Part shown: positions 1 through 64,000 of the stretch, piece by piece
Layout: every line of letters starts with the position of its first letter
Position numbering within the stretch: position 1 is the first letter of the stretch
Source: Pilatotrama ljubarskyi
Lineage: Eukaryota > Basidiomycota > Agaricomycetes > Polyporales > Polyporaceae
Assembly: GCA_022385805.1 (NCBI GenBank)
Contig: MU277729.1
Coordinates: 110,327 to 174,326, forward strand
DNA length: 64,000 bases
Direction: 5' to 3'
Translations under genes and position numbers: made by a program
The notes under the pieces: model-generated
What the model was told of the DNA's origin: nothing
The model's input: only the letters and a program-made list of their open reading frames with translations
Database searches by the model: none

Positions 1-822
1 GTACAAAACAAGAAAATCGAGACTGGGCGTAGTGGAGAGGACGAGACACGAGACGCTGGGCATGAGATTCGTGTTAGGCGCTCGCGCCGTAACACGCCTG
101 CAAACAGCGTTCGTCAAGGACTGGTTATGCAATGCAGATGAGCCCGGATGGTTCCTACACGCACATGCCATGGATGCCAACAGTGCTTGATACTGCGTGT
201 ATACCGAGATTTGACTTGGATCTTCAAAGACAGAGCTGCCGACGCGTGATTCCCATGAGCTAGGTGAGAGAGAAATCGACCTACAGCCACCTGCCGTCTC
301 CCGACATCCGCTCAATAACTGTGCCGCGACGACGATGGGGGAGATGAAGCAGCTATAAGCTGTGCGGGGCAGACTGATATGCTCCTCAGGTAATGCTGAG
401 AGGATGATAAGTAGGCGGGCGATTCCACAGCCCCGGAAGACGCAGTCGTTCGAAGCGCCACGTCATCAGCAAACGGAGGATCTAGGTATCGTAGAAGATA
501 GACAAATGTGGACGGTGCAGAGCTATACAAGCGCCCATCAGACCAACGGTGCACCGTCGGTAGTGGTAGTATTCCATCATATTGTTTGGATACCTATCGT
601 ACGTATTCATGTCTGCCGCGGTATGATAGTTCGTCATCTATTCCTAGCGACACAGATGAAAGGATATATCTTCATATATTAGGGTACGGCGCCAGTGAAC
701 GTGGCGTCGACTCAACTGCACCCATACTGTGAATGTGCAGTGCCTTAGTCTTACCCAACACCTAGCATAGCGGACATCGCGTCTTGCATAGCATGTCGCA
801 GCCATGTTGATCAGTACACAAT
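1..822. other. No gene recognised
   Basis: I see no coding segment here with recognisable protein character. The stretch lies downstream of the transposase stop codon and may contain the left end of that mobile element, but I could not find a terminal repeat matching the far side. Confidence 0.4.
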
Positions 823-3800
823 CTACAGCCTAGCGTACTCGTACTCTAAGTCCACAGAGTCTGAACCCTCCCCGTCCAACTCCGGGTCGCTCCCGTCCAA
901 CTCGCTATCGAGGGGTCCGTCTGAGTTGTCCGAGTTGTCCGATTCGGACCCATCCTCGCCTGAAAACTCACCATCCAGGTCTTCATCCTCCCCACCAATC
1001 GCGCCCTCGTCGTTAGCGTCTTGCTCTTGGGTTTGAGGTATGTCAGATTGGTCGTAATCCGACGCCATGCCCTCAACGTCGCGGGCCGGCTCAGAACCAC
1101 CCTCCGAGTTGTCGTCAAGTTCGAGCGAGTGATGGCTGGGTCTGGCTGCAGAGTTGTCGCTTTGGGGTGCTGGGACCCAAGGGAGTGCCTCGTCTTCAGC
1201 GTCGGAGGTCTCAGATGAAGAAGGGAGTGTGCCGATGAGATGAGTCGAGCGAGCTTCCGCGACGAAGGAAGGGCCAGGCTGAGGCGGACGCCTTTGTGGA
1301 TATTTGCGGCGACGTTGTATGCGTGAGGCATGCTGCCGTGACTGTTGAACACTTACGCCGATGCCTTTGTGGCCTACACCGCCACCTAAATGTCGCATAT
1401 ACATGTCCCGGTCGACGAAGCTGTAAAATGATTGTCAGACTCGCGCGACACTCGACGGAGCAAGAGGACTTACATGCCCACATAGTAGAACAGGTAATCT
1501 TCATCAGGATGGGTCTCATGGCGTCCTACCGAGCCCGCGTAGTCGAGGTACCGGGATGTGAGACCGTGAGAGAAAGAGGGAAGAATATACGCGGCGCGCA
1601 AGACCTCTGCGGGATTGACGAAGTCGAAGGCCACTGTGTCTGGGTCGTGCGCGTCCACGAAGCGAAGGCGTGGGAGGCGGCGCTGGGCGAAGCCCGATGG
1701 GTAGTCGGTGTCGCTCTCAAACCAACGAACCCAGAGGAGTTCGACCGGCTGCCAGTTGCGCGTTGCGGGTGTGGATCCGGGTCCTCTGTAGCGCGCATAC
1801 ACGTGAAATATTCCGACGACACGGGCATATATGTACGGACTTGCGCCGTCGCAGGGGCCGGAATCCGGATCGGCAGCCAAGAGCATGATGTCGGGATGTG
1901 TGCGCGGGTTCACGCTGTCTTGGTCTCGTCGCATGTCGTAGGTGGTATAGTTGAAACGGATCACGCGGTGGCGGTAGAGTCGATCGTTGCGGATCTCAAG
2001 GTCGTCAACGAGGTCTGCTGAGATATCCGTGTCATCGTTCCCGGGCAGAAAGCGACGGACGAGGTGCTGGAACAGGCGAGGCATAAATTGCTGCACGTTC
2101 TGCTGGTCAGAAGCCCCAATCATTGAGTAAGACGTGCAGACCTACCTCTAGTGCCGGATCGTCGTCATGCTGAGCAAGCCAGTCATAGACGTTGACGGAC
2201 TCATTTTCAGAGACTCCTACGGCATAACGTGTTGCAGGATCTGTTGGGCCTGCAAAGTCGGCCTCGCCGGACAGCATGGGATCGTCCTTGGGCCGCCGTC
2301 TACATCGCCTCCTCGCTGCGGCCTCGCGATGCCGGTGGGGCTGCTGCTTCGATGGCACGGAGGTCACTGATTGGTTGTTGGTCCCTCTTGGCGGTCCACG
2401 GCCCAGCTGCACGCGTATCCCACAGATGATTGCCTGCCGGCGCTGCTGCTTCGCGATTTGAGCGGCATAGTGGATCTTGTTTGTCCGGGCATAGAGGCAT
2501 TTGACATGTCGATGCTCGAGCTCTCCCTGCCGGACCAAGGATACAAATGAATTAGCGGGGTACTACGCTGATGCATGCAGCACAAACACCTTACCATCTG
2601 CGTCGAAGTTGTCTCAAGCGGCCCCGCGCGTACGACACAATCCGGACAGTCCCCCAGACAATGATACTTGTAAGTATTCCATACATTGAACTTGACAATG
2701 CGGCGCTCCGAACTGGCGGCGACCTTGCGGCTTGAGTCAGCAGCTCGGCGCCGTGTACGTGCGTCCGCCTCCTTTTTCAGCTCGTGAGTGGTATGGGTTT
2801 CACATGTTGTTCTTGCAAACATCCGCACGGCGGCGTACATATGATTCGTGGCGGCACGGAAGATCTCTACCGTCACTTCTGTGTGTAGGCGGAGCTTAGC
2901 AAGCGCGTGCCAGTTGACGAGCTCAAAGAGCAGGTCGGCCGTCGTCTGGTCGTCTTGCAGAGGCAGAAGCCCTTCAAAAGCGGGCAATGCAGTCTGGTGA
3001 TTCCCGTGGAGGTTGCTAGGGTCAGCACATGGACACTCATGCTTACCGGAGTTAGGCAGACGTACAATCAAAAAATCTTCGTAGTCCCGCGCTGCCAGTT
3101 TGTTCTGCCGTGATACATTGTTCCAGAAACGCCGTATCTTGTCGCGGCCAAAGGTGGGCATATTCCGCATTCTACGGACCGGCAAACTGTCAGACGGTTT
3201 CAAAGGACCAGCCAGAGAAGTGCAACATACCGCCTGTCAAATTCTTGGACAGCATGCTTGCCTTGGGCATGGAGGAGTCGGAGGAGGTGAGTGAAAATGC
3301 CTTTCCACACGCCGAGCTCAAACTCGTGCATGAGGTCAGGCGTGAACATCTGATAGAAGTTGAAATCAGGATCTATCGGGTGTATGCGTGCTGAGAACGC
3401 GCTCTGCAAGGTGATGCGGCAAGCCTGTCAGCATGATTATGAAGATGCCCATGTAGCAGCTATGACAAACCTGCATTGGCGTCAGCGAGCGAGAGTCCAG
3501 TAGACGTTGCACATAAGCGCTCGTGGGGCTGTAGCCCTTCGTGAACATCCAATCACGAGCACGGCGGATGTCGTACTGCAAGGCATCACTGTCAAGACGC
3601 TCGTGATTCTTTCGGAGTGCGATGTCGGGCTTGGTGCCGGATGCAGGGATCTGGGCCTTGGTTACAAGACACCGCGGGCAGGGACACTTCCCAAGGTTCT
3701 TGATGGCGGTCAGGAGAACTCTGAAGATGAGCGTGAGATATGTTCGTTGGAGGGGTCATGATCAGCAGGCACATACTTCTCTGGGTAATCGGCTGAATAT

Positions 3801-5502
3801 GTAAATAACCGCGGGAACAGTCGGCGGACAACGCCGTCCCCGCATTCCAGCAGAATCCCATGCTCGTACGCGTGCATGAATTCCGGGTCAAGGAGAAGGA
3901 GCCATATTTGTTGCATGAGCTCGCACTTGCACCACCGTAGTGTTTCGGGGGAAGGTGCTGCATCGAATTTCTGGCGGTAGAAGTCTTGAAGCTCGTCGGG
4001 GAGCTATAGAGTCAGAGTCAGCAATTCTGAGGCCGTTGTGATGTGGAGGTGAGAAGTGAACGGGAACGTACTGTAGGGATGTATGCGAGGTGCTGTGCAA
4101 CGAACTCTGTGGGTTTCCCGTGGAGATACTTGCTGATGTGGGTGACATAGAGGTATATTGGCCAGAGTGATGCAGATCCGAATGTGGTAAGGCACGTAGC
4201 ATCGGACCAGATGCAGCACGGGAGCACGGCATACTCCACGTCTGGAGGGTCGTCCGGGTTGCGCGGTTTCGCTCTGATCTTGGCGTCAATGCTGTTCATC
4301 TTGTCGGTATCGAATGTGTCGGAATAGATCCGGATTGGTGGAGGAGGTGGAGGGGGCATATCCTGGGCATTATGTGCTGGCGAGGGCTGTGGTGGCACCC
4401 AGTACGTCTCGAATGGAATCCAGTTCCGCTCCTTCGCGAAGCGGCGGTCTTGAACCTCCCCGACAATGACCTCGAGGAGCTTACGAAACTGCAAGCCTTT
4501 CACCTTGTACTTGGGGGCATCGGCCTCAGATGGGAAGCACACGCCGGCTTTTGGGAGTGAGATCTCAACCTCGGCCTGCCTCCACCCGTCGTTCTCGGAG
4601 AAGATCCCGGACGTCTTGACGTGCGCGTCCAAATGGTCCAGCTCTCGTCGCGGCTTAAAATCCTTGACATCGGCCTTCTTGAAGCCGTCAGAGTTGATAA
4701 CTGCGACTAACTTGTCGAAGTCCTCGACGGATTTGGTGGTGCTCGAATTGTTGTACCACTCACACAGCAGAAATGTGGACTCATTCGCGAGCGGAGCGTA
4801 TGGAGACTGCTCCTCGGCCTGGGAGCGATTACCAATCCATCGCACTGAGGAGGGGAGTGATCTGTCGCGTGGGGGAGCGGAGGGGACGTCAGAGATGTCG
4901 TCCAAGGTCGTATGGGCAGTTGGATCAACGAGTGGCAATGTCGTGTAGACGCGATGGACTCCGAAGCCATCTGAGGGTGTTTCATACGTAGGTGCCTCGG
5001 GTACCGGAGATGCCTCAGATATATAGTCTGTGGGAGGAGGAGTTGGCGATGCAGGAGGAAGAGGAGGAGGGGTGGGAGCCTGCGGGAGCGCGTCTGCGAT
5101 TTGAGACGGGAGGGAACGCTTATTGGTTGGCAGAAAGTCTTCCCAGCGCTTTGGTAGCTTGACCTTGCGGCCAGAACGGCTGCGCTGGCCAGGGGAACTC
5201 GGGGGAGGTAATATGATGAGAGGATCTGGCTAGATCCATGTTGCGCGGTTAGCACATCGGATGGACCTGTATGCACCCAATGCACGAAAGGAAAACAGAC
5301 AAAACCTCACCTCAGTATCAAGGAGCTTATCCTGGTCAATCCTGGCCCGTTTCCTTGCCTCCTCAACCTCATCCCGCGCAGCCTTGCGTTTTGCGAGCGT
5401 CGACACGACCTGCGAAAGTCGGCCTTGACATTTCTTGCGATGCGTGCCCAGGCCCTGAGAGGTTTGAAAGCGAGACAAGCAAGTCAAGCAAGGATAGAGC
5501 AT
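823..5502 (-). CDS. Plavaka-type DNA transposase, apparently full length
   Basis: Multi-exon gene read right to left. The start chosen is the ATG at 5502, just before a zinc finger of form C-x2-C-x12-H-x3-C (CLTCLSRFQTSQGLGTHRKKC without its first or last neighbours), typical of the N-terminus of fungal Plavaka/KDZ-like transposases. A Pro-rich linker follows, then the core: a CCIWSDATCLTTFGSASLWP segment (4160-4225) that carries the first probable catalytic Asp, HLAYIPT-LPDELQDFY across an intron near 4070, the cysteine cluster CPCPRCLV (3660-3700), and FTPDLMHEFELGVWK near 3340. The C-terminus is a long Asp/Glu/Ser-rich acidic tail (825-1230). I spliced about a dozen short introns and saw no frame-breaking lesion, so the protein could be active. 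Known of the family: cut-and-paste DDE-type transposases abundant in Agaricomycetes. The catalytic triad was not fully mapped. Confidence 0.8.
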
Positions 5503-5720
5503 TTCAGAAAAGCAAGGGATCTGACAGTTTGGTATCGTAGTCCGTGGAGGCAGAAACGACAAAGTCCAGATCTTAGGCGCCCGCCGCCACAGGGCGTCTG
5601 CACGCGTCACGGCGCGTCGCGATGTAGATCACGTGACCGTTCTATATACCCCACGCAAAACGTCGATGCACCGCGTGAGTCTCCCCTTTCCTTCCCCCCA
5701 CTCCCCCAATCACCAAAACC
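5503..5720. promoter_or_regulatory. Shared divergent promoter between transposase and DUF6698 gene
   Basis: Only 218 bp separate the two divergent start codons. The plus-strand half holds a TATA-like tract (tctatatacc, 5641-5650) followed by a pyrimidine-rich run up to the DUF6698 ATG. The arrangement implies that both genes are expressed from one bidirectional region; this is inferred from position only. Confidence 0.5.
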
Positions 5721-7673
5721 ATGAGTAGGATTCATCCGGGCTGGAAGACAAGCTCTGCAAATTCTCAAGTACCTTGTGCGTCCGGCAACACTACTGTAGG
5801 CAATCGACAGGGCGCATACAGTCAGTCCTCGGCACCGAGATCATCGGCGCGCACCCAGGTCGGCCACTCTTCCTCCAGTCAGGCACCGCCGTCTGTCCGG
5901 AAGGACAAAGGGAAGCGTCCTGCATTTGCCGCATCACGCGAACCCACAGCAGAGCCATCCAGTGGCACCGGCGGCGGCCAGAGGCGCCGGTACCTGGAGG
6001 ACAGTCAAGACCATTTCGAGGACGACAAGGAGCCCGAAGAACGCCAGCCACCGGCCAAGAAGAGGCGGCTGCCGGGACGGTACTCACAGGAGGTGCAAGA
6101 GTCTTCGAGAGGCTCATCATTGCCGGCCGCTTCGCCCGATGCAACGCCAGGCAACTGGCTTACCCGTCTGATTCCTCAGCTTGACAAGGGCTCAAAGTAA
6201 GTGCTTTCGGCATGCAAGTACACTCACTAACACTGCATACAGCTACCTCACCCGCGTCAACAGCGGTTACGAGGAGTTTTATCAACAGTGTCGTTTGTTT
6301 CCACGCATCATGGGCGCATACATGTCCGTGGAGGCTGCGTTCACGAAAGGGGGTGAGATTGCGGCATCGAAAGATAAATTGGCCGCTCTAAGCTTCAAAA
6401 AGTTCGTACTTTTCCAAGCCCGGCTATCGGGTCTACTGACGTGCGCCTCTTTGCCAGCTTCAATGAAGATTGTCACCATTATATCGGCCACACAATTCTC
6501 ATGGTGGCCATGCCTATCCTCGAGGAATCCGAGGAGCACTTGCGTGCGAACCCGGAAGATGCCGTCAAGCTCCTCGACTACGTTATTCAACTTCTCACTC
6601 TCACTGTTGCCCTTTATTGACGCGATGCGACAGATTGATATGGCTGCAGGCCGCGCGCGCAGCGACGATCTCACGCGGCTTCGTTCGCGTGTGATCACTT
6701 TCGCAAATGCCGGCGTGCACTTTCACGACCTCCTCATCAAAGCCAATCGTGGTTTCAAGCATCCGATAACGGGCCGGCTTCTTTGCCCGGTGACAAAGCT
6801 CGAGCGTTTCGACACTGACCCGGCAGCGTGCGTCCATATCTCCTCGGCCCTCCCAATCATTACGCAGGTACTCACACATCCACGCAGGTTTTACCGTGAT
6901 ATCTGCAAGAAGGAGATCAAGATCATTGCCGAGGATTGGCCACTGTTCCTCTACGACGAGGAGCTGCGTGTCCCCGGCAAGATCAAGCCTGGACTGCTCC
7001 GCAGCCCTCTCCTGAGAAGGGTAAGCATGCACTGCGCGGCACGGAGTCGTGCACCGTCCTGCCTCAATCTCCTATGTCTCGTACTCATGTACCACGTCTC
7101 TGCCAGTGCTACCAGGTCATCTGGACTGGCCCACAGAGTGCGCTCGCTGATGACGAGGACGACGCGGACTCCGGGTCGAAGGGTCAGCCACCGCTGTCGG
7201 TGAAGTACAACTTGCGCAGGGTCACGCCGGCGACAATAATATATGTATGCAGTCTGGTACGTACTCACCATTCTGCTTGGGCTTTACTTACCTTAAGCGT
7301 TCAGGTACGCAACTTGTTGACCTCCAGGGGCGCCTTCGCTTCTGTTCGAGATATCGACTGGAAGGGCGCAGATTTCGAGCGCTCGCTTGTCAAGCTATTC
7401 GAGTGCAATCCCGCGTGGAAAGACAAGACAATCGCGTGGTGGCAACAGTTAGTAACAATCTCCGCGACAGCTGCGCATATATATGGCAGGTGTTTGATTA
7501 TCAGCAGCTGACTGCATGACCGTGACAGGGAAGTGTATGGTCCTGCGTCCGACGAAACAGACAATTTACCGGACGACTGCGCCGCGCGGCTCCTAGAGAT
7601 GGAGGACGCAGAAGAAGACGCACAAGCACAGCGTGAAGATGAGGAGGAACAGGCGGGCGACAACGAACACTAG
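5721..7673 (+). CDS. DUF6698-family protein, partner of the transposase
   Basis: Starts at ATG 5721 and ends at TAG 7671-7673 after about seven introns. The first ~155 residues are Ser/Pro/basic and disordered. After an intron at about 6197-6241 the folded part begins with YLTRVNSGYEEFYQQ, then NEDCHHYIGHTILMVAMP (6460-6520), RFYRDICKKEIKI near 6890, WPLFLYDEELRVPGKIKPG (6940-6990), NLRRVTPATIIYVCSL and SRGAFASVRDIDW. These motifs, including the WP-FLYDEE box and the VTPA-IAYV box, match the fungal DUF6698 family as I remember it; no function is known. The C-terminal ~35 residues are acidic. Reading frames join cleanly at consensus splice sites and no stop interrupts them. Being head-to-head with the Plavaka transposase, it is probably the second gene of the element, perhaps a DNA-binding or regulatory partner (inference). 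Confidence 0.72.
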
Positions 7674-8478
7674 CAGCAGGGTGACGCCTAGAGCCAAGTG
7701 GGTCTAGTTCTCTCGTCTCCCCCACACAGCGCGCTCATGGCTATAGGCATCGCAGTCTGTGTCAAGAGGACAGGCTGTCACATTGCGGCGCCCACGGCAG
7801 GCTATGATAGGCGCGACATCCTGTGCATCACATGTCTCACTCCTGTGCGACCTCTGAGTCCTGCTCTGGCTGTTCTTCTCGCTTTCTTCGCGCCCTCAGA
7901 GCCTCCCCTTCTCGCCTGTCCTCGCACCTCGCACGTTCTGGCCTCGTACCTCGCGCCTCTCTGAGTCGTCTTCTCACCTGGGCCTCGCCTCACCGTCATG
8001 GTGCTCGCCTCACTGGCTGCCACACTGGCAAGGAGGTGCCCACGTTCTCTTTGTGCTCCTCACCCGGTGTCGTCATGCTACCAAGTACCATCGCTCTCAT
8101 ATCTCGCCACTCTGCGTCCTTCAGAAGGCCCGCCCTCGCATCTCTCGCATTCTTGTGCCCGTGCCCAGCTGCTGCAAACGTCCTGATGCACCCTGACCTC
8201 ACATGCTGTCGTGTGCCTTGACCGAGAGTGTGTGTATCATAGTAGGGTTCTGTGTCGCCATCGCAAATAAACGCTTTTTCTGGTATTTGCTTACGGGGCC
8301 GAGTCTGCGCCGCGACGGGGCCGGGGGGAGTGTAGTTTCGCGAGGCCGGTAGCAGCGGCGGTGCGAGCGGCAGCCCCCGGATGGCTGGCTGGCTGTCTGT
8401 TGGAGAATTCGATATAGTAGACGCATTCATTGACAGCCTTCATCTGGGCGTACAGTACCGGGGCGATACGACGAATAG

Positions 8479-8503
8479 CTATAGTACAATATGAGTACTA
8501 TAG
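8479..8503. repeat. Perfect 9-bp inverted repeat (hairpin)
   Basis: CTATAGTAC at 8479-8487 and GTACTATAG at 8495-8503 are exact reverse complements separated by 7 nt. No function is known; it could be part of a transposon end. Confidence 0.6.
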
Positions 8504-8552
8504 GCCCCTACGAGGCCTTGTCTGCGTTCGTTACTGTCTGACATGTCAAAAT

Positions 8553-8593
8553 ATTGTACGATGGATCCGATAGTGCACTGCCAATCGTACAAT
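8553..8593. repeat. Perfect 10-bp inverted repeat
   Basis: ATTGTACGAT (8553-8562) and ATCGTACAAT (8584-8593) are exact reverse complements with a 21-nt spacer. They share the GTAC core with the neighbouring hairpin. Confidence 0.6.
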
Positions 8594-9319
8594 GTTATGT
8601 ACAACCATATATCTATGCCACACGTTTTGCTGATGGTCAAGCAAGTACGGCATAGCGTGTCAGGTCCCGACTACGCAACGCTGCGGTTCTAACCGACGCA
8701 ACCGCCACAGGAGTATGCTGAGGCCCAAGTAGTGCTCTCAGACACGGACGATCCATCCCGAAACCCTGTCATGTACAGCCTTCATGTCTCCTCGAGCGGA
8801 CATTCCATGCCCAGCAAGTTGACCGGGGCTAGTGCGATCGGAGTAGTCAGGTCTCGCGACAGGGATGATGTCGCTTGTCCCTGGAAAGCCTCCTGTATAG
8901 CTGGTCCGAAGCCGCGACATATAGCACGACGCGCCTCTCACCTCCGGGCAATACGAGCGGCTCACGGTGCTATGCACCACCTCCTCGGGCGAGATACTCT
9001 TAATGTCAGTGATGGATAAGATCCCCTCGGCGGACTGCTCACCTATAATGGAACGCACGCCGAGAGTGCCTCATGTGTTGCTATTGCAGCACTTGCAAGG
9101 CGGCGAGAAGAAAGACGCCGCGCTGAGCGTATCTCCCTATCGTCCTCCGACAAATCAATGATCTCGCCGGTGCTGGCGGCACCCTCTCACATGAATGCGT
9201 ATACGAGTCCATATTCTAGAGACCGTTGCATGACTTCAACAGAAGATCAGTCAATGTTGTAACTTGAGGACGGCGCGTCGTGGTCGAGTACCGTATGCCC
9301 GTGTCGGGAGTCGGATTTT

Positions 9320-9741
9320 GCGAGATGTAGTGCTGCCGCAGACTCAAGTCACCTTGAAGGCAAGTTGCGACTTGACTTGACGGCATCTCGGCATCACCAC
9401 CTTGAAGCACCGTGAGGCGACCGTGAGTTGCCTTGCGAGTTGCTTCGAGTCGATACCGAGACCCGGCAGATCCGCACCGTCCCGGCCCGGATGGGGGTCA
9501 GAGCTTGACAAGGTCACGTGTAACTCTCACGGCCTCCTCTCAGCGCCCAGAGCATGCGGTACGCGCGACGCTTACAGGGCAGAGTAGACAGGCGCTTAAC
9601 TTGCAAGGCACTTCAAGGCGACCTTGAAGCGCTTCAATGCACCAAAAATTCAAAGTCCGACGCCGTGAAGCAACTCGCAACTTGACTCGCGGCAGCACTA
9701 GCGAGATGCCGCTGCAAGGCAATCTAATCTGATTAGATCAA
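9320..9741. repeat. Degenerate inverted-repeat element built from CAAGT/CTTGAAGG words
   Basis: The left part carries AGTGCTGCCGC (9329-9339) followed by GACTCAAGT. The right part carries its exact complement GCGGCAGCACT (9689-9699) preceded by CTTGACTC. Between them the words CTTGAAGG, CAAGTTGC, ACTTGACT and GTGAGGCGACC recur in both orientations. The right flank ends in the palindrome TCTAATCTGATTAGA (9723-9737). This looks like a small non-autonomous element or foldback repeat that landed about 170 bp upstream of the Atm1 start. No open frame is present. Confidence 0.5.
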
Positions 9742-9773
9742 TAGGCAGGGGCCCTCGCGCGCGAGCACGCCAA

Positions 9774-9778
9774 CCAAT
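9774..9778 (+). promoter_or_regulatory. CCAAT box upstream of ATM1
   Basis: CCAAT lies about 127 bp before the Atm1 start codon. In fungi the Hap complex binds CCAAT in many genes for mitochondrial and iron-related proteins, so the site suits this gene; its use is inferred. Confidence 0.4.
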
Positions 9779-9904
9779 AAGTATCCTCAACTCGGAATAT
9801 GCTACCTCCCACCCTCCAGCTTGCGCAACACTTTCATCTCTTCCCTCCCTCCAGGGCCTGCACCTTCGATGTTCTAGGATCGCTCCTGAGGATAGCCTCT
9901 GCTG

Positions 9905-12558
9905 ATGCCTGCACCCGTCTGTCGACAGTATCTGGTTCAATCTTTGAGGGCAGCGCCCTCCGTCTGGAGTCGGCACTTCAGCACATCTTCATACTCTCGA
10001 ATTCTCCCAGCGGCCTCTGACCGAACACGGACATGTATAGTTTCTCGAGAAAGCCGCCGTGTCTATGGGAGATACTTCCAGCATCTCGCTCTGCCACCGC
10101 AGAAGACCGGAACAGCTGCACCTCAACCTCCCAAAACCCAAGCCAAAGAGGACCTTGGCGGTGACGCTGTCCACGTATCTCAAGCTGAACAGAGGAAGCG
10201 GGACTGGAATATTGTGCGAAAGCTGACGGAGAACCTGTGGCCAAAGGATGACTGGAAGACGCGTGGGCGCGTCTTGTTCGGCTTTGGTCTGCTCGTCGGG
10301 GGCAAAGTACGAGATTCTATCTCTGTTGCATGCACACTCCAATTCACCAAGTAATTGCCTCAGCTCCTGAATGTGCAGGTCCCACTGATATTTAAGCAAG
10401 TGATTGACACGCTCAACGTCGACATCACAGCAGCGTCCACAGTCTGGGTCGTGGGAGGATCCCTGATACTCGGCTGTAAGTATTCGAAGTTTGGGATATA
10501 TGCTGATGCTTACGGCCAAGCATCGCGCAGATGGTGCCGCGCGTGTTGGCGCTACGTTATGCGGAGAGCTTCTCAACGCGACGTTCGCAAGCGTCGGCCA
10601 AGCAGCCGTTCGGAAAGTCGCCAGACAGACCTTTGAGCACCTCCTCAACCTGGACCTTAAGTTTCACCTCTCACGTCAGACGGGCGGCCTCACACGCGCT
10701 ATAGACAGAGGAACAAAGTAGAGATTCATGGTACTCCGCGATACTGTTCACGAAGGCTGATCAGGTCGCAGGGGTATCACGTTCATTCTGCAGGCGATCA
10801 TCTTCCGCATTGTGCCTACCGCGCTGGAGATATCTCTTGTCTGTGGCATTCTGGTGCGGTGTTATACATGCTTTTATGTGTCATGCATCCTCACTTGCCT
10901 CAGACCTACAAATTCGGTTGGGACTTCGCTGCTATCACGCTCGTGACGATGGCAGCGTACACATGGTTTACTGTACGGACGACGGCTTGGAGGTCGGTCA
11001 TCTTTCATTCTCGTTCCCGTAGTAGCATACTCATCGCACCAGCGTAGAACTCGCTTTCGTCGAGAGGCGAATGCTGCAGACAACAAGGCTGCTACTGTTG
11101 CTGTCGACTCACTCATCAACTACGAGGCTGTCAAGGTCTGTCGCATTCGAACGCCTGTACTTGCACAAACAGCTCAGCTGAGTCTCTTCAGCACTTCAAC
11201 AACGAGAAGTACGAGGTAGCCCAGTACGACAAGCATCTCTCGGCATACGAGAAGGCGTCCATCAAGATCGCGACCTCGCTGGCGTACCTGAACTCTGGGC
11301 AAAACGTCATCTTCTCCACCGCACTCACGATGATGATGTTCCTTGCCGCACAGGGAGTGATCAAGGGTGCGTGCAGTTAGCGTGACATCCGTGCCAATCC
11401 CTCACACCATGAGCGTAGGTACCATGACGGTCGGTGACCTCGTCATGGTGAACCAACTCGTGTTCCAACTATCTCTCCCTCTCAACTTCCTGGGTACTAT
11501 CTATCGCGAAATGAGGCAGAGTCTCCTTGACATGGAGGTTCTCTTTAACCTTACAACGCAGAATCAACCGCCGAAGGTGAGACGATTACAGTCAACCCGC
11601 CTGATATTGTTCTGACAGTTGTATAGGACAAGCCTGATGCGAAACCACTTGCTCTCCAAGGCGGGTCCATCACCTTCGAGAATGTCACGTTCGGCTACCA
11701 CCCCGACCGTCCGATCTTCCGCAATCTGTCATTTACCATCCCAGCGGGTAAGAAGATCGCTCTTGTCGGCCCCTCTGGGTGCGGCAAGTCCACCGTCTTC
11801 CGCCTGCTCTTCCGATTCTACGAGCCATGGTCTGGGCGCATACTCGTTGACGGTCAAGACATTCGCGACCTGCAGATCGCATCGCTCCGAAGCGCAATAG
11901 GCGTTGTTCCTCAGGATACACCACTCTTCCACTCGGACGTGTTGCAGAATATTCGCTATGGCCGGTTGGACGCGAGCGACGAGGAGGTGATCGAGGCGGC
12001 GAGCAAGGCCCACGTTCATGAGGCGATCATGAGACTGCCTGACAAGTATAAGACAAAGGTCGGCGAGCGCGGCTTGATGCTGTCGGGTGGAGAGAAGCAG
12101 AGGCTCGCGGTCGCGCGCGTGCTGCTCAAAGACCCACCAATTCTGTTCTTCGACGAAGCGGTGAGTCAATCTTTACTGTGGCAACCCCACTTCACTCATA
12201 AATCCCTCTCATGTAGACCTCCGCTTTGGATGCGCATACGGAGACTGAACTCATGCGCAACGTGAACAACCTGCTTCATGACAAGGCACGCACGAGCATC
12301 TTCATCGCGCACCGTCTCCGCACTGTCGTAGAATCCGGTAGGTGTCTTCCTACTCTGTCCGTCCGAATTGCTGAAGCCCGTGCTCTTCTCGTAGACCTCA
12401 TAATCGTCCTCAAGGACGGCCAAGTCGTCGAGCAGGGCACACATGAGGAGCTTATGCGTGCTGGTGGCCTGTACTACAGCATGTGGCAGCAGCAGGTCTC
12501 CGATGTGTCCTCTGAGGCGGCTCTTGCGCAGCCCGAGGCCACCCAGCCAGCATCTTGA
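9905..12558 (+). CDS. ATM1: Mitochondrial ABC transporter Atm1 (ABCB7-type)
   Basis: Inner-membrane half-transporter that exports a glutathione-linked sulfur compound needed for cytosolic iron-sulfur protein assembly. The start at 9905 gives an Arg/Ser-rich N-terminus ([20 protein letters not shown]) typical of a mitochondrial presequence. The membrane domain has the family hallmarks [43 protein letters not shown] and [14 protein letters not shown]. The nucleotide-binding domain has Walker [10 protein letters not shown] (11766-11792), the signature [16 protein letters not shown] (12078-12126), Walker B ILFFDEATSALDA (restored by splicing 12160-12217) and switch His in [11 protein letters not shown] placed ten short introns; all joins restore conserved sequence. 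Stop is TGA 12556-12558. The C-terminus is a short Ala/Pro/Gln tail. Full length for the family, no lesion seen. Confidence 0.95.
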
Positions 12559-13049
12559 GCGTTGCTTGGCTGCTGGCCCTCTACAGGGTATACACAGAGG
12601 GAGTTTGGTACAGCTGACATGGGTCCATTGGAAGATATTTCGGGGCTGTTGCGTTTGCTCTGCTCTCTACGAAGACCATGCACTGCGCTTATGGACATAG
12701 TCGACCGTCCACTGGTGTCATGGGGCCATGACTGTTATCTTCTTCTCCTTCGAAGCTGTGGGATGCACTATGTTTGAATTTGAGGGCGCTGTCACCAAAG
12801 CACGCAACCGGCGTAGTTCGTCGCGCAAGTAAGGCTCTCACCGGTCCGAACAGCGAGACGGCTGCTTATAGGGAGCCCCGTTACACCATCCCTGCCTGTT
12901 ATGAGGCGGGAATATCGCTCTACTGACGCGTTGTCTGTATCCCAGTGCCTCGCTTCTCGATAAGGGTCGGCGTATAAAAGAGAGTGGTGCGAAGGTTAGT
13001 GTTTTGCAATCGCCTCAACCAGCCGTGCCTACGATATTGCAACTGCACA
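12559..13049 (+). promoter_or_regulatory. Intergenic region with TATA box for the oxygenase gene
   Basis: No gene here. A canonical TATAAAAG at 12973-12980 sits 70 bp upstream of the next start codon. Confidence 0.6.
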
Positions 13050-14713
13050 ATGCCCGTTCCAGTCCCAGAGCTCGGTTCATACGACTTCGTACAGGAGACG
13101 AAGGTGAACGGCCATCACGTAGTCCGGGTCCTCACAGTGCCGCTGATCGCGGCCCACTCCTCGCCATAGGAGAATCTCCCCTGGGCGGACCTCACCACCC
13201 TTGACCTCAGTTTGTATGGCACCCCTGAGGGGAATCAACAGCTTGCGAGGACGCTTGTCAAGGCCGTGCGCGAGGATGGCTTCTTCTACGTGAAGAACTT
13301 CAACATCTCGCAGGAGCGTGTGAACCGCCAGTTCGCGATTGGCAAGCAGCTGTATGAGATACCGCTCGAGGAGAAGCTGAAATACGTTCCCCAGGGCCTT
13401 GGTACGTACGGCTAGTTGGTAAGCGTGTGTTAGAGAGCTGATTTGCTCGGTCTCTGCAGACGAAGGCGCGTTTAATGGATATGTGCCTGCAGGGCGTCGA
13501 ATGCAGGTGTCGCAGGAGACAAGGCTTGTTTCCTACTTACGCGCAATTGACAGTCTCGACCCCGTCTCTGGGCTTCGCGACAGGGTTGAGGTCTACAACA
13601 TTCCCAGTGCGTATACAGATTGTGTAGAAGTTCTTGCCGCTCATACGACTAAACGTTGTTAGAATTCAACGGCGACTTCAAACATGAACATCCAGAGGTG
13701 CTTCAGCAGTACCTCCCAGAAATTGAGGAATTCGCGCGGGTATGATCTCTTTGCTGCCGTGTGATCGTGCGGCACTGATAATATGTTACCCAGTCGCTTC
13801 ATACGGAGGTTCTCGACCCCCTTCATACAATCCTCGCTATCGCCTTGGGGCTTCCAGACGACTACCTCAAGGAAACTCACAGGTACGAGGTCAAGAGTGA
13901 AGTGAGTACCGCGCTGCATTCCGACGATCGGGATGGGGAACTCTTGATCAGGATCATCTGAGGTACATGAAGTACTCGAAGTTTTCCCCCGAAGAGAACG
14001 AGAAGCTGAATGGGCTTTGGGGACGCGGCCACACTGGTATTGACATATCATGATGCCGTCTTGACGTCTTCCTTATCGACGACCCTGCAGATCTGGGCAC
14101 ATTCACCCTGCTATTCCGTCAGCCTGTCGCAGCGCTCCAGATCAAGAATCATACTACCGGCGAATGGAGCTGGGTTAAGCCTCAAGACGGCACGCTCACA
14201 GTGAACACGTGTGACGCGCTCTCCTTCCTCACCGGTGGTTATGTGAAGAGCACCATTCATCGGTGAGCATCCTTGTGATGTCGCTAAACATAGTTGCTCA
14301 CCGTGTTATACAGCGTGGCGGTGCCTCCGAAGGATCAGCAGCATGTCGACCGTTTGGGGCTGCTTTACTTCTCCCGGTATGTCAGTCTCTACTGCTCGGA
14401 GCAAAGCTGTGCTGACGTACTACCTGTCAGCCCGAACAACGACGTCGTGCTCAAGACGATCAAGGAGTCCCCCGTCCTACGTGAAGCAGGGCTCACGGAG
14501 AACGAGTTCGAGAGATCCGGAAACCCCGTTCCCACGATGGAAAGTGAGTGCGCTATGAGTATAACAACGCTTGCACGGTGCTGATTGCCTGATCTACCAG
14601 CTTGGACGTTCGCGAAACAGAAGTGGCAACGCACCAAGAACGTCGCTCGAGGAGACAAGAAATTTGAGACGGCGCAGATTCTGCCGGGGTGGAACGAGAA
14701 GGTTTACGCATGA
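13050..14713 (+). CDS. 2-oxoglutarate/Fe(II) dioxygenase, isopenicillin-N-synthase-like
   Basis: Soluble oxidoreductase of the DIOX_N plus 2OG-FeII_Oxy family; substrate unknown. ATG 13050 gives MPVPVPELGSYDFVQETK, then an intron, then ENLPWADLTTLDLSLYGT. The N-terminal DIOX_N part has AVREDGFFYVKNFNIS and EKLKYVPQGL. The catalytic core is put together across a splice at about 14038-14091: GHT joins DLGTFTLLFRQP, creating the His-x-Asp iron ligand pair. Then come ALQIKNHTTGEWSWVKP, TVNTCDALSFLTGG and KSTIHRVAVPP, whose His is the third iron ligand. The 2OG-binding Arg is in DRLGLLYFSRP, an R-L-G form rather than the commoner R-x-S. Ends TGA 14711-14713. About eight introns, all with consensus edges. 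Fungal relatives act in secondary metabolism or flavonoid/gibberellin-like oxidations, but nothing here fixes the substrate. Confidence 0.88.
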
Positions 14714-15042
14714 GCCCTTTCTTGAACGTCGCCCTCTGTGATTACCATGTAAGAGTACTCAAGTCTAACGTGATGAATAACTGCCTCATAGCTGTCTGGT
14801 TCCTGAAGCCCTACACATGGACAACCTGCAATCTGTTCACAGTTAGAGGCGCTTAACTGGGACGCCCGCGAAGCCTCCTTGAGAGGCAGTGCGGCGGCTG
14901 ACATCCATATTACGCGACGTCGCGAACGATGGCCACCTGCTGCGTCTGCACAGTCCTTGGGCTGTGAAGTACAATCTCAGCGGGGTCATCCGGATATACG
15001 TATATACGTACGCGTCTGCCCTCATACTTGCTAACGAGCGAT
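14714..15042. promoter_or_regulatory. Intergenic region with TATA-like sequence
   Basis: No gene is visible. TATATA at 15001-15006, inside the repeated word tacgtatatacgta, precedes the next start codon by about 40 bp. Confidence 0.4.
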
Positions 15043-17907
15043 ATGCCCTCCCTGTCCTCGAGTCGATTGTCGTCTTCAAATGCCCTCGCTACTGTCATCA
15101 GCGCTCTGGAAATCTTGCAAGAGGCCTCGGATGTCATCATTGCAGCTCCTTATCTCGGCCACATCCTCAGCGCTGCCCTTGGAATAGCTCGAACCGTAGA
15201 GGTTGGTCACGTCCATTTCCCAGCAGTCATCCAGGATCCTAACCGAGTGTTCCGCTCTGCCAGAAAATTCGGGGCGACAAGGAACGCTATATACGCCTCG
15301 CAAGACGTGCAGCTGAGCTGTCGCGGCATGTCAAGGAGTCCATCGAATCAGATCCGAGGGCGGTGAACGAAAACCTCAAGTTGAACTTGATCGATCTCCA
15401 ACTGTGAGCCCCGAGACCACTGCGTATTGTTTGTGCACTTTGATAATACAGTACATAGATTACTCCGACGCATTAGAGAAGATGTCGAGGTACAGCTGAA
15501 ACGGACGCCATTGAGTCGTTTCCTGCTGCAGGGCTCGATCTCCCAACTGTTGGACGAACATATAGACCGGCTCGACAGTGCATGGCGCGCGTTCGATGTA
15601 TGCGGCGAAATCAGTCAACATTTTGCATTCAGACTGATATCTTAGGGGTAGACAAGCTGCCTCATCGCTCTACGCATGAAGTTAGAGAGGCAAGCTGTCT
15701 ACGATGATCGCTCCCAGGTATGCCTGCGTGCGGAAGAGGTGTTCGTGACTGAATTGAATTGATCTGCATATCAAAGCTCCGCCTCTTTCGCTGGAGCGAT
15801 TTCAGATGCTACAAAGTGCGAGGGACTTACGAAGTCGACGGTGACGAGGTCGGCGAGGAATGGGAAGGGAGATGGGATGGGCGCGCAATAGTCGTTCGAA
15901 CTATCCGCACGAATGGGGTATTCGAGGTCCGTCGATCATATCTCTTCCGGGCGCGTAAATCGTTGAAACAGGCTCTGGTAGCGTTACATGGAGTCTACGA
16001 TGAAGCTCTACACAGCAACGTGCGGTAGATCCAATGCGATGAATGGGAGGCATGACGCTTACGATGTCTCATCCAGACATCACCCCTACGTCGCCCAGGT
16101 CCTCGGTTATTCCCATCCTTCCCTCTCCGAGAAGTTTTACGTGATGGACACTGGTATGTACTTGATCTGCTCTACTTCCCCGCTGTAAAGGGCCTCTCTT
16201 GATCTCCCGTACCAGGAGTCATGCCCTTGATCCTTCAGTTTCGGGGCAAAGAAACCTTTTTTTGCCTGGTACAGTGGCTTCAACATGTGAGTTCTTGATC
16301 GCCTGAGACACTCCCCTCGGGCTTAGGACATCATCAGGTAGTCGATTACCAGGTACGTACTATATGACGTTCAGCTGCCCCGGGCCCACAGTGAGATTGG
16401 ATTCTTTCCTGGGAAAGGATGCGTTCCGCTGTCTGGAGCGGCAAGGCTTTCCTATCACCGACGTAGGTGTCATAGTCATACTTGGATAGCCCAACCTATG
16501 GCTGAAGCTTCTCTCAGTGTCTTGGCCACGACCGATGTCTCCAGTCGGCTATGCTGAACGAGGAGGGAAGGCTCATCGTAGATGCGGCAGACTTTCGCCA
16601 CTCAAATCTCGGTTGCTTTCAGTCCCGCCTACGTACATTATACGACGAGGTGCGTTTCCAGTAAAGTGCCTCCGCAGCGAATCAAAGCTGATCAAGCTCA
16701 TGATGTAGGAACACGGCACACTACCTCCGGGTAAAGGTGAGTCTCGGCTCTCATATACCACTTCGCTTCTTTGGTATCGCTGACAAGCACGGTACAGACT
16801 TCGCTTACGATGACGATGTGGCGTTACACGCATCCACGTTGCTTGCGCAGCTCAGGTCGAATATCGGTGCTGACCCAAGTTCCCTCGATCTCGAGTGGTT
16901 TCTCCGTTCCGACCTGGCGAAGATATGGACTTCTCATCAATTCCAGCGTCACACCAGTGCACGATGGGGTGCCTATGGGTACATTAAGCGTGATGGAAGC
17001 GACGAGACATTCGTCCGTCTCGGCAACATCTACGAGTTCGTCAAGCCTACTGAGAAAATATCCACATTCTTCCTCAGGCGACCAGAGGGAGGTGAATGGG
17101 AGCCTGCAAGAGATTATCCCTGGCCGGAGGAAACCGTAGTGTGAGCGGTGATGACACCTCCATCGTGCTCGAGAACACGGCCTGAGCTGACCCTCGTTTC
17201 CAGCCACGTCTTTGAACTCTCTGGCGAGCTCGGGAGAACCGAAGACATAGCCGTCGTACGAACTCTCCCCGATGATTGCGAATATCACGACTTCTTCTGG
17301 AACCATGCTCAAACAATTGCCAATGCCAACGGGCTACGAGTTCACGATATCGTGATCTGTGAGTAACAAACAGCCTACGTGGCTATGTCGGACACTGACG
17401 AGGCCACAGTCGAAGAGATTTTTCACTATGCCGGGGCCGTAATTCTTGATGACGACACGGATGACATTGCTCTCCAGCATATATCTCGGGCCTCGACACA
17501 GGGAGGTGCGTCGATGCGAGTTCAAGTCCATCATTGCGCCTCCTCACCGAGCAAGGCTTGTTTGTGCAGAACTTCCGGACCATGTCTACTTCCATCAGCT
17601 GCCGCTATTAGCAACAGGGGAAGCTCCTAGCCCGTGGGGATACTGGTCGCTCGACGCAGAGCCCACACCGGGGCCATGGCCAGCCATAGAGCTACCGGGA
17701 GTCGAGCTGTCATGCCGGTATGATAAAGGACACTGGGCAACCTGAGTTTCGCCACTGACCTCAGCCGTGCGTTGTGACAGGGTGCAGTCTAACTTTGCTC
17801 GGGTCGCGGCTTTTGAGTCAGAAATTCTCGAGTATCTGAACCGGCTAAGACACAACCGGCTCCTCAATACGGTGCAAGAGCTTGGAGTCCGATTTCAAGA
17901 GATCTAG
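15043..17907 (+). CDS. Hypothetical protein with MLKL-NTD-like N-terminus and kinase-like middle
   Basis: First ATG is 15043 and the last exon ends with TAG 17905-17907. The N-terminus (ALATVISALEILQEASDVII, then APYLGHILSAALGIARTVE) resembles the four-helix MLKL_NTD-type adaptor region common at the start of basidiomycete signalling proteins. It continues with VNENLKLNLIDLQL and RIREDVEVQLKRTPLSRFLL, amphipathic helices. The middle reads LRLFRWSDFRCYKVRGTYEV, GRWDGRAIVVRTIRTN and HPYVAQVLGYSHPSLSEKF, which resembles the Agaricomycete pseudokinase-like region but shows no clear catalytic loop. Later exons hold ADKHGTDFAYDDDVALHAS, RLGNIYEFVKPTEK, and a final exon with ESEILEYLNRLRHNRLLN. Many introns; exon borders between 15200 and 16700 are uncertain. 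Possible role in cell death or non-self response is inference from domain type and the neighbouring HET gene. Confidence 0.5.
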
Positions 17908-19423
17908 CGGGTTGTGCAGTCTTCTTTCTTACTCACTCGATACGCTGCCCTTGCTTGCCACGATCATCACCAGGTCATGTAGACACCGCAATATCTCGTA
18001 ATGAGTATTGCCCCAGTACCTGAACCTTGTGATCGGGAGGCCCGGGATGTAAACAAGGCAGTTCCAGCTTCACAGCCTCTCTAAAACTGCCTCCGCAGAC
18101 GTATCCCATAAGAGAGTCGCCCAGCCAAACGTTCGTCCAGGACCTTTCTCATCAATCTGAATGGGTCGCCTCTTACACCGTCGAGCCACTGCGACTAAGC
18201 CGCGGAAGTCGAAGCCTGCGCACCGTTCGAACTTAGAACCTCCGCGTCCCGCACCCGACACGAGTACGTCCTCACTCAGGACCAGTATCCTACCGCTCGC
18301 CAGATTTCTCATCGCGTCAGCCAACAGCTGCGCCAATGAATGGGAATGACCGCTCGAGGCAGCTGTCCGCACCTTTTGCAGGGAGCCGACCTGCCTCAGC
18401 GACACCCCCTACGAAATGATGTACAACCGCGGAGTCCGACAGATACGGATTCACTGTGCTCCTCCCGATTACTTGTGGACTCTCGCCGCTCGGGGCACGG
18501 CAAAATAACATGTATGGGCGTAAGTCACAGCTCTGGTCTCTTGAACCTTGTACGTACTCACCGGCGTATGATAGCACTGCAATGCGATTCGTTCGGAAAC
18601 GGATCATGGGAGAAGTAGATCTGCCAAGTTTTATCGTAGTTGTCACTACCAGGATCGACGGTTCAGTGTCTTCGATGTGTGGCAATATGCAATCTACTGC
18701 TTTCCAGCTTACGTATGATGACCCTATAGAGAAACAGGCCACATGATTGAGCCATGGTCGCGCGCTGCACCGTACTATGTTAGTAGTGGGAGGAGCGAGC
18801 GACATGCATGCTGTAGAAACGATAAGTAACTTTAGCCTCCAGCCGCGCTATGACCTTATACTTTCTCTGCGGCTAGTTCTTGCTCAGCTTAACGAACGAG
18901 AGCAGCCTTCTCTCCTCAAGAGTTGTGGTCGTGTAAGGATGCTACACCAGAGGTCAATATGCAGCATATGCCGAGCGGCCCAAGCCCGCAGGGCGCCTCT
19001 GCCAGAAGCGCCGCGGCTCAGCCTTGCCGCGGCGATGAACTTGAACTTCTCGACCTGCCCACATTCGCTTCCAACTGGTACACGATCTGGAGACCCCATA
19101 CCCGCCGCACTATGCAATTTGCCTAGGTCTTGGTTCAGAGTACATTCAAGCTCAAAGCTGCATTCCAGTCGCCCCCGCATGCTACATAACCTGATGCACA
19201 TAACGGTAGTATACTGGGACAGCAGTACTAGCGCTCCAGGTGAATGGTCGCTCAATCTTAGCCGGTTAGCTTACGTTCCACTGTACGATATCCCACGACG
19301 ACTGAACCTAATCGTCACTGGATCGGCCATACCGGGGATGTCAACGAAGACGTGCTTGCTAGTCCTGACTCGGCAGTACCGTGCGGCACAACAAGGAGAG
19401 CCCTGCTTCTCTCAGCTAGTACC
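17908..19423. other. No confidently recognised gene; possible minus-strand coding segments
   Basis: On the minus strand 18070-18805 holds protein-like stretches (SILVVTTTIKLGRSTSP; MRNLASGRILVLSEDVLVSG) with plausible short introns between them. I cannot assign a family or a secure start. The plus strand shows nothing convincing before the HET gene. Confidence 0.25.
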
Positions 19424-21238
19424 ATGGCAGCCTCTCCCACACCGTCCTATGATGATCCGTTCACTGCGAGGGAGGCATTGCAAGTGAGTAATATGCATCG
19501 CAATCCTGCCATGTTGACATCATATGACCAGGCCTGTGAGGGTACTATCGATACGACTGCGCTTCATGACAGACCTTTGCGAGTCCTCGAACGCGATGAG
19601 AAGGGCATCTTCCAAACCGTGCCATACCGTGGGCAACCATACGTTGCGGTCAGCTACTGCTGGCCCGGCGACCAGAGCTTTCGCCGACTGTGTAGCAGTA
19701 ACGAGCCGACCATGGTCATCACGGCGGACGGCTTGGCGTCTTCCCAGCACTTCTCGCTTTTCATCTCTCGTACTGTTCAGTCTTACAACCCGACAATGGC
19801 TGTCTGGCTGGATTTCTACTGCATCGACCAAGCAAACCGAGAGGAGAAAATGGCGCAAGTCGCCGTCATGCATCGCATCTACACCCGAGCCGAGTCGACC
19901 TTGGTCATGCTTGAGGACGTGACCCTTGCCCCGGAGGAGCTCTCCGTCCTCACGACATCCAAACCTTCAGCACGCTCGAACGTACTTGTCAGACGCATCC
20001 TATCTGCTAGGTGGTTCTCGCGCGCATGGTGCTCGCAGGAGCTGGTCATGAGCCGCCGGGTCTTCCTCTGTATGCACGACACATCGCGCGAAGGTTACTC
20101 TATCAAGGTCCCGTCCGACACGCTTTGGCACTGGGTCGATGCCCTGCGGAGCCGTGATCCTTCTATCCCCTTCTTCAGTACCCCGCGAGGCAGCCTACCG
20201 GACACCGTGTTCGCCAAGAGTACGTGCGCATGGGCGCTGGGGCTTGTGCACAAGCTGGGCTGTAGCGACGAGTATGACAAGGCCTCTCTCGTCTGTAACC
20301 TCGTGCGACTCACGTACCGCTTCGCTTCGCGTCCTACGGCATTCGGCGCTCGATCTCCCACAGTGTATCCCAACGTGCTCAAGATGATCAACACCATCGC
20401 CTTGCAGCGTCGCGACTACTCGCTGTTGCTCGTGAACCACGGCCTCCACAACCCATTGCGCGGAAACCTCGGATTCGGATGGGCAGGACAGCCCATTGAC
20501 AACGATGCGGCTTCGCTCGCATGGGCATCGAAGGATTTTCAGGTCACCAAGGACCCGGACATCAGGCTGGAGAGCCGCGGGCTCATTGCACGAGGATGCC
20601 TCGCTCGCGTTACACGCGAGCACGTCTGGGAGATTCATCGTGACTGTACAGGTCTTCTCTTGACGGTGGACGGCTACACTCGCGCCGTATTCCTGCGCAC
20701 ACGCGTTCATGCGTCGTGGACATGGTCCCTTAATTCTCGGCATCTTCAGGATCTCATGGTAGCCCTTGCCTCAGTCGACGGACACGGTTGGGATGACGCA
20801 TCTTGCCATGCTCGCGTCGTCTTCGCTTACCTACTGGCTGAGGACTACGAGCTGCAACCCGATCCCATTTCCGGCGACCTCAGAGCTCCGGCTCGGCTTT
20901 ACCTGGGGGACACCCTCTCCTTGAAGCACATTGCTGCCGCGATGGCTTTCATTTGGCGCCCGTCGGGTCTGGCCGTCTTCAGTACCGTGCACCTCAGCGA
21001 CGGGAGCGTCCTGCTCGTGAGCGGGAATGCTTCTGACTTGACGGGTCGACTCCTGTTCCAACCATACGTGGTCCGGCCTAAGCTCTTCTCTCCGCCGATT
21101 GTCCTCACCGCGAACTCTATGGTTCTGGAGAACACGCCTTCACTTGACGGGGCATACCGGTGCATAGGCTGTGTTAGAGGCCTGGGAATGATCTCCGACG
21201 CACCTGGGCATGGGGCACAGACCGTCTGTGTCTTCTGA
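19424..21238 (+). CDS. HET (heterokaryon incompatibility) domain protein
   Basis: Open frame of 604 codons from ATG 19424, which sits in an ideal ACCATGG context, to TGA 21236-21238. The HET domain occupies about residues 65-210: PYVAVSYCWPGDQ near residue 70, VWLDFYCIDQANREEKMAQV near residue 126 and ARWFSRAWCSQELVM near residue 195. These are the three conserved blocks of PF06985. The remaining ~400 residues show no further domain that I recognise. Known of the family: HET proteins can trigger cell death after non-self fusion in ascomycetes, and are widespread in Agaricomycetes with unknown partners. A 48-nt stretch at 19484-19531 has perfect intron ends yet keeps the frame, so residues 21-36 may be removed. 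Immediate neighbours suggest a defence or recognition setting. Confidence 0.88.
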   Translation: MAASPTPSYDDPFTAREALQVSNMHRNPAMLTSYDQACEGTIDTTALHDRPLRVLERDEKGIFQTVPYRGQPYVAVSYCWPGDQSFRRLCSSNEPTMVITADGLASSQHFSLFISRTVQSYNPTMAVWLDFYCIDQANREEKMAQVAVMHRIYTRAESTLVMLEDVTLAPEELSVLTTSKPSARSNVLVRRILSARWFSRAWCSQELVMSRRVFLCMHDTSREGYSIKVPSDTLWHWVDALRSRDPSIPFFSTPRGSLPDTVFAKSTCAWALGLVHKLGCSDEYDKASLVCNLVRLTYRFASRPTAFGARSPTVYPNVLKMINTIALQRRDYSLLLVNHGLHNPLRGNLGFGWAGQPIDNDAASLAWASKDFQVTKDPDIRLESRGLIARGCLARVTREHVWEIHRDCTGLLLTVDGYTRAVFLRTRVHASWTWSLNSRHLQDLMVALASVDGHGWDDASCHARVVFAYLLAEDYELQPDPISGDLRAPARLYLGDTLSLKHIAAAMAFIWRPSGLAVFSTVHLSDGSVLLVSGNASDLTGRLLFQPYVVRPKLFSPPIVLTANSMVLENTPSLDGAYRCIGCVRGLGMISDAPGHGAQTVCVF

Positions 21239-22029
21239 GTAGTTGTCCTGCCACCGGCTGCGGTAAGTGTGGATCCGATTCATGGTGCTGTGGAAGAGGC
21301 ACCACTTTTACTGACTCGACCACGACGGTATCTTCTCTCACGACAGATTCCTTCTCACCTTGGTTTCCAAGACCCCGATTGCCAGCGAGAGGTATTGTAC
21401 ACCGTATGATCCTCGTCTCAGCCGTGGACAATGTACATCAAGCATGTAGCTCGAACACGCCTGGTGATGTGTCCAAACGCTGCTTTGACAGTCTGCTTGA
21501 TGCGGTCCTGCGGTTGCAGAGGCAATGCAGACAGCTATAACTGACAGGTTGGGCGGTTAAGCAGTGCCTCTGGTGCGATTGCCCGTAATACTAATAGAAG
21601 TGTGTACCGCAATGGGCCATGGTATAGCATCAAGTTCCCCCACTCCAGTCTTGTCTGTTGGCAGCGGCCATCGGCACCGTCCCGTGCAGCTGGCTGCTTC
21701 GCAAATGCTCATACATAGTAGCAAGAGGACGGCGCAAGTTCTCAGCGATCTGTACGTACGAGGGAGTCGACTCTGGCAGGCGCGTATGCCTCGTGGCTTC
21801 ATGATCACACATCTGATGCATGCCGGATTCCCCGGACAACGCAGACATTGTTGACATGATCAAAAGAAGACAAAAACGCCCGAGTACGAGCAACCGAAGA
21901 CAGCAAGCTGCGTCCTATTTGTCCACTCCGTGATATAGCTCTCCTTGTCCCATGCACTGGCGACGACTACTGCTCTCGTCCCCCACCGACGATTCGCTCC
22001 CCGCTGGATGACCTTGACCTTCTGCTGAG
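21239..22029. other. Intergenic, nothing recognised
   Basis: About 790 bp without coding character on either strand; presumably the 3' end of the HET gene and the promoter of the next gene. Confidence 0.45.
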
Positions 22030-23394
22030 ATGCCTCCAATATCGTCTCTGGTGGAACTGGCAGCACGGCAGCTGAACAACGACCAGACTGTCTCATTACC
22101 TCTGCAGGACACGTCGTTTACGCTCGACTCGTCTGGCGTCGCCGGTTTCTTTGGTGGCGATGGTGCAGTGCAGGGCATGGCCACTGTACACCTCTTTGAG
22201 GGCCGCAGGTGGTTCGGCTGGTACAACACGCCAGGCTCGTACGAGATCGCAAAGCAGTACGGCCAGCTCGCCAACTCACGCTTCTGGGACGGGCTCTTCC
22301 CTGGGGTCAACCGCGACCCCGCGCATCTCTTCGGTCTCGACGGCAAAGCAGGACCCCGCTTCCTCGCCGCGCACTCTGGGTCGGTCATCCAGCGCAGCAG
22401 CCACCTCGCCCACCTCATCGCGCGCAAGGCGCAGAGGATCTCCAGGAGCACCCCCGTGCGCAACCGCCGCCGCTCCACGCTCGACTGCACCGTGACCATG
22501 ATCGACCTCCGCCACACGCCCGCGCTCGAGCTGCGCCCGCCGCGGCGGAAGAGCCACCTCTCGCTGCTCGCTCTCTTCCCCATCCTGACGAGCATCGCCG
22601 CGTGCATCGCGTGCGGGCTCGTCGCCGACTGGTGGTGCTGCGCGAGCATCGCGTTCGGCGTGCTCGCGAGCGGCCTCGCGTGCTTCGTGATCGGCTCCGG
22701 ACACCTGACCTTCCGCCACCCCGCGCCCGCGAAGGGCGCGCCGCCCGGGGACGGCATCCTGCTCGATGACGAAGGCATCGTCGTCCTGCGCGGCGAGGAG
22801 GGCGCGGTGGCTGCGGTCACCCGTGGGCGGTTCTGCCTCACGTACGACGGGGAGCCGAAGTACGGCAACATCGGAGTGGCCTCGGTCGGGCTCACGATCC
22901 AGTTCCTGCTGCAGCTGCTGTTCATCCCGCAGGGGACGCTCTTCGGGCAGGTCATGTTCGTCGCGTCGCTCGGGATCTCGTGGCTGTACAACGCGTACCT
23001 GTCCGCGCTCGAGAAGGAGGACATCCAGACGGAGATCCTCATGGATGTCCTGCGCCTGCGCGAGGCTGACCTCCAGAAGTTCGCGTTCGGGACGCGCACG
23101 TCGCAGGTCGCCTTCACGGCGCTGTCGCTGCGGTCTCCCCGTCCGATGAAGCTGCTAGACGAGCTCCTGCCGAACGATACACCGGTCTGGGAGCGGTGGA
23201 AGAAGGTGCTGGAAAGGAAGCTCCTTACGGGCGAGAGCTTGCGGTTTGTGGAATCCGGCTGGAAGGTGCCCGAGTTCTCCGCGGAAGATCAAGCACTGCT
23301 GCAGGGTCTCCTCATCGATGCTGAGGAAGCGTACGACGGGTGGCGTGCTGCAACGTCCATCTCCGACTCTGCGTCTGTCTCAACGGAGAAATGA
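22030..23394 (+). CDS. Agaricomycete multi-pass membrane protein of unknown function
   Basis: Intronless 454-residue protein, ATG 22030 to TGA 23392-23394. The soluble N-terminus contains RWFGWYNTPGSYEIAKQYG and SRFWDGLFPGVNRDPAHLFG, motifs I recognise from an expanded, uncharacterised mushroom family. Two hydrophobic hairpins follow: residues about 176-222 (LSLLALFPILTSIAACIACG, then WWCCASIAFGVLASGLACFV) and about 283-325 (VGLTIQFLLQLLFIPQG, then GQVMFVASLGISWLYNAYL). Between them lies APPGDGILLDDEGIVVLRG, a likely cytosolic loop. The C-terminal part is soluble and includes ELLPNDTPVWERWKKVL. Codon use in 22300-23100 is strongly GC-rich at third positions, unlike the neighbouring HET gene, which explains the many spurious open frames there. 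Function cannot be stated. Confidence 0.8.
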   Translation: MPPISSLVELAARQLNNDQTVSLPLQDTSFTLDSSGVAGFFGGDGAVQGMATVHLFEGRRWFGWYNTPGSYEIAKQYGQLANSRFWDGLFPGVNRDPAHLFGLDGKAGPRFLAAHSGSVIQRSSHLAHLIARKAQRISRSTPVRNRRRSTLDCTVTMIDLRHTPALELRPPRRKSHLSLLALFPILTSIAACIACGLVADWWCCASIAFGVLASGLACFVIGSGHLTFRHPAPAKGAPPGDGILLDDEGIVVLRGEEGAVAAVTRGRFCLTYDGEPKYGNIGVASVGLTIQFLLQLLFIPQGTLFGQVMFVASLGISWLYNAYLSALEKEDIQTEILMDVLRLREADLQKFAFGTRTSQVAFTALSLRSPRPMKLLDELLPNDTPVWERWKKVLERKLLTGESLRFVESGWKVPEFSAEDQALLQGLLIDAEEAYDGWRAATSISDSASVSTEK

Positions 23395-23614
23395 GCCTTT
23401 ACGATGATGTTGTATGAAACTGCTCGCACGATACGTCTTGACACGAATCTTACCGGATGCTTCCGATGCGCGTCGTGCCCATGTTCTCGGAGATACCACA
23501 ACACTACATACCTCTGTACTGCACGCAGGAGCATACATAGATTGACACTCGACACCCTTGGATCTGGTATGCGCAGCACTACACGTACAATTTACTCACT
23601 TCGATCTTCTCCTT

Positions 23615-25724
23615 TCACTCGTCCAGCTTCAACACTGCGATCGGAAGATCAGATGATGAACGCAGAAGGAACGCCGTACCCACTCACCAAACGCCCCAGA
23701 ACTGGGCTTCGTCGCGAAAATGACCTCGCGCAGCGCATCGCCCTCCAAGTCCTTATACGGCGCATAGCCCGCCTTCACCTTCGCGATGAACTCCTCCACC
23801 TTGTCCTCCGCGACGAGCGACACCGTGCAGCCGCCCCACCCGGCGCCGGTGATGCGGCAGCCGTACGCGCCCGCGGCGCGCGCGAGCTCGGCGAGCTGAT
23901 CGACCTCGGGGCAGGAGCTCTCGCAGAGCGTCGAGCAGCTCTCGTGCGACGCGTCCATGAGCGCGCCCAGCGTGCGGAGGGTGTCTTCGGGCAGCGAGCC
24001 CTCGGCGGCGTTCGCGCGCAGGCAGACCTCGCGGAACTCGAGCACGCGGATCGCCTCGGTGATGACGTGCCGCGCGCGTTTGTACAGCTGGAAGTACTCT
24101 GCCTCGACTGCATGCCTATGTCAGTTTCCGGAGGATCGTCCAGCTGTATGTGTTAGACGTACCGTCGACCCAGGAGAGGTAGACCTGGTGGAACTGGGGC
24201 TCCGAGAGCCCGCTCCACTCGATCATCTCCTTCATGGTGACGCCCAGCTCGCCCTCCTTGCGCCCCTCAGGCGACGGCTTCAGCTTCTCGATCTCGGGCA
24301 TGAAGCGCTCCAGGCCCGCCTTGACTTTCTCGGGGGTCGACTCGAGCTCAGGCGAGCCGAGCCAGCGCGAGAAGATCTCGCGGAGGCGGGGCCGCTCGTT
24401 GGACCCAAGGGAGAGGCCGAGGCGGAGCGCGAGGACGCGCGCGGCGACGAGGGTCTCTACTACGCGCAGGTTGTAGTGGATCTTCGCGCCTGAGAATCAC
24501 GGACGGATCCTGTGAGCTCTAGCATACGCGAGCGAACGTGAGAGGTAGCACTTACTGACGACCTTGTCGCTGACTACTAGCGAGTTCGCGCACACGAATA
24601 CCGCGCGAGGGATGGTGCGGGGAGTAGGGAGCGGGATCGGCTCGGCGGAGAGACGAGGGAAGAAGTCAACGAAGATGGCGGAATGCGGCGTGCAGATGAC
24701 CGACGCAGCTTGGTCCATGCTAGCGGACGGCACTCGACGTGAGCTCGCATATCAGCAAGGGCGTATATCAAGACGATACTCACCCGCCACTGTTCACGCC
24801 GACTCGCTTCTCGTTCTCCATCGCCATCTCGACGAGCTGGCCTTTGGTAAGACCAACAAGCTTGTTATTCACCGCAAGGAAAGCGAGAGTAGATGCTACG
24901 ACCATCGCCGCGCTGCGCGAGGGGTGGGGTAAGCATCGATCGTGGAGGCTTCGAGCAGATGTACCTTGAAGAGAGGCCGGAACCGGATGGGACGGAGCCG
25001 GTGACCAGAAGATCGACAGGCTTCGGATGCTCGGACGCGGAAGAGAAGAAGCGGTTGAGCACGCCCTTCAGGGTCTAGTGAGGACGCAATCCCGCCATAT
25101 CCTTGCCACACGCAAGACTCACATAGTACCCGGCCTTGACATAACTCTCCCAGCGCAACTCGCGCTTGTCGATCTCGAGATGCCACAGCGTCTCCGCATG
25201 CACATTGCTTGCAGCGTCGGCTTCCTCCGCTGCAGACGGGCCCTGCGCAGACTTGAGCATCGGCGCGAAGCTCTGGGGCTTGTACTTCGGGTTCAGGTTC
25301 TCCGCCTTGACGCCTCCGGGCGGGTGCGCACTGGGGGTGCTGGTTCCGGAAGCTGGCAGGGACGGGCCGCAGGCGATGAGGATGTCGCGCTCGATCGCGG
25401 CGGGGAAGCAACCGAAGAGGACATAGTCGATGTGCTCGCCGATGAGACTGGGCGCATCCGGCGGTCAACAAGTCGCGCGCGGTAACATCCAGACAGAGAG
25501 CATACTTGACGCGACCCGGCGCACGCGCGATGTAGGTTGGCTTATGTCCAAAGCGTTTCTCGTACTCCTTTACGACAGAGTCGTAGCGAACGCTGTGACA
25601 TCTGGGATGAGTGTCGGGTATCATAAGACGAGCGAAGGGCCTACCCTTGCGCGGCCGCAGTTTCGAGATCAGGCAGGGCGTTGTCGAGCGAATTGAAGAC
25701 TGGGATGGGCAGCTCTGCGGCCAT
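23615..25724 (-). CDS. GAL1: Galactokinase
   Basis: GHMP-family kinase that phosphorylates galactose at C1 with ATP, the committing step of the Leloir pathway, in the cytosol. ATG at 25724 gives MAAELPIPVFNSLDNALPDL. Motif 1 is rebuilt by splicing: APGRV at about 25500 joins NLIGEHIDYVLFGCFPAA after removal of a 68-nt intron. Motif 2 is also rebuilt: VPSGSGLSS joins SAAMVVASTLAFLA (intron ~24923-24977). NSGGMDQAASV holds the catalytic Asp region, and motif 3 is CRITGAGWGGCTVSLV near 23840. The last intron (about 23639-23685) must be removed to give the normal end GAF-VLKLDE with TGA at 23615-23617; without it the frame reads into a longer unrelated tail. Apparently intact. It is divergent from nothing coding; a tRNA gene lies 185 bp upstream. 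Confidence 0.95.
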
Positions 25725-25908
25725 CGTCGCGGTCTGAGAGAGTGAGCTGACGCAGAGAGAGAGCGACAATCGATGTTGATCAAGCTGCAAGCCATGGTCG
25801 AGTGCGCACTGGAGCAGCAGATGGTCGTCGGCAGATCCATCCGCACGAGCTCGTCCATGTCGTCACCGGGCCCGCGTTCCGGTCCGTGCGACGGGAGGAG
25901 AAAAAGGA

Positions 25909-26017
25909 TGACAAGAGTGGGATTTGAACCCACGCCTGGATACCCAGATGAGAAACCCGCTGAAGCGGGCAAGCTTTCGCTTGAGTCACACGCCTTGGAC
26001 CGCTCGGCCATCTTGCC
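25909..26017 (-). tRNA. tRNA-Leu(CAA) with intron
   Basis: Read on the minus strand the 109-nt gene starts GGCAAGA and ends TCTTGTC plus discriminator A; the acceptor stem pairs over 7 bp with one G-U. The A box (TGGCCGAGCGG) and B box (GGTTCAAATCC) are present, the T stem is GTGGG/CCCAC and the long variable arm has stem CTGG/CCAG, as in class II tRNAs. The anticodon loop reads C-T-CAA-G before an intron of about 25 nt that contains CTTG complementary to the anticodon region, the usual fungal layout for this tRNA. The anticodon stem (TGTGA/TCTCA) has one U-U mismatch. A TTTTT terminator follows within a few bases. Confidence 0.92.
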
Positions 26018-26216
26018 ATCGAGAGACTTGCGATTCTCAAACTCACTAACCACAGAACTGCAGGAGTCAGTGCTGCTGCTCACGGCGCTCCTCTCTCAGC
26101 GACCTCCCTGTTCGTTCTGACATCCACCAGCACAACTGGTTGAACTTCGCTATAGGACAATGCTTGTATACATTCCTAACCACTCGCATCACGACTGACC
26201 GGGACCACTGACCCCC

Positions 26217-26831
26217 TCAAAATCTCTCCACTGTCCGCACGACGAGCTTGGTTGCGCTCATCTCGCCGTTCTTCAGCTTGTCCAGGGCAGGGATAGTCAC
26301 GTTCGAATTCGGGCCTCCAGGAGTGGCCTCTACCCTTGGTGCCTACGTATACCGTTCACGACATCAGGGAAATTTCACTCGCTTCAGGACGTGCTGTGCT
26401 CACCTTTGAGAGATCCCTCCTCCAACGGCGCGCCCAAATGCGCAAACAGCTTCTCCGAAGGCACGGAGGAACGGAACCTGGACCACACCCAACACATCCA
26501 CGACAGCCTTGCCATCACCTCCGTTCTCTGCTCTCTACCTTTTCTCTTCTGCGGATGCGTTCGACGTCGTGATCAGCAGCTTGCCGCCTGGTGCGAGCGG
26601 GTCAACGCTGCGGTCTGCGTTTATGCGGTGGCGATGGAGTCATACACGACGGAGACGGGCCCCTCTGCGATCTTCGTCACCTCCGTACGAGCCAGTCTCC
26701 AGAGGCTGCGAGTTCACGGTCCGGGACGTGGGTCGCTCCGAGAGAGCTAAGGTGGCCTGCGTTCTAGGGCGACGCTGTCCGGGTAATGACGGGCGAGTAC
26801 CTAGATAACTTCAACTTGGCCCATTGGATGG
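26217..26831 (-). pseudogene. Decayed MDR / trans-enoyl reductase copy (C-terminal half)
   Basis: Minus-strand remnant of the reductase family annotated from 27874 on. Recognisable pieces in order: IQWAKLKLSRYSPVITRTAS, SLGATHVPDRELA, EVTKIAEGPVSVVYDSIATA, DPLAPGGKLLITTSNASAEE and the normal C-terminus IPALDKLKNGEMSATKLVVR ending in TVERF and TGA (26217-26219). Lesions seen: TAG at 26764-26766, TAA at 26621-26623, and at least one frameshift just after it. The N-terminal coenzyme-domain exons are missing or unrecognisable. It is closest in style to the copy at 44961. Confidence 0.75.
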
Positions 26832-27269
26832 CGTGATCTTGTCGTGGTGGACCCAGGCCAGAGCGCCGATTCCGAGCGACACAGAGCGGTTGATGGTGAG
26901 TACTTTTCTACATGTATTCATCAATTCTGGTTGCGTACAGAATCGTTACAGTATCGGACTGACTTTGTTGCATTCGCAGATGCACGGTCAACTCAGCCTG
27001 AGCGCTCAACATGTCACAGGATTACCATGGAATTCACTTGGACTGTACCACGAAGCTCTTGCGGCTATGACTGGACGACTTGCTCTTCGAATCTTGAAGT
27101 CCCGTGGGAATCAGCCATCGTGCAATACTGAGGGAGGTGCGAAGGTATTCTTGGCGTCCGCGAGCAACGCACTCTCGACATCGGACATGCTCTCAACAGT
27201 ACGACAGCTGACGCCATCCTGATAATTGCCGATTTGATTGGCCCTGTACGTCTACCAGATCTGCTGCTA

Positions 27270-27652
27270 CAGTCGTTTGCATAATAAAGTGCACTCGCAT
27301 GCGCGGCGATATCGTGTTTGGTCATATTTGCGGCGCCAAAGAAGTCTGATATAGTAGGCACACGGCGCCTGATCAAGAGAGGACTCGCAAGCCGGCACAG
27401 TCACAGTGGGGCCAAACTCATCCCATCTCCTCTCGCAAGTACACCAAATAAGTTTTATGCATTGAGTGAATGCTAGGACTGCTTCCGGATGGAACTATTC
27501 AATGAAGAGGTGCAGAGAGCCGCTATCGGCGCGCACACTGGGTTCTTGATCAGGCGCTGACCGCTGCCAAATCGGGTTTCTTCACCTGGAACAAATACAG
27601 CCAAATAGCAATCGGCCGCGTGCGCGAGTGCACTTTATTTTGCAAACGACTG
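27270..27652. mobile_element. MITE with ~35-50 bp terminal inverted repeats and TA target duplication
   Basis: The left end begins CAGTCGTTTGCATAATAAAG at 27270, and the reverse complement of the right end begins CAGTCGTTTGCAAAATAAAG (ending at 27652). The match continues through TGCACTCGC and CGCGGC, then more loosely to TTTGG..ATATTTG. Both outer borders are TA (27268-27269 and 27653-27654), the target duplication of Tc1/mariner-type elements. Length 383 bp, no coding frame, so it is non-autonomous. Confidence 0.85.
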
Positions 27653-27809
27653 TAAGCCCCTTTCCATGTTGACCGTATGATCTGAGCAGATCTCACGTTC
27701 CATAAGCAATCCCCGGCCGGCCGGAGTTAGACACCAGTGCCCACTGAGGACGATGTCAACGCTCGCGGCGGGGGGAGGGACCAGCCGTAGCCCACAACGT
27801 CCCTCGAAA

Positions 27810-27815
27810 TATAAA
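27810..27815 (+). promoter_or_regulatory. TATA box of the reductase at 27874
   Basis: TATAAA, 59 bp upstream of the start codon. Confidence 0.6.
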
Positions 27816-27873
27816 CGCTGTTTCTGCAGTTTTGAGTACGGGGCAGCCGCACCTTCGGTATCAACAACGAAAC

Positions 27874-29219
27874 ATGGCGACGATCGAGAGCCAGAAAGCC
27901 CTCCTCCTGCACGCTGAGGGCGAGAAGTACCGCTTGGGTGAGGTACCGATCCCTCGTCCGGGCCTCAAGGAGGTGCTCGTGAAAGTCATGGCCGCGGCGC
28001 TGAACCCGCTCGACTGGAAGGTTACCATCCCGCCCTTCTCCGCGCTCGTCCCGGAGTACCCGTTCATCTCTGGAACAGATGGCGCCGGGGTCGTGGTTGA
28101 GGTGGGGGAGCAAGTCATGCGCTTCAAGGAAGGCGACAGAATGTAAGTGTCGCTAAAACGCGCGATGGGGCGGTAGGCTCATGTGCAACCCGCTGGCAGC
28201 GTCTTCCAAGGCTCCTTCCGAAGGCCGTACGCGACCTTTCAACAGTATTGTATCGTACCTGAAGAGTTTGGTGCGGTGGTATGCTTGGTAACTACTGCCG
28301 ACTGTGTCTGAGAAGCTGACGTCGAATACGTAGATCCCTGAGAACATTGCATTCGATGAAGCAGCGTCCGTTCCTCTGGGACTGATGACCGCCGTCCTCG
28401 CACTGTACAACCAGGTCTTGATCGATCCCAGCACGCGCCGCATCAAGCCAGCGTATCCAAACACCCTCAAGCTCAAGCCTTTCTGGGAAGAAAGCGGCAC
28501 GACTGAGTTCTCCGGGAAGCCCGCGTTCGTCCTTGGGGGCGCCTCCTCTGTCGGACAATACGGTATGCTCACGCTCGGGCTGCGGATACAAGTGAGGAGC
28601 TCATCGTTACTGTGCGCCTTTCCTCGGGTAGCCATCCAGATTGCAAAGTTGGCAGGCTTCGACCCAATCATCACCACGGCGTCGCCGCGCAACACCGAAC
28701 TGCTCACCTCCATCGGTGCAACCCACGTTGTCCCCCGTTCTCTCGACCCAGACGCAATTCTGGCCAAGCTCTCGGAGATCACTGCGGGAGAGCCCGTCGA
28801 ACTTGTCTTTGACGCGATCACCGATTCCGAGACTGTACAGCTTGCCTACAACGCGACCGCCCCGGGATGCTCCCTCGTTGTGGTCCTGCCCAGCGCCGTT
28901 CTAGGAGAGTCGAAGAAGGAGGACGACAGGAAGCGCATCGCTCAGCCCGCGGGGCACGCACACTTTCCGGAGAATAGGGCTTGCGGTACGGAGGTGTTCA
29001 AGCGGCTCACGGAGTGGCTCGAAAAGGGTCTCATCAAGGTGCGGTCATTCGCTGCCCTTGCGTGCACCCGGAGTTCTGACTGTGTATTGGTGCCGTCAGC
29101 CGAACATCGTGGAGGTTTTGCCGAATGGTTTGGCGGGCGTTCAAGATGGTCTCGAGCGGCTTGAGCAGAACAAGGTGAGCGGGAGGAAGCTCGTCACCCG
29201 TCCTCAGGAGACTCGTTGA
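27874..29219 (+). CDS. MDR-family reductase (trans-enoyl reductase / ToxD-like), copy A
   Basis: NAD(P)H-dependent medium-chain reductase with GroES-like and coenzyme-binding domains, without structural or catalytic zinc cysteines. Exon 1 (27874-28142) encodes MATIESQKALLL, VPIPRPGLKEVLVKVMAAAL and YPFISGTDGAGVVVEVG. Later exons give ATFQQYCIVPEEFGAV, IPENIAFDEAASVPLGL, the nucleotide-binding loop FVLGGASSVGQYG (28530-28563), AIQIAKLAGFDPIITTASPR and EKGLIK, then VEVLPNGLAGVQDGLERLEQ and the end RPQETR with TGA 29217-29219. Five or six introns, all conventional. Relatives include enoyl reductases of polyketide pathways (LovC, ToxD), but no polyketide synthase is in the window, so substrate is unknown. 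Insertion of APG-CSL in place of LAPGG at about 28859 makes it the most divergent live copy. Confidence 0.88.
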
Positions 29220-29299
29220 GTTGAGCCCCCCGCTGTGACTACGAATCTGGAGAGATCGTCAGTGTAATCCTGCAGCAATCAGATTCCAAGGTGATATGA

Positions 29300-29882
29300 C
29301 GTTGTACCGATTCGCGTCGGTCCCGCCTCAGCTGTACAGCTTGCGAAGCTCGCAGGACATGATCCCAACTTGCGCCTCCCTGCCTACACGACGCGACGCT
29401 CCTCAAATCTTCGGTGACCCATGTCCTCGAAAGTGTTCGGCCATATGGCACAATCCTCACGCGGCTGCGCGCACTCACGAGGGCACGCCCATAAAGTTCG
29501 CTTTCGTTGTATATATACAGCTCGAGGTCTCCGCCTCGGGCGCGAGGCACTCGTCCCAGACGGTGTCTGCGACCGCCTGCAGCTCACCTGACTACATTCC
29601 AGAGGACATCATGAATACTGGAGAAGGGAAGCACTTCAGTTTCGTCTTCGAGAGTGCCCTACCGGGTCTGCCCCGTCGCAACAGGGTCACGGATCCGGCA
29701 AATCACAAGATCGCCGGGGAAAGAAGGTATGCCAGTGGCCAAACTGTGTCATCGTGAGCGCAAACTGAGTGGAGCACTTCTGAACGAATCGACAGCCAGC
29801 TGAGGCGGAAGGCGATCGGCGGGTGAGATTCGACAAGGTCTTTGGAACGAAGGTTGTCGTGCTGCCTCAAGAGACTATGTGA
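29300..29882 (+). pseudogene. Decayed MDR reductase copy directly behind copy A
   Basis: Fragments align to the C-terminal half of the copies at 30402 and 32892: VQLAKLAGHDP (29331-29365), VTHVLE near 29417, IKFAFVVYIQLEVSASG (29489-29540), PDYIPEDIMNTGEGK (29590-29635) and the C-terminus FGTKVVVLPQETM with TGA 29880-29882. The pieces lie in different frames and several residues of the LAPGG region are lost, so frameshifts and deletions are present. No first exon is visible. Confidence 0.75.
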
Positions 29883-30401
29883 GACGCTATAGCCAGTCGT
29901 CCCCGGCGGCAAGTCAGCAGCCCGACCGAAGCGGTCGATGCATCCACCCCATTGTTTCGAGCCACCTCCAGGCCCGTGTGTATGTGCTATGTACGCATGT
30001 ACGCATGTACCTAACTGCTAGCCCCGACAGCGCACGCCGACATGCTGCCAGTGACTCATACACATGACTCCTCTGTCTTCTGACGTTTGCAGCCTTTCAA
30101 GTTGAACGAAGGTGCGAGGCGTTTTTTTTCAACTCATGTTCTCGCGACGCCGGTGTGCGGCCCATCCAACTACCAGTCTACACTTATACAGGGCATCGAG
30201 TGAATCGGGAGCACCGTTAGCGGCTATGTCCGCGCGGAGCAGCTGACGAGCGTCGCCGCACTTACGAATGGCGTACTTGGATAGAGACCTATCCGTCTGC
30301 TGCGGACTATATAGGACGGAAGGAGCGTACACTCCTCCGAATCCTCGCGCCCAACCACATCGCATTCCAGATCCCCAAGTCTCGACGAACGCTCCCAGCT
30401 C
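29883..30401 (+). promoter_or_regulatory. Intergenic; TATA-like box for the next reductase
   Basis: No gene. A short direct repeat of the word tacgcatg occurs at 29994-30010. TATATA at 30308-30313 lies 89 bp upstream of the next start. Confidence 0.4.
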
Positions 30402-31741
30402 ATGGCTGTAGCTCTGCCTACCACTCAGAAGTCACTCATCGCCTATGGGGAGGACAAACCGTACGTCGTCGGCGAGACTGCTGTCCCCCGCCCGGGCCCC
30501 AAGGACGTCCTCGTGAAGATCATGGCTTGTGCACTGAATCCCGCGGACCACCTCTTGCTCAATCTACCTCCGTCAGCGAAGGCGACGTTCAACCTATCAT
30601 ATCCGCTCATACCTGGTTGCGACGGAGCCGGTGTTGTCGTTCAGCGTGGCGAAGAGGTGACGCACCTCAAGGAGGGCGATAGAATGTTGGTGCATAGTGA
30701 TTTGCACTGGACATGCGGGATCACTGATCACTCTTGCCAGCCTTTTCGGTGCACACTGGGGTTACTCCGGGGCCGCCTGCCAACAGTACGCCACCATCGC
30801 TGCTGAACTCGCCGCCATAGTAAGTTGCCGGCCATTGCGCTGATTGAAACTCAGGCTGTCTCTTACTCCTTTTCCTAGATTCCGGACAACCTTACGTTCG
30901 AGCAGGCTGCCTCCATCCCTCTGGCGCTCACGACGGATATCCTCGTGCTCTATAACCAATCACCCGCCCCCGAGAACCTGAGCCTCCGCCTCAAGCCTTT
31001 CTGGGAGCCTGAGGGCGCATCCGCGTACGCCGGAACGCCAGCCTTCATTGTCGGGGGCGCAGCGTCTCTCGGGCAGTATGGTGAGCCTTCTCAGCCAGAA
31101 TCTCCCACAAAGCTGAAAAGTGGTACCGTTCTTGATTCCTAGCCATTCAGCTTGCTAAGCTCGCTGGACATCATCCTATCGTTGCGACGGCCTCACCGCA
31201 CAACGCGCCTCTTCTCCAGTCCCTCGGAGTCACCCACGTTCTTGACCGCTCACGCTCGAACGAGTCCATCTTGGCCGAGCTCTCCAAGTTAACCGGAAGC
31301 AAACCCATCCGATATGCTTTCGTGTCCATATTCCAGCCTGAGTCCATGCGCCTTGGACGGGATGCGCTCGCTCCGGGAGGGGCGCTGGCAACTGTGGCGG
31401 GCTCGCCTGCAATGGTTCCCGAGGACATTGCAAACCCAGGTGACGGGAGACGTGTTGGGTAGGTGTATGGAAGCGCGTTACCCCCGTACAATAGGGATAC
31501 GGGCGTCGCCATGTTCCGACAGCTCACGGGCTGGCTCGAGAAGGGACTGTTGAAGGTACGTCCGGATGCTCGTGCACGGGTGGTCGTCTTCACCAATCCT
31601 TCACGTGTGTATGACCTACAGCCGAATCCGATCGAAGTGCTGCCGAACGGACTGGCAGGTATTCCTAAAGGCCTTGAGCGGATGAAGGCTGACAAGGTTT
31701 CCGGCAAGAAGCTGGTCGCGCGTCCTCAGGAGACTCCTTGA
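30402..31741 (+). pseudogene. MDR reductase copy C, complete except for one nonsense codon
   Basis: From ATG 30402 (MAVALPTTQKSLIAYGEDKP) the gene reads with normal splice sites through YPLIPGCDGAGVVVQRG, IPDNLTFEQAASIPLALTT, FIVGGAASLGQYG, AIQLAKLAGHHPIVATASPH, LGRDALAPGGALATVA and PEDIANPGDGRRVG. There TAG at 31460-31462 interrupts the frame where the neighbouring copy at 32892 has Phe (GFVYGSG). The frame then continues open with VYGSALPPYNRDTGVAMFRQ to IEVLPNGLAGIPKGLERMKA and RPQETP, TGA 31739-31741. No alternative intron removes the stop and keeps the frame. All other positions look functional, so the lesion is recent, or it is a sequencing error. A truncated protein of roughly 260 residues would lack the C-terminal part. 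Confidence 0.75.
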
Positions 31742-32891
31742 ATAATGGCGCAAGGCTAGAGTCAGCACTGGCACAAGAACGTGTATGGATTCTTACCAAT
31801 TGTCTGGATGATGCGTCATGTCCGTCAGATACATACGCAAGCCTTCGTAGTCACGCAGTCGCCCACTATAGTCCGCTATCGCACTCCTGGGTTCCAGGGC
31901 ACAAGCTACAATGAATGTAGCCTCACAGCCCTCGTGGCATGCTGGAATGCTAGCCGAATCTCGGGCACTATGCTCGTTGCAAATTCGGAGTGAACAGAGT
32001 GATGTCGACGGTTTTTATGAGATATACGCGCCGCTAAGAGTTCATGATGATGTCGGTATATAGACACATGGGGGAGAGACGCTTGCCCATGCTGGCAGCA
32101 GCAGGGGCCTGCGAGTCCCCATTACGCCGTGCCATCCGTCAAACAAGCCCAACAGCCAGTCCGGTCAATCGTTTCCGACTTAAGCTGATTTTCTAACCCA
32201 AGTGAGGTTAGCTGGTACCTTGCAAGAGTCACGATCCTATTCGGCTGCGCCTGCCGGGCACCCATAGCAAAACTAAAGTGCGCCGACTTCCAGAACCCAT
32301 GACAGCGCTGTGAAATGCGCTGTACCCCTTGCATCCTATGCCAAGCGGCCACTCATAATGCAAATTTAAGGTGGAAAAGCACATTCTAAACGTCCCGAAG
32401 TTGTCAGAGGCCTTGGAAATTGGGGATGTGTGTCGTGCAGTGGGCCGGGACCGTTGATCGAGGATCACTCTCCTCGGCGCCTAAACATATTGTTTGGACC
32501 AGAAGCTCTAGCCAAACAAATGGCCAAATCGGGAGGAACGAAGGGTTGACTTCGAACTTGAGTTGTTCGAGTCTGCAAGCTCTGTAACCCGGCCCATCGG
32601 GAACGCTCTTGCGTTGGTTGTTGCCGTCTTCTCCTACCATGAAGACGTCCCTGATTTACAAGAGACACTGGCGTTGAGAAGCAACCTGCGTAGCCTCGCC
32701 GTACCCCGAGAATCGGTGAATGACCGCTTCTTAACTCCGGTCAGATGAAGCTGAGGCTCGCTTACGGAGAGGCCACGCAAGTGACGACTTAGAGGTATAA
32801 AAGATAGACAGACGGTGCATTGTAGTGTCCAGATCAGCAACTCCCCGCATACGAACTTCACCCCTCACCAGTGGCAACCCGCATTTTCAAC
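31742..32891 (+). promoter_or_regulatory. Long intergenic region with TATA box and a repeated hairpin word
   Basis: About 1.15 kb with no gene recognised. CTAACC/GGTTAG forms a small hairpin at 32194-32212. TGTTTGG-N14-CCAAACA occurs at 32491-32518 and again near 44316. TATAAAAG at 32796-32803 lies 89 bp upstream of the next start codon. Confidence 0.5.
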
Positions 32892-34258
32892 ATGTCTACC
32901 GCTCTGCCCACCACGCAGAAGGCCCTCGTTATCTACGACGAAGGAAAGCCTTTCACCGTCGGAGAGACTCCGGTTCCTCGTCCTGGCCCCGGGGAGGTCC
33001 TGGTCAAGGTTCTGGCCTGTGCGCTCAATCCGGCGGACAACGTACTGCCCAATATACCTCCGCCGCTCAAGTCCCTGGACATAATCAAGTTTGTGTCTCT
33101 CAAATACCCGCTTATAGCTGGCTATGACGGCGCTGGAATTGTCGTTGAGCGCGGCGCGGAGGTGACGAACCTGAAGGAAGGTGATAGGGTGTAGGTCGCT
33201 CGTCCACATCAGCTATCCGCATCGGCGGTTCAATGTCTATGAAACACGATACTCATGATCTCACTTTCTAGTCTCTTTGCCGGCCACTTTGGCACCCCCT
33301 CTGCCACCTTCCAGCAGTATGCCTCTGTGCCTGCTGAGTTCGCCGCCATAGTTCGTGCTGTAGCATTCGTAAACGATTTCACCCATCTGAGCTTCCCCGC
33401 AGATTCCGGACAACGTCACGTTTGAGCAAGCCGCTACCATCCCGCTTGCGCTTACCACGGATGTGCTCCTACTCTACAACCAGTCGCCAGCACCGGAGAA
33501 CCTCACGCTTCGCCTCAAGCCGTTCTGGGAGCCCGAAGGCGCGAATGCGTACGCGGGATCCCCCGCGTTCATCGTCGGCGGCGCAGCCTCCCTCGGACAG
33601 TATGGTACGTGCTGCATGCCCTCCTTGGTTCTCAGATGACTGAAGGACGTTACGGTTCCCAGCTATCCAGCTCGCGAAACTCGCCGGGCACCACCCCATC
33701 ATCACGACAGCGTCCCCGCATAACGCCGAGCTCTTGAAGTCCTTCGGGGCCACCCACGTGCTCGACCGTTCCCGTTCCAACGAGTCTATCCTCGCCGAGC
33801 TCCCCACGCTCACCGGAGGCAAGCCGATTAACCTCACGTTCGCCGCCGTGCTCGACCCGCAGGCACTCCGCCTTGGGCGCGACGCCCTTGCCCCTGGTGG
33901 CGCGCTCGCGCTCGTCACAGCAGTGCCCTATTTCGTCCCGGAGGAGATCAGCAACCCGGGCGACGGAAAGCGCGCTGGGTTCGTGTACGGGAGCGGACTC
34001 CTTCCATACTACCGAGACACGACCGTCACTCTCTTCAAGCAGATCACTGGTTGGCTCGAAAAGGGTCTTGTGAAGGTGCGTGCGCCGTGCTCCGTCTATC
34101 TCACGAACGACGCTTCTGATGCATATTACCAACAGCCGAATCCGGTTGAGGTGCTCCCTAATGGACTGGCGGGCATTCTGGAGGGCCTTGAGCGGCTGAG
34201 GGACAACAAGGTTTCTGGAAAGAAGCTTGTCGCGCGCCCTCAAGAGAGCACTCTGTGA
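32892..34258 (+). CDS. MDR-family reductase, copy D
   Basis: Intact copy most similar to the nonsense-bearing copy at 30402: both begin with the ALPTTQK word and share SPAPENL-LRLKPFWEPEGA and LGRDALAPGGALA. ATG 32892; GroES-like half includes VPRPGPGEVLVKVLACALNP and YPLIAGYDGAGIVVERG; then ATFQQYASVPAEFAAI and IPDNVTFEQAATIPLALTT; the coenzyme loop is FIVGGAASLGQYG (33566-33603); then AIQLAKLAGHHPIITTASPH, PYFVPEEISNPGDGKRAGFV, and VEVLPNGLAGILEGLERLRD. Ends RPQESTL with TGA 34256-34258. The two genes are about 2.5 kb apart in tandem, so they are a local duplication. An insertion (LKSLDIIKFVSL) before the YPLIAG box is not seen in the other copies. Role as for copy A, substrate unknown. Confidence 0.9.
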
Positions 34259-34786
34259 AGAATAGGAGTATATAGATCAACATCGTCATCCCATAATTGA
34301 GTGTATTCATCTCATTGACAATTTCAACTATGCTGTCTAGCCATATCATGCGAGATGCGCGGCAGGACTCTTGATTTACATTAAGTACTCCCGAATCATA
34401 TACATTTCGTGTACACACAATCGACAGATAATGAACTAGTGCGAGTGCGAGACTAGGTAAACGTAGGGGAACGCGTGAGAGGTCAGAGATCAGAACACAG
34501 ATTTGCGAGGATCCGGCAGTCAAGGCAAAGAGGGAAGGCGATAGACACGGGAAGGAGCGTGAAAAGAGATGCTACAGGAACGGATAAGTATTACAACGTG
34601 GTCGTACATGTGCGGGCTCGAGAGCGAGGAAAGTTGGTCGGATAGCTCTGAAGACAGCCTTGGGATGTGAAGCAGGCAAGGGTGCGCAGAGTCTTGTGTG
34701 GTCGTGGAGAGGGATCGGGGGTGTGACGATGATGCGTAGGAAGGGAGCACCACTTGTCGTGTAGAGGAGGTGTGCGCCGGAGCTCT
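34259..34786. other. Intergenic between convergent genes
   Basis: Shared 3' region of the reductase (plus) and PPS1 (minus); A/T-richer than its surroundings near 34260-34440, no gene seen. Confidence 0.45.
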
Positions 34787-37700
34787 TCAGTGCAGGTACT
34801 TCTCGTTGAGCGCATGCACTTCCTTCGCGAGATACGGCCAATTGAGCGCGCGCGCGAGCTCGCTCTGCAGCCGCGTCTTCATCTTCTCGCGCTTCTCATC
34901 CTCGCTCATTCCCGCGCACTTCTCCTCGGAGAACGCAGCGTCGGTCCGCTCCCGCGCCAGCTTGATCTCCCAGCCGAGTAGGTTGTAGAGCAGCCGCATG
35001 TTCGGCTGAATCAGAACTGAAAGCCGCCGCGAGCGGACGATGAGATACGCGTCGACGAGCGGAAGCGAGAGGTGCTTCATGACATAGGCGATCGTGACTG
35101 TTGCGCTGCGCGACACGCCGACGCGGCAGTGCACCAGCACCTTCCCGCCCTCCTCGCGCGCCTTCTCGATCCACTCGCAGATTGGCTCCAGCTGTGGCTC
35201 GAGCGTGTCGATGCCGTCGTCACACACGCCCTTGATGTCAAGCACCTTGATGCGGCCCTCGCGCTCCTCGATCCACAGGGAACCCTGCCCACCCGGGCCC
35301 TTGCCTGGGACGAACTGGGCGCCGGGACCCGGGAGCGAGCAGGACATAGCGCCTACGGAGGCATTCGTAGAGTCGATATGGGGTGGAGGCACAAGCGCGC
35401 ACTCGCCCACGGAAACGACGTGCGTGATACCGAGTGCGTGCAGCATGAACGCATTCGAAGCGTGGTTCCTGAAAAACGCACACGGAAATAAGCATGAGCA
35501 CCCACATGACAGAAGATGGAGAAATAGGAGCACTCACAAGTTCCCGAGGTACAGGAACGGTAGCACTCGACTCGGGAAGCTTCCGTCAAATCTGGGGTCG
35601 TTGAACCACGCCTGGTGGTCCCTCCACGGCGGTACACGGGATGGCGGCATCGTGTGGGCACGCGGTCGTCCAGGAGTAGGGGTCTGTGTCCCAGCATCCG
35701 CCTCCGACCCGGAGCGTGTCCGCAAGGGGTTGACAGCTGCAGGCGCGCTAACGCCCGTCGGCGCATCGGCGGGGTCGTCGATAGCTGGAGGGGTCACGAA
35801 CGACACGCTCTTCGCGGCCGCACGGCCAAGAGACCGTACCCAGCCCTGCGGACTCTGAGCTTGCGACATGCCGTCACCCTCGCCTTGGTGCTGCCCCTGT
35901 CTCTGTGCGACAGAGGACGGCAACCCGGTCGTGCCGTTGTGCTGGCTCTGGGCTGCACGATCCTTCTCCAACCGAGCCTCGACACGCCTCAGCACGCCGA
36001 GATCGCTCTGGTACACGAAGAAGGAACGGCGCTTCTCGACCTGGAGGGTGAGATATGCCTCCGGGAGCGAGATCCGACGTAGCGCCATCAGAATGCACAG
36101 AGCAAGCACGGACGACTCCGTGTATCCATCAGCGGAGTATATCAAGATCTTCACCGGGCGTGTGCGCAACGGAAGGGAAGGGCCCGATATTGGGGTCGCA
36201 GAGACGGGGGTTGAAGGTGAGGACGCGGGGAGGAAAGTCGCAGATGTCGAACGCACACGCGTGTATGCGGGGGTCGGCGTAGATGGTGACGATGGGAAGA
36301 AAGACGTCGGGAATGAACTTGGTGGTGGTAGGGAGCTTGGGGTGAAGCCGGCGCTTGTATTGCGCCTACTGTGATCGTAGGGATTGAGGCGTGGTGACAG
36401 CTGCTCACTCGCAACCTCGTAGGTCAGCGGAGAGCCAGATACAGGCTGTAGGAGTCTCTCAAGGAATGCGATGAATGGGAGGAGCGTGTTGACCGTGACG
36501 ACAGAGGAGGCGGGCGAGCTCGGGAAAGGGAGATGAACGACATACGACGCACTCGGCGGCGGCCGCGGAGGGACAGGGTCCTTGGCGTCGACGCCATCCA
36601 TGTCCGCGACGCACCGCTCGACCCAGCGTTTTTCCAACACGCGTAGGTGCTCCTCAGCCGCGCGGAGATGCGCAGAGGTCGGGAAAGGCGCATAGTCGTG
36701 GCACTCGATGCAGATGTCGTACCCATAGCCGTGGCCGGGATCATTTGTCCGCCAATCGAACGTGTCCTCGTCATTCTCGTCGCCGCGCAGCGTGCGCATA
36801 CGGACGCGACGGTCAGGAGGGAGAGGCACATCGTTGGAGTTACCAAGGAAGATCTGGCCTACGGAGGGCTCCCAGTGAGTCGCAGTATTTGAGCCGGCAA
36901 GGGCGTTAGTGTCAACCCCTGACTCGGGGTCGACGATGGACACTATCTCAGACGCTTGGGTGAGGTCGCGCATCTCATCCTTCTCCCGCTGAGCGAAGTC
37001 TATGGTGTTGGCGCGGAGAAGGCGGTTGGCATCATCACCCTCACCATGGGTATGAGCGTCCGTCCCATCTGTGTGCGCACCAGAACACGATGCATCCTCG
37101 GTGCGGACCACGAGGTGGGGGAGCTTCTCTGCCATCTCCGACGCTGACGCGTCAAGTACAAAGACATTGTACACAACGAGCGCCTCGGGGCGGGGTGCGC
37201 GCGCGCGGCGCTCCTCGAGCTTGAGCTCTATCGCCTGCTTGAATTTCTCTGCGACGGCAATGGCGGAGCGCGTAGCACCGCGAGGAGAGTAGACCACAAT
37301 GTCGGAAATAGTGGCATAAATTGGCTGTCGTGGGCGCGTATGTGAGCGAACAGTTCCTGACTAACAAAAAAATGCCTGCGCTAGAAGCCGCGCCCTGCGC
37401 GCGCAGGGACCTCAACAGCACGAGGACGACGAGGACGGGCTCGATCGATGCACGCGTTCAGCTGGGATGGGCGACTGCCGCTTGCGGAAGATCTGCGACG
37501 TCTCATTGGGCCCGGGTGGATACTCGGCAGCCCAGCAGCCATGCACGCCACCTTCTGTGACGGGATCCCGCCCTCTGTGCACTTCCCTTCGAAAGAGAGC
37601 GCGTCGCGACAGGTGGGACAATTGGACGAACGCGTGTCATCCCCTTTGTGCGGGTTCCATGCATCCGCCTACGCCAGACCAGACCGTCCGCCAACGCCAC

Positions 37701-38418
37701 AACAGCAAGCAGCGACACTCACCACCTGGATTCCGAAGTTCCTCAGGCTAATTCCGTCCGGGATCTTCGGCTCAACGAATACGTTCGCCGTCCCGCGCTC
37801 GTCCGTCCGCGTCCGCAGCAGCTCGCGCGGGCGGAAGCTCGATGTGAGAAGGGATGGCTTCGTGTGCGTCGTAGATTTGGAGGGTAGCTGGCCAGCAGTG
37901 ATAGGTGCAGGAGGCGGGGAGATGGGCATCTTCTCGAGTGGCTCGGGCGGGGGGCAACCAGTGACCATGGGCCCTTCGACGGTCGGGTCAAGCTGCATGG
38001 CTACGTCCTCCTCCAAATCGGTGGGCCCGAAAGAGTCTAGAGAGGAGCTTGAAGAGTAATCATCGTCGTCCTCGTCCAGCTCGTCGACATCGCAGATGTC
38101 GTCTTCGTCCTCGTCGCACGCGACCCAGACAAGCCCTCGGAAACGTGGCACGTCCCCCTTTGGCCGTGCTGACGCGAAGAAGGCGTTCTGTTGTTCGTTG
38201 TCGCCCTCGAGTCCGTGCAAGAAGGGAAAGAGAACGTGGTCCGGTGCATGGCTGGTGAGATGCGCAAAGTGCAGGTCGGAGAACTGGGAAGCAGTGAGGG
38301 CGCGTATGGGTGGATGGGGTTCATGACGGGGCTTGACGACGGGCAAGGATTCGAGGAAGGACACGGGGTAGTCGAGACCGTGTATGGCGGTGGCGGCGTC
38401 GTCCGGGGCGGTGTACAT
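34787..38418 (-). CDS. PPS1: Dual-specificity protein phosphatase Pps1
   Basis: Cysteine phosphatase that removes phosphate from Tyr and Ser/Thr; yeast Pps1 acts in S-phase control. ATG 38418; three exons. Exon 1 holds HVLFPFLHGLEGDNEQQNAF, which is typical of Pps1, and a Glu/Asp/Ser-rich stretch (38030-38130). It joins across the intron 37321-37720 region as FGIQV-PIYATISDIVVYSPR, another Pps1 hallmark. Exon 2 ends FLYLGNL and joins NHASNAFMLHALGITHVVSV after an intron at about 35466-35534. The C-terminal DSPc domain contains the active site VLVHCRVGVSRSATV (35085-35130), with catalytic Cys and Arg, followed by AYVMKHLSLPLVDAYLIVRS. Stop at 34787-34789. The long Ser/Pro/Thr-rich insert in exon 2 (35700-36400) is probably disordered. 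Apparently intact. Confidence 0.9.
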
Positions 38419-41400
38419 GGTGAAGTCGAGCGAGGAAGAGGAGAGAGGAATAAGGTTGGTGGTGGAAGAGACGAGAGGCGGTGGAGGGTTTCTTGATAGG
38501 ACTTTCCAACAAGGGATTGGCCGTACCAGACGCCAGCTGCTTCTGAGCTGGGCCAGGTGTTGGTGAGAGGCTCAGGCAGAGGCCGTCGCAGTCGCTTGTC
38601 TCTCTCTCCGTCCTTCCACAGGCGCCCATCTGGCCCATTTCATATCCTAATCTCAGATCCCCGATCGCCCCTTATCACCCGCCCTCCTCTCCGTCGTTGC
38701 CACCGCCTTCTCCCGCCACGTCCTCGCTGCCCTCCATTTCGTCCGCACCCAGATGGACGTCCCGCTCACAAGTCGGACCGTCTGCTTCGCGCTCCTCGCG
38801 GATAGTACGGCCGAGGGTGCTCAGCCTCACAGCTTCCAGCAATGCGCGTGCTCCCAGGAGAATTTGCCGTCTTCCTCCAGGGTGGCTTCTCTCTCGCACG
38901 GCCGTACCCCATGACAAGCCTCCTTTGCCTCTTTCGTCGAGACCCACACCTCCGGGCGCAGGTCCAGACCGTGCCACTGTACCGGACCCTTCACACCCCT
39001 TTCGGGTAACGCGCGGGCGGTGTCCGCTGTCTGAGCCATCACGCCACCCCCGCTTTACTCGTTCTGGAACGTGCGCCTGCCTACGGCTTCTCACGACCAG
39101 ATTGGCCACCGAGACTGATCAGACCGCCCGCCCGGTCGCGTCACTGCGCGTCATCCCCCGACCGCCGCTGCCCGCTGCGGTACCGGCCGAGTTGGAGCGA
39201 GCAAGCTTCCGCCTTGGTTCGGGGCGTGTCGTGCTGCGGGGAGCTTCCCTGCGCGAGTCCACAGAACGTGTCTGTCGCCATAGCCTGCCGCAGACACGCT
39301 TGGAAGCAAGTGCGAAGAGAGCCGCCACGGGGCACCGATCACGCTCGCCGCCGTGGTCGCACGGCCTCTGATGCTCCTCCTCTCTCTCCACTTCGTGCAC
39401 GCCCTGGCGTTTCGCGAACACCGCCCGCTCCATCGGCGTGCGCCGCGTCGAGCAGCTGACAGGGCCCGTCGTCGTCGACTCTCCGCCATTTCTCCCTCCG
39501 AAGGACGCAATTCGCGCGACGTTCCATCAGGGACGAGTCGGTATGCGAGCATGACGACGGCTAGAAGCCCGCGAGTACGCCGCGGTGGTTCCAAAGCAAT
39601 CAAATGTTTATCAGGTTCGGCGGCGACGCCTCAGGAGGAATTGCGATCGTGGTGGCCGTTTGTAAGCATGCTGCACATTGTGTGCACATGGGTGGTCTCA
39701 TTGTTGACGAGAATGAAGTTCCCAACCACCGAAGGACCATCAGACAGACTACTGCAGCGCAGCAATATGTCGGCCATCTCCTCGCACGGACGCCTGCAGC
39801 CAGAGAACTGTGACGGAACGGCGCGGAGGGTGTGCGAGGTGGACGCTGAAATTGACGGCTAAAGTGAGTCTAATTCGTCGCGTCGGGAGTGGTACCTGTT
39901 ACAGTACGTACCGGTCGGTCGGGCTCGGCGGTCCATTTCAAGGCCCCGAGTCCGTTCCCGGCTGAGCCTGCTGCAATCGCGAGAGCGCTCCTGTCTCACG
40001 AACGATCTCGCAGCATGCACGGTACCGTATCTCACAGCAATGCATGACCAAGGAGTCCCCAGCTCTACAGAAATAGCTTCGAAGACGATCGATGATGACA
40101 GAGAGCCCCTCGACCTGGCGCCTTGCTCTCGGTGCTTGAGTCCACTCGCCCTTCGTTTGGTTCGACGGACGGGCGGAGCACCATTGCAATCTGCGAAGGT
40201 TGTTCGACTAGTGGAGATGGGATGGGAATGTGGAGGAAAGATGCGGAAGAAGTGACAGCGCCGGGATTCTCGGAACGGGATCGTACCTCACAAATTCAAG
40301 TACTCGGTGAGTCCGCCATTCTTGCGCGACGGGAGCTGTGCATTTGCCGCCGCGGACACGCCGACGTACACTACATGCACGCACTGGCAAACGATGACGA
40401 TGGCGCGATAGCGCGCGATGCGGCTGTGGGTACCGCTCCGGTCGCCCGTTTGCCTGGCTTCTGCGAATGCGCCGCTCTCCTCGACCGTCTTGCTCACTGC
40501 GTCTGCTCCGTGCAGCCAGGAGCTCTCTCACAGAGTGCGAGCCCTGCGAACGGATGCGAGCCTCGAGGCGGCGTGGGAGCAGCTGACCTTTGCGAACAGT
40601 CTGTCCATCGCGCCGAGCGCACCATGGGACTCTCTAAACCGCCGACGGATTTGGCCTGAACCATGCTGTAGCTTATCAATAGATACAGTTACCCCTGGAG
40701 AAGGCGAAGCTGGCAGATGCTTCTGCATACGACGTCGTACAGGCTTACCGTTACGCGTGCGTCCCCGGTGAATGGAGGCTGCCGTATGCATGCAGCGGCC
40801 TCGAGGCGGCGGTTCGAGCGCGTTCGCAGCACTGCAGATGCTTCGGGTGAGCCTCATGTCCGGCCGCGTGCTCAGGCTGACATCGGTCTGACGTCGCTGC
40901 ACTCGTCAAAATATAGCGTGGTCGTCGTCGATCGAGGCTCGGACGGACGCTCAGCGGCACAGACATCGGCGTTCTTGGCTATACTTGTCACTCGCCGGCC
41001 GGCGTACACGATCGACAATCTTGTCCGCCGGACGCCAATCTTGGACCTGTCCTTGGCTTCAATTCGTGAAGGTACGGCTGCAGTACCTGTGATCATAACG
41101 GATGCCCTCGGTCGGCCATGGCCGTACTAACAAGTTGGCTAGGCACGATCAATGGCAAGAGAGCACCCCGGTCTCACCTCTGCAACTTGGCGACGCTCCG
41201 GAGTTCACAAAGTGGCACTACAGCACCCTTGCACGTTCTTCGTTCCATAAATATCTACATATATATGCTCTCGGCGCTATTGAACCCAAGCCTGGTCGCT
41301 ATCGATTTAGTATCCGCGATTGCGCCACGCCTCCGTCACAGGCATTCAAGCAAGTACGGTTCAATATGCAGTCATGCAGAACAGGATCAAACGCATCCTG

Positions 41401-42604
41401 TGAGTTTTCCATTCCGTGGATGTCCAAGGTCTTCAAGCAACAAACTCAGCTTTTATGATTCCTATTGCTAGGCACGTCAGCTGAGACAGGTCACGCTCGT
41501 GAGCAGCATTCAGTCATGGTGCTAGTACAGTACGCTCACAAGCCGCGATGCTGAGCCTTGCTGACATGCCTCTCTGGCACACCCGCCGGCCTTGGCGCAG
41601 GGTCGCGGATCCCCCTAGTTTGGCAACGTTCGGTGCACTTCGTCTCGCTAGCTTCTGGGCTTCTGATGCAACCTACCGGTTTGCAGGTACGGTTTTACTG
41701 GGATGCTCAGTTGCATGTTTGGCGTGGGCTTAACGCGCTGTTCTCCGCGCACTTCTGGTCGCGCGTTCAGCCGACTATAGCCCACGAGGCGATCCGCCTT
41801 CCGGATTGTCGTAAAGGGTGGGCTGGAGGACTGCTGCTGACATACCCATGCCGATCCAATAGGTATAGCCTCCGGACAGTTCGGGAAGCATACTGCGGGG
41901 GGTTGGGTGGAACTCGTCTCCCATCATTGTGCATGGCGGTACCTACAAAGGTGAGCATCGTTGACTATACCACCGTTGGTGCGACACCCGTAACCTCGCG
42001 CAGAGCTACACGCCGCATCGTGCTGCGAGTGATGTCAGTGCTTCCGCGGATGAGGCGCACTCGGCCACTTCGCTGTACTTATACTAATTGCCCTGCCAGT
42101 GCAGCAGGCACATTAATACCCCAGGATTGTCCGGCATGTATGCGGATCTCTTCTGGGACATAGAGCACGAACCTGGAGCCCGCCCAGGTATGCGGTATTC
42201 CATCCTACTCCACTGCCGGTTCTGAAGCACATAGTCTATGAGAAATGCGTGTTGTCATGTGAGGCCGTCCTGCGCAGCCTGTATGAAGATCGACGTGCAG
42301 CGACAGCCCACGTTGCACTTATGTCGGTCACGATCACAACCCGCGGCGGTGAGGTAGCGAACTAGTTCTCCTGTGTCAGCCTCTTGTCTGACATTCCCGT
42401 GCCAGCTGTCTGCGCTCGGAGCACATAGTTCTTCATCGCTCTTCATCAATCTCTTATCCTCAAGCTCTGGCAGCTATCCCTTTCCTGCACCAGTCTCGTG
42501 TTCGCCTCTCACGCCAGCTATTCACCGACTCGTCATCTCTGGACCTGCACTCTGGTAGTGCGACCGCCCACTAGAAGCTCAGTGGTCTTTCTGAACAGGA
42601 AGAG
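38419..42604. other. 4.2 kb without a confidently recognised gene
   Basis: Plus-strand 38.66-39.55 kb has protein-like stretches in changing frames: RHVLAALHFVRTQMDVPLTS, then MRVLPGEFAVFLQGGFSLAR starting at ATG 38842, then GVRRVEQLTGPVVVDSPPFL near 39440. I cannot join them or name a family; they may be an unannotated or decayed gene divergent from PPS1. From 39.9 to 42.6 kb I see only short chance frames. Confidence 0.3.
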
Positions 42605-44035
42605 ATGGCTCTGTCCGCGTGCTCTCGGCGACTGTCTGGCACCGTTCGTTCTCGTGCTCTGTCTGTCTCGGCGTCCGGCGGTCATGCTCCGGGACTCAGA
42701 ACTAGCAGCACGCTATCGTCTTTGGACAACCTATGCGGAGATGTTGCAATGTCCGTATCTGGGCAGGATAATGCGCTTGACACTCTTCAAGTGTTGTCCA
42801 GTTCGACACTCGGCCCACCTCGCAAGGGACTCAATTTTGCAACCCTGGGTCGTGCCCGACCTGCCCGAAGGTCGCAGGACGGTACGTCACGCACTCTGGC
42901 GTCGGTAAATCCGCGAACCTCTGTGTATACCTGCATGTATCGGGCTGTGACCGCTCTTATTCTCGCATTACCTCATACCGCAGATGACGTCGATACTCAT
43001 GGTACCCAGCAGAAAACGACACCGAGTCCGCGTTCCCGCGCAAACCGTCTGCGGGTACCCTGTGGCGTCCCGGCGTGCTGTGCTCGAGTACCAGCCTGAA
43101 CGCCCTCGCCAACGCTGGGCTGACGCTCGCTGAGGCTCACGCTCCTTCCGTTGCGCCTGCATCTCCACCAATCTGGCCAAGCGACGAGCAGGTCCCCAAG
43201 CTGGAGGGCAGTTCGCAGGCGCATATTCGCTGCACTGCTCCGGCTGCCTCGCTCGCGAAGCACTCATCCCCAGTCGTGCGCCCCACCAGCACCCTGGAAC
43301 CCAATTTTCTACAGGGAGTATATGGGACTGAGGCTGACCCAGGTAAGGCAGTCAATTGTCCGTCCTTGTCCGTTCACTCGACTACGATGCCCTCTCAATC
43401 GGCCTCTTGCTCGAACTCGACTATGCCCCCACCGTTGGGGCCAGTCCTGCGCATTCCCAGCGGCTCGAAGGCAGCAATATCGCAGACACCGCTGCCCTCG
43501 CCGTCAGGTATTTCCCGAGCGCCCTCGCATCCTGGCCCTGCCAGCCCGCTGTTCCCTCCAGCGTCCCCCGCCCTCCCTTTGTACTCGCCCTCGCCCACCT
43601 CCCCACGTGCATCGGCCTTCGTCCCGGACTCCCCTATCGCACATGCACGACGCACACCATCGCCAGCGCGCACACCCCCGATGCGCCTGCGCTCCACACC
43701 AGCCGAGCATACGCTCTCGGTGCGGCTTCCGCAGGGGCTCGCACCCGAGATGGTGACGGTGTGCGCGAAGAAGGGTGCGCGGCTGTCAGTGGTGGCTGAT
43801 CTGTGGCACAGAGAGAGCGATTGTAAGCGGGATTCAATGATAGACGGGAGGGCGATGATAGCTGACTTTCCTTCTTGCAGGCCATTACGAATGGGAGGTC
43901 GCTTTCTCGCCTGCCGATGTGGACATGATGTCCGTACGGGCTGTGTTCGACCCGGACGGGCTGCTCGTCATCCATGTGCGACGCAAGTCTATCATGGACG
44001 GGCTTCCTTCTCCCAAAATATGCACCCCTTATTGA
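42605..44035 (+). CDS. Protein with C-terminal HSP20/alpha-crystallin-like domain
   Basis: Spliced model: exon 1 from ATG 42605 (MALSACSRRLSGTVRSRAL), an intron of about 115 nt ending near 43010, exon 2 to the intron at 43820-43879, then the last exon. The N-terminal ~300 residues are Ser/Pro/Ala-rich low complexity (for example FPPASPALPLYSPSPTSPRA). The C-terminal ~90 residues look like a small beta-sandwich chaperone domain: HTLSVRLPQGLAPEMVTVCA, KKGARLSVVADLWHRESDC, HYEWEVAFSPADVDMMSVRA and FDPDGLLVIHVRRK. The spacing and the G-x-L-x-I-x-V pattern near the end fit HSP20-like folds. Stop TGA 44033-44035. Phase of intron 1 was chosen because the alternative frame hits a stop. Function in proteostasis is inferred from the fold only. 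Confidence 0.6.
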
Positions 44036-44960
44036 TGAGCTCGCACCATATCATCGCCCTTTGTATGTTTTTCTTCATAGATCGTATCTCTACCGGCGGA
44101 GCAGAACCGCTTGGCCCGTCTGCCCCGCAAAAGTGCATGATGCGTCGGCGCATTGGGAATGGACGCAGGTCACTACATATCACTATATACAATACTCATC
44201 ATGTGTGCGTTCGTCCTTTGTTCGTCCTATCGACTACTATGCTCGCCGTGGGAGGAGTGTCTAGACGTGTAGCGAGCGATGGACCGAAGCGCCGGTTACC
44301 TCTAGCATTGGCGGTTGTTTGGTTCAGAAACCGTAGCCAAACACACGGCCTAAAAGAGCACCCAATGACCTGGTATCATCCTCGTCCTCTGCTGGCCAGA
44401 TGAATGAACCGCAGGCGTAGAAGATTTTGTCCTACAGCTTCGGCATCTTTGCTTCCGGGATATCGCGATCCCTATCATCTGTCTTGGCCCGAAGCCTGCT
44501 ACGGGTACGCTCGACTTGGGGTACCGTTATACTATGCATACAGTACTGAACGAGTCTGAACGGCAACTGTGACCACGTATCTGGCGCCACGCGTTCCAAC
44601 TCATCAGCCTTTCTCAGGAAGTCTTCACAGCGATAGTCAGCCTGTCCTCACCAACCTACATCAGCTGTGCATCTGCGGAGCTTTCTCAGGAACCGCAGAA
44701 GACGACCTTTCGAATGGCCGACTCGGAATACGAATGCTGATGACCATTGCTCAACTGCGCTGGGGTCTGTTCCTGAGCTTGGATCACCTAATATGCAGCT
44801 TGAACATCCCTGCCAAGGGTGCACAACTTCTTGCTTACTGGGCATGATTAGCAGAATACTGGCGACATCTGCCAGTATCGCTCGCGCCTCGGGCTCTCAC
44901 GCTTCCTCCGCATTTATATAGCCAAGGGATAGCGCCTGTAACGCAGATTTCCACCTGAAG
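44036..44960 (+). promoter_or_regulatory. Intergenic with hairpin word and TATA box
   Basis: No gene recognised. TGTTTGG-N14-CCAAACA at 44316-44343 repeats the word seen at 32491. TATATA at 44915-44920 lies 41 bp upstream of the reductase start. Confidence 0.45.
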
Positions 44961-46244
44961 ATGACGGTCCCGACAGAACAGAAGGCGCTAGTCCTCCCTG
45001 TCAAGCAAGGGGAGTTTGTAGTCGATACTCGGCCGGTTCCCAAGCCTAGCCCGGGCGAGCTGCTCGTCAGGAATGAGGCGAGCGGGCTGAACCCCGTGGA
45101 TTGGAAGATCCAAGCGTTCGGTGCTATAGTCACCAAGTACCCCGCAGTCTTGGGTATCGACGCGGCCGGTGTCGTCGCCGCCACTGGTGAGGGTGTCGCT
45201 CAGCACACGCTAGGAGATAAGGTGTCAGTGGGCGTCCTCTCACAAAGTCAGGATGCGACTGATGCATGCTGTATGATGTATAGCCTCTATCAAGGCTCGC
45301 TGAATATCGATCACGCCACATTCCAGCAGTACACTCTGGTCAAAGCCGGTTTTGCCGGGAAGGTGAGCTTTTGGAGGTCAACCCACCTGACCGCCCTAAC
45401 GTGTGCTCACGTCTTCGTTTGCAGCTCGCAAAGTCTCTCACCTTTGAGCAGGGCGCCTCTATTCCACTCGCTATCGCCACGGCCGCAGTAGGGCTGTACA
45501 ACCAACCGGGTGGTACGCTTTTCACCCCTCCGTGGGCTGAAGGTGGCAGAGGCAAGTACTCTGGAAAGCCCATGGTCGTCATGGGGGGCTCCAGCGCTGT
45601 CGGATCGCTTGGTGGGTCGCTCCGCAACCGCGTCGCAAGCTTTCTATTGAATCGTGTTCACAATCAGCCATTCAACTGTCGAAGCTCTCTGGATTTTCCC
45701 CAATCATCACGACCGCCTCGCTCAAGAATACCGCCCTGCTTGAGGGTTATGGTGCGACGCACGTCCTCGACCGGTATCTATCTGCCTCGGCGCTACGAGA
45801 GGAGGTACTCAAAATCACAGACGAGCCTGTCTCGGCCGTTTACGATGCAATCTCCCTTCCTGAGACCCAGAATGCTGCTTTCGACTTGCTGGCCCCCGGG
45901 GGAAAGCTCCTGGTCGTTCTCGGCGACGCAGTGAACGACGACAAGAAGAAGAATGCCAACGGTCGTACTGTTGTCCCTGTTGCCGGTACAATCCAAATCC
46001 CCCAAAACGCCGAGTTTGGGAAGGCGCTATATGCTAGTCTGACGGGACTGCTCGAGTCTGGGGACATCAAGGTAGGCATTCCTCATTCGGCTTCATAACC
46101 AGGATAATCATGGTTACTGGGTAGCCACTCGTCGTCGAAGTCATCCCTGGTGGCCTAGGCAGCATTCCCAAGGGTCTGGACAAGCTCAAGAACAACCAAG
46201 TAAGTGCGACGAAGCTCATTGTACGCCCCGTGGAGACTGCTTGA
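44961..46244 (+). CDS. MDR-family reductase, copy E
   Basis: ATG 44961 gives MTVPTEQKALVLPVKQGEF. The GroES-like half has VPKPSPGELLVRNEASGLNP and YPAVLGIDAAGVVAATG; next come ATFQQYTLVKAGFAGK, LAKSLTFEQGASIPLAIATA, and the coenzyme loop VVMGGSSAVGSLG (45573-45612). The second half has AIQLSKLSGFSPIITTASLK, GATHVLDRYLSASALREEVL, FDLLAPGGKLLVVLGDA and VEVIPGGLGSIPKGLDKLKN, ending IVRPVETA with TGA 46242-46244. It differs from the other live copies in its SSAVGSLG loop and in KSLTFEQ replacing PDN-TFEQ, and is the nearest live relative of the pseudogene at 26217 (both have DKLKN and SATKL). No lesion seen. Confidence 0.88.
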
Positions 46245-46369
46245 AGCTTCGAGTATGGGTATGTCGGTGAGGGCACTTGATCCGGACTCCGTTTGTTCTC
46301 GGAGACTCGACCATACTAAGCGAAGAGCGAGTAGTGTTCATATCATACGTGTATAACACGACTCAAGTT

Positions 46370-46871
46370 CTACAGTGCTAGAGGACATACAACAGGCAAC
46401 CTCCACGGCGTGTCCTGAGGGCGTGCGATGTGCTTGGCCGCCGCTGACTTGACTACACTTGATGCGTTCCAGCCCCTCTGGGATGCCTGCGAGTCCGCTA
46501 GGGAGCACTTCGACCTTGTTTGGCTGTAGAGGTATGTGTTGAGCGAGCCTCGATATAGTGCTGGCCGATGCGGAGGCATACCTTGATCATCCCCATTCCG
46601 AGCCATCCTGTCAGCCGATTGTAACATCTCATCAGCGATCTGCTTGTATTCGGGCTTGAACGGGGTCCCGGATACAAACAGGACGCGATTGTCTTCTCCG
46701 ACCTTCTTCCTCTCAGCCGCGATCGTCTCGGGCAGTGAGCACCAGGGCTCCTCCGGGGGCAAGGACCTCATAACCAAGCAGCTGCGGCTTGGGTACGGAC
46801 ACTTGCTCCACTGAAGACTGTCCATGCTTGGAGGGCAAGTGGAGAGCTTTCTGGGTGGCGGAAGCAGGCAT
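46370..46871 (-). pseudogene. MDR reductase copy with large internal deletion
   Basis: ATG at 46871 begins a normal N-terminus, MPASATQKALHLPSKHGQSS, through VSVPKP. At about 46785 the frame jumps directly to QLLGYEVLAPGGALVL, which in intact copies lies some 200 codons further on, so most of both domains has been deleted. Downstream pieces (YKQIADEMLQSADRM; PNKVEVLPSGLAGIPEGLER near 46520-46460) are in shifted frames, and the C-terminus reads ARPQDTP in another frame again. The N-terminus resembles that of the copies at 48742 and 50673. Confidence 0.8.
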
Positions 46872-47416
46872 GCTGACGCGCACAATCACAGTTCTCTGGA
46901 GATACGAAGCTATGTAGGTACGTACCACCTTCAAGGAGTGCGACTGACTGCCCGGGCCTTATGTCCTCTCATTCTGTGCTGGCATCGGGCCCAAACCAGC
47001 AGCGGCCGACGACGCCGTCATGTCAGCTATCGCACTCTATTAGCTCGATGTGTTACTCAGTATGGTCCTTGCATGTCAGGTCGCTGAAAAAGCATGCAAT
47101 GGCGTGCCAGACACCACGAGCTCACGACAAGGCATGCTCTCGAGGTTACATCCGATCGGTCGGCAATTGCTTGGGCATCCCGAAAAGCATAAGTCAGATG
47201 TGTTGTTTCTCTGGGTTCTCTGTGTTTCGCAAGCGCCCTGCCGAAGGAGGGCGCAAGGAGGTACAAAGGGCTCTCGAAGGCCCAACTGGAAGGTTGAACT
47301 TCGTTGAGGTCTGGTCCGGAGTGCATACTGAATACATAGTACAGCCTATCAGACACTGATCGAGCTTAAGCTCCAGCTCTTCAAGGCTCCGAAAGATCAT
47401 ACACGGTCATGGCTAC
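46872..47416. other. Intergenic, nothing recognised
   Basis: About 545 bp between a dead and a live reductase on the minus strand. Chance frames only. Confidence 0.4.
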
Positions 47417-48742
47417 CTAAGGCGTTTCCTGCGGACGGGCGACGAGCTTTGTCGCGCTGACCTTGTTGTTCTTCAGGCGCTCCAAACCCTCCGGAATACC
47501 CGCCAGGCCGTTCGGAAGCACTTCGGCCTTGTTCGGCTGTAAAAATGGGTGACCCTCAGCTTCGACATCCTCCAGACCGTGATGTAGAATGAACAGGCCC
47601 CGTACCACGACGATGCCCTTATCAAGCCACTCTGTCAACCGGCTATAAAGCTGGATGCCGATCTCCCTGCACTCGGGAATGTGCACGTTCGCCAGCATCA
47701 TCGAGACCTTCTTATTGTCGCCCTCTTTCTTCTTTTCGGCCGGGATCGTCTCATTGAGGACGAGCAGTAGATTACCGCCCGGCGCCAGGACGTCATAGCC
47801 GAGCAGTTGCGTGTCGTCGACGGAAATCGTGTCGAAGACGAGGTCGATCGGCTTGCCTTGGGTGATCTTGGCGAGCTCCGACTGTATGGCCTGAGTCGAG
47901 AGCGAGCGGTCGAGGACGTGCGTCGCGCCGAGGGAGAGGAGCAGCTGCTCGTTCCGGGGAGACGCGCTGGTGATGATCGGTGAAAACCCGGACAGCTTCG
48001 CCATCTGAATAGCTTCAAGAACGCCACATGTAAGTCGACCACAGGATCGTACGGAATAGTAAGAACGACGATGCATACCATATTGTCCTACAGAGGACGC
48101 GCCGCCGATGATGAAGATCGGCTGGCCTGCGTATTTCGTCGTTCCGCCCTCTTCCCAGGGTGCGGTGAGCTTCACACTCCTCGATTCCGGCGCGCGGTGG
48201 TTGTAGAATCCGACAACGGCCGTAGCGAGGCCGAGAGGAACCGAGGCAGCTTGGTCGAACGAGATGTTGTCCGGAATCTTATAGCAATCGCGTCAGGTCG
48301 ATCCTTGGCAGCACAGAGTTACGACACAAGCGCACTTTGGCAGCGATCTCCGCTGGTACGATGGCATACTGTTGAAACGTCGCTTTCGGGTTCTCAAAAT
48401 ACCCCTGGAAGAGCCTTCGTTCAAGTTGTCGTCAGGGGCCCGTTACACGCCCGACAATTTTGATGCTGGGACTCACACCCTATCTCCCTTGACGAATGTG
48501 GTGACTTCTTGACCTACAGCCTCGACGATACCAGCACCGTCTGTGCCGCCGACATGCGGGTAATCCGTCACAGGAAAGCCGTACACCTGTACCTTCCAGT
48601 CGACCGGGTTGAGGGCGGTCGCGAGGATCTTGACGAGGACGTCCTTGGGCCCAGGATCGGGTATGGGCAGTTCTGTTACGGTCCACTCGCCATGCTTAGA
48701 AGGAAGAACCAGGGCTTTCTGAAGAGTTCCACGCGATGACAT
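47417..48742 (-). CDS. MDR-family reductase, copy G
   Basis: ATG 48742 gives MSSRGTLQKALVLPSKHGEW. It continues with PIPDPGPKDVLVKILATALN, DYPHVGGTDGAGIVEAVGQE, the ATFQQYAIVPAEIAAK equivalent, IPDNISFDQAASVPLGLATA, the coenzyme loop IIGGASSVGQYG near 48090, AIQMAKLSGFSPIITSASPR, LGATHVLDRSLSTQAIQSEL, LGYDVLAPGGNLLLVLNETI, and AEVLPNGLAGIPEGLERLKN, ending ARPQETP with TAG 47417-47419. A TATATAA on the minus strand at 48812-48818 lies about 70 bp upstream. It forms a same-strand pair with the copy at 49379-50673, and the two share PAEI-AK, YDVLAPGG and the EKKKEGDNK-type loop, so they are a tandem duplication. No lesion seen. Confidence 0.9.
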
Positions 48743-49378
48743 GATGCTAAGGAGGAGTGACCAACGGGGTATGCTGCGAGCTCAGCGTGCCTGGGATGTT
48801 ATCGACCAAGTATTATATAGTCCTGGGGCATCTCGATCACCTGCGCCGCTAAGGGGTAGCATGTAATTTTAAGCCAGTCACCTCCGGATGGTCGACGGGG
48901 TTGCGTTCGCCGATTCGGGAGTCAACTCCGGTGGGTCGGTGTACGTACGTCTGAGCGAACCCAGGGGTTCTCCTGCAAAGGGCTACCCACTGATATCCGC
49001 GGATGGTACACTTTTCCCATCTATCCGTCCTCAGGCTACTGCGGAACTGCGAAGCTTCGAATGCAGAAGCGTAATTGCCTGATCTCGCATATGTGCCGCA
49101 ACCTCTCACTCCTGATCACTCACTCTCATGAATGCAATCGCTCAAGACGCCCATGAGCTCTGGCCACGCAGACGCTTCTCAGGACCAAGATCCTACGAGC
49201 GGTCCTCTCGTGACAGTACCTTAGAACGTGCATGAGAGTCGCAGCGCATACCGTGCGGTGATTCAATCCCGCGAGGAGGTAGGAGTTAGAACGCCGAAAA
49301 ACCTGAATTGCCACCGTACAAATACAAGAGTTGATTCAATTACTGTCACCTCCTTCTCATGCTGCGTTCCTTAAAACA
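48743..49378. other. Intergenic between two tandem reductases
   Basis: About 635 bp; contains the minus-strand TATA box of copy G and otherwise nothing recognised. Confidence 0.45.
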
Positions 49379-50673
49379 TCAAGGCGTCTCATGTGGACGA
49401 GCGATGAGCTTCGTGCCGCTGACCTTGTTGTTCTTCATGCGCTCGAGGCCCTCCGGGATACCCGCGAGGCCGTTCGGGAGTATCTCGACCCTGTTCGGCT
49501 AAGCGCAACGATCGTCAGGACGAGCGCGAACTCAATGTAAGAAAGAGGGCACACGTACCACAAGGATGCGCTTCTCGAGCCACTCTGTGAGGCGGCTATA
49601 CAGCTGCACACCAACCTCCCTATTCTCGGGCGTGTGCACGCTGCCGAAGACGGTGATGACCGTCTTGTTGTCGCCCTCCTTCTTCTGCGGGATGTTCTCG
49701 GGGAGGACGAGCAGTAGGTGGCCGCCGGGCGCAAGGACGTCATATGCGAGCGCTTGGGTGTCTGGGAGGGAGACGGCGTCGTAGACGAACTCCAGGGGCT
49801 TGCCCTGGGTGAGCTTGGGGAGCTCGAGCTTGATCGCGGCAGGCGAGAGGGAGCGGTCAATGACATGGTCCGCACCGAGCGAGCGGAGCAGCTCCTCGTT
49901 GTGCGGCGAGGCGGTCGTGATGATAGGCGAGAAGCCGGACAGCTTGGCCAGTTGGATGGCTGTGGAATTGGTGTCAGCTTCTGCAAGTGCGGGATCAGAA
50001 CAGATGCGTACCATATTGGCCGACTGAGGACGCGCCGCCGAGGATGAACGCGGGCTTGCCGGCAAACTTGCCCGCGCCGCCTTCCTCCCAAGGCGCGGGG
50101 TAGCTGACACTCTTGGCCTTCGGGTCGTGGTTGTACAGCCCAGTGACAACGGTAGCAAGACCGAGGGGAACCGAGGCCGCTTCATCGGCGGAGATGTTGT
50201 CCGGGATCTAGACGACACATCTATGTCAACCCAGAGTAACAATACGTATATACAATCCAAAGAACGTACCTTGGCCGTGATCTCCGCTGGAACAGTCGTG
50301 TACTGCTGGAAGGTGGCCTTGGAGTTCTCGAACCAGCCTTGGAAGAGGCTAGGGGGCACCGAAGGTCAGCCGAATCGTACCGCACAGCCGCATCTGAAAG
50401 CAGAACGCACATCTTGTCACCCTTGGCAATATTCTTCACCTCGGAACCAACCTCCTCCACAACCCCGGCGGCATCCGTACCTCCGACATATGGGTACTCG
50501 CTGACGTAGAAGCCGCTCGCCTGAATTTTCCAGTCGACCGGGTTTAGAGCAGTCGCGAGGACCTTTACGAGGACGTCTTTCGGGCCGGGTTTGGGTACGG
50601 GGAAGTCGGTGACAGTCCACTGGCCCTGCTTGGCTGGGAGGACGAGAGCCTTCTGGGTAGTCGGAGCGGGCAT
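49379..50673 (-). CDS. MDR-family reductase, copy H
   Basis: ATG 50673 gives MPAPTTQKALVLPAKQGQWT. Then VPKPGPKDVLVKVLATALNP, YPYVGGTDAAGVVEEVGSEV, ATFQQYTTVPAEITAK, IPDNISADEAASVPLGLATV, the coenzyme loop ILGGASSVGQYG near 50020, AIQLAKLSGFSPIITTASPH, LGADHVIDRSLSPAAIKLEL, LAYDVLAPGGHLLLVLPENI, and VEILPNGLAGIPEGLERMKN, ending ARPHETP with TGA 49379-49381. A TTTATA at 50755-50760 (TATAAA on the coding strand) lies about 85 bp upstream. Intact; length and motif order are normal for the family. Closest to the copies at 47417 and 57043. Confidence 0.9.
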
Positions 50674-51275
50674 GTTTACTGTATGTTGCGGTTATACTGG
50701 TGAGCGCGGAGTTGATGAGGGTGGATGATCATGGACACCGCATCGGTCGACGGGTTTATATGTTCTCAATCGTGTACGCACTCCCATGGCGTCGCCCGCA
50801 GAAGCAGGAAGTGGATCGCTGGTTGTAATATGCGCAAGCGTATGTGTCAGCGAAGTGCGAGACTTTTCGCAAGCGGTGACGCAATCGCTGCAGTCGGGGT
50901 CTAACGTCTATATTTGAGGTTGATAGAGCTGCGGCGAGAAACCGCTCTAGCCGCACGAAATTAGCACATATGTTCCGGTTCATTAAGACAAGAGACGAGC
51001 GAGTTTGAGCTGACGAGACTGAGGGTATGCGTAGATCATTTGTGTCACTGTTAGGAACGGTGGACATGCTCAGCGGGAGACGAGGAGGAGGGGGAGGAGA
51101 ACTTGAAGGAAACTGCGGAGGACCGGTGCGGTGCCCAGATCGTGGAGATCGTAAGTGCGCAGATAAGATGATCTTGACGGCCCGGATCTCCGATTCCCTC
51201 GGAATGAGTCCATATGTCGGAAAGTCAGGCTCATGCCCTCGACACTTGTCGTTCTCCCCTCTCTCCGCTTCCACC
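50674..51275. other. Divergent intergenic region
   Basis: Holds the promoters of reductase copy H (minus) and aldose 1-epimerase (plus); no gene seen. Confidence 0.45.
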
Positions 51276-53061
51276 ATGTCATCCGAGACAGATCCAGCGT
51301 TACAACCCATTCTGCTCACCCTCCCGTCTCTCACACCGTCGCTTGCGCTTGAGGTATAACACATCCAGACGTCATCGTGTGCAGTGCAATGCCAACGCCA
51401 CCGGCACTCCTGTTAGGTCCTCCCTGCTGGACTTACTCTTCACCGCCTATTTGTGCAGGCCGACGGCAAGGTGCGTGTGTACAGGTTTTGTGCTTAGAAC
51501 GTCCTTAACGCCGTATAGACCCATGACATTCTCATCGGACCCGAGGAGCCCCGGGGTCACCTCACTCAGAAGTACACCAACACCATCATCGGGCGCTACG
51601 CCAACCGCCTTCCAGTCGGCTCGTTCCTTGTAGAGCGTAATGGATTGACCTCTGTAGTGTCACCCAAGCCTAATGAGGCTCCGACCGTCTCTCTGCACGG
51701 TGGCCAGAAGGGCTTCGACGCGTACCCATGGGAGCCGCTCACGGATCCCGCCACGGCTGAGCTCTTCACCCCAGCGGAGCTTGCCACCATCCAGACGCGC
51801 CTCCCGACCTCCCTCATCTTCAGGCGTATTTCGGAAGATGGAGAGGAAGGTTACCCTGGTCGGCTACTCATTGAGGCCCTCGTCGGCCTCGTACAGCCAG
51901 AGGGCGCGCCGAACGTGACAGCCGATGGTAAGAAGGAATGGAACCTAGGGAGTGTGTTGATTGTATACCGCGCGAAGCTGCTGGATGAGAAGAAGGTGAC
52001 GCCTATCAACCTGACCCAGGTATGTGCACTATTCGCGTTCCGACCGGGTGCAAGCTTTCAGGACCCTGGACGTGCCAATGCATTGTTGCATGCCAACCTA
52101 TGTCTATTGCGTTATCCTGACGGTCGACCGCGATAGCACTGGGGTTTCAACTTGGATGCGTCTCTCCAAGAAGGCGAAGATACCCTTACCATCAAGGACC
52201 ACACCATCTCCATAAAGGTAGGTCTTCTCTACACGTCTGCTTTCGTCTCGATTGCGAGCCTGCTCTCGTTTGCAGGCCGATCATGTCATCGAGCTCAACT
52301 CCGAGGGTCTGTCCACGGGTACCCTGCTCCCTGTCGCTGGGACGCACCACGCACACGCTGAGAAAGCCTCCGGGCGTATCGGAGAACGGTTCCCCGAGCG
52401 TGGATATGGTGCGTATCCTCCCGGAAACTTTATCTATTCTCTTTCCATCTCTAACGATGCATTGATACAGACGAGTTCTACGTCTTTTCTCAACGCGCCG
52501 CGCCACCGCCGCCCACCATCCTCCCCGCGTCGGAGCTCAAGCCTGAGCTAGACCTCGTCGGAGCAGCGCTCTCCCGCGACGGCCCTGCTGCTGAGGAGGT
52601 CGCCTCTCTCGCCGGGGCGAAGAGTGGTCTTCGTGTCGGTTTCGCGACGAACCGTGCGCATCCCCGGTCTTGGTCCGTTACGCGCTTCCGACGGCGCTAA
52701 CTACGCCGCTACAGAGCCCGGCGTGCAGTTCTACACGAACAATTTGTCCGTTCCCGAGAAGAGCGCGCGGAAGAAGATACATAGCGGCTCCGGAGCCGTC
52801 GGCGACGGGTATGCCCCTGGCAGTACGTCTTCCTTCAGGTCTCAATCACGTAGGATACGGATGAGATCGTTAACGTCTTGCGCTTGGTCAGCCGCTGCGT
52901 TCCTTGAGTTCCACGCCCCGCTCGCTGCGTGGATCCACCCGCAGACGCGCGGCCCCACGGGCGACGACACGCTTCTCGCGTCAGGAGAGGTGTACAACAA
53001 CTTCGTGCGCATGGACGTGTGGTACCGCGGCGGCGCTGCTGCTGCCCCGTCGGCGGCTTGA
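51276..53061 (+). CDS. Aldose 1-epimerase (galactose mutarotase)
   Basis: Interconverts alpha and beta anomers of galactose or glucose ahead of galactokinase. ATG 51276 in a CACCATG context gives MSSETDPALQPILLTLPSLT. Splicing out about 60 nt joins SLALE to VLPAGLTLHRLFVQADGK, then THDILIGPEEPRGHLTQKYT. Family motifs: IIGRYANRLP (51582-51612), SLHGGQKGFDAYPWEP with a conserved His, QHWGFNLDAS in place of the usual N-H-x-Y-F-N-L block with its catalytic His rebuilt across an intron (52020-52137), TGTLLPVAGT, and AAFLEFHAPLAAW with the catalytic Glu, rebuilt across the last intron. Stop TGA 53059-53061. Seven introns; no lesion. GAL1 lies about 26 kb away in the same window, the only other galactose-pathway gene seen. 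Confidence 0.9.
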
Positions 53062-53258
53062 GCCCCTGGCGTCGACTTACCATTCGTTGATGTACAGAGG
53101 AAGGCAAGGGTTATAGGATTGTAAGCTATCGTAATGAGGCGCTGGAGAGCAGTTATATGCCTTGTACTGATATCACTTCGTTCGAAACTGGATTCCCGAG
53201 TGTGGTGTCGCGACGATGATGGTACAAAACAACCATGGATGCTTGGCGAGCCGCCTGC

Positions 53259-53620
53259 CTAGTTCGCATACCCCAGCATTCGCTTGAAAGCCAGCAAAGC
53301 TTGCTGCGACGCCATCTCCTTCGCCTGATCAAAGGTCGCTGCCGTCCCGCGCCCGTACTCTACACCGTTGTCTGTATGGCGCGCGTGAGAGGATGGTCGA
53401 GCTTGGCGGCGTGTACGTCTCCTTACAGTAAACGATCGCAGTTCAGGCCGGGGCGGCTGCTGTGCCCGTCGCCTGCTGGGTCCACTGCATCTGGTTCCAG
53501 TGATGCCGAACGTGTTGCAGATCGTGCCTAGCGTGGTGCGCCAGCCTGGAACCCATGATCAGGTGAGTGTCATATATGTCTGCATACGAAGTGTGGCTCA
53601 CCGCTGTAGTAGTAGGACAT
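53259..53620 (-). pseudogene. dsRNA-binding-domain gene, broken copy
   Basis: The minus strand encodes one double-stranded-RNA-binding domain: QMQWTQQATGTAAAPA, then TAIVYY spliced to NGVEYGRGTAATFDQAKEMA and SQQALLAFKRMLGYAN with TAG 53259-53261. The invariant Trp before TAIVY is replaced by TGA at 53443-53445 (TGG to TGA). A further one-base frame slip near 53500 separates WRTTLGTICNTFGIT from QMQWTQQ. The first exon (MSYYYSG, ATG at 53620) is tentative. The splice sites are still intact, so decay is recent. Confidence 0.7.
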
Positions 53621-54423
53621 TGTTGCACTTCGGATGCGTAGAGAAAGGAATGCAAGCCTGGTGGTAGAGAGATGCCAAGGTCGCCACCAGTCTCGTCAAC
53701 AGACATCTTATAGCCCACTCCCACCGCGACCTGCTGACTCGAGCTGCGCGTATTCGCGCTGTACAACTGAACCTAAGACACAGAAGCCTCGCGCTGGTGT
53801 GGGGTGAAGCCCCATACGAGGGTACGTTCCTTATCATCAATAAATTAGAATGCGGAGCGCAGCCTCTGCGAGCTACTATGCATACACCAGCAGGCTACGG
53901 CGAGGCCTGCTAGCTCGGGTTCCTAGCGCCAGATGTGGTTTCGATGCATACCTTGTCGCGGGAGGTGCCGCTCGTACATCTCATTCGACAGTGTATATTT
54001 CCGACAGCGCTTCAGCTAAGGATCACGGAGTGGTAGTACTGTAGTACGTCCCATGTACGTCCTGTGTTATGATACAGAAGACTCTCACTCACATAATCCC
54101 GCCACTGCTTCTCCCCTCCTTCAGGCACTATACGCAGCCTTCGCCCAGCGAGAAGGCGGAGTCCGAGGGGCTCCTTCATATGAAGAAATTCGAAGTGGAT
54201 TAGAGCGGTCATGAACGCAAGGGGCGCTGCCCCGCTGGGATCGAGCGGATTGCGAAAGCAATGTAATCCCGATCGAGGTAGCGTGCAGCCAGCGAAGTGC
54301 GCAACCGTTACAGCGTCAGACTGCCACGTCCGATTGCTTCGCTAACAAGCAGCATACATAGCCACGAGGAATCACATCGTCAGGTCCCAGATGGATTCGT
54401 GGGAGCAGTAAGTGTTAGGGAAT
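53621..54423. other. Intergenic, nothing recognised
   Basis: About 800 bp between the broken and intact dsRNA-binding-domain genes; no coding character. Confidence 0.4.
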
Positions 54424-55218
54424 TCAGGCTGTCGTCTGTGTCATGATCGCCTGGAGGGCCTGTTCCGCAGCATTCTCTTTCGCTGATTTTACACTTGTTC
54501 CCGAGCCCCGACCACATTCCACACCTTTCACTGCCCACAAGACGATTAGCGCACGGCATCGCGGCATATATGGTGGGGGTGCATATGACTCACGTGAATA
54601 TATCGCGATCCAAGACTGGAGGTGGAGAGGGCCCGTGGAAAAGGACTCGCATGTGAGATGACGTCGCAGACCATGCTTCTGGCAGAATTCATGGAGCTTC
54701 ACCGCCCACCCTAAAGCATGTCAATCTCTCTGCGCGAGAAGTATGCTATGATCCGTACTCACGCCCAGATTTTCCAGGTGTGCTACGACCAGCGGAATCG
54801 GATCCTTCAGGAGCATAAGGATTTGCGAAGCTCCTGCGCAAGTAGTCGGACGGCAGCCTTTGAGTGTTTTCCTCGAGTTGAGTGTCTTCATGCAATACCA
54901 GAGACCCCACTACGCATAAAATCAGCCCGTGACTGCTGTGTGATACTTTGAATGATTGTACTTACCACCCCGGACGACAGCGGTCTCGGGCGACGCTGAT
55001 TTTAGGAAGCGTTTGATGTCCCCGAGTTGGTGCTCGTACCAGCTCTACGAATTCACATGTGGGATGTCGTGGATCAGAGAAGACGGTTCACCACTTACAA
55101 CAAGCTTCACATTCGTAATATCTCGGTCGGAAGCAGCCGCTGCTTCGGAATCCGAGTGCTGTCGAAATTGAAGAAGGCGGATCAGCCGAGCAGTAGCGCG
55201 AACTTGAAGGGCGAGCAT
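54424..55218 (-). CDS. Small protein with one dsRNA-binding domain
   Basis: Spliced model from ATG 55218: MLALQVRATARLIRLLQFRQ, ending exon 1 at ITNVKLV; exon 2 SWYEHQLGDIKRFLKSASPE; exon 3 VGSLVLHEDTQLEENTQRLP; then the domain exons WAVKLHEFCQKHGLRRHLTC, ESFSTGPLHLQSWIAIYS, and LKGVECGRGSGTSVKSAKEN-AAEQALQAIMTQ, stop 54424-54426. The C-terminal ~70 residues have the alpha-beta-beta-beta-alpha signature of DSRM: GPLHLQSWIAI in strand 1-2, G-x-x-x-G-x-G-x-S-x-x-x-A-K-x-x-A-A-x-x-A-L in the last helix. The N-terminal part is not recognised. Stand-alone DSRM proteins are common in Agaricomycetes, role unknown; RNA binding is inferred from the fold. Paralogue of the broken copy 0.8 kb downstream. 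Confidence 0.68.
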
Positions 55219-55254
55219 AGTACCTCAAGGATATAATCCAAAAGCACCTCGACA

Positions 55255-56358
55255 CTATCTGCAATTTAAACACATGTCAAGTCTTGGAGGAGCGGAGAGG
55301 CTGCGATGATGACCCGCCTTATCAAGAAGCATGTGGTCGCCACTGTGCCCTGACCGCCGAGCATCTGTTGCGAAGACAGTGGCAGATGACGGCGAGCCGC
55401 CATTTGGTGGTTCTTCTGGGAGTTCATGTTCTCCACCCACAGCGCGCATAACTGTGGTCCAGAAAGCACGGGTCTTCATTATGAAGTAGTTCAGGAAGAT
55501 GCACTGGTTGAACGGCTGTTCCGCCGTGCTTTCCGTGCTTGTTTCATGTCCCATTGGTACTCTCGCAAGCGTCTCCGGATGCCCGATGGGCCCCTCACGA
55601 TAGAAGATTGTGGGCTGCTCGCACCGCTCGAGTGACGCGGAAAAGCCAACGGATGCGGAAGCTGCAGGGACAAGCGCGCCTCCTGATACGAACAGCTCAC
55701 CATGTGAGGTTTTGCTGGTGAATGCAGCTTCCGCCCACGTCGTCGTTTTCACGAATCCTGAGACAAACTTGAAGAGGATGTCGGATTCCTTCAAGTCGAT
55801 ACCGAGAATGTGGGTAGCGAAGGCATGCCAGTTTGACAGGTGTGTGCGATCGCATACCAGCCGCTTAGAATGGCCCGGTCGCTTCAGCATGAGCAAGGCC
55901 CCAGATTGTTCTGTGCATTGGTAGCGGAAGCCGACTTGAGCATTGGCTTGGCCAGCGGCTGATGCTCTGTTAACGAAGAGGTAAGCTCACATTCATCCAA
56001 ATTGCCACGATCCTACAATGGTTGCTTACTCAAGGGTGCCTGCGCCCTGTGCTGCCATAGATATCGACTGTATCCCTTCACTTCGCACCTCAGGCTGCGT
56101 GATCTCATTAGGGAAGTCGACTATGAATGGGGATGGAGCGCGAAAGGGGACGAAATTGGCGGGTGTCCCACGGATATTGACCGGGTCATCGCTGGGTCGC
56201 ATAGCATGGAACAGAAAATGAAAACGACCCTCGTCCAGATACCCAACGTCCCCAATCTGGATCTCTCCAGAAACGATGGAGGGCTCCGGTATCCAGAGAG
56301 GGTGACCGTAGCCGCAGGGAAAGAGTTTCGCGGCATAAATGTCCCATGGAGCGACCAT
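55255..56358 (-). CDS. Agaricomycete-specific hypothetical protein
   Basis: Two exons: ATG 56358 gives MVAPWDIYAAKLFPCGYGHP, continuing LWIPEPSIVSGEIQIGDVGY and FHFLFHAMRPSDDPVNIRGT. A 68-nt intron (about 55955-56022) is removed so that GTLE joins ASAAGQANAQVGFRYQC. Exon 2 continues SNWHAFATHILGIDLKESDI, FVSGFVKTTTWAEAAFTSKT, RCEQPTIFYREGP, and NQCIFLNYFIMKTRAFWTTV, with stop at 55255-55257. I recognise this layout (GYGHPLW-PEP start, DVGY box, KTT-WA-AAF box, QC-FL-YY-MK end) from a large family of basidiomycete proteins of unknown function that often sit near signalling or defence-type genes. No domain with assigned function is visible. The frame is intact. Confidence 0.72.
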
Positions 56359-57042
56359 TGTGGAGGATACGATTCGGAGTCTCAGGCGTAAGCCTGCCTT
56401 AAGGACTCAAGGACGTTGAACAGGAGCTGTCCTAGCGCAATGACAGGGGTTGAGAAGTCACACAGAGTCTGAAGAGATGTTCAGCGTCGCGTGCTCATGC
56501 CTACAGTACTGGTACTGATACCGTCGAGTACCGCATGCGTGGAATTGGCTCGCACGAACCGCTCGTAGCGATAGCCTGAGAACCTTATATGAAGGAACGC
56601 CGGGCCCGGCGGCAGTGAGCAAGCACAAGCGTACTTCGGGCCCCGATAGTCGTTCCAGAAGCCTGAATCCCATCGTGTTCACGAACTATGTTCAGTGCTG
56701 TTCAGTGTCACGGTGCAAGTAACAAGTGATCTGGACAGTCGACAAGTTCAAGATCTGCCACTGAACGACGCCGACGGTCGGCCGCACGAGCTATGTCGCC
56801 ACGCCACCTGTATTAGAGGGGCCCGAGTCTCTCGCATGATCCATGATCCTACCTTATAAAGCGACTGGGGCAATGTCTCCGACTTTGGATGATGCGGTTT
56901 CCTTGAGCGTCCAGAACATCATCGAGATTCGAAAGAGACCGATGACATTTTGCATAAGAACCTGCCAAAGAAGCGGTTTCGACAGCCTCGCGATCTAACA
57001 TAGTCGACCTGAACTCTGCACCAACGCCATCAGCGTCATACC
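56359..57042. other. Divergent intergenic region
   Basis: TATAAA at 56855-56860 is 183 bp upstream of the next start, farther than for the other reductases, so the 5' leader may be long or contain an intron. Nothing else recognised. Confidence 0.4.
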
Positions 57043-58334
57043 ATGCAGAAGGCACTCTACCTACCCCAGAAGCAAGGCCAATGGATGCTTGGAGAGTTCC
57101 CAGTGCCGAGTCCGGGGCCCGGAGAGGTGCTCGTCAAGGTCATCTCTGCGGCGCTTAACCCGGCGGACTGGAAGATTCAGACATACGGTGTGTTCATCGA
57201 GGACTATCCGTATATTTCTGGAGCAGACGGCGCGGGCATCGTCGAAGATGTCGGGCAAGGTGTGACAGATAAGCAGAAAGGAGACAAGGTGTATGTCCAA
57301 TTCGGCAGTTGGTGGCTGCTCAGTGAGTGCGTACTGACGCCTGTGCAGCCTCTTCCAGGGATGGTTCATCAACCGGCATGCAACCTTTCAACAATACTGC
57401 GTGGTCCCTGCAGAACTCACGGCGAAGGTAGGGTAGTCGTTGTGCATACTTCTCTGCTGTAGACCGGCTTGACGCAACGCCTGCAACACAGATTCCGGAC
57501 AACTTGACCTTCGATCAGGCAGCATCTGTCCCGCTGGGCCTGGCGACCGCCGTCTGCGGACTGTACAATCACTTCCACCCGGATGCAAAGAGCGTAGCCT
57601 TGCCAGCGCCGTGGGAGGAAGATGCGTCCACACAGGCCATCGGGAAGCCTATCCTTATCCTAGGCGGTGCATCTTCCGTCGGACAATACGGTACGCATAG
57701 CCAATGCCCTTCGACGCCTGATACCCCGCTCATCCGCCACCCGTCCCAGTCATCCAGGTAGCGAAGCTATCCGGGTTCTCGCCTATCATCACCACCGCCT
57801 CGTCGTACAACGAGGATCTGCTCAAATCCCTTGGCGCTACTCATGTCATCGACCGCACACTATCGCCGGCGGCGATCCTCCTCGAGCTCCCCAAACTCAC
57901 TGGCGGAAAGCCTCTGGACCTAGTGTACGACGCGGTGTCCCTACCTGAGACTCAGTCGCTCGGATACGACGCACTCGCTCCGGGGGGAACGCTGCTCCTC
58001 GTCCTGCCCGAGGCTATACCCTCCGAGAAGAAGGCGGGCGGTGACAAGAGGGTTATGACAGTGCTCGGGAACTTCTATCTGCCAGAGAACAGAACTCTGG
58101 GAGCAGAGTTGTACAAGAGACTCACCGCATGGCTCAAGGAAGGCGTGGTGATTGTGAGTTCCTCGGCAGTGCACTAAACAGGTGGAGATGGTTGACTGAT
58201 ATTCACATGCACAGCCTAACCGAGTAGAGGTACTACCAGGAGGACTCGCCGGCATTCCCGATGGTCTGGAGCGACTCAAAGGGAATAGAGTTAGCGCAAC
58301 GAAGTTGGTCGCGCACCCGCACGAGACGGCGTGA
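57043..58334 (+). CDS. MDR-family reductase, copy I
   Basis: ATG 57043 gives MQKALYLPQKQGQWMLGEFP, four to five residues shorter than its paralogues. Then VPSPGPGEVLVKVISAALNP, DYPYISGADGAGIVEDVGQG, ATFQQYCVVPAELTAK, IPDNLTFDQAASVPLGLATA, the coenzyme loop LILGGASSVGQYG (57655-57690), VIQVAKLSGFSPIITTASSY, LGATHVIDRTLSPAAILLEL, LGYDALAPGGTLLLVLPEAI, and VEVLPGGLAGIPDGLERLKG, ending VAHPHETA with TGA 58332-58334. Introns are conventional and no lesion is seen. It is the outermost member of the array, separated from copy H by four unrelated genes, and closest to the copies at 49379 and 47417. Confidence 0.9.
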
Positions 58335-58549
58335 CATGAAGCGTTGGAGTGTGCTGTGGATAAGCGCGCGATGACAGCGACGCGCACTATGGAAAAATTG
58401 AATATTATTATACAGCATCGAAGTGCTCACCGGAGTGGGGGCAACCTGTGAACGGGATATACCAAGGACGAGAACGAATGCGTGTTGCACTATGGGTGCT
58501 GGGGAACAAGTACGCTATTTCTGATGGCAGAGCGACCAGGGGGGCGACG

Positions 58550-60276
58550 TCACGGCCCGAGAGGACTCATGGACCTCCTCTCGCCTGCCCGGATCTCCTG
58601 AAGATGCTGAAGCACGCTGTTCCATGTTTCTACCGTCTTCGTCCCGACTACCTCTGCAAGAACCAAGTCAAGCTCCGCGTCCAAGGACGGGAAGCAGCGG
58701 TCCAAGATCGCCGCCAGAGCGTGCCACGTCTTGTCAGGGCGATAAGAGCCCGTCTCCGGATCGAGCCCCAAGAAGAGCCCGCGCAATGGGTGCGGCGCTA
58801 TCGTAGTGTCGCGCCATGTGCGTCGTGCACTGCAGTCGAAGCGCGCGCAGAGGACGAGCGTCTCCAGACGCGGGCAGGCACGGACCAGCTCCAGGAAGCT
58901 CATGACAGGAGGGAGTGCGTCCCGGCTGGGTGTGGGCGCGTGCGCCACATTCAGCGTGACGATGTTCGGCCAAGCTGAGGCGAAGGACAGGATATCCTCC
59001 CGGGTCAGAGCGAACGCGTAATTCTCTTGCAGGGTGAGCGAGAGCGTCTCCAACACGCGATGCTGGAGGAGCGGCTCGATGACTGTCAAGAGGCGCGAAG
59101 GCGGGCGGTCCCCGTAGGCGGCTGCTGATCTTGTCGTGAGGACGAGGCTTCGCAGCTTCGGCGCGCTGTTGCACAGAGTCTGCATGATCTGCGTGAGCCC
59201 CTCGGTCGCATCGCTGGAGTGCGGCCAGACTTCCAGACGTGTGTGTTCGAGAGCAGGGAAGTCGATCACCTGGAGCGACAAGACGAACGGCTCGGTAAGA
59301 CTGAGAGCAACGAGGGTCTTCACAGAAAAGCAGCGTCTGCGCTGGAGATTCCGCAGGCTACTGGCCTCCGCGTGACGCGTCCAGTAGAGCTTGACATACA
59401 GGTGCTCAAGGTGCTTGAGGTTCTCGATGGTGGCGTGAAGGGAAGGCGTCATCCAACCCGTAACGACCAGGACGCGCAGGTGCACCAAATGAGGGATAAC
59501 GGGGGAAACGTCTTGCGGGGGAGCTCTGAAAGTGACATTGAGCACCTCCATGCCTGGTGCCGACCTTGCTACCGCGTCCAGTACGTCTGCGCTGTTCCAT
59601 CGCGATGTCCCCCCCGCAGAGCTGTTGGCCGAGTCGAAGTCTAGGGTGAGGTCGCGCATGCATGAGTTGAGCAATCGAAGTGACCGGTTGATAGATCGTG
59701 GATCCAGCTGGAATCGAGCACTCTGCAGCCTGGGCAGGACGGGAGGACCGCCCCTGTCTGACCATTCTTCCAGAGCGTTGCAGTTGATGACGGATCGGAC
59801 ACCGGTGACGCATGAGGCATACCAGCGATACCGGCGCCATTCCCGTACTTGCGAGGAGGGCTCGAAACCAATGGGCAAGGTCTGTGGGCGGCAACGGTTA
59901 GCTTCGATTCACAGCTGCGTCGCTCTAGAGCGCTCACATGTACGGGAGTGCCCTCATTCAGATCCGCATATGAGAATCCCATCGAGTCTAGGAGACGTTG
60001 GAGGGGCCGGAGATCTGGAAGTGTCCTCCACAGGACCTTGAGCGCGTGGAGACTGAAAGCGCGAGACACCCGAGCGCACTGCACAAGGGCGCGCTGGTTA
60101 TCCAAGGAGGGAAGGTCGTCCACGCCGAGCAAAGAGAGATCCTTCACGGGCCCTACGTCGAGGCCATCGGGGACGGAAAGGACCTCTCGACGGTCCCACA
60201 CGTAGGGTGTGAGATGGCGGACGATCGTCGCAAGGATCTCCTCGACATGCAAAGCCCTATGGGTTAACCCGGCCAT
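58550..60276 (-). CDS. F-box-like / leucine-rich-repeat-like protein
   Basis: Exon 1 from ATG 60276 (MAGLTHRALHVEEILATIVR) carries a divergent F-box-like region: EEILATIVRHL, a charged linker, then LVQCARVSRAFSLHALKVLW-RTLPDLRPLQRLL, the pattern usual in basidiomycete F-box proteins. A short intron at about 59883-59937 joins GTPVH to LPIGFEPSSQVREWRRYRWY. The rest (about 420 residues) is a series of leucine-rich segments such as VIPHLVHLRVLVVTG, NLKHLEHLYVKLYW, APKLRSLVLTTRS and ACPRLETLVLCARF, probably a solenoid. Stop 58550-58552. Probable substrate receptor of an SCF ubiquitin ligase; partner unknown. Family expanded in Agaricomycetes. Confidence 0.75.
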
Positions 60277-60824
60277 TCACTATTCAAAGCAAACGAGATA
60301 CGTCTAGAGCTGGAGTAGAAGTGAGCAGGCTAGGACACTCGGCGGGCCAGAAGAGCAAGCAAAGCGGAGGACTTTGGTCAACACAGCGCTGCTTTAACGT
60401 AGCACTCGAAAACGCGGCGCACGGACACAGAGCAACGTCAGCAAGAATTACGAGAATCCCTGAGTGACTTTAGAGACTTGTCGCATAAAGCGGACATCCT
60501 ACAGAAACACAGGGAGATGCCAGTCTGCAGCAGCACTTTTGCATCAGCCAAAACGCAGCGGAAGACGAGGTGCAAGGAGCCTGGAGGAGACTGAGAAAAG
60601 TTACTACAGACCAAGGCGGGGGTCTAGACTGCGAGTCGGATCGGTAACAAGCCCGCTCAGTTCAAATCTGCGTTGCCGGTAAGTTCGTCTCTATCATCGA
60701 GACAAACCAACGGTGAGGCGGGCGCCTCTTGTCTATACCTCCTCCTGCTCGCACCTGCACCTGCACCTATTCGACGCACCCCCTTGCCACGCACAAAACT
60801 CGCCCAGACTCTCCCTTGCCCAAC
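60277..60824. other. Divergent intergenic region
   Basis: Separates the F-box gene (minus) and the NatB gene (plus). A pyrimidine-rich run with repeated CACCTG words (60735-60775) precedes the plus-strand start. No gene. Confidence 0.45.
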
Positions 60825-61620
60825 ATGAGTGTCCTCAGGCCCTTCCGCGCTACCGATATGTTCAAGTTCAACCACATGTGCGTGCATGTACACCTATTCC
60901 AACGCCCGAGCGGCCGTCACTGACGCATGGTACCCTGCTCAGAAATCTCGATCTGTGGACGGAGACGGTGTGTCAATGTCCTCATATCAGGTATGGCGGT
61001 GCCTGACAAAAGGGACATGCAGTATGCTATCAACTTCTACCTGGGTTACTTCTCCCGCTGGCCGGACATGTGTGCCGTCCAGGAGACACCACAGGGTCGC
61101 ATCATGGGCTACGGCAAGTCTGGCTCCCCATCTCCCCACCCATCGCCCTCTTATACGTTTGCAATCCCTGGCAGTCATTGGCAAGGCTGAAGGCGCAGGA
61201 CCGGAGCGGCACGGGCACGTCACCGCGCTCAGCGTCGCACCCGAGTACCGCCGACTAGGGCTCGCGCGCAAGTTCATGTCCTGGCTCGAGCAGGTGTCGG
61301 ACGAGAACTACCGCGGCTACTTCGTCGACCTCTACGTGCGCTGCGTCAACACCGACGCGATCAAGATGTACGAGAGCTTCGGGTACAGCGTGTACCGCCG
61401 CGTGAAGGAGTACTACAGCAATCTCGGGCTGGGGCTCAATCCGCGGGACGAGGAAGACGGGTTCGGTGCGTGCTCATGTTATGTGCTCTTCGAGGGAACT
61501 CGCTCACGGAGGATTGCCGGATGTGCAGACATGCGGAAGCCATTATCGCGAGATCCTATGCGACGGTCTGTACGAGCGAACGGCCGAGACATCACCGTCA
61601 GCGCACACGAAGTGCCCTGA
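60825..61620 (+). CDS. NAT3: N-terminal acetyltransferase NatB catalytic subunit (Nat3/Naa20)
   Basis: GNAT enzyme that acetylates the start Met of proteins beginning Met-Asp/Glu/Asn, on ribosomes with its auxiliary subunit. ATG 60825 gives MSVLRPFRATDMFKFNH; splicing adds INLDLWTET, then YAINFYLGYFSRWPDMCAVQ and GRIMGY. The next intron (61114-61174, 61 nt) has a GC donor (GCAAGT) and an AG acceptor; removing it gives MGYVIGKAEG, the conserved beta strand. The acetyl-CoA site follows: VTALSVAPEYRRLGLARKFM (61220-61280), with the R/Q-x-x-G-x-A loop. Then FVDLYVRCVNTDAIKMYESF and GYSVYRRVKEYYS. A last intron joins EDGF to DMRKPLSRDPMRRSVRANGR and the end HEVP, TGA 61618-61620. Full length for the family. 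Confidence 0.93.
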
Positions 61621-62085
61621 TGTCCCTCGAGCTGCGGTCCACTGTCCCTATCATAAATGCTCATCTAGTACTTGGCTCCGTGGAACGCGTCCCGGTCACG
61701 CGAGCGCCGAGGTAGCGATAGGATTCAATAAGTTACGAGGAGACCAGACTGGTGCTGCCCGAAGAGCATCCTTGGAGCAACTGGTAACAACATGGTCAGT
61801 ATACGTATCCGACTATCCTCTCGCACAGTAGAAAACGTGATTCAGTGTAAGAAGCGAGCGCGTAGCTCGCAATGCAAAGCCGGACGTAAGTCATTCTCCT
61901 TCCCAAGTGCGCAGCAGGGACGAGCCCAGTCACGCTCTCCGAAGGGTCGTATGGCCCCGGCAGAATATCATCCCCAAAGCCTCACAGCAGAACGCCCACG
62001 TACCTATAAACCACTACAATAGTCAGAGCGCAACGAGAGCAAGCAACTGGCAGTGATTCGTCCGGGAGGCGGGAGCCAGCGAGTC
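61621..62085. other. Convergent intergenic region
   Basis: 3' regions of the NatB gene (plus) and the palmitoyltransferase gene (minus); no gene recognised. Confidence 0.45.
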
Positions 62086-63592
62086 TTAGTCGTCGTCTTC
62101 GTCGGTGAGCTCTTCGCCGGGTCTGACTCCTAGGTGTTGCTCGAAGCCCGGTTTGCGCGCCCATGATCGGCCGTCGGTATATGGCTCGATGCGGAGCGGT
62201 ACGACGAGGGTGTATGATGGGCTGCGCCCCCTTTTATCAGCGTATGCACAACGGAGGAGTTTTCCGCAAAGCACTCACTATCCGGTCGGACCCACGTTGA
62301 AGAACAGCTCGAGGTTCTTGCGCCACCTGCGAAGACCGTTTGTGAGGGACCTCGCACGACTTCCGACGGCTTCTATACGCACCCTAGGTCATAGCAGTTC
62401 ACGAAGGTCTACGTGGAACAGATTAGCCAACACATCACAACCGATAGAAAGATATGCACAAACCTCTCCTCGCTGCTTCGCCACCTTACGATACTGCTCG
62501 TGATCCTGGGTCTCTACAGACGTCTCACCGGAGGCGACCATGTAGAGGTGCCAGCCGGCCATCGCGGAGACAGCGAGGAAGAGCACGACCGCGAGGATGT
62601 ACTCTAACAAGAATGCCACGGGAGGTACGAGGTAAGGCCATGGCTCCTATCACGGCGGTGAGGATGTGGTAGGGTGACCAGAGGAGTCGGAACGAACGTT
62701 GAACCAGCCCAGTCCTAGGAGGACGTGTCTCCAGCCGAATGCAGCGTAGCAGAAGGACGCGATGACGAGATACACCCTGGACAGGAACGTGAGCCACGGT
62801 TGAGCCGGACAGGTCAATATGTAGACGCACATGAACAACACGAAGTGTCGCTCGTTATACAGGCCCACGCATTGGTTGATCCCTGTGCACGTATATTAGG
62901 ATCGGAGCACTCATACAACCCAACTTCGCGCACTCACACTAGACAGCGATTAGCCTTAACTGTAACCTGAGGAGCGTGCGCGAAGAACTCACAGGACAGT
63001 GGTGGTCATATTTCAACACGCAGCGGTTGCATATCCTGCAGTGATGGGACCTCTCACAGACGCACCTCAGCATGTCCCGCCCCTATTCACGCCAAGCACG
63101 GTCGAACGACGTACCTCTGGTCTCATCTCCCCGCACTTCCTGCACTTCGACGTCGCCGCCCTGGTGACCTGCACGTCTTCGGACCACCGCACGCCCGTCA
63201 GCTGCCGTCCCCTCGCAGAATCCCGCCTTCTTGCCCATAGCACCCCCCTGCCGTGCGCAGGTGGAGGGTCGGGAACGAAGCCTGGGGAGATAGTGCAGAC
63301 GTAGAAGTAATGCGCGAAGAGGTTGAGCGCGATGAGAAGGCACACGGGCGTCGTGAGCCATGGCCACGGTAGGGAGGGCAGGATGACGTCGACTGCCACG
63401 ACCAGTCCCATCAGCTATGTCTTGTCTTCGTATTCCTGAGGAGTACGCACGGAAGCAAAAGAGACCGGTCGAGAGCAAGACGACTGCGAGGGTGACGAAG
63501 ACGGGCCCCGCTGCGCCTGTGAGTCTGTCCCCAGCGCGTTCGAGCCATTTGAAGCAGCGGAAGACTTGTCGGGTGCACCATTGCGGTGCCAT
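62086..63592 (-). CDS. DHHC palmitoyltransferase
   Basis: Multi-pass membrane enzyme that S-acylates cysteines. ATG 63592 gives [20 protein letters not shown] and TM1 ([19 protein letters not shown]); TM2 is [19 protein letters not shown]. The Cys-rich domain is [32 protein letters not shown] across an intron. The expected next residue, Trp, is obtained only if a single-base exon (T at 62938) is used between a 54-nt and a 55-nt intron; reading then continues [57 protein letters not shown] and [20 protein letters not shown]. The C-terminus has [20 protein letters not shown], then [20 protein letters not shown] and the acidic end [13 protein letters not shown] 62086-62088. About nine introns. 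Subfamily not assigned. Confidence 0.9.
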
Positions 63593-64000
63593 GATCGCGT
63601 TCACCTATGTTGCAGAGTTGCAGGTGGACCAGGGATTAGATTAAGTACGCGGCGAGTGGGCCGAAAGAAGTGGAGGCAGAGCAGAATATGCCCGTCATGA
63701 CGCGGATGCGGTGTACACTACTTCGGCGTCAAGCTTCAAGTCTCAGTGTACGTTGAATCAACTCAGGCCGGTACCGTGACACTGACAGTCAGCAGCAGCA
63801 GGAACACTAGACAGTTCGAGGAAATATCCAATACACTATACATACGGCACTAACACCCCAGCTCCTAGTGAGCTGAGGGTATGTAAGTTGGGGCGCAGTA
63901 CTACAAACACACAAGCAAGTCTGGGCGGAAGGTCGAAGGAGATGGGAGCAGCCAGGCACAGCGACGCAAGACACGACAAAACGAAGCGGATTCGAGTGAA
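63593..64000. other. Window end, nothing recognised
   Basis: Upstream region of the palmitoyltransferase gene; no further gene seen before the window ends. Confidence 0.4.

Follow-up and report, generated by a model that had tools for sequence, protein, structure and literature searches.

The question raised by this locus is how the DHHC-P-W motif of a predicted palmitoyltransferase gene is assembled from one exon that ends with the codons for DHHCP and a next clear exon that begins with GG, one base short of a tryptophan codon. The initial annotation of the window (by which we mean the whole stretch of 64,000 nucleotides analysed here) proposed that the base is supplied by a one-nucleotide exon, T62938, lying between two back-to-back intron-like units. 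The coordinates of these units, their lengths of 54 and 55 nt, the GTGAGT donors, the CTAAT sites and the CTAG and ACAG ends were all found to be as claimed, base for base. With help from the proteins of relatives we built a gene model on the minus strand (Table 1), in which the CTAAT branch-like site lies 10 nt before the acceptor in the 54-nt intron and 12 nt before it in the 55-nt intron. When T62938 is included, it joins GG to form the TGG codon of DHHC-P-W, as first proposed, and the ten exons read through 334 codons to a stop without interruption; when it is left out, the reading frame is shifted in the active-site domain, also as first proposed, and stops appear. T62938 is one base between the AG acceptor and the GT donor of two complete introns, and it is required for the frame and for the conserved motif. 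We conclude that it is almost certainly a constitutive 1-nt exon of this gene, situated between two ordinary short introns that would both be removed by intron definition.

Table 1. Features of the predicted DHHC palmitoyltransferase gene (positions in the window)
Feature	Position	Strand	Description	Basis
Whole gene	62086..63592	minus	10 exons, 9 GT-AG introns of 51-62 nt, 334 aa	
Exon 1	63451..63592	minus	142 nt, ATG at 63592	gene model; alignment with relatives
Exon 2	63115..63392	minus	278 nt	gene model
Exon 3	62993..63052	minus	60 nt, codes for 20 residues, ends ...CAC CAC TGT CCT	gene model
Exon 4 (probable)	62938..62938	minus	1 nt (T), first base of TGG (Trp) in DHHC-P-W	frame, shuffles, excision scan, relatives
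Exon 5	62831..62882	minus	52 nt, starts GG-ATC-AAC; 16 residues between split codons (W) and (M)	gene model
Exon 6	62698..62776	minus	79 nt	gene model
Exon 7	62464..62646	minus	183 nt	gene model
Exon 8	62383..62408	minus	26 nt	gene model
Exon 9	62279..62326	minus	48 nt	gene model
Exon 10	62086..62221	minus	136 nt, stop TAA	gene model
Intron upstream of T62938	62939..62992	minus	54 nt, phase 0, GTGAGT...CTAAT...CTAG	sequence and gene model
Intron downstream of T62938	62883..62937	minus	55 nt, phase 1, GTGAGT...CTAAT...ACAG	sequence and gene model

By its sequence, the predicted product is a DHHC palmitoyltransferase. It contains the Pfam domain PF01529 (113.4 bits against a curated cut-off of 28.7), its nearest solved structures are those of human DHHC20 (2.9e-21), and it is 53-70% identical to 18 aligned relatives. 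In the alignment with relatives the DHHC motif (156-159) is invariant, as are T246, V248 and E249 of a TSVE motif, which corresponds to the TTxE-like motif of DHHC palmitoyltransferases. The database names among the relatives listed (PFA3, vacuole protein, ZDHHC16) do not fix the subfamily. The tryptophan completed by T62938 sits two residues past the Cys of DHHC, beside the catalytic cysteine. It is present at the aligned position in human DHHC20, where we take it, from our own reading of the alignment, to be W158. A review that covers in-silico work with acylated compounds names W158 of human DHHC20 among the residues contacting the acyl chain (PMC11854935). In a scan of the same genome for DHHC loci, four other DHHC motifs (L001, L002, L003 and L008) have the tryptophan within an unbroken exon; L004 overlaps L002, the loci L005, L006 and L009 are the gene locus itself, and in L007 the DHHC motif was not found. 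The frame shift and stops that follow when the T is skipped could also be those of a decaying pseudogene, or of a gene whose truncated protein lacks the tryptophan, but inclusion of the T keeps the frame open throughout the 334 codons, the product retains the above identity to the 18 relatives, and all nine introns are GT-AG, so that we regard such a reading as scarcely credible. Decay and translational frameshifting were moreover rejected because transcript-like relatives, described below, carry the tryptophan.

The initial annotation held that the arrangement is hard to explain as a coincidence, and our counts agree. We generated 20,000 dinucleotide shuffles of the 110-nt stretch with the outer donor and acceptor fixed and scored a pattern in which a single base separates YAG from GTRRGT, lies 45 nt or more from both ends and has a YTRAY site in each half. 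The pattern appeared in 1/20,000 shuffles when any base was allowed and in 0/20,000 with T as the base. Among the 206 GTRNGT...YAG stretches of 100-125 nt on both strands of the 64-kb window, only one has the pattern, and that one is T62938 itself. The two units also have the usual local intron length, as first noted: across the window, units of intron type (GTRNGT, CTRAY, YAG) are most frequent at 45-64 nt (36 vs 6.5 in shuffles), and near 110 nt no excess over shuffles was found. These figures bear on the idea that the assembly has lost one base and that the TGG codon is in reality split by a single ordinary intron of ~110 nt. Loss of one base beside the donor or the acceptor would produce the same picture, but such an intron would be twice as long as the local peak, and the internal CTAG/T/GTGAGT, together with two branch-like sites, would have to be a chance event of the kind seen in 0-1 of 20,000 shuffles. 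A DNA search of the genome's own assembly (33.1 Mb, 173 contigs) matches only one locus, the gene itself, so there is no second allele to compare.

To enumerate simpler solutions, all single stretches of at least 20 nt within 63052-62831 were removed in turn, with DHHCPW[ILV]NQCVG as the target; 0/20,503 of these excisions restore DHHC-P-W, in support of the micro-exon first proposed. The initial annotation had also allowed for a single intron with a different edge. With GT or GC donors from 30 nt upstream and introns of at least 30 nt, we enumerated eight in-frame single-intron alternatives, none of which contains DHHC-P-W. One of them uses a donor shifted by 4 nt (GTGA/GTTCTT, 62988-62883) and yields P-V-R, and another takes a donor that starts after the first base of the Cys codon and yields DHH-W, with Cys-Pro lost; both of these products are errors also found in public gene models of relatives. 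Two double GT/GC...AG solutions give DHHC-P-W, and the T62938 solution alone is fully canonical. The other, in which T62932 is the exon between a TGAG acceptor and a GCGCGA donor, encodes an identical protein but has poor splice sites.

The strongest contrast comes from orthologous proteins. Three protein searches were run and the best 120 of 436, of 262 and of 231 matches were used; one of the queries (222 residues) included residues of the intron 62830-62777, and the others were the corrected protein. The records, which are representatives of 90%-identity clusters, were placed by organism name or by similarity, giving 158 from Agaricomycetes and Dacrymycetes: 134 genome-annotated models, 22 transcript-like records and two uncertain ones on longer contigs (P0068 and P0264). 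We call transcript-like those records with sources jgi, lgn or ena only and no NCBI source, with a contig of 1.1-2.1 kb and an unbroken ORF of 319-383 codons; contig size and source suggest that they derive from transcripts. Among the matches listed, DHHCPW is present in 22/22 transcript-like records, in 2/2 uncertain records and in 4/134 genome models, with the reservation that two of the three queries contained the tryptophan, which may slightly favour W records (the third query lacked Cys-Pro). We infer from these transcript-like records that T62938 is used in the mRNA. The 22/22 count speaks against the in-frame alternatives and not against skipping, because skipped transcripts would be frameshifted and under-represented among full-length ORFs. 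The same comparison argues strongly against the private genome error that the initial annotation had considered, since such an error cannot explain why DHHCPW is missing at this junction from 130/134 genome models of relatives; we therefore give the loss of a base in the assembly very little weight. The four genome models with DHHCPW, from Taiwanofungus (P0009), Tricholomella (P0021), Mycena latifolia (P0054) and Flagelloscypha (P0252), are either correct models or cases of lost introns. A profile search of genome contigs (53 pattern matches) and viral contigs (22) for genomic DNA of relatives yielded no confirmed match.

The shifted-donor intron, whose real product would be DHHC-P-VR-INQCVG, is in frame in the window DNA, and P-V-R is the commonest reading among the genome models listed (60/134). 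Nevertheless, VR occurs in 0/22 transcript-like records and W in all of them, the genome models disagree with one another at the junction, and the tryptophan is kept in outgroups (36/37, see below), in the four paralogous motifs of the same genome and in human DHHC20. The GTTCTT donor also looks poorer to us than GTGAGT, and we judge a true P-V-R product very improbable. DHH-W is found in 3/134 genome models among the matches listed.

The errors themselves have the form that an overlooked base would produce. The motif [ILV]N[QG]C was found in 127/134 models (it is missing in 7); it is preceded by R in 65, by G in 47 and by W in 15, the last group consisting of the four DHHCPW models and eleven in which Cys-Pro is lost or extra residues are present. 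R, G or W corresponds to an NGG codon, which is what one would see if the following exon began with GG and the models had lost only the first base of the codon. In 88/134 models V directly follows DHHCP, and it is followed in turn by R in 65 and by S in 7, a pattern that GTRAGT directly after the Pro codon would produce. The failure is wider in nine of the 130 broken models, of which five have no DHH motif and four no intact [ILV]NxC after DHH. The best reading of these data is that the junction has been systematically misannotated in gene models of Agaricomycetes and Dacrymycetes.

Several models show other readings. Twelve (P0004, P0006, P0016, P0034, P0051, P0073, P0092, P0096, P0125, P0243, P0254 and P0257) read DHHC-P-G-[IV]NQC, and the P-G reading is given by none of the single-intron alternatives in the window DNA. 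Five (P0039, P0044, P0070, P0086 and P0259) read P-V-W, with one extra residue before the tryptophan, which would fit a modelled exon of four bases or a displaced acceptor but could not be derived from the window DNA. The polypore models P0008, P0011, P0023, P0026, P0030, P0031, P0110 and P0119 have a different segment just before ERSHHC. The intron equivalent to 63114-63053, with its acceptor GAG, may thus be misannotated in relatives too.

Among the matches listed, the tryptophan is present in 36/37 outgroup records overall and in 27/28 of those placed by organism name, in a length-selected sample, as that search listed only proteins of at least about 359 residues. It is found in 20/20 listed records of Tremellomycetes, including Phaffia, and in 16/17 of Ustilaginomycotina (nine of the 17 placed by similarity), where the exception, P0165 from Ceraceosorus bombacis, has no DHH motif. 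Gene annotation thus does not fail at DHHC-P-W in general. We calculated a FastTree tree, with the junction removed, from the window protein, 152/158 ingroup records (P0036, P0087, P0121, P0124, P0162 and P0164 were left off) and 14/37 outgroup records. For 21/22 transcript-like records, the smallest clade that includes a genome model contains broken models only; the exception, P0020, pairs with the Taiwanofungus model that has W. P0040 lies beside P0053 of Lactarius (support 99), P0062 beside Piloderma (99) and P0245 beside Ceratobasidium (100), and the nearest models to the P0038 clade are those of Lentinula (100). Because the supports of these transcript-like/model clades range from 7 to 100, the pairings of P0241 and P0249 are distant and the base of the ingroup has a support of 26, the tree supports the nesting and not the deep branching order.

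All three Dacrymycetes models listed (Calocera cornea, Calocera viscosa and Dacryopinax) are broken at the junction, as are the models from Cantharellus, Clavulina and Ceratobasidium; among the named records listed we recognised none from Auriculariales or Sebacinales. One dating places the split between Dacrymycetes and Agaricomycetes at 388 Mya (95% HPD 294-484; Table 4, PMC6478708) and that of Tremellomycetes at 406 Mya. If the broken models of Dacrymycetes and the other lineages reflect the same exon, it would be older than the former split and, provided that the outgroups never had it, younger than the latter. The shared, position-specific failure of the models suggests that Agaricomycetes and Dacrymycetes probably inherited the 1-nt exon from a common ancestor, about 390 Mya. 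A more far-reaching scenario, which we consider rather unlikely, is that the exon arose once between these two splits and was kept for ~390 My in almost every sampled lineage because its inclusion is a control point, the frameshift that follows skipping being a way to inactivate the enzyme.

How a single base could be spliced in can be rationalized from the arrangement of two short introns back to back, both equipped with a donor, a branch-like site and an acceptor. Introns of ~55 nt could be defined by splice sites that pair across them, without recognition of the exon, and the two removals would most likely take place one after the other. Were the upstream intron to leave first, the product ...CCTT/GTGAGT would retain a normal donor; were the downstream one to leave first, ...CTAG/TGG would retain a normal acceptor. 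After both removals the remaining T would complete the TGG codon for the tryptophan of DHHC-P-W. Skipping, by use of the first donor and the last acceptor, would give a frameshifted and presumably unstable mRNA. Two short tandem fungal introns removed consecutively also recall the stwintrons documented in Ascomycota (PMC5639578, PMC9024468). Stwintrons, however, are nested, the internal intron interrupting a splice element of the external one, and they leave no residual exon. At T62938, on the other hand, each unit is a complete intron by itself, and the frame and the tryptophan need exactly one residual base; a complex intron of the stwintron kind, removed in sequence with no exon left, therefore has a negligible likelihood here.

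One-nucleotide nuclear exons are already known. In Arabidopsis APC11, a 1-nt exon between spliceosomal introns is needed for the frame, and Guo and Liu prefer a model of intron definition in which the introns are removed successively (PMC4674806). The 1-nt exons of plant APC11 and VPS55 are deeply conserved in land plants, and VPS55 has GTRAGT donors (PMC8831610). T62938 resembles them in lying between two spliceosomal introns, in being required for the frame and in having been missed by annotation. It differs in belonging to a basidiomycete lineage and to another gene, with the base beside the catalytic cysteine; furthermore, the plant cases were confirmed by RNA-seq and RT-PCR, whereas T62938 is deduced from DNA and from the proteins of relatives. 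A closer parallel is a 1-nt exon in CYP621A of Fusarium, which its authors claim to be the first for a fungal gene (PMC12940212, which also mentions an 8-nt micro-exon in the basidiomycete Phanerochaete). There too, a fungal nuclear gene with short introns had wrong models, and the exon was deduced from a conserved motif (PKG) that was short of one base. In CYP621A, however, the base is the middle of a Gly codon and has RNA-read support (PMC12940212), while T62938 is the first base of a Trp codon; and the CYP621A exon is described for Fusarium species, with 20 orthologues according to the abstract or 24 genes according to the Discussion (PMC12940212), while T62938 is likely to extend across Agaricomycetes and Dacrymycetes. 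One-base exons also lie between mitochondrial introns in Ophiostoma rnl (group II; PMC12308204) and in placozoan cox1 (PMC5436844), but these organelle introns are non-spliceosomal.

Among the literature matches listed, mostly without subscription papers and preprints, there was no 1-nt nuclear exon from Basidiomycota or from a DHHC gene, and in a search for Agaricomycete microexons the only mentions in two basidiomycete papers concern RNA-seq mapping settings. Compared with plant APC11 and VPS55 and with Fusarium CYP621A, the exon is unusual for its likely age and spread and for its position in a catalytic motif. If true, this would be a further fungal nuclear 1-nt exon and the first reported in Basidiomycota among the literature matches listed, with a likely spread that would put it on a par in age with the plant cases. 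It suggests that intron definition can work on short fungal introns separated by practically no exon, and that such an arrangement can be stable across a whole class. The wrong DHHC-P-W in 130/134 listed mushroom and jelly-fungus models matters for structure prediction, for heterologous expression and for the training sets of gene finders.

The neighbouring gene in the window (60829-61617, plus strand) is convergent with the palmitoyltransferase gene and carries a GNAT acetyltransferase domain (PF00583, 1.8e-10). Judging by its motifs, its product presumably resembles Naa20, the catalytic subunit of NatB.
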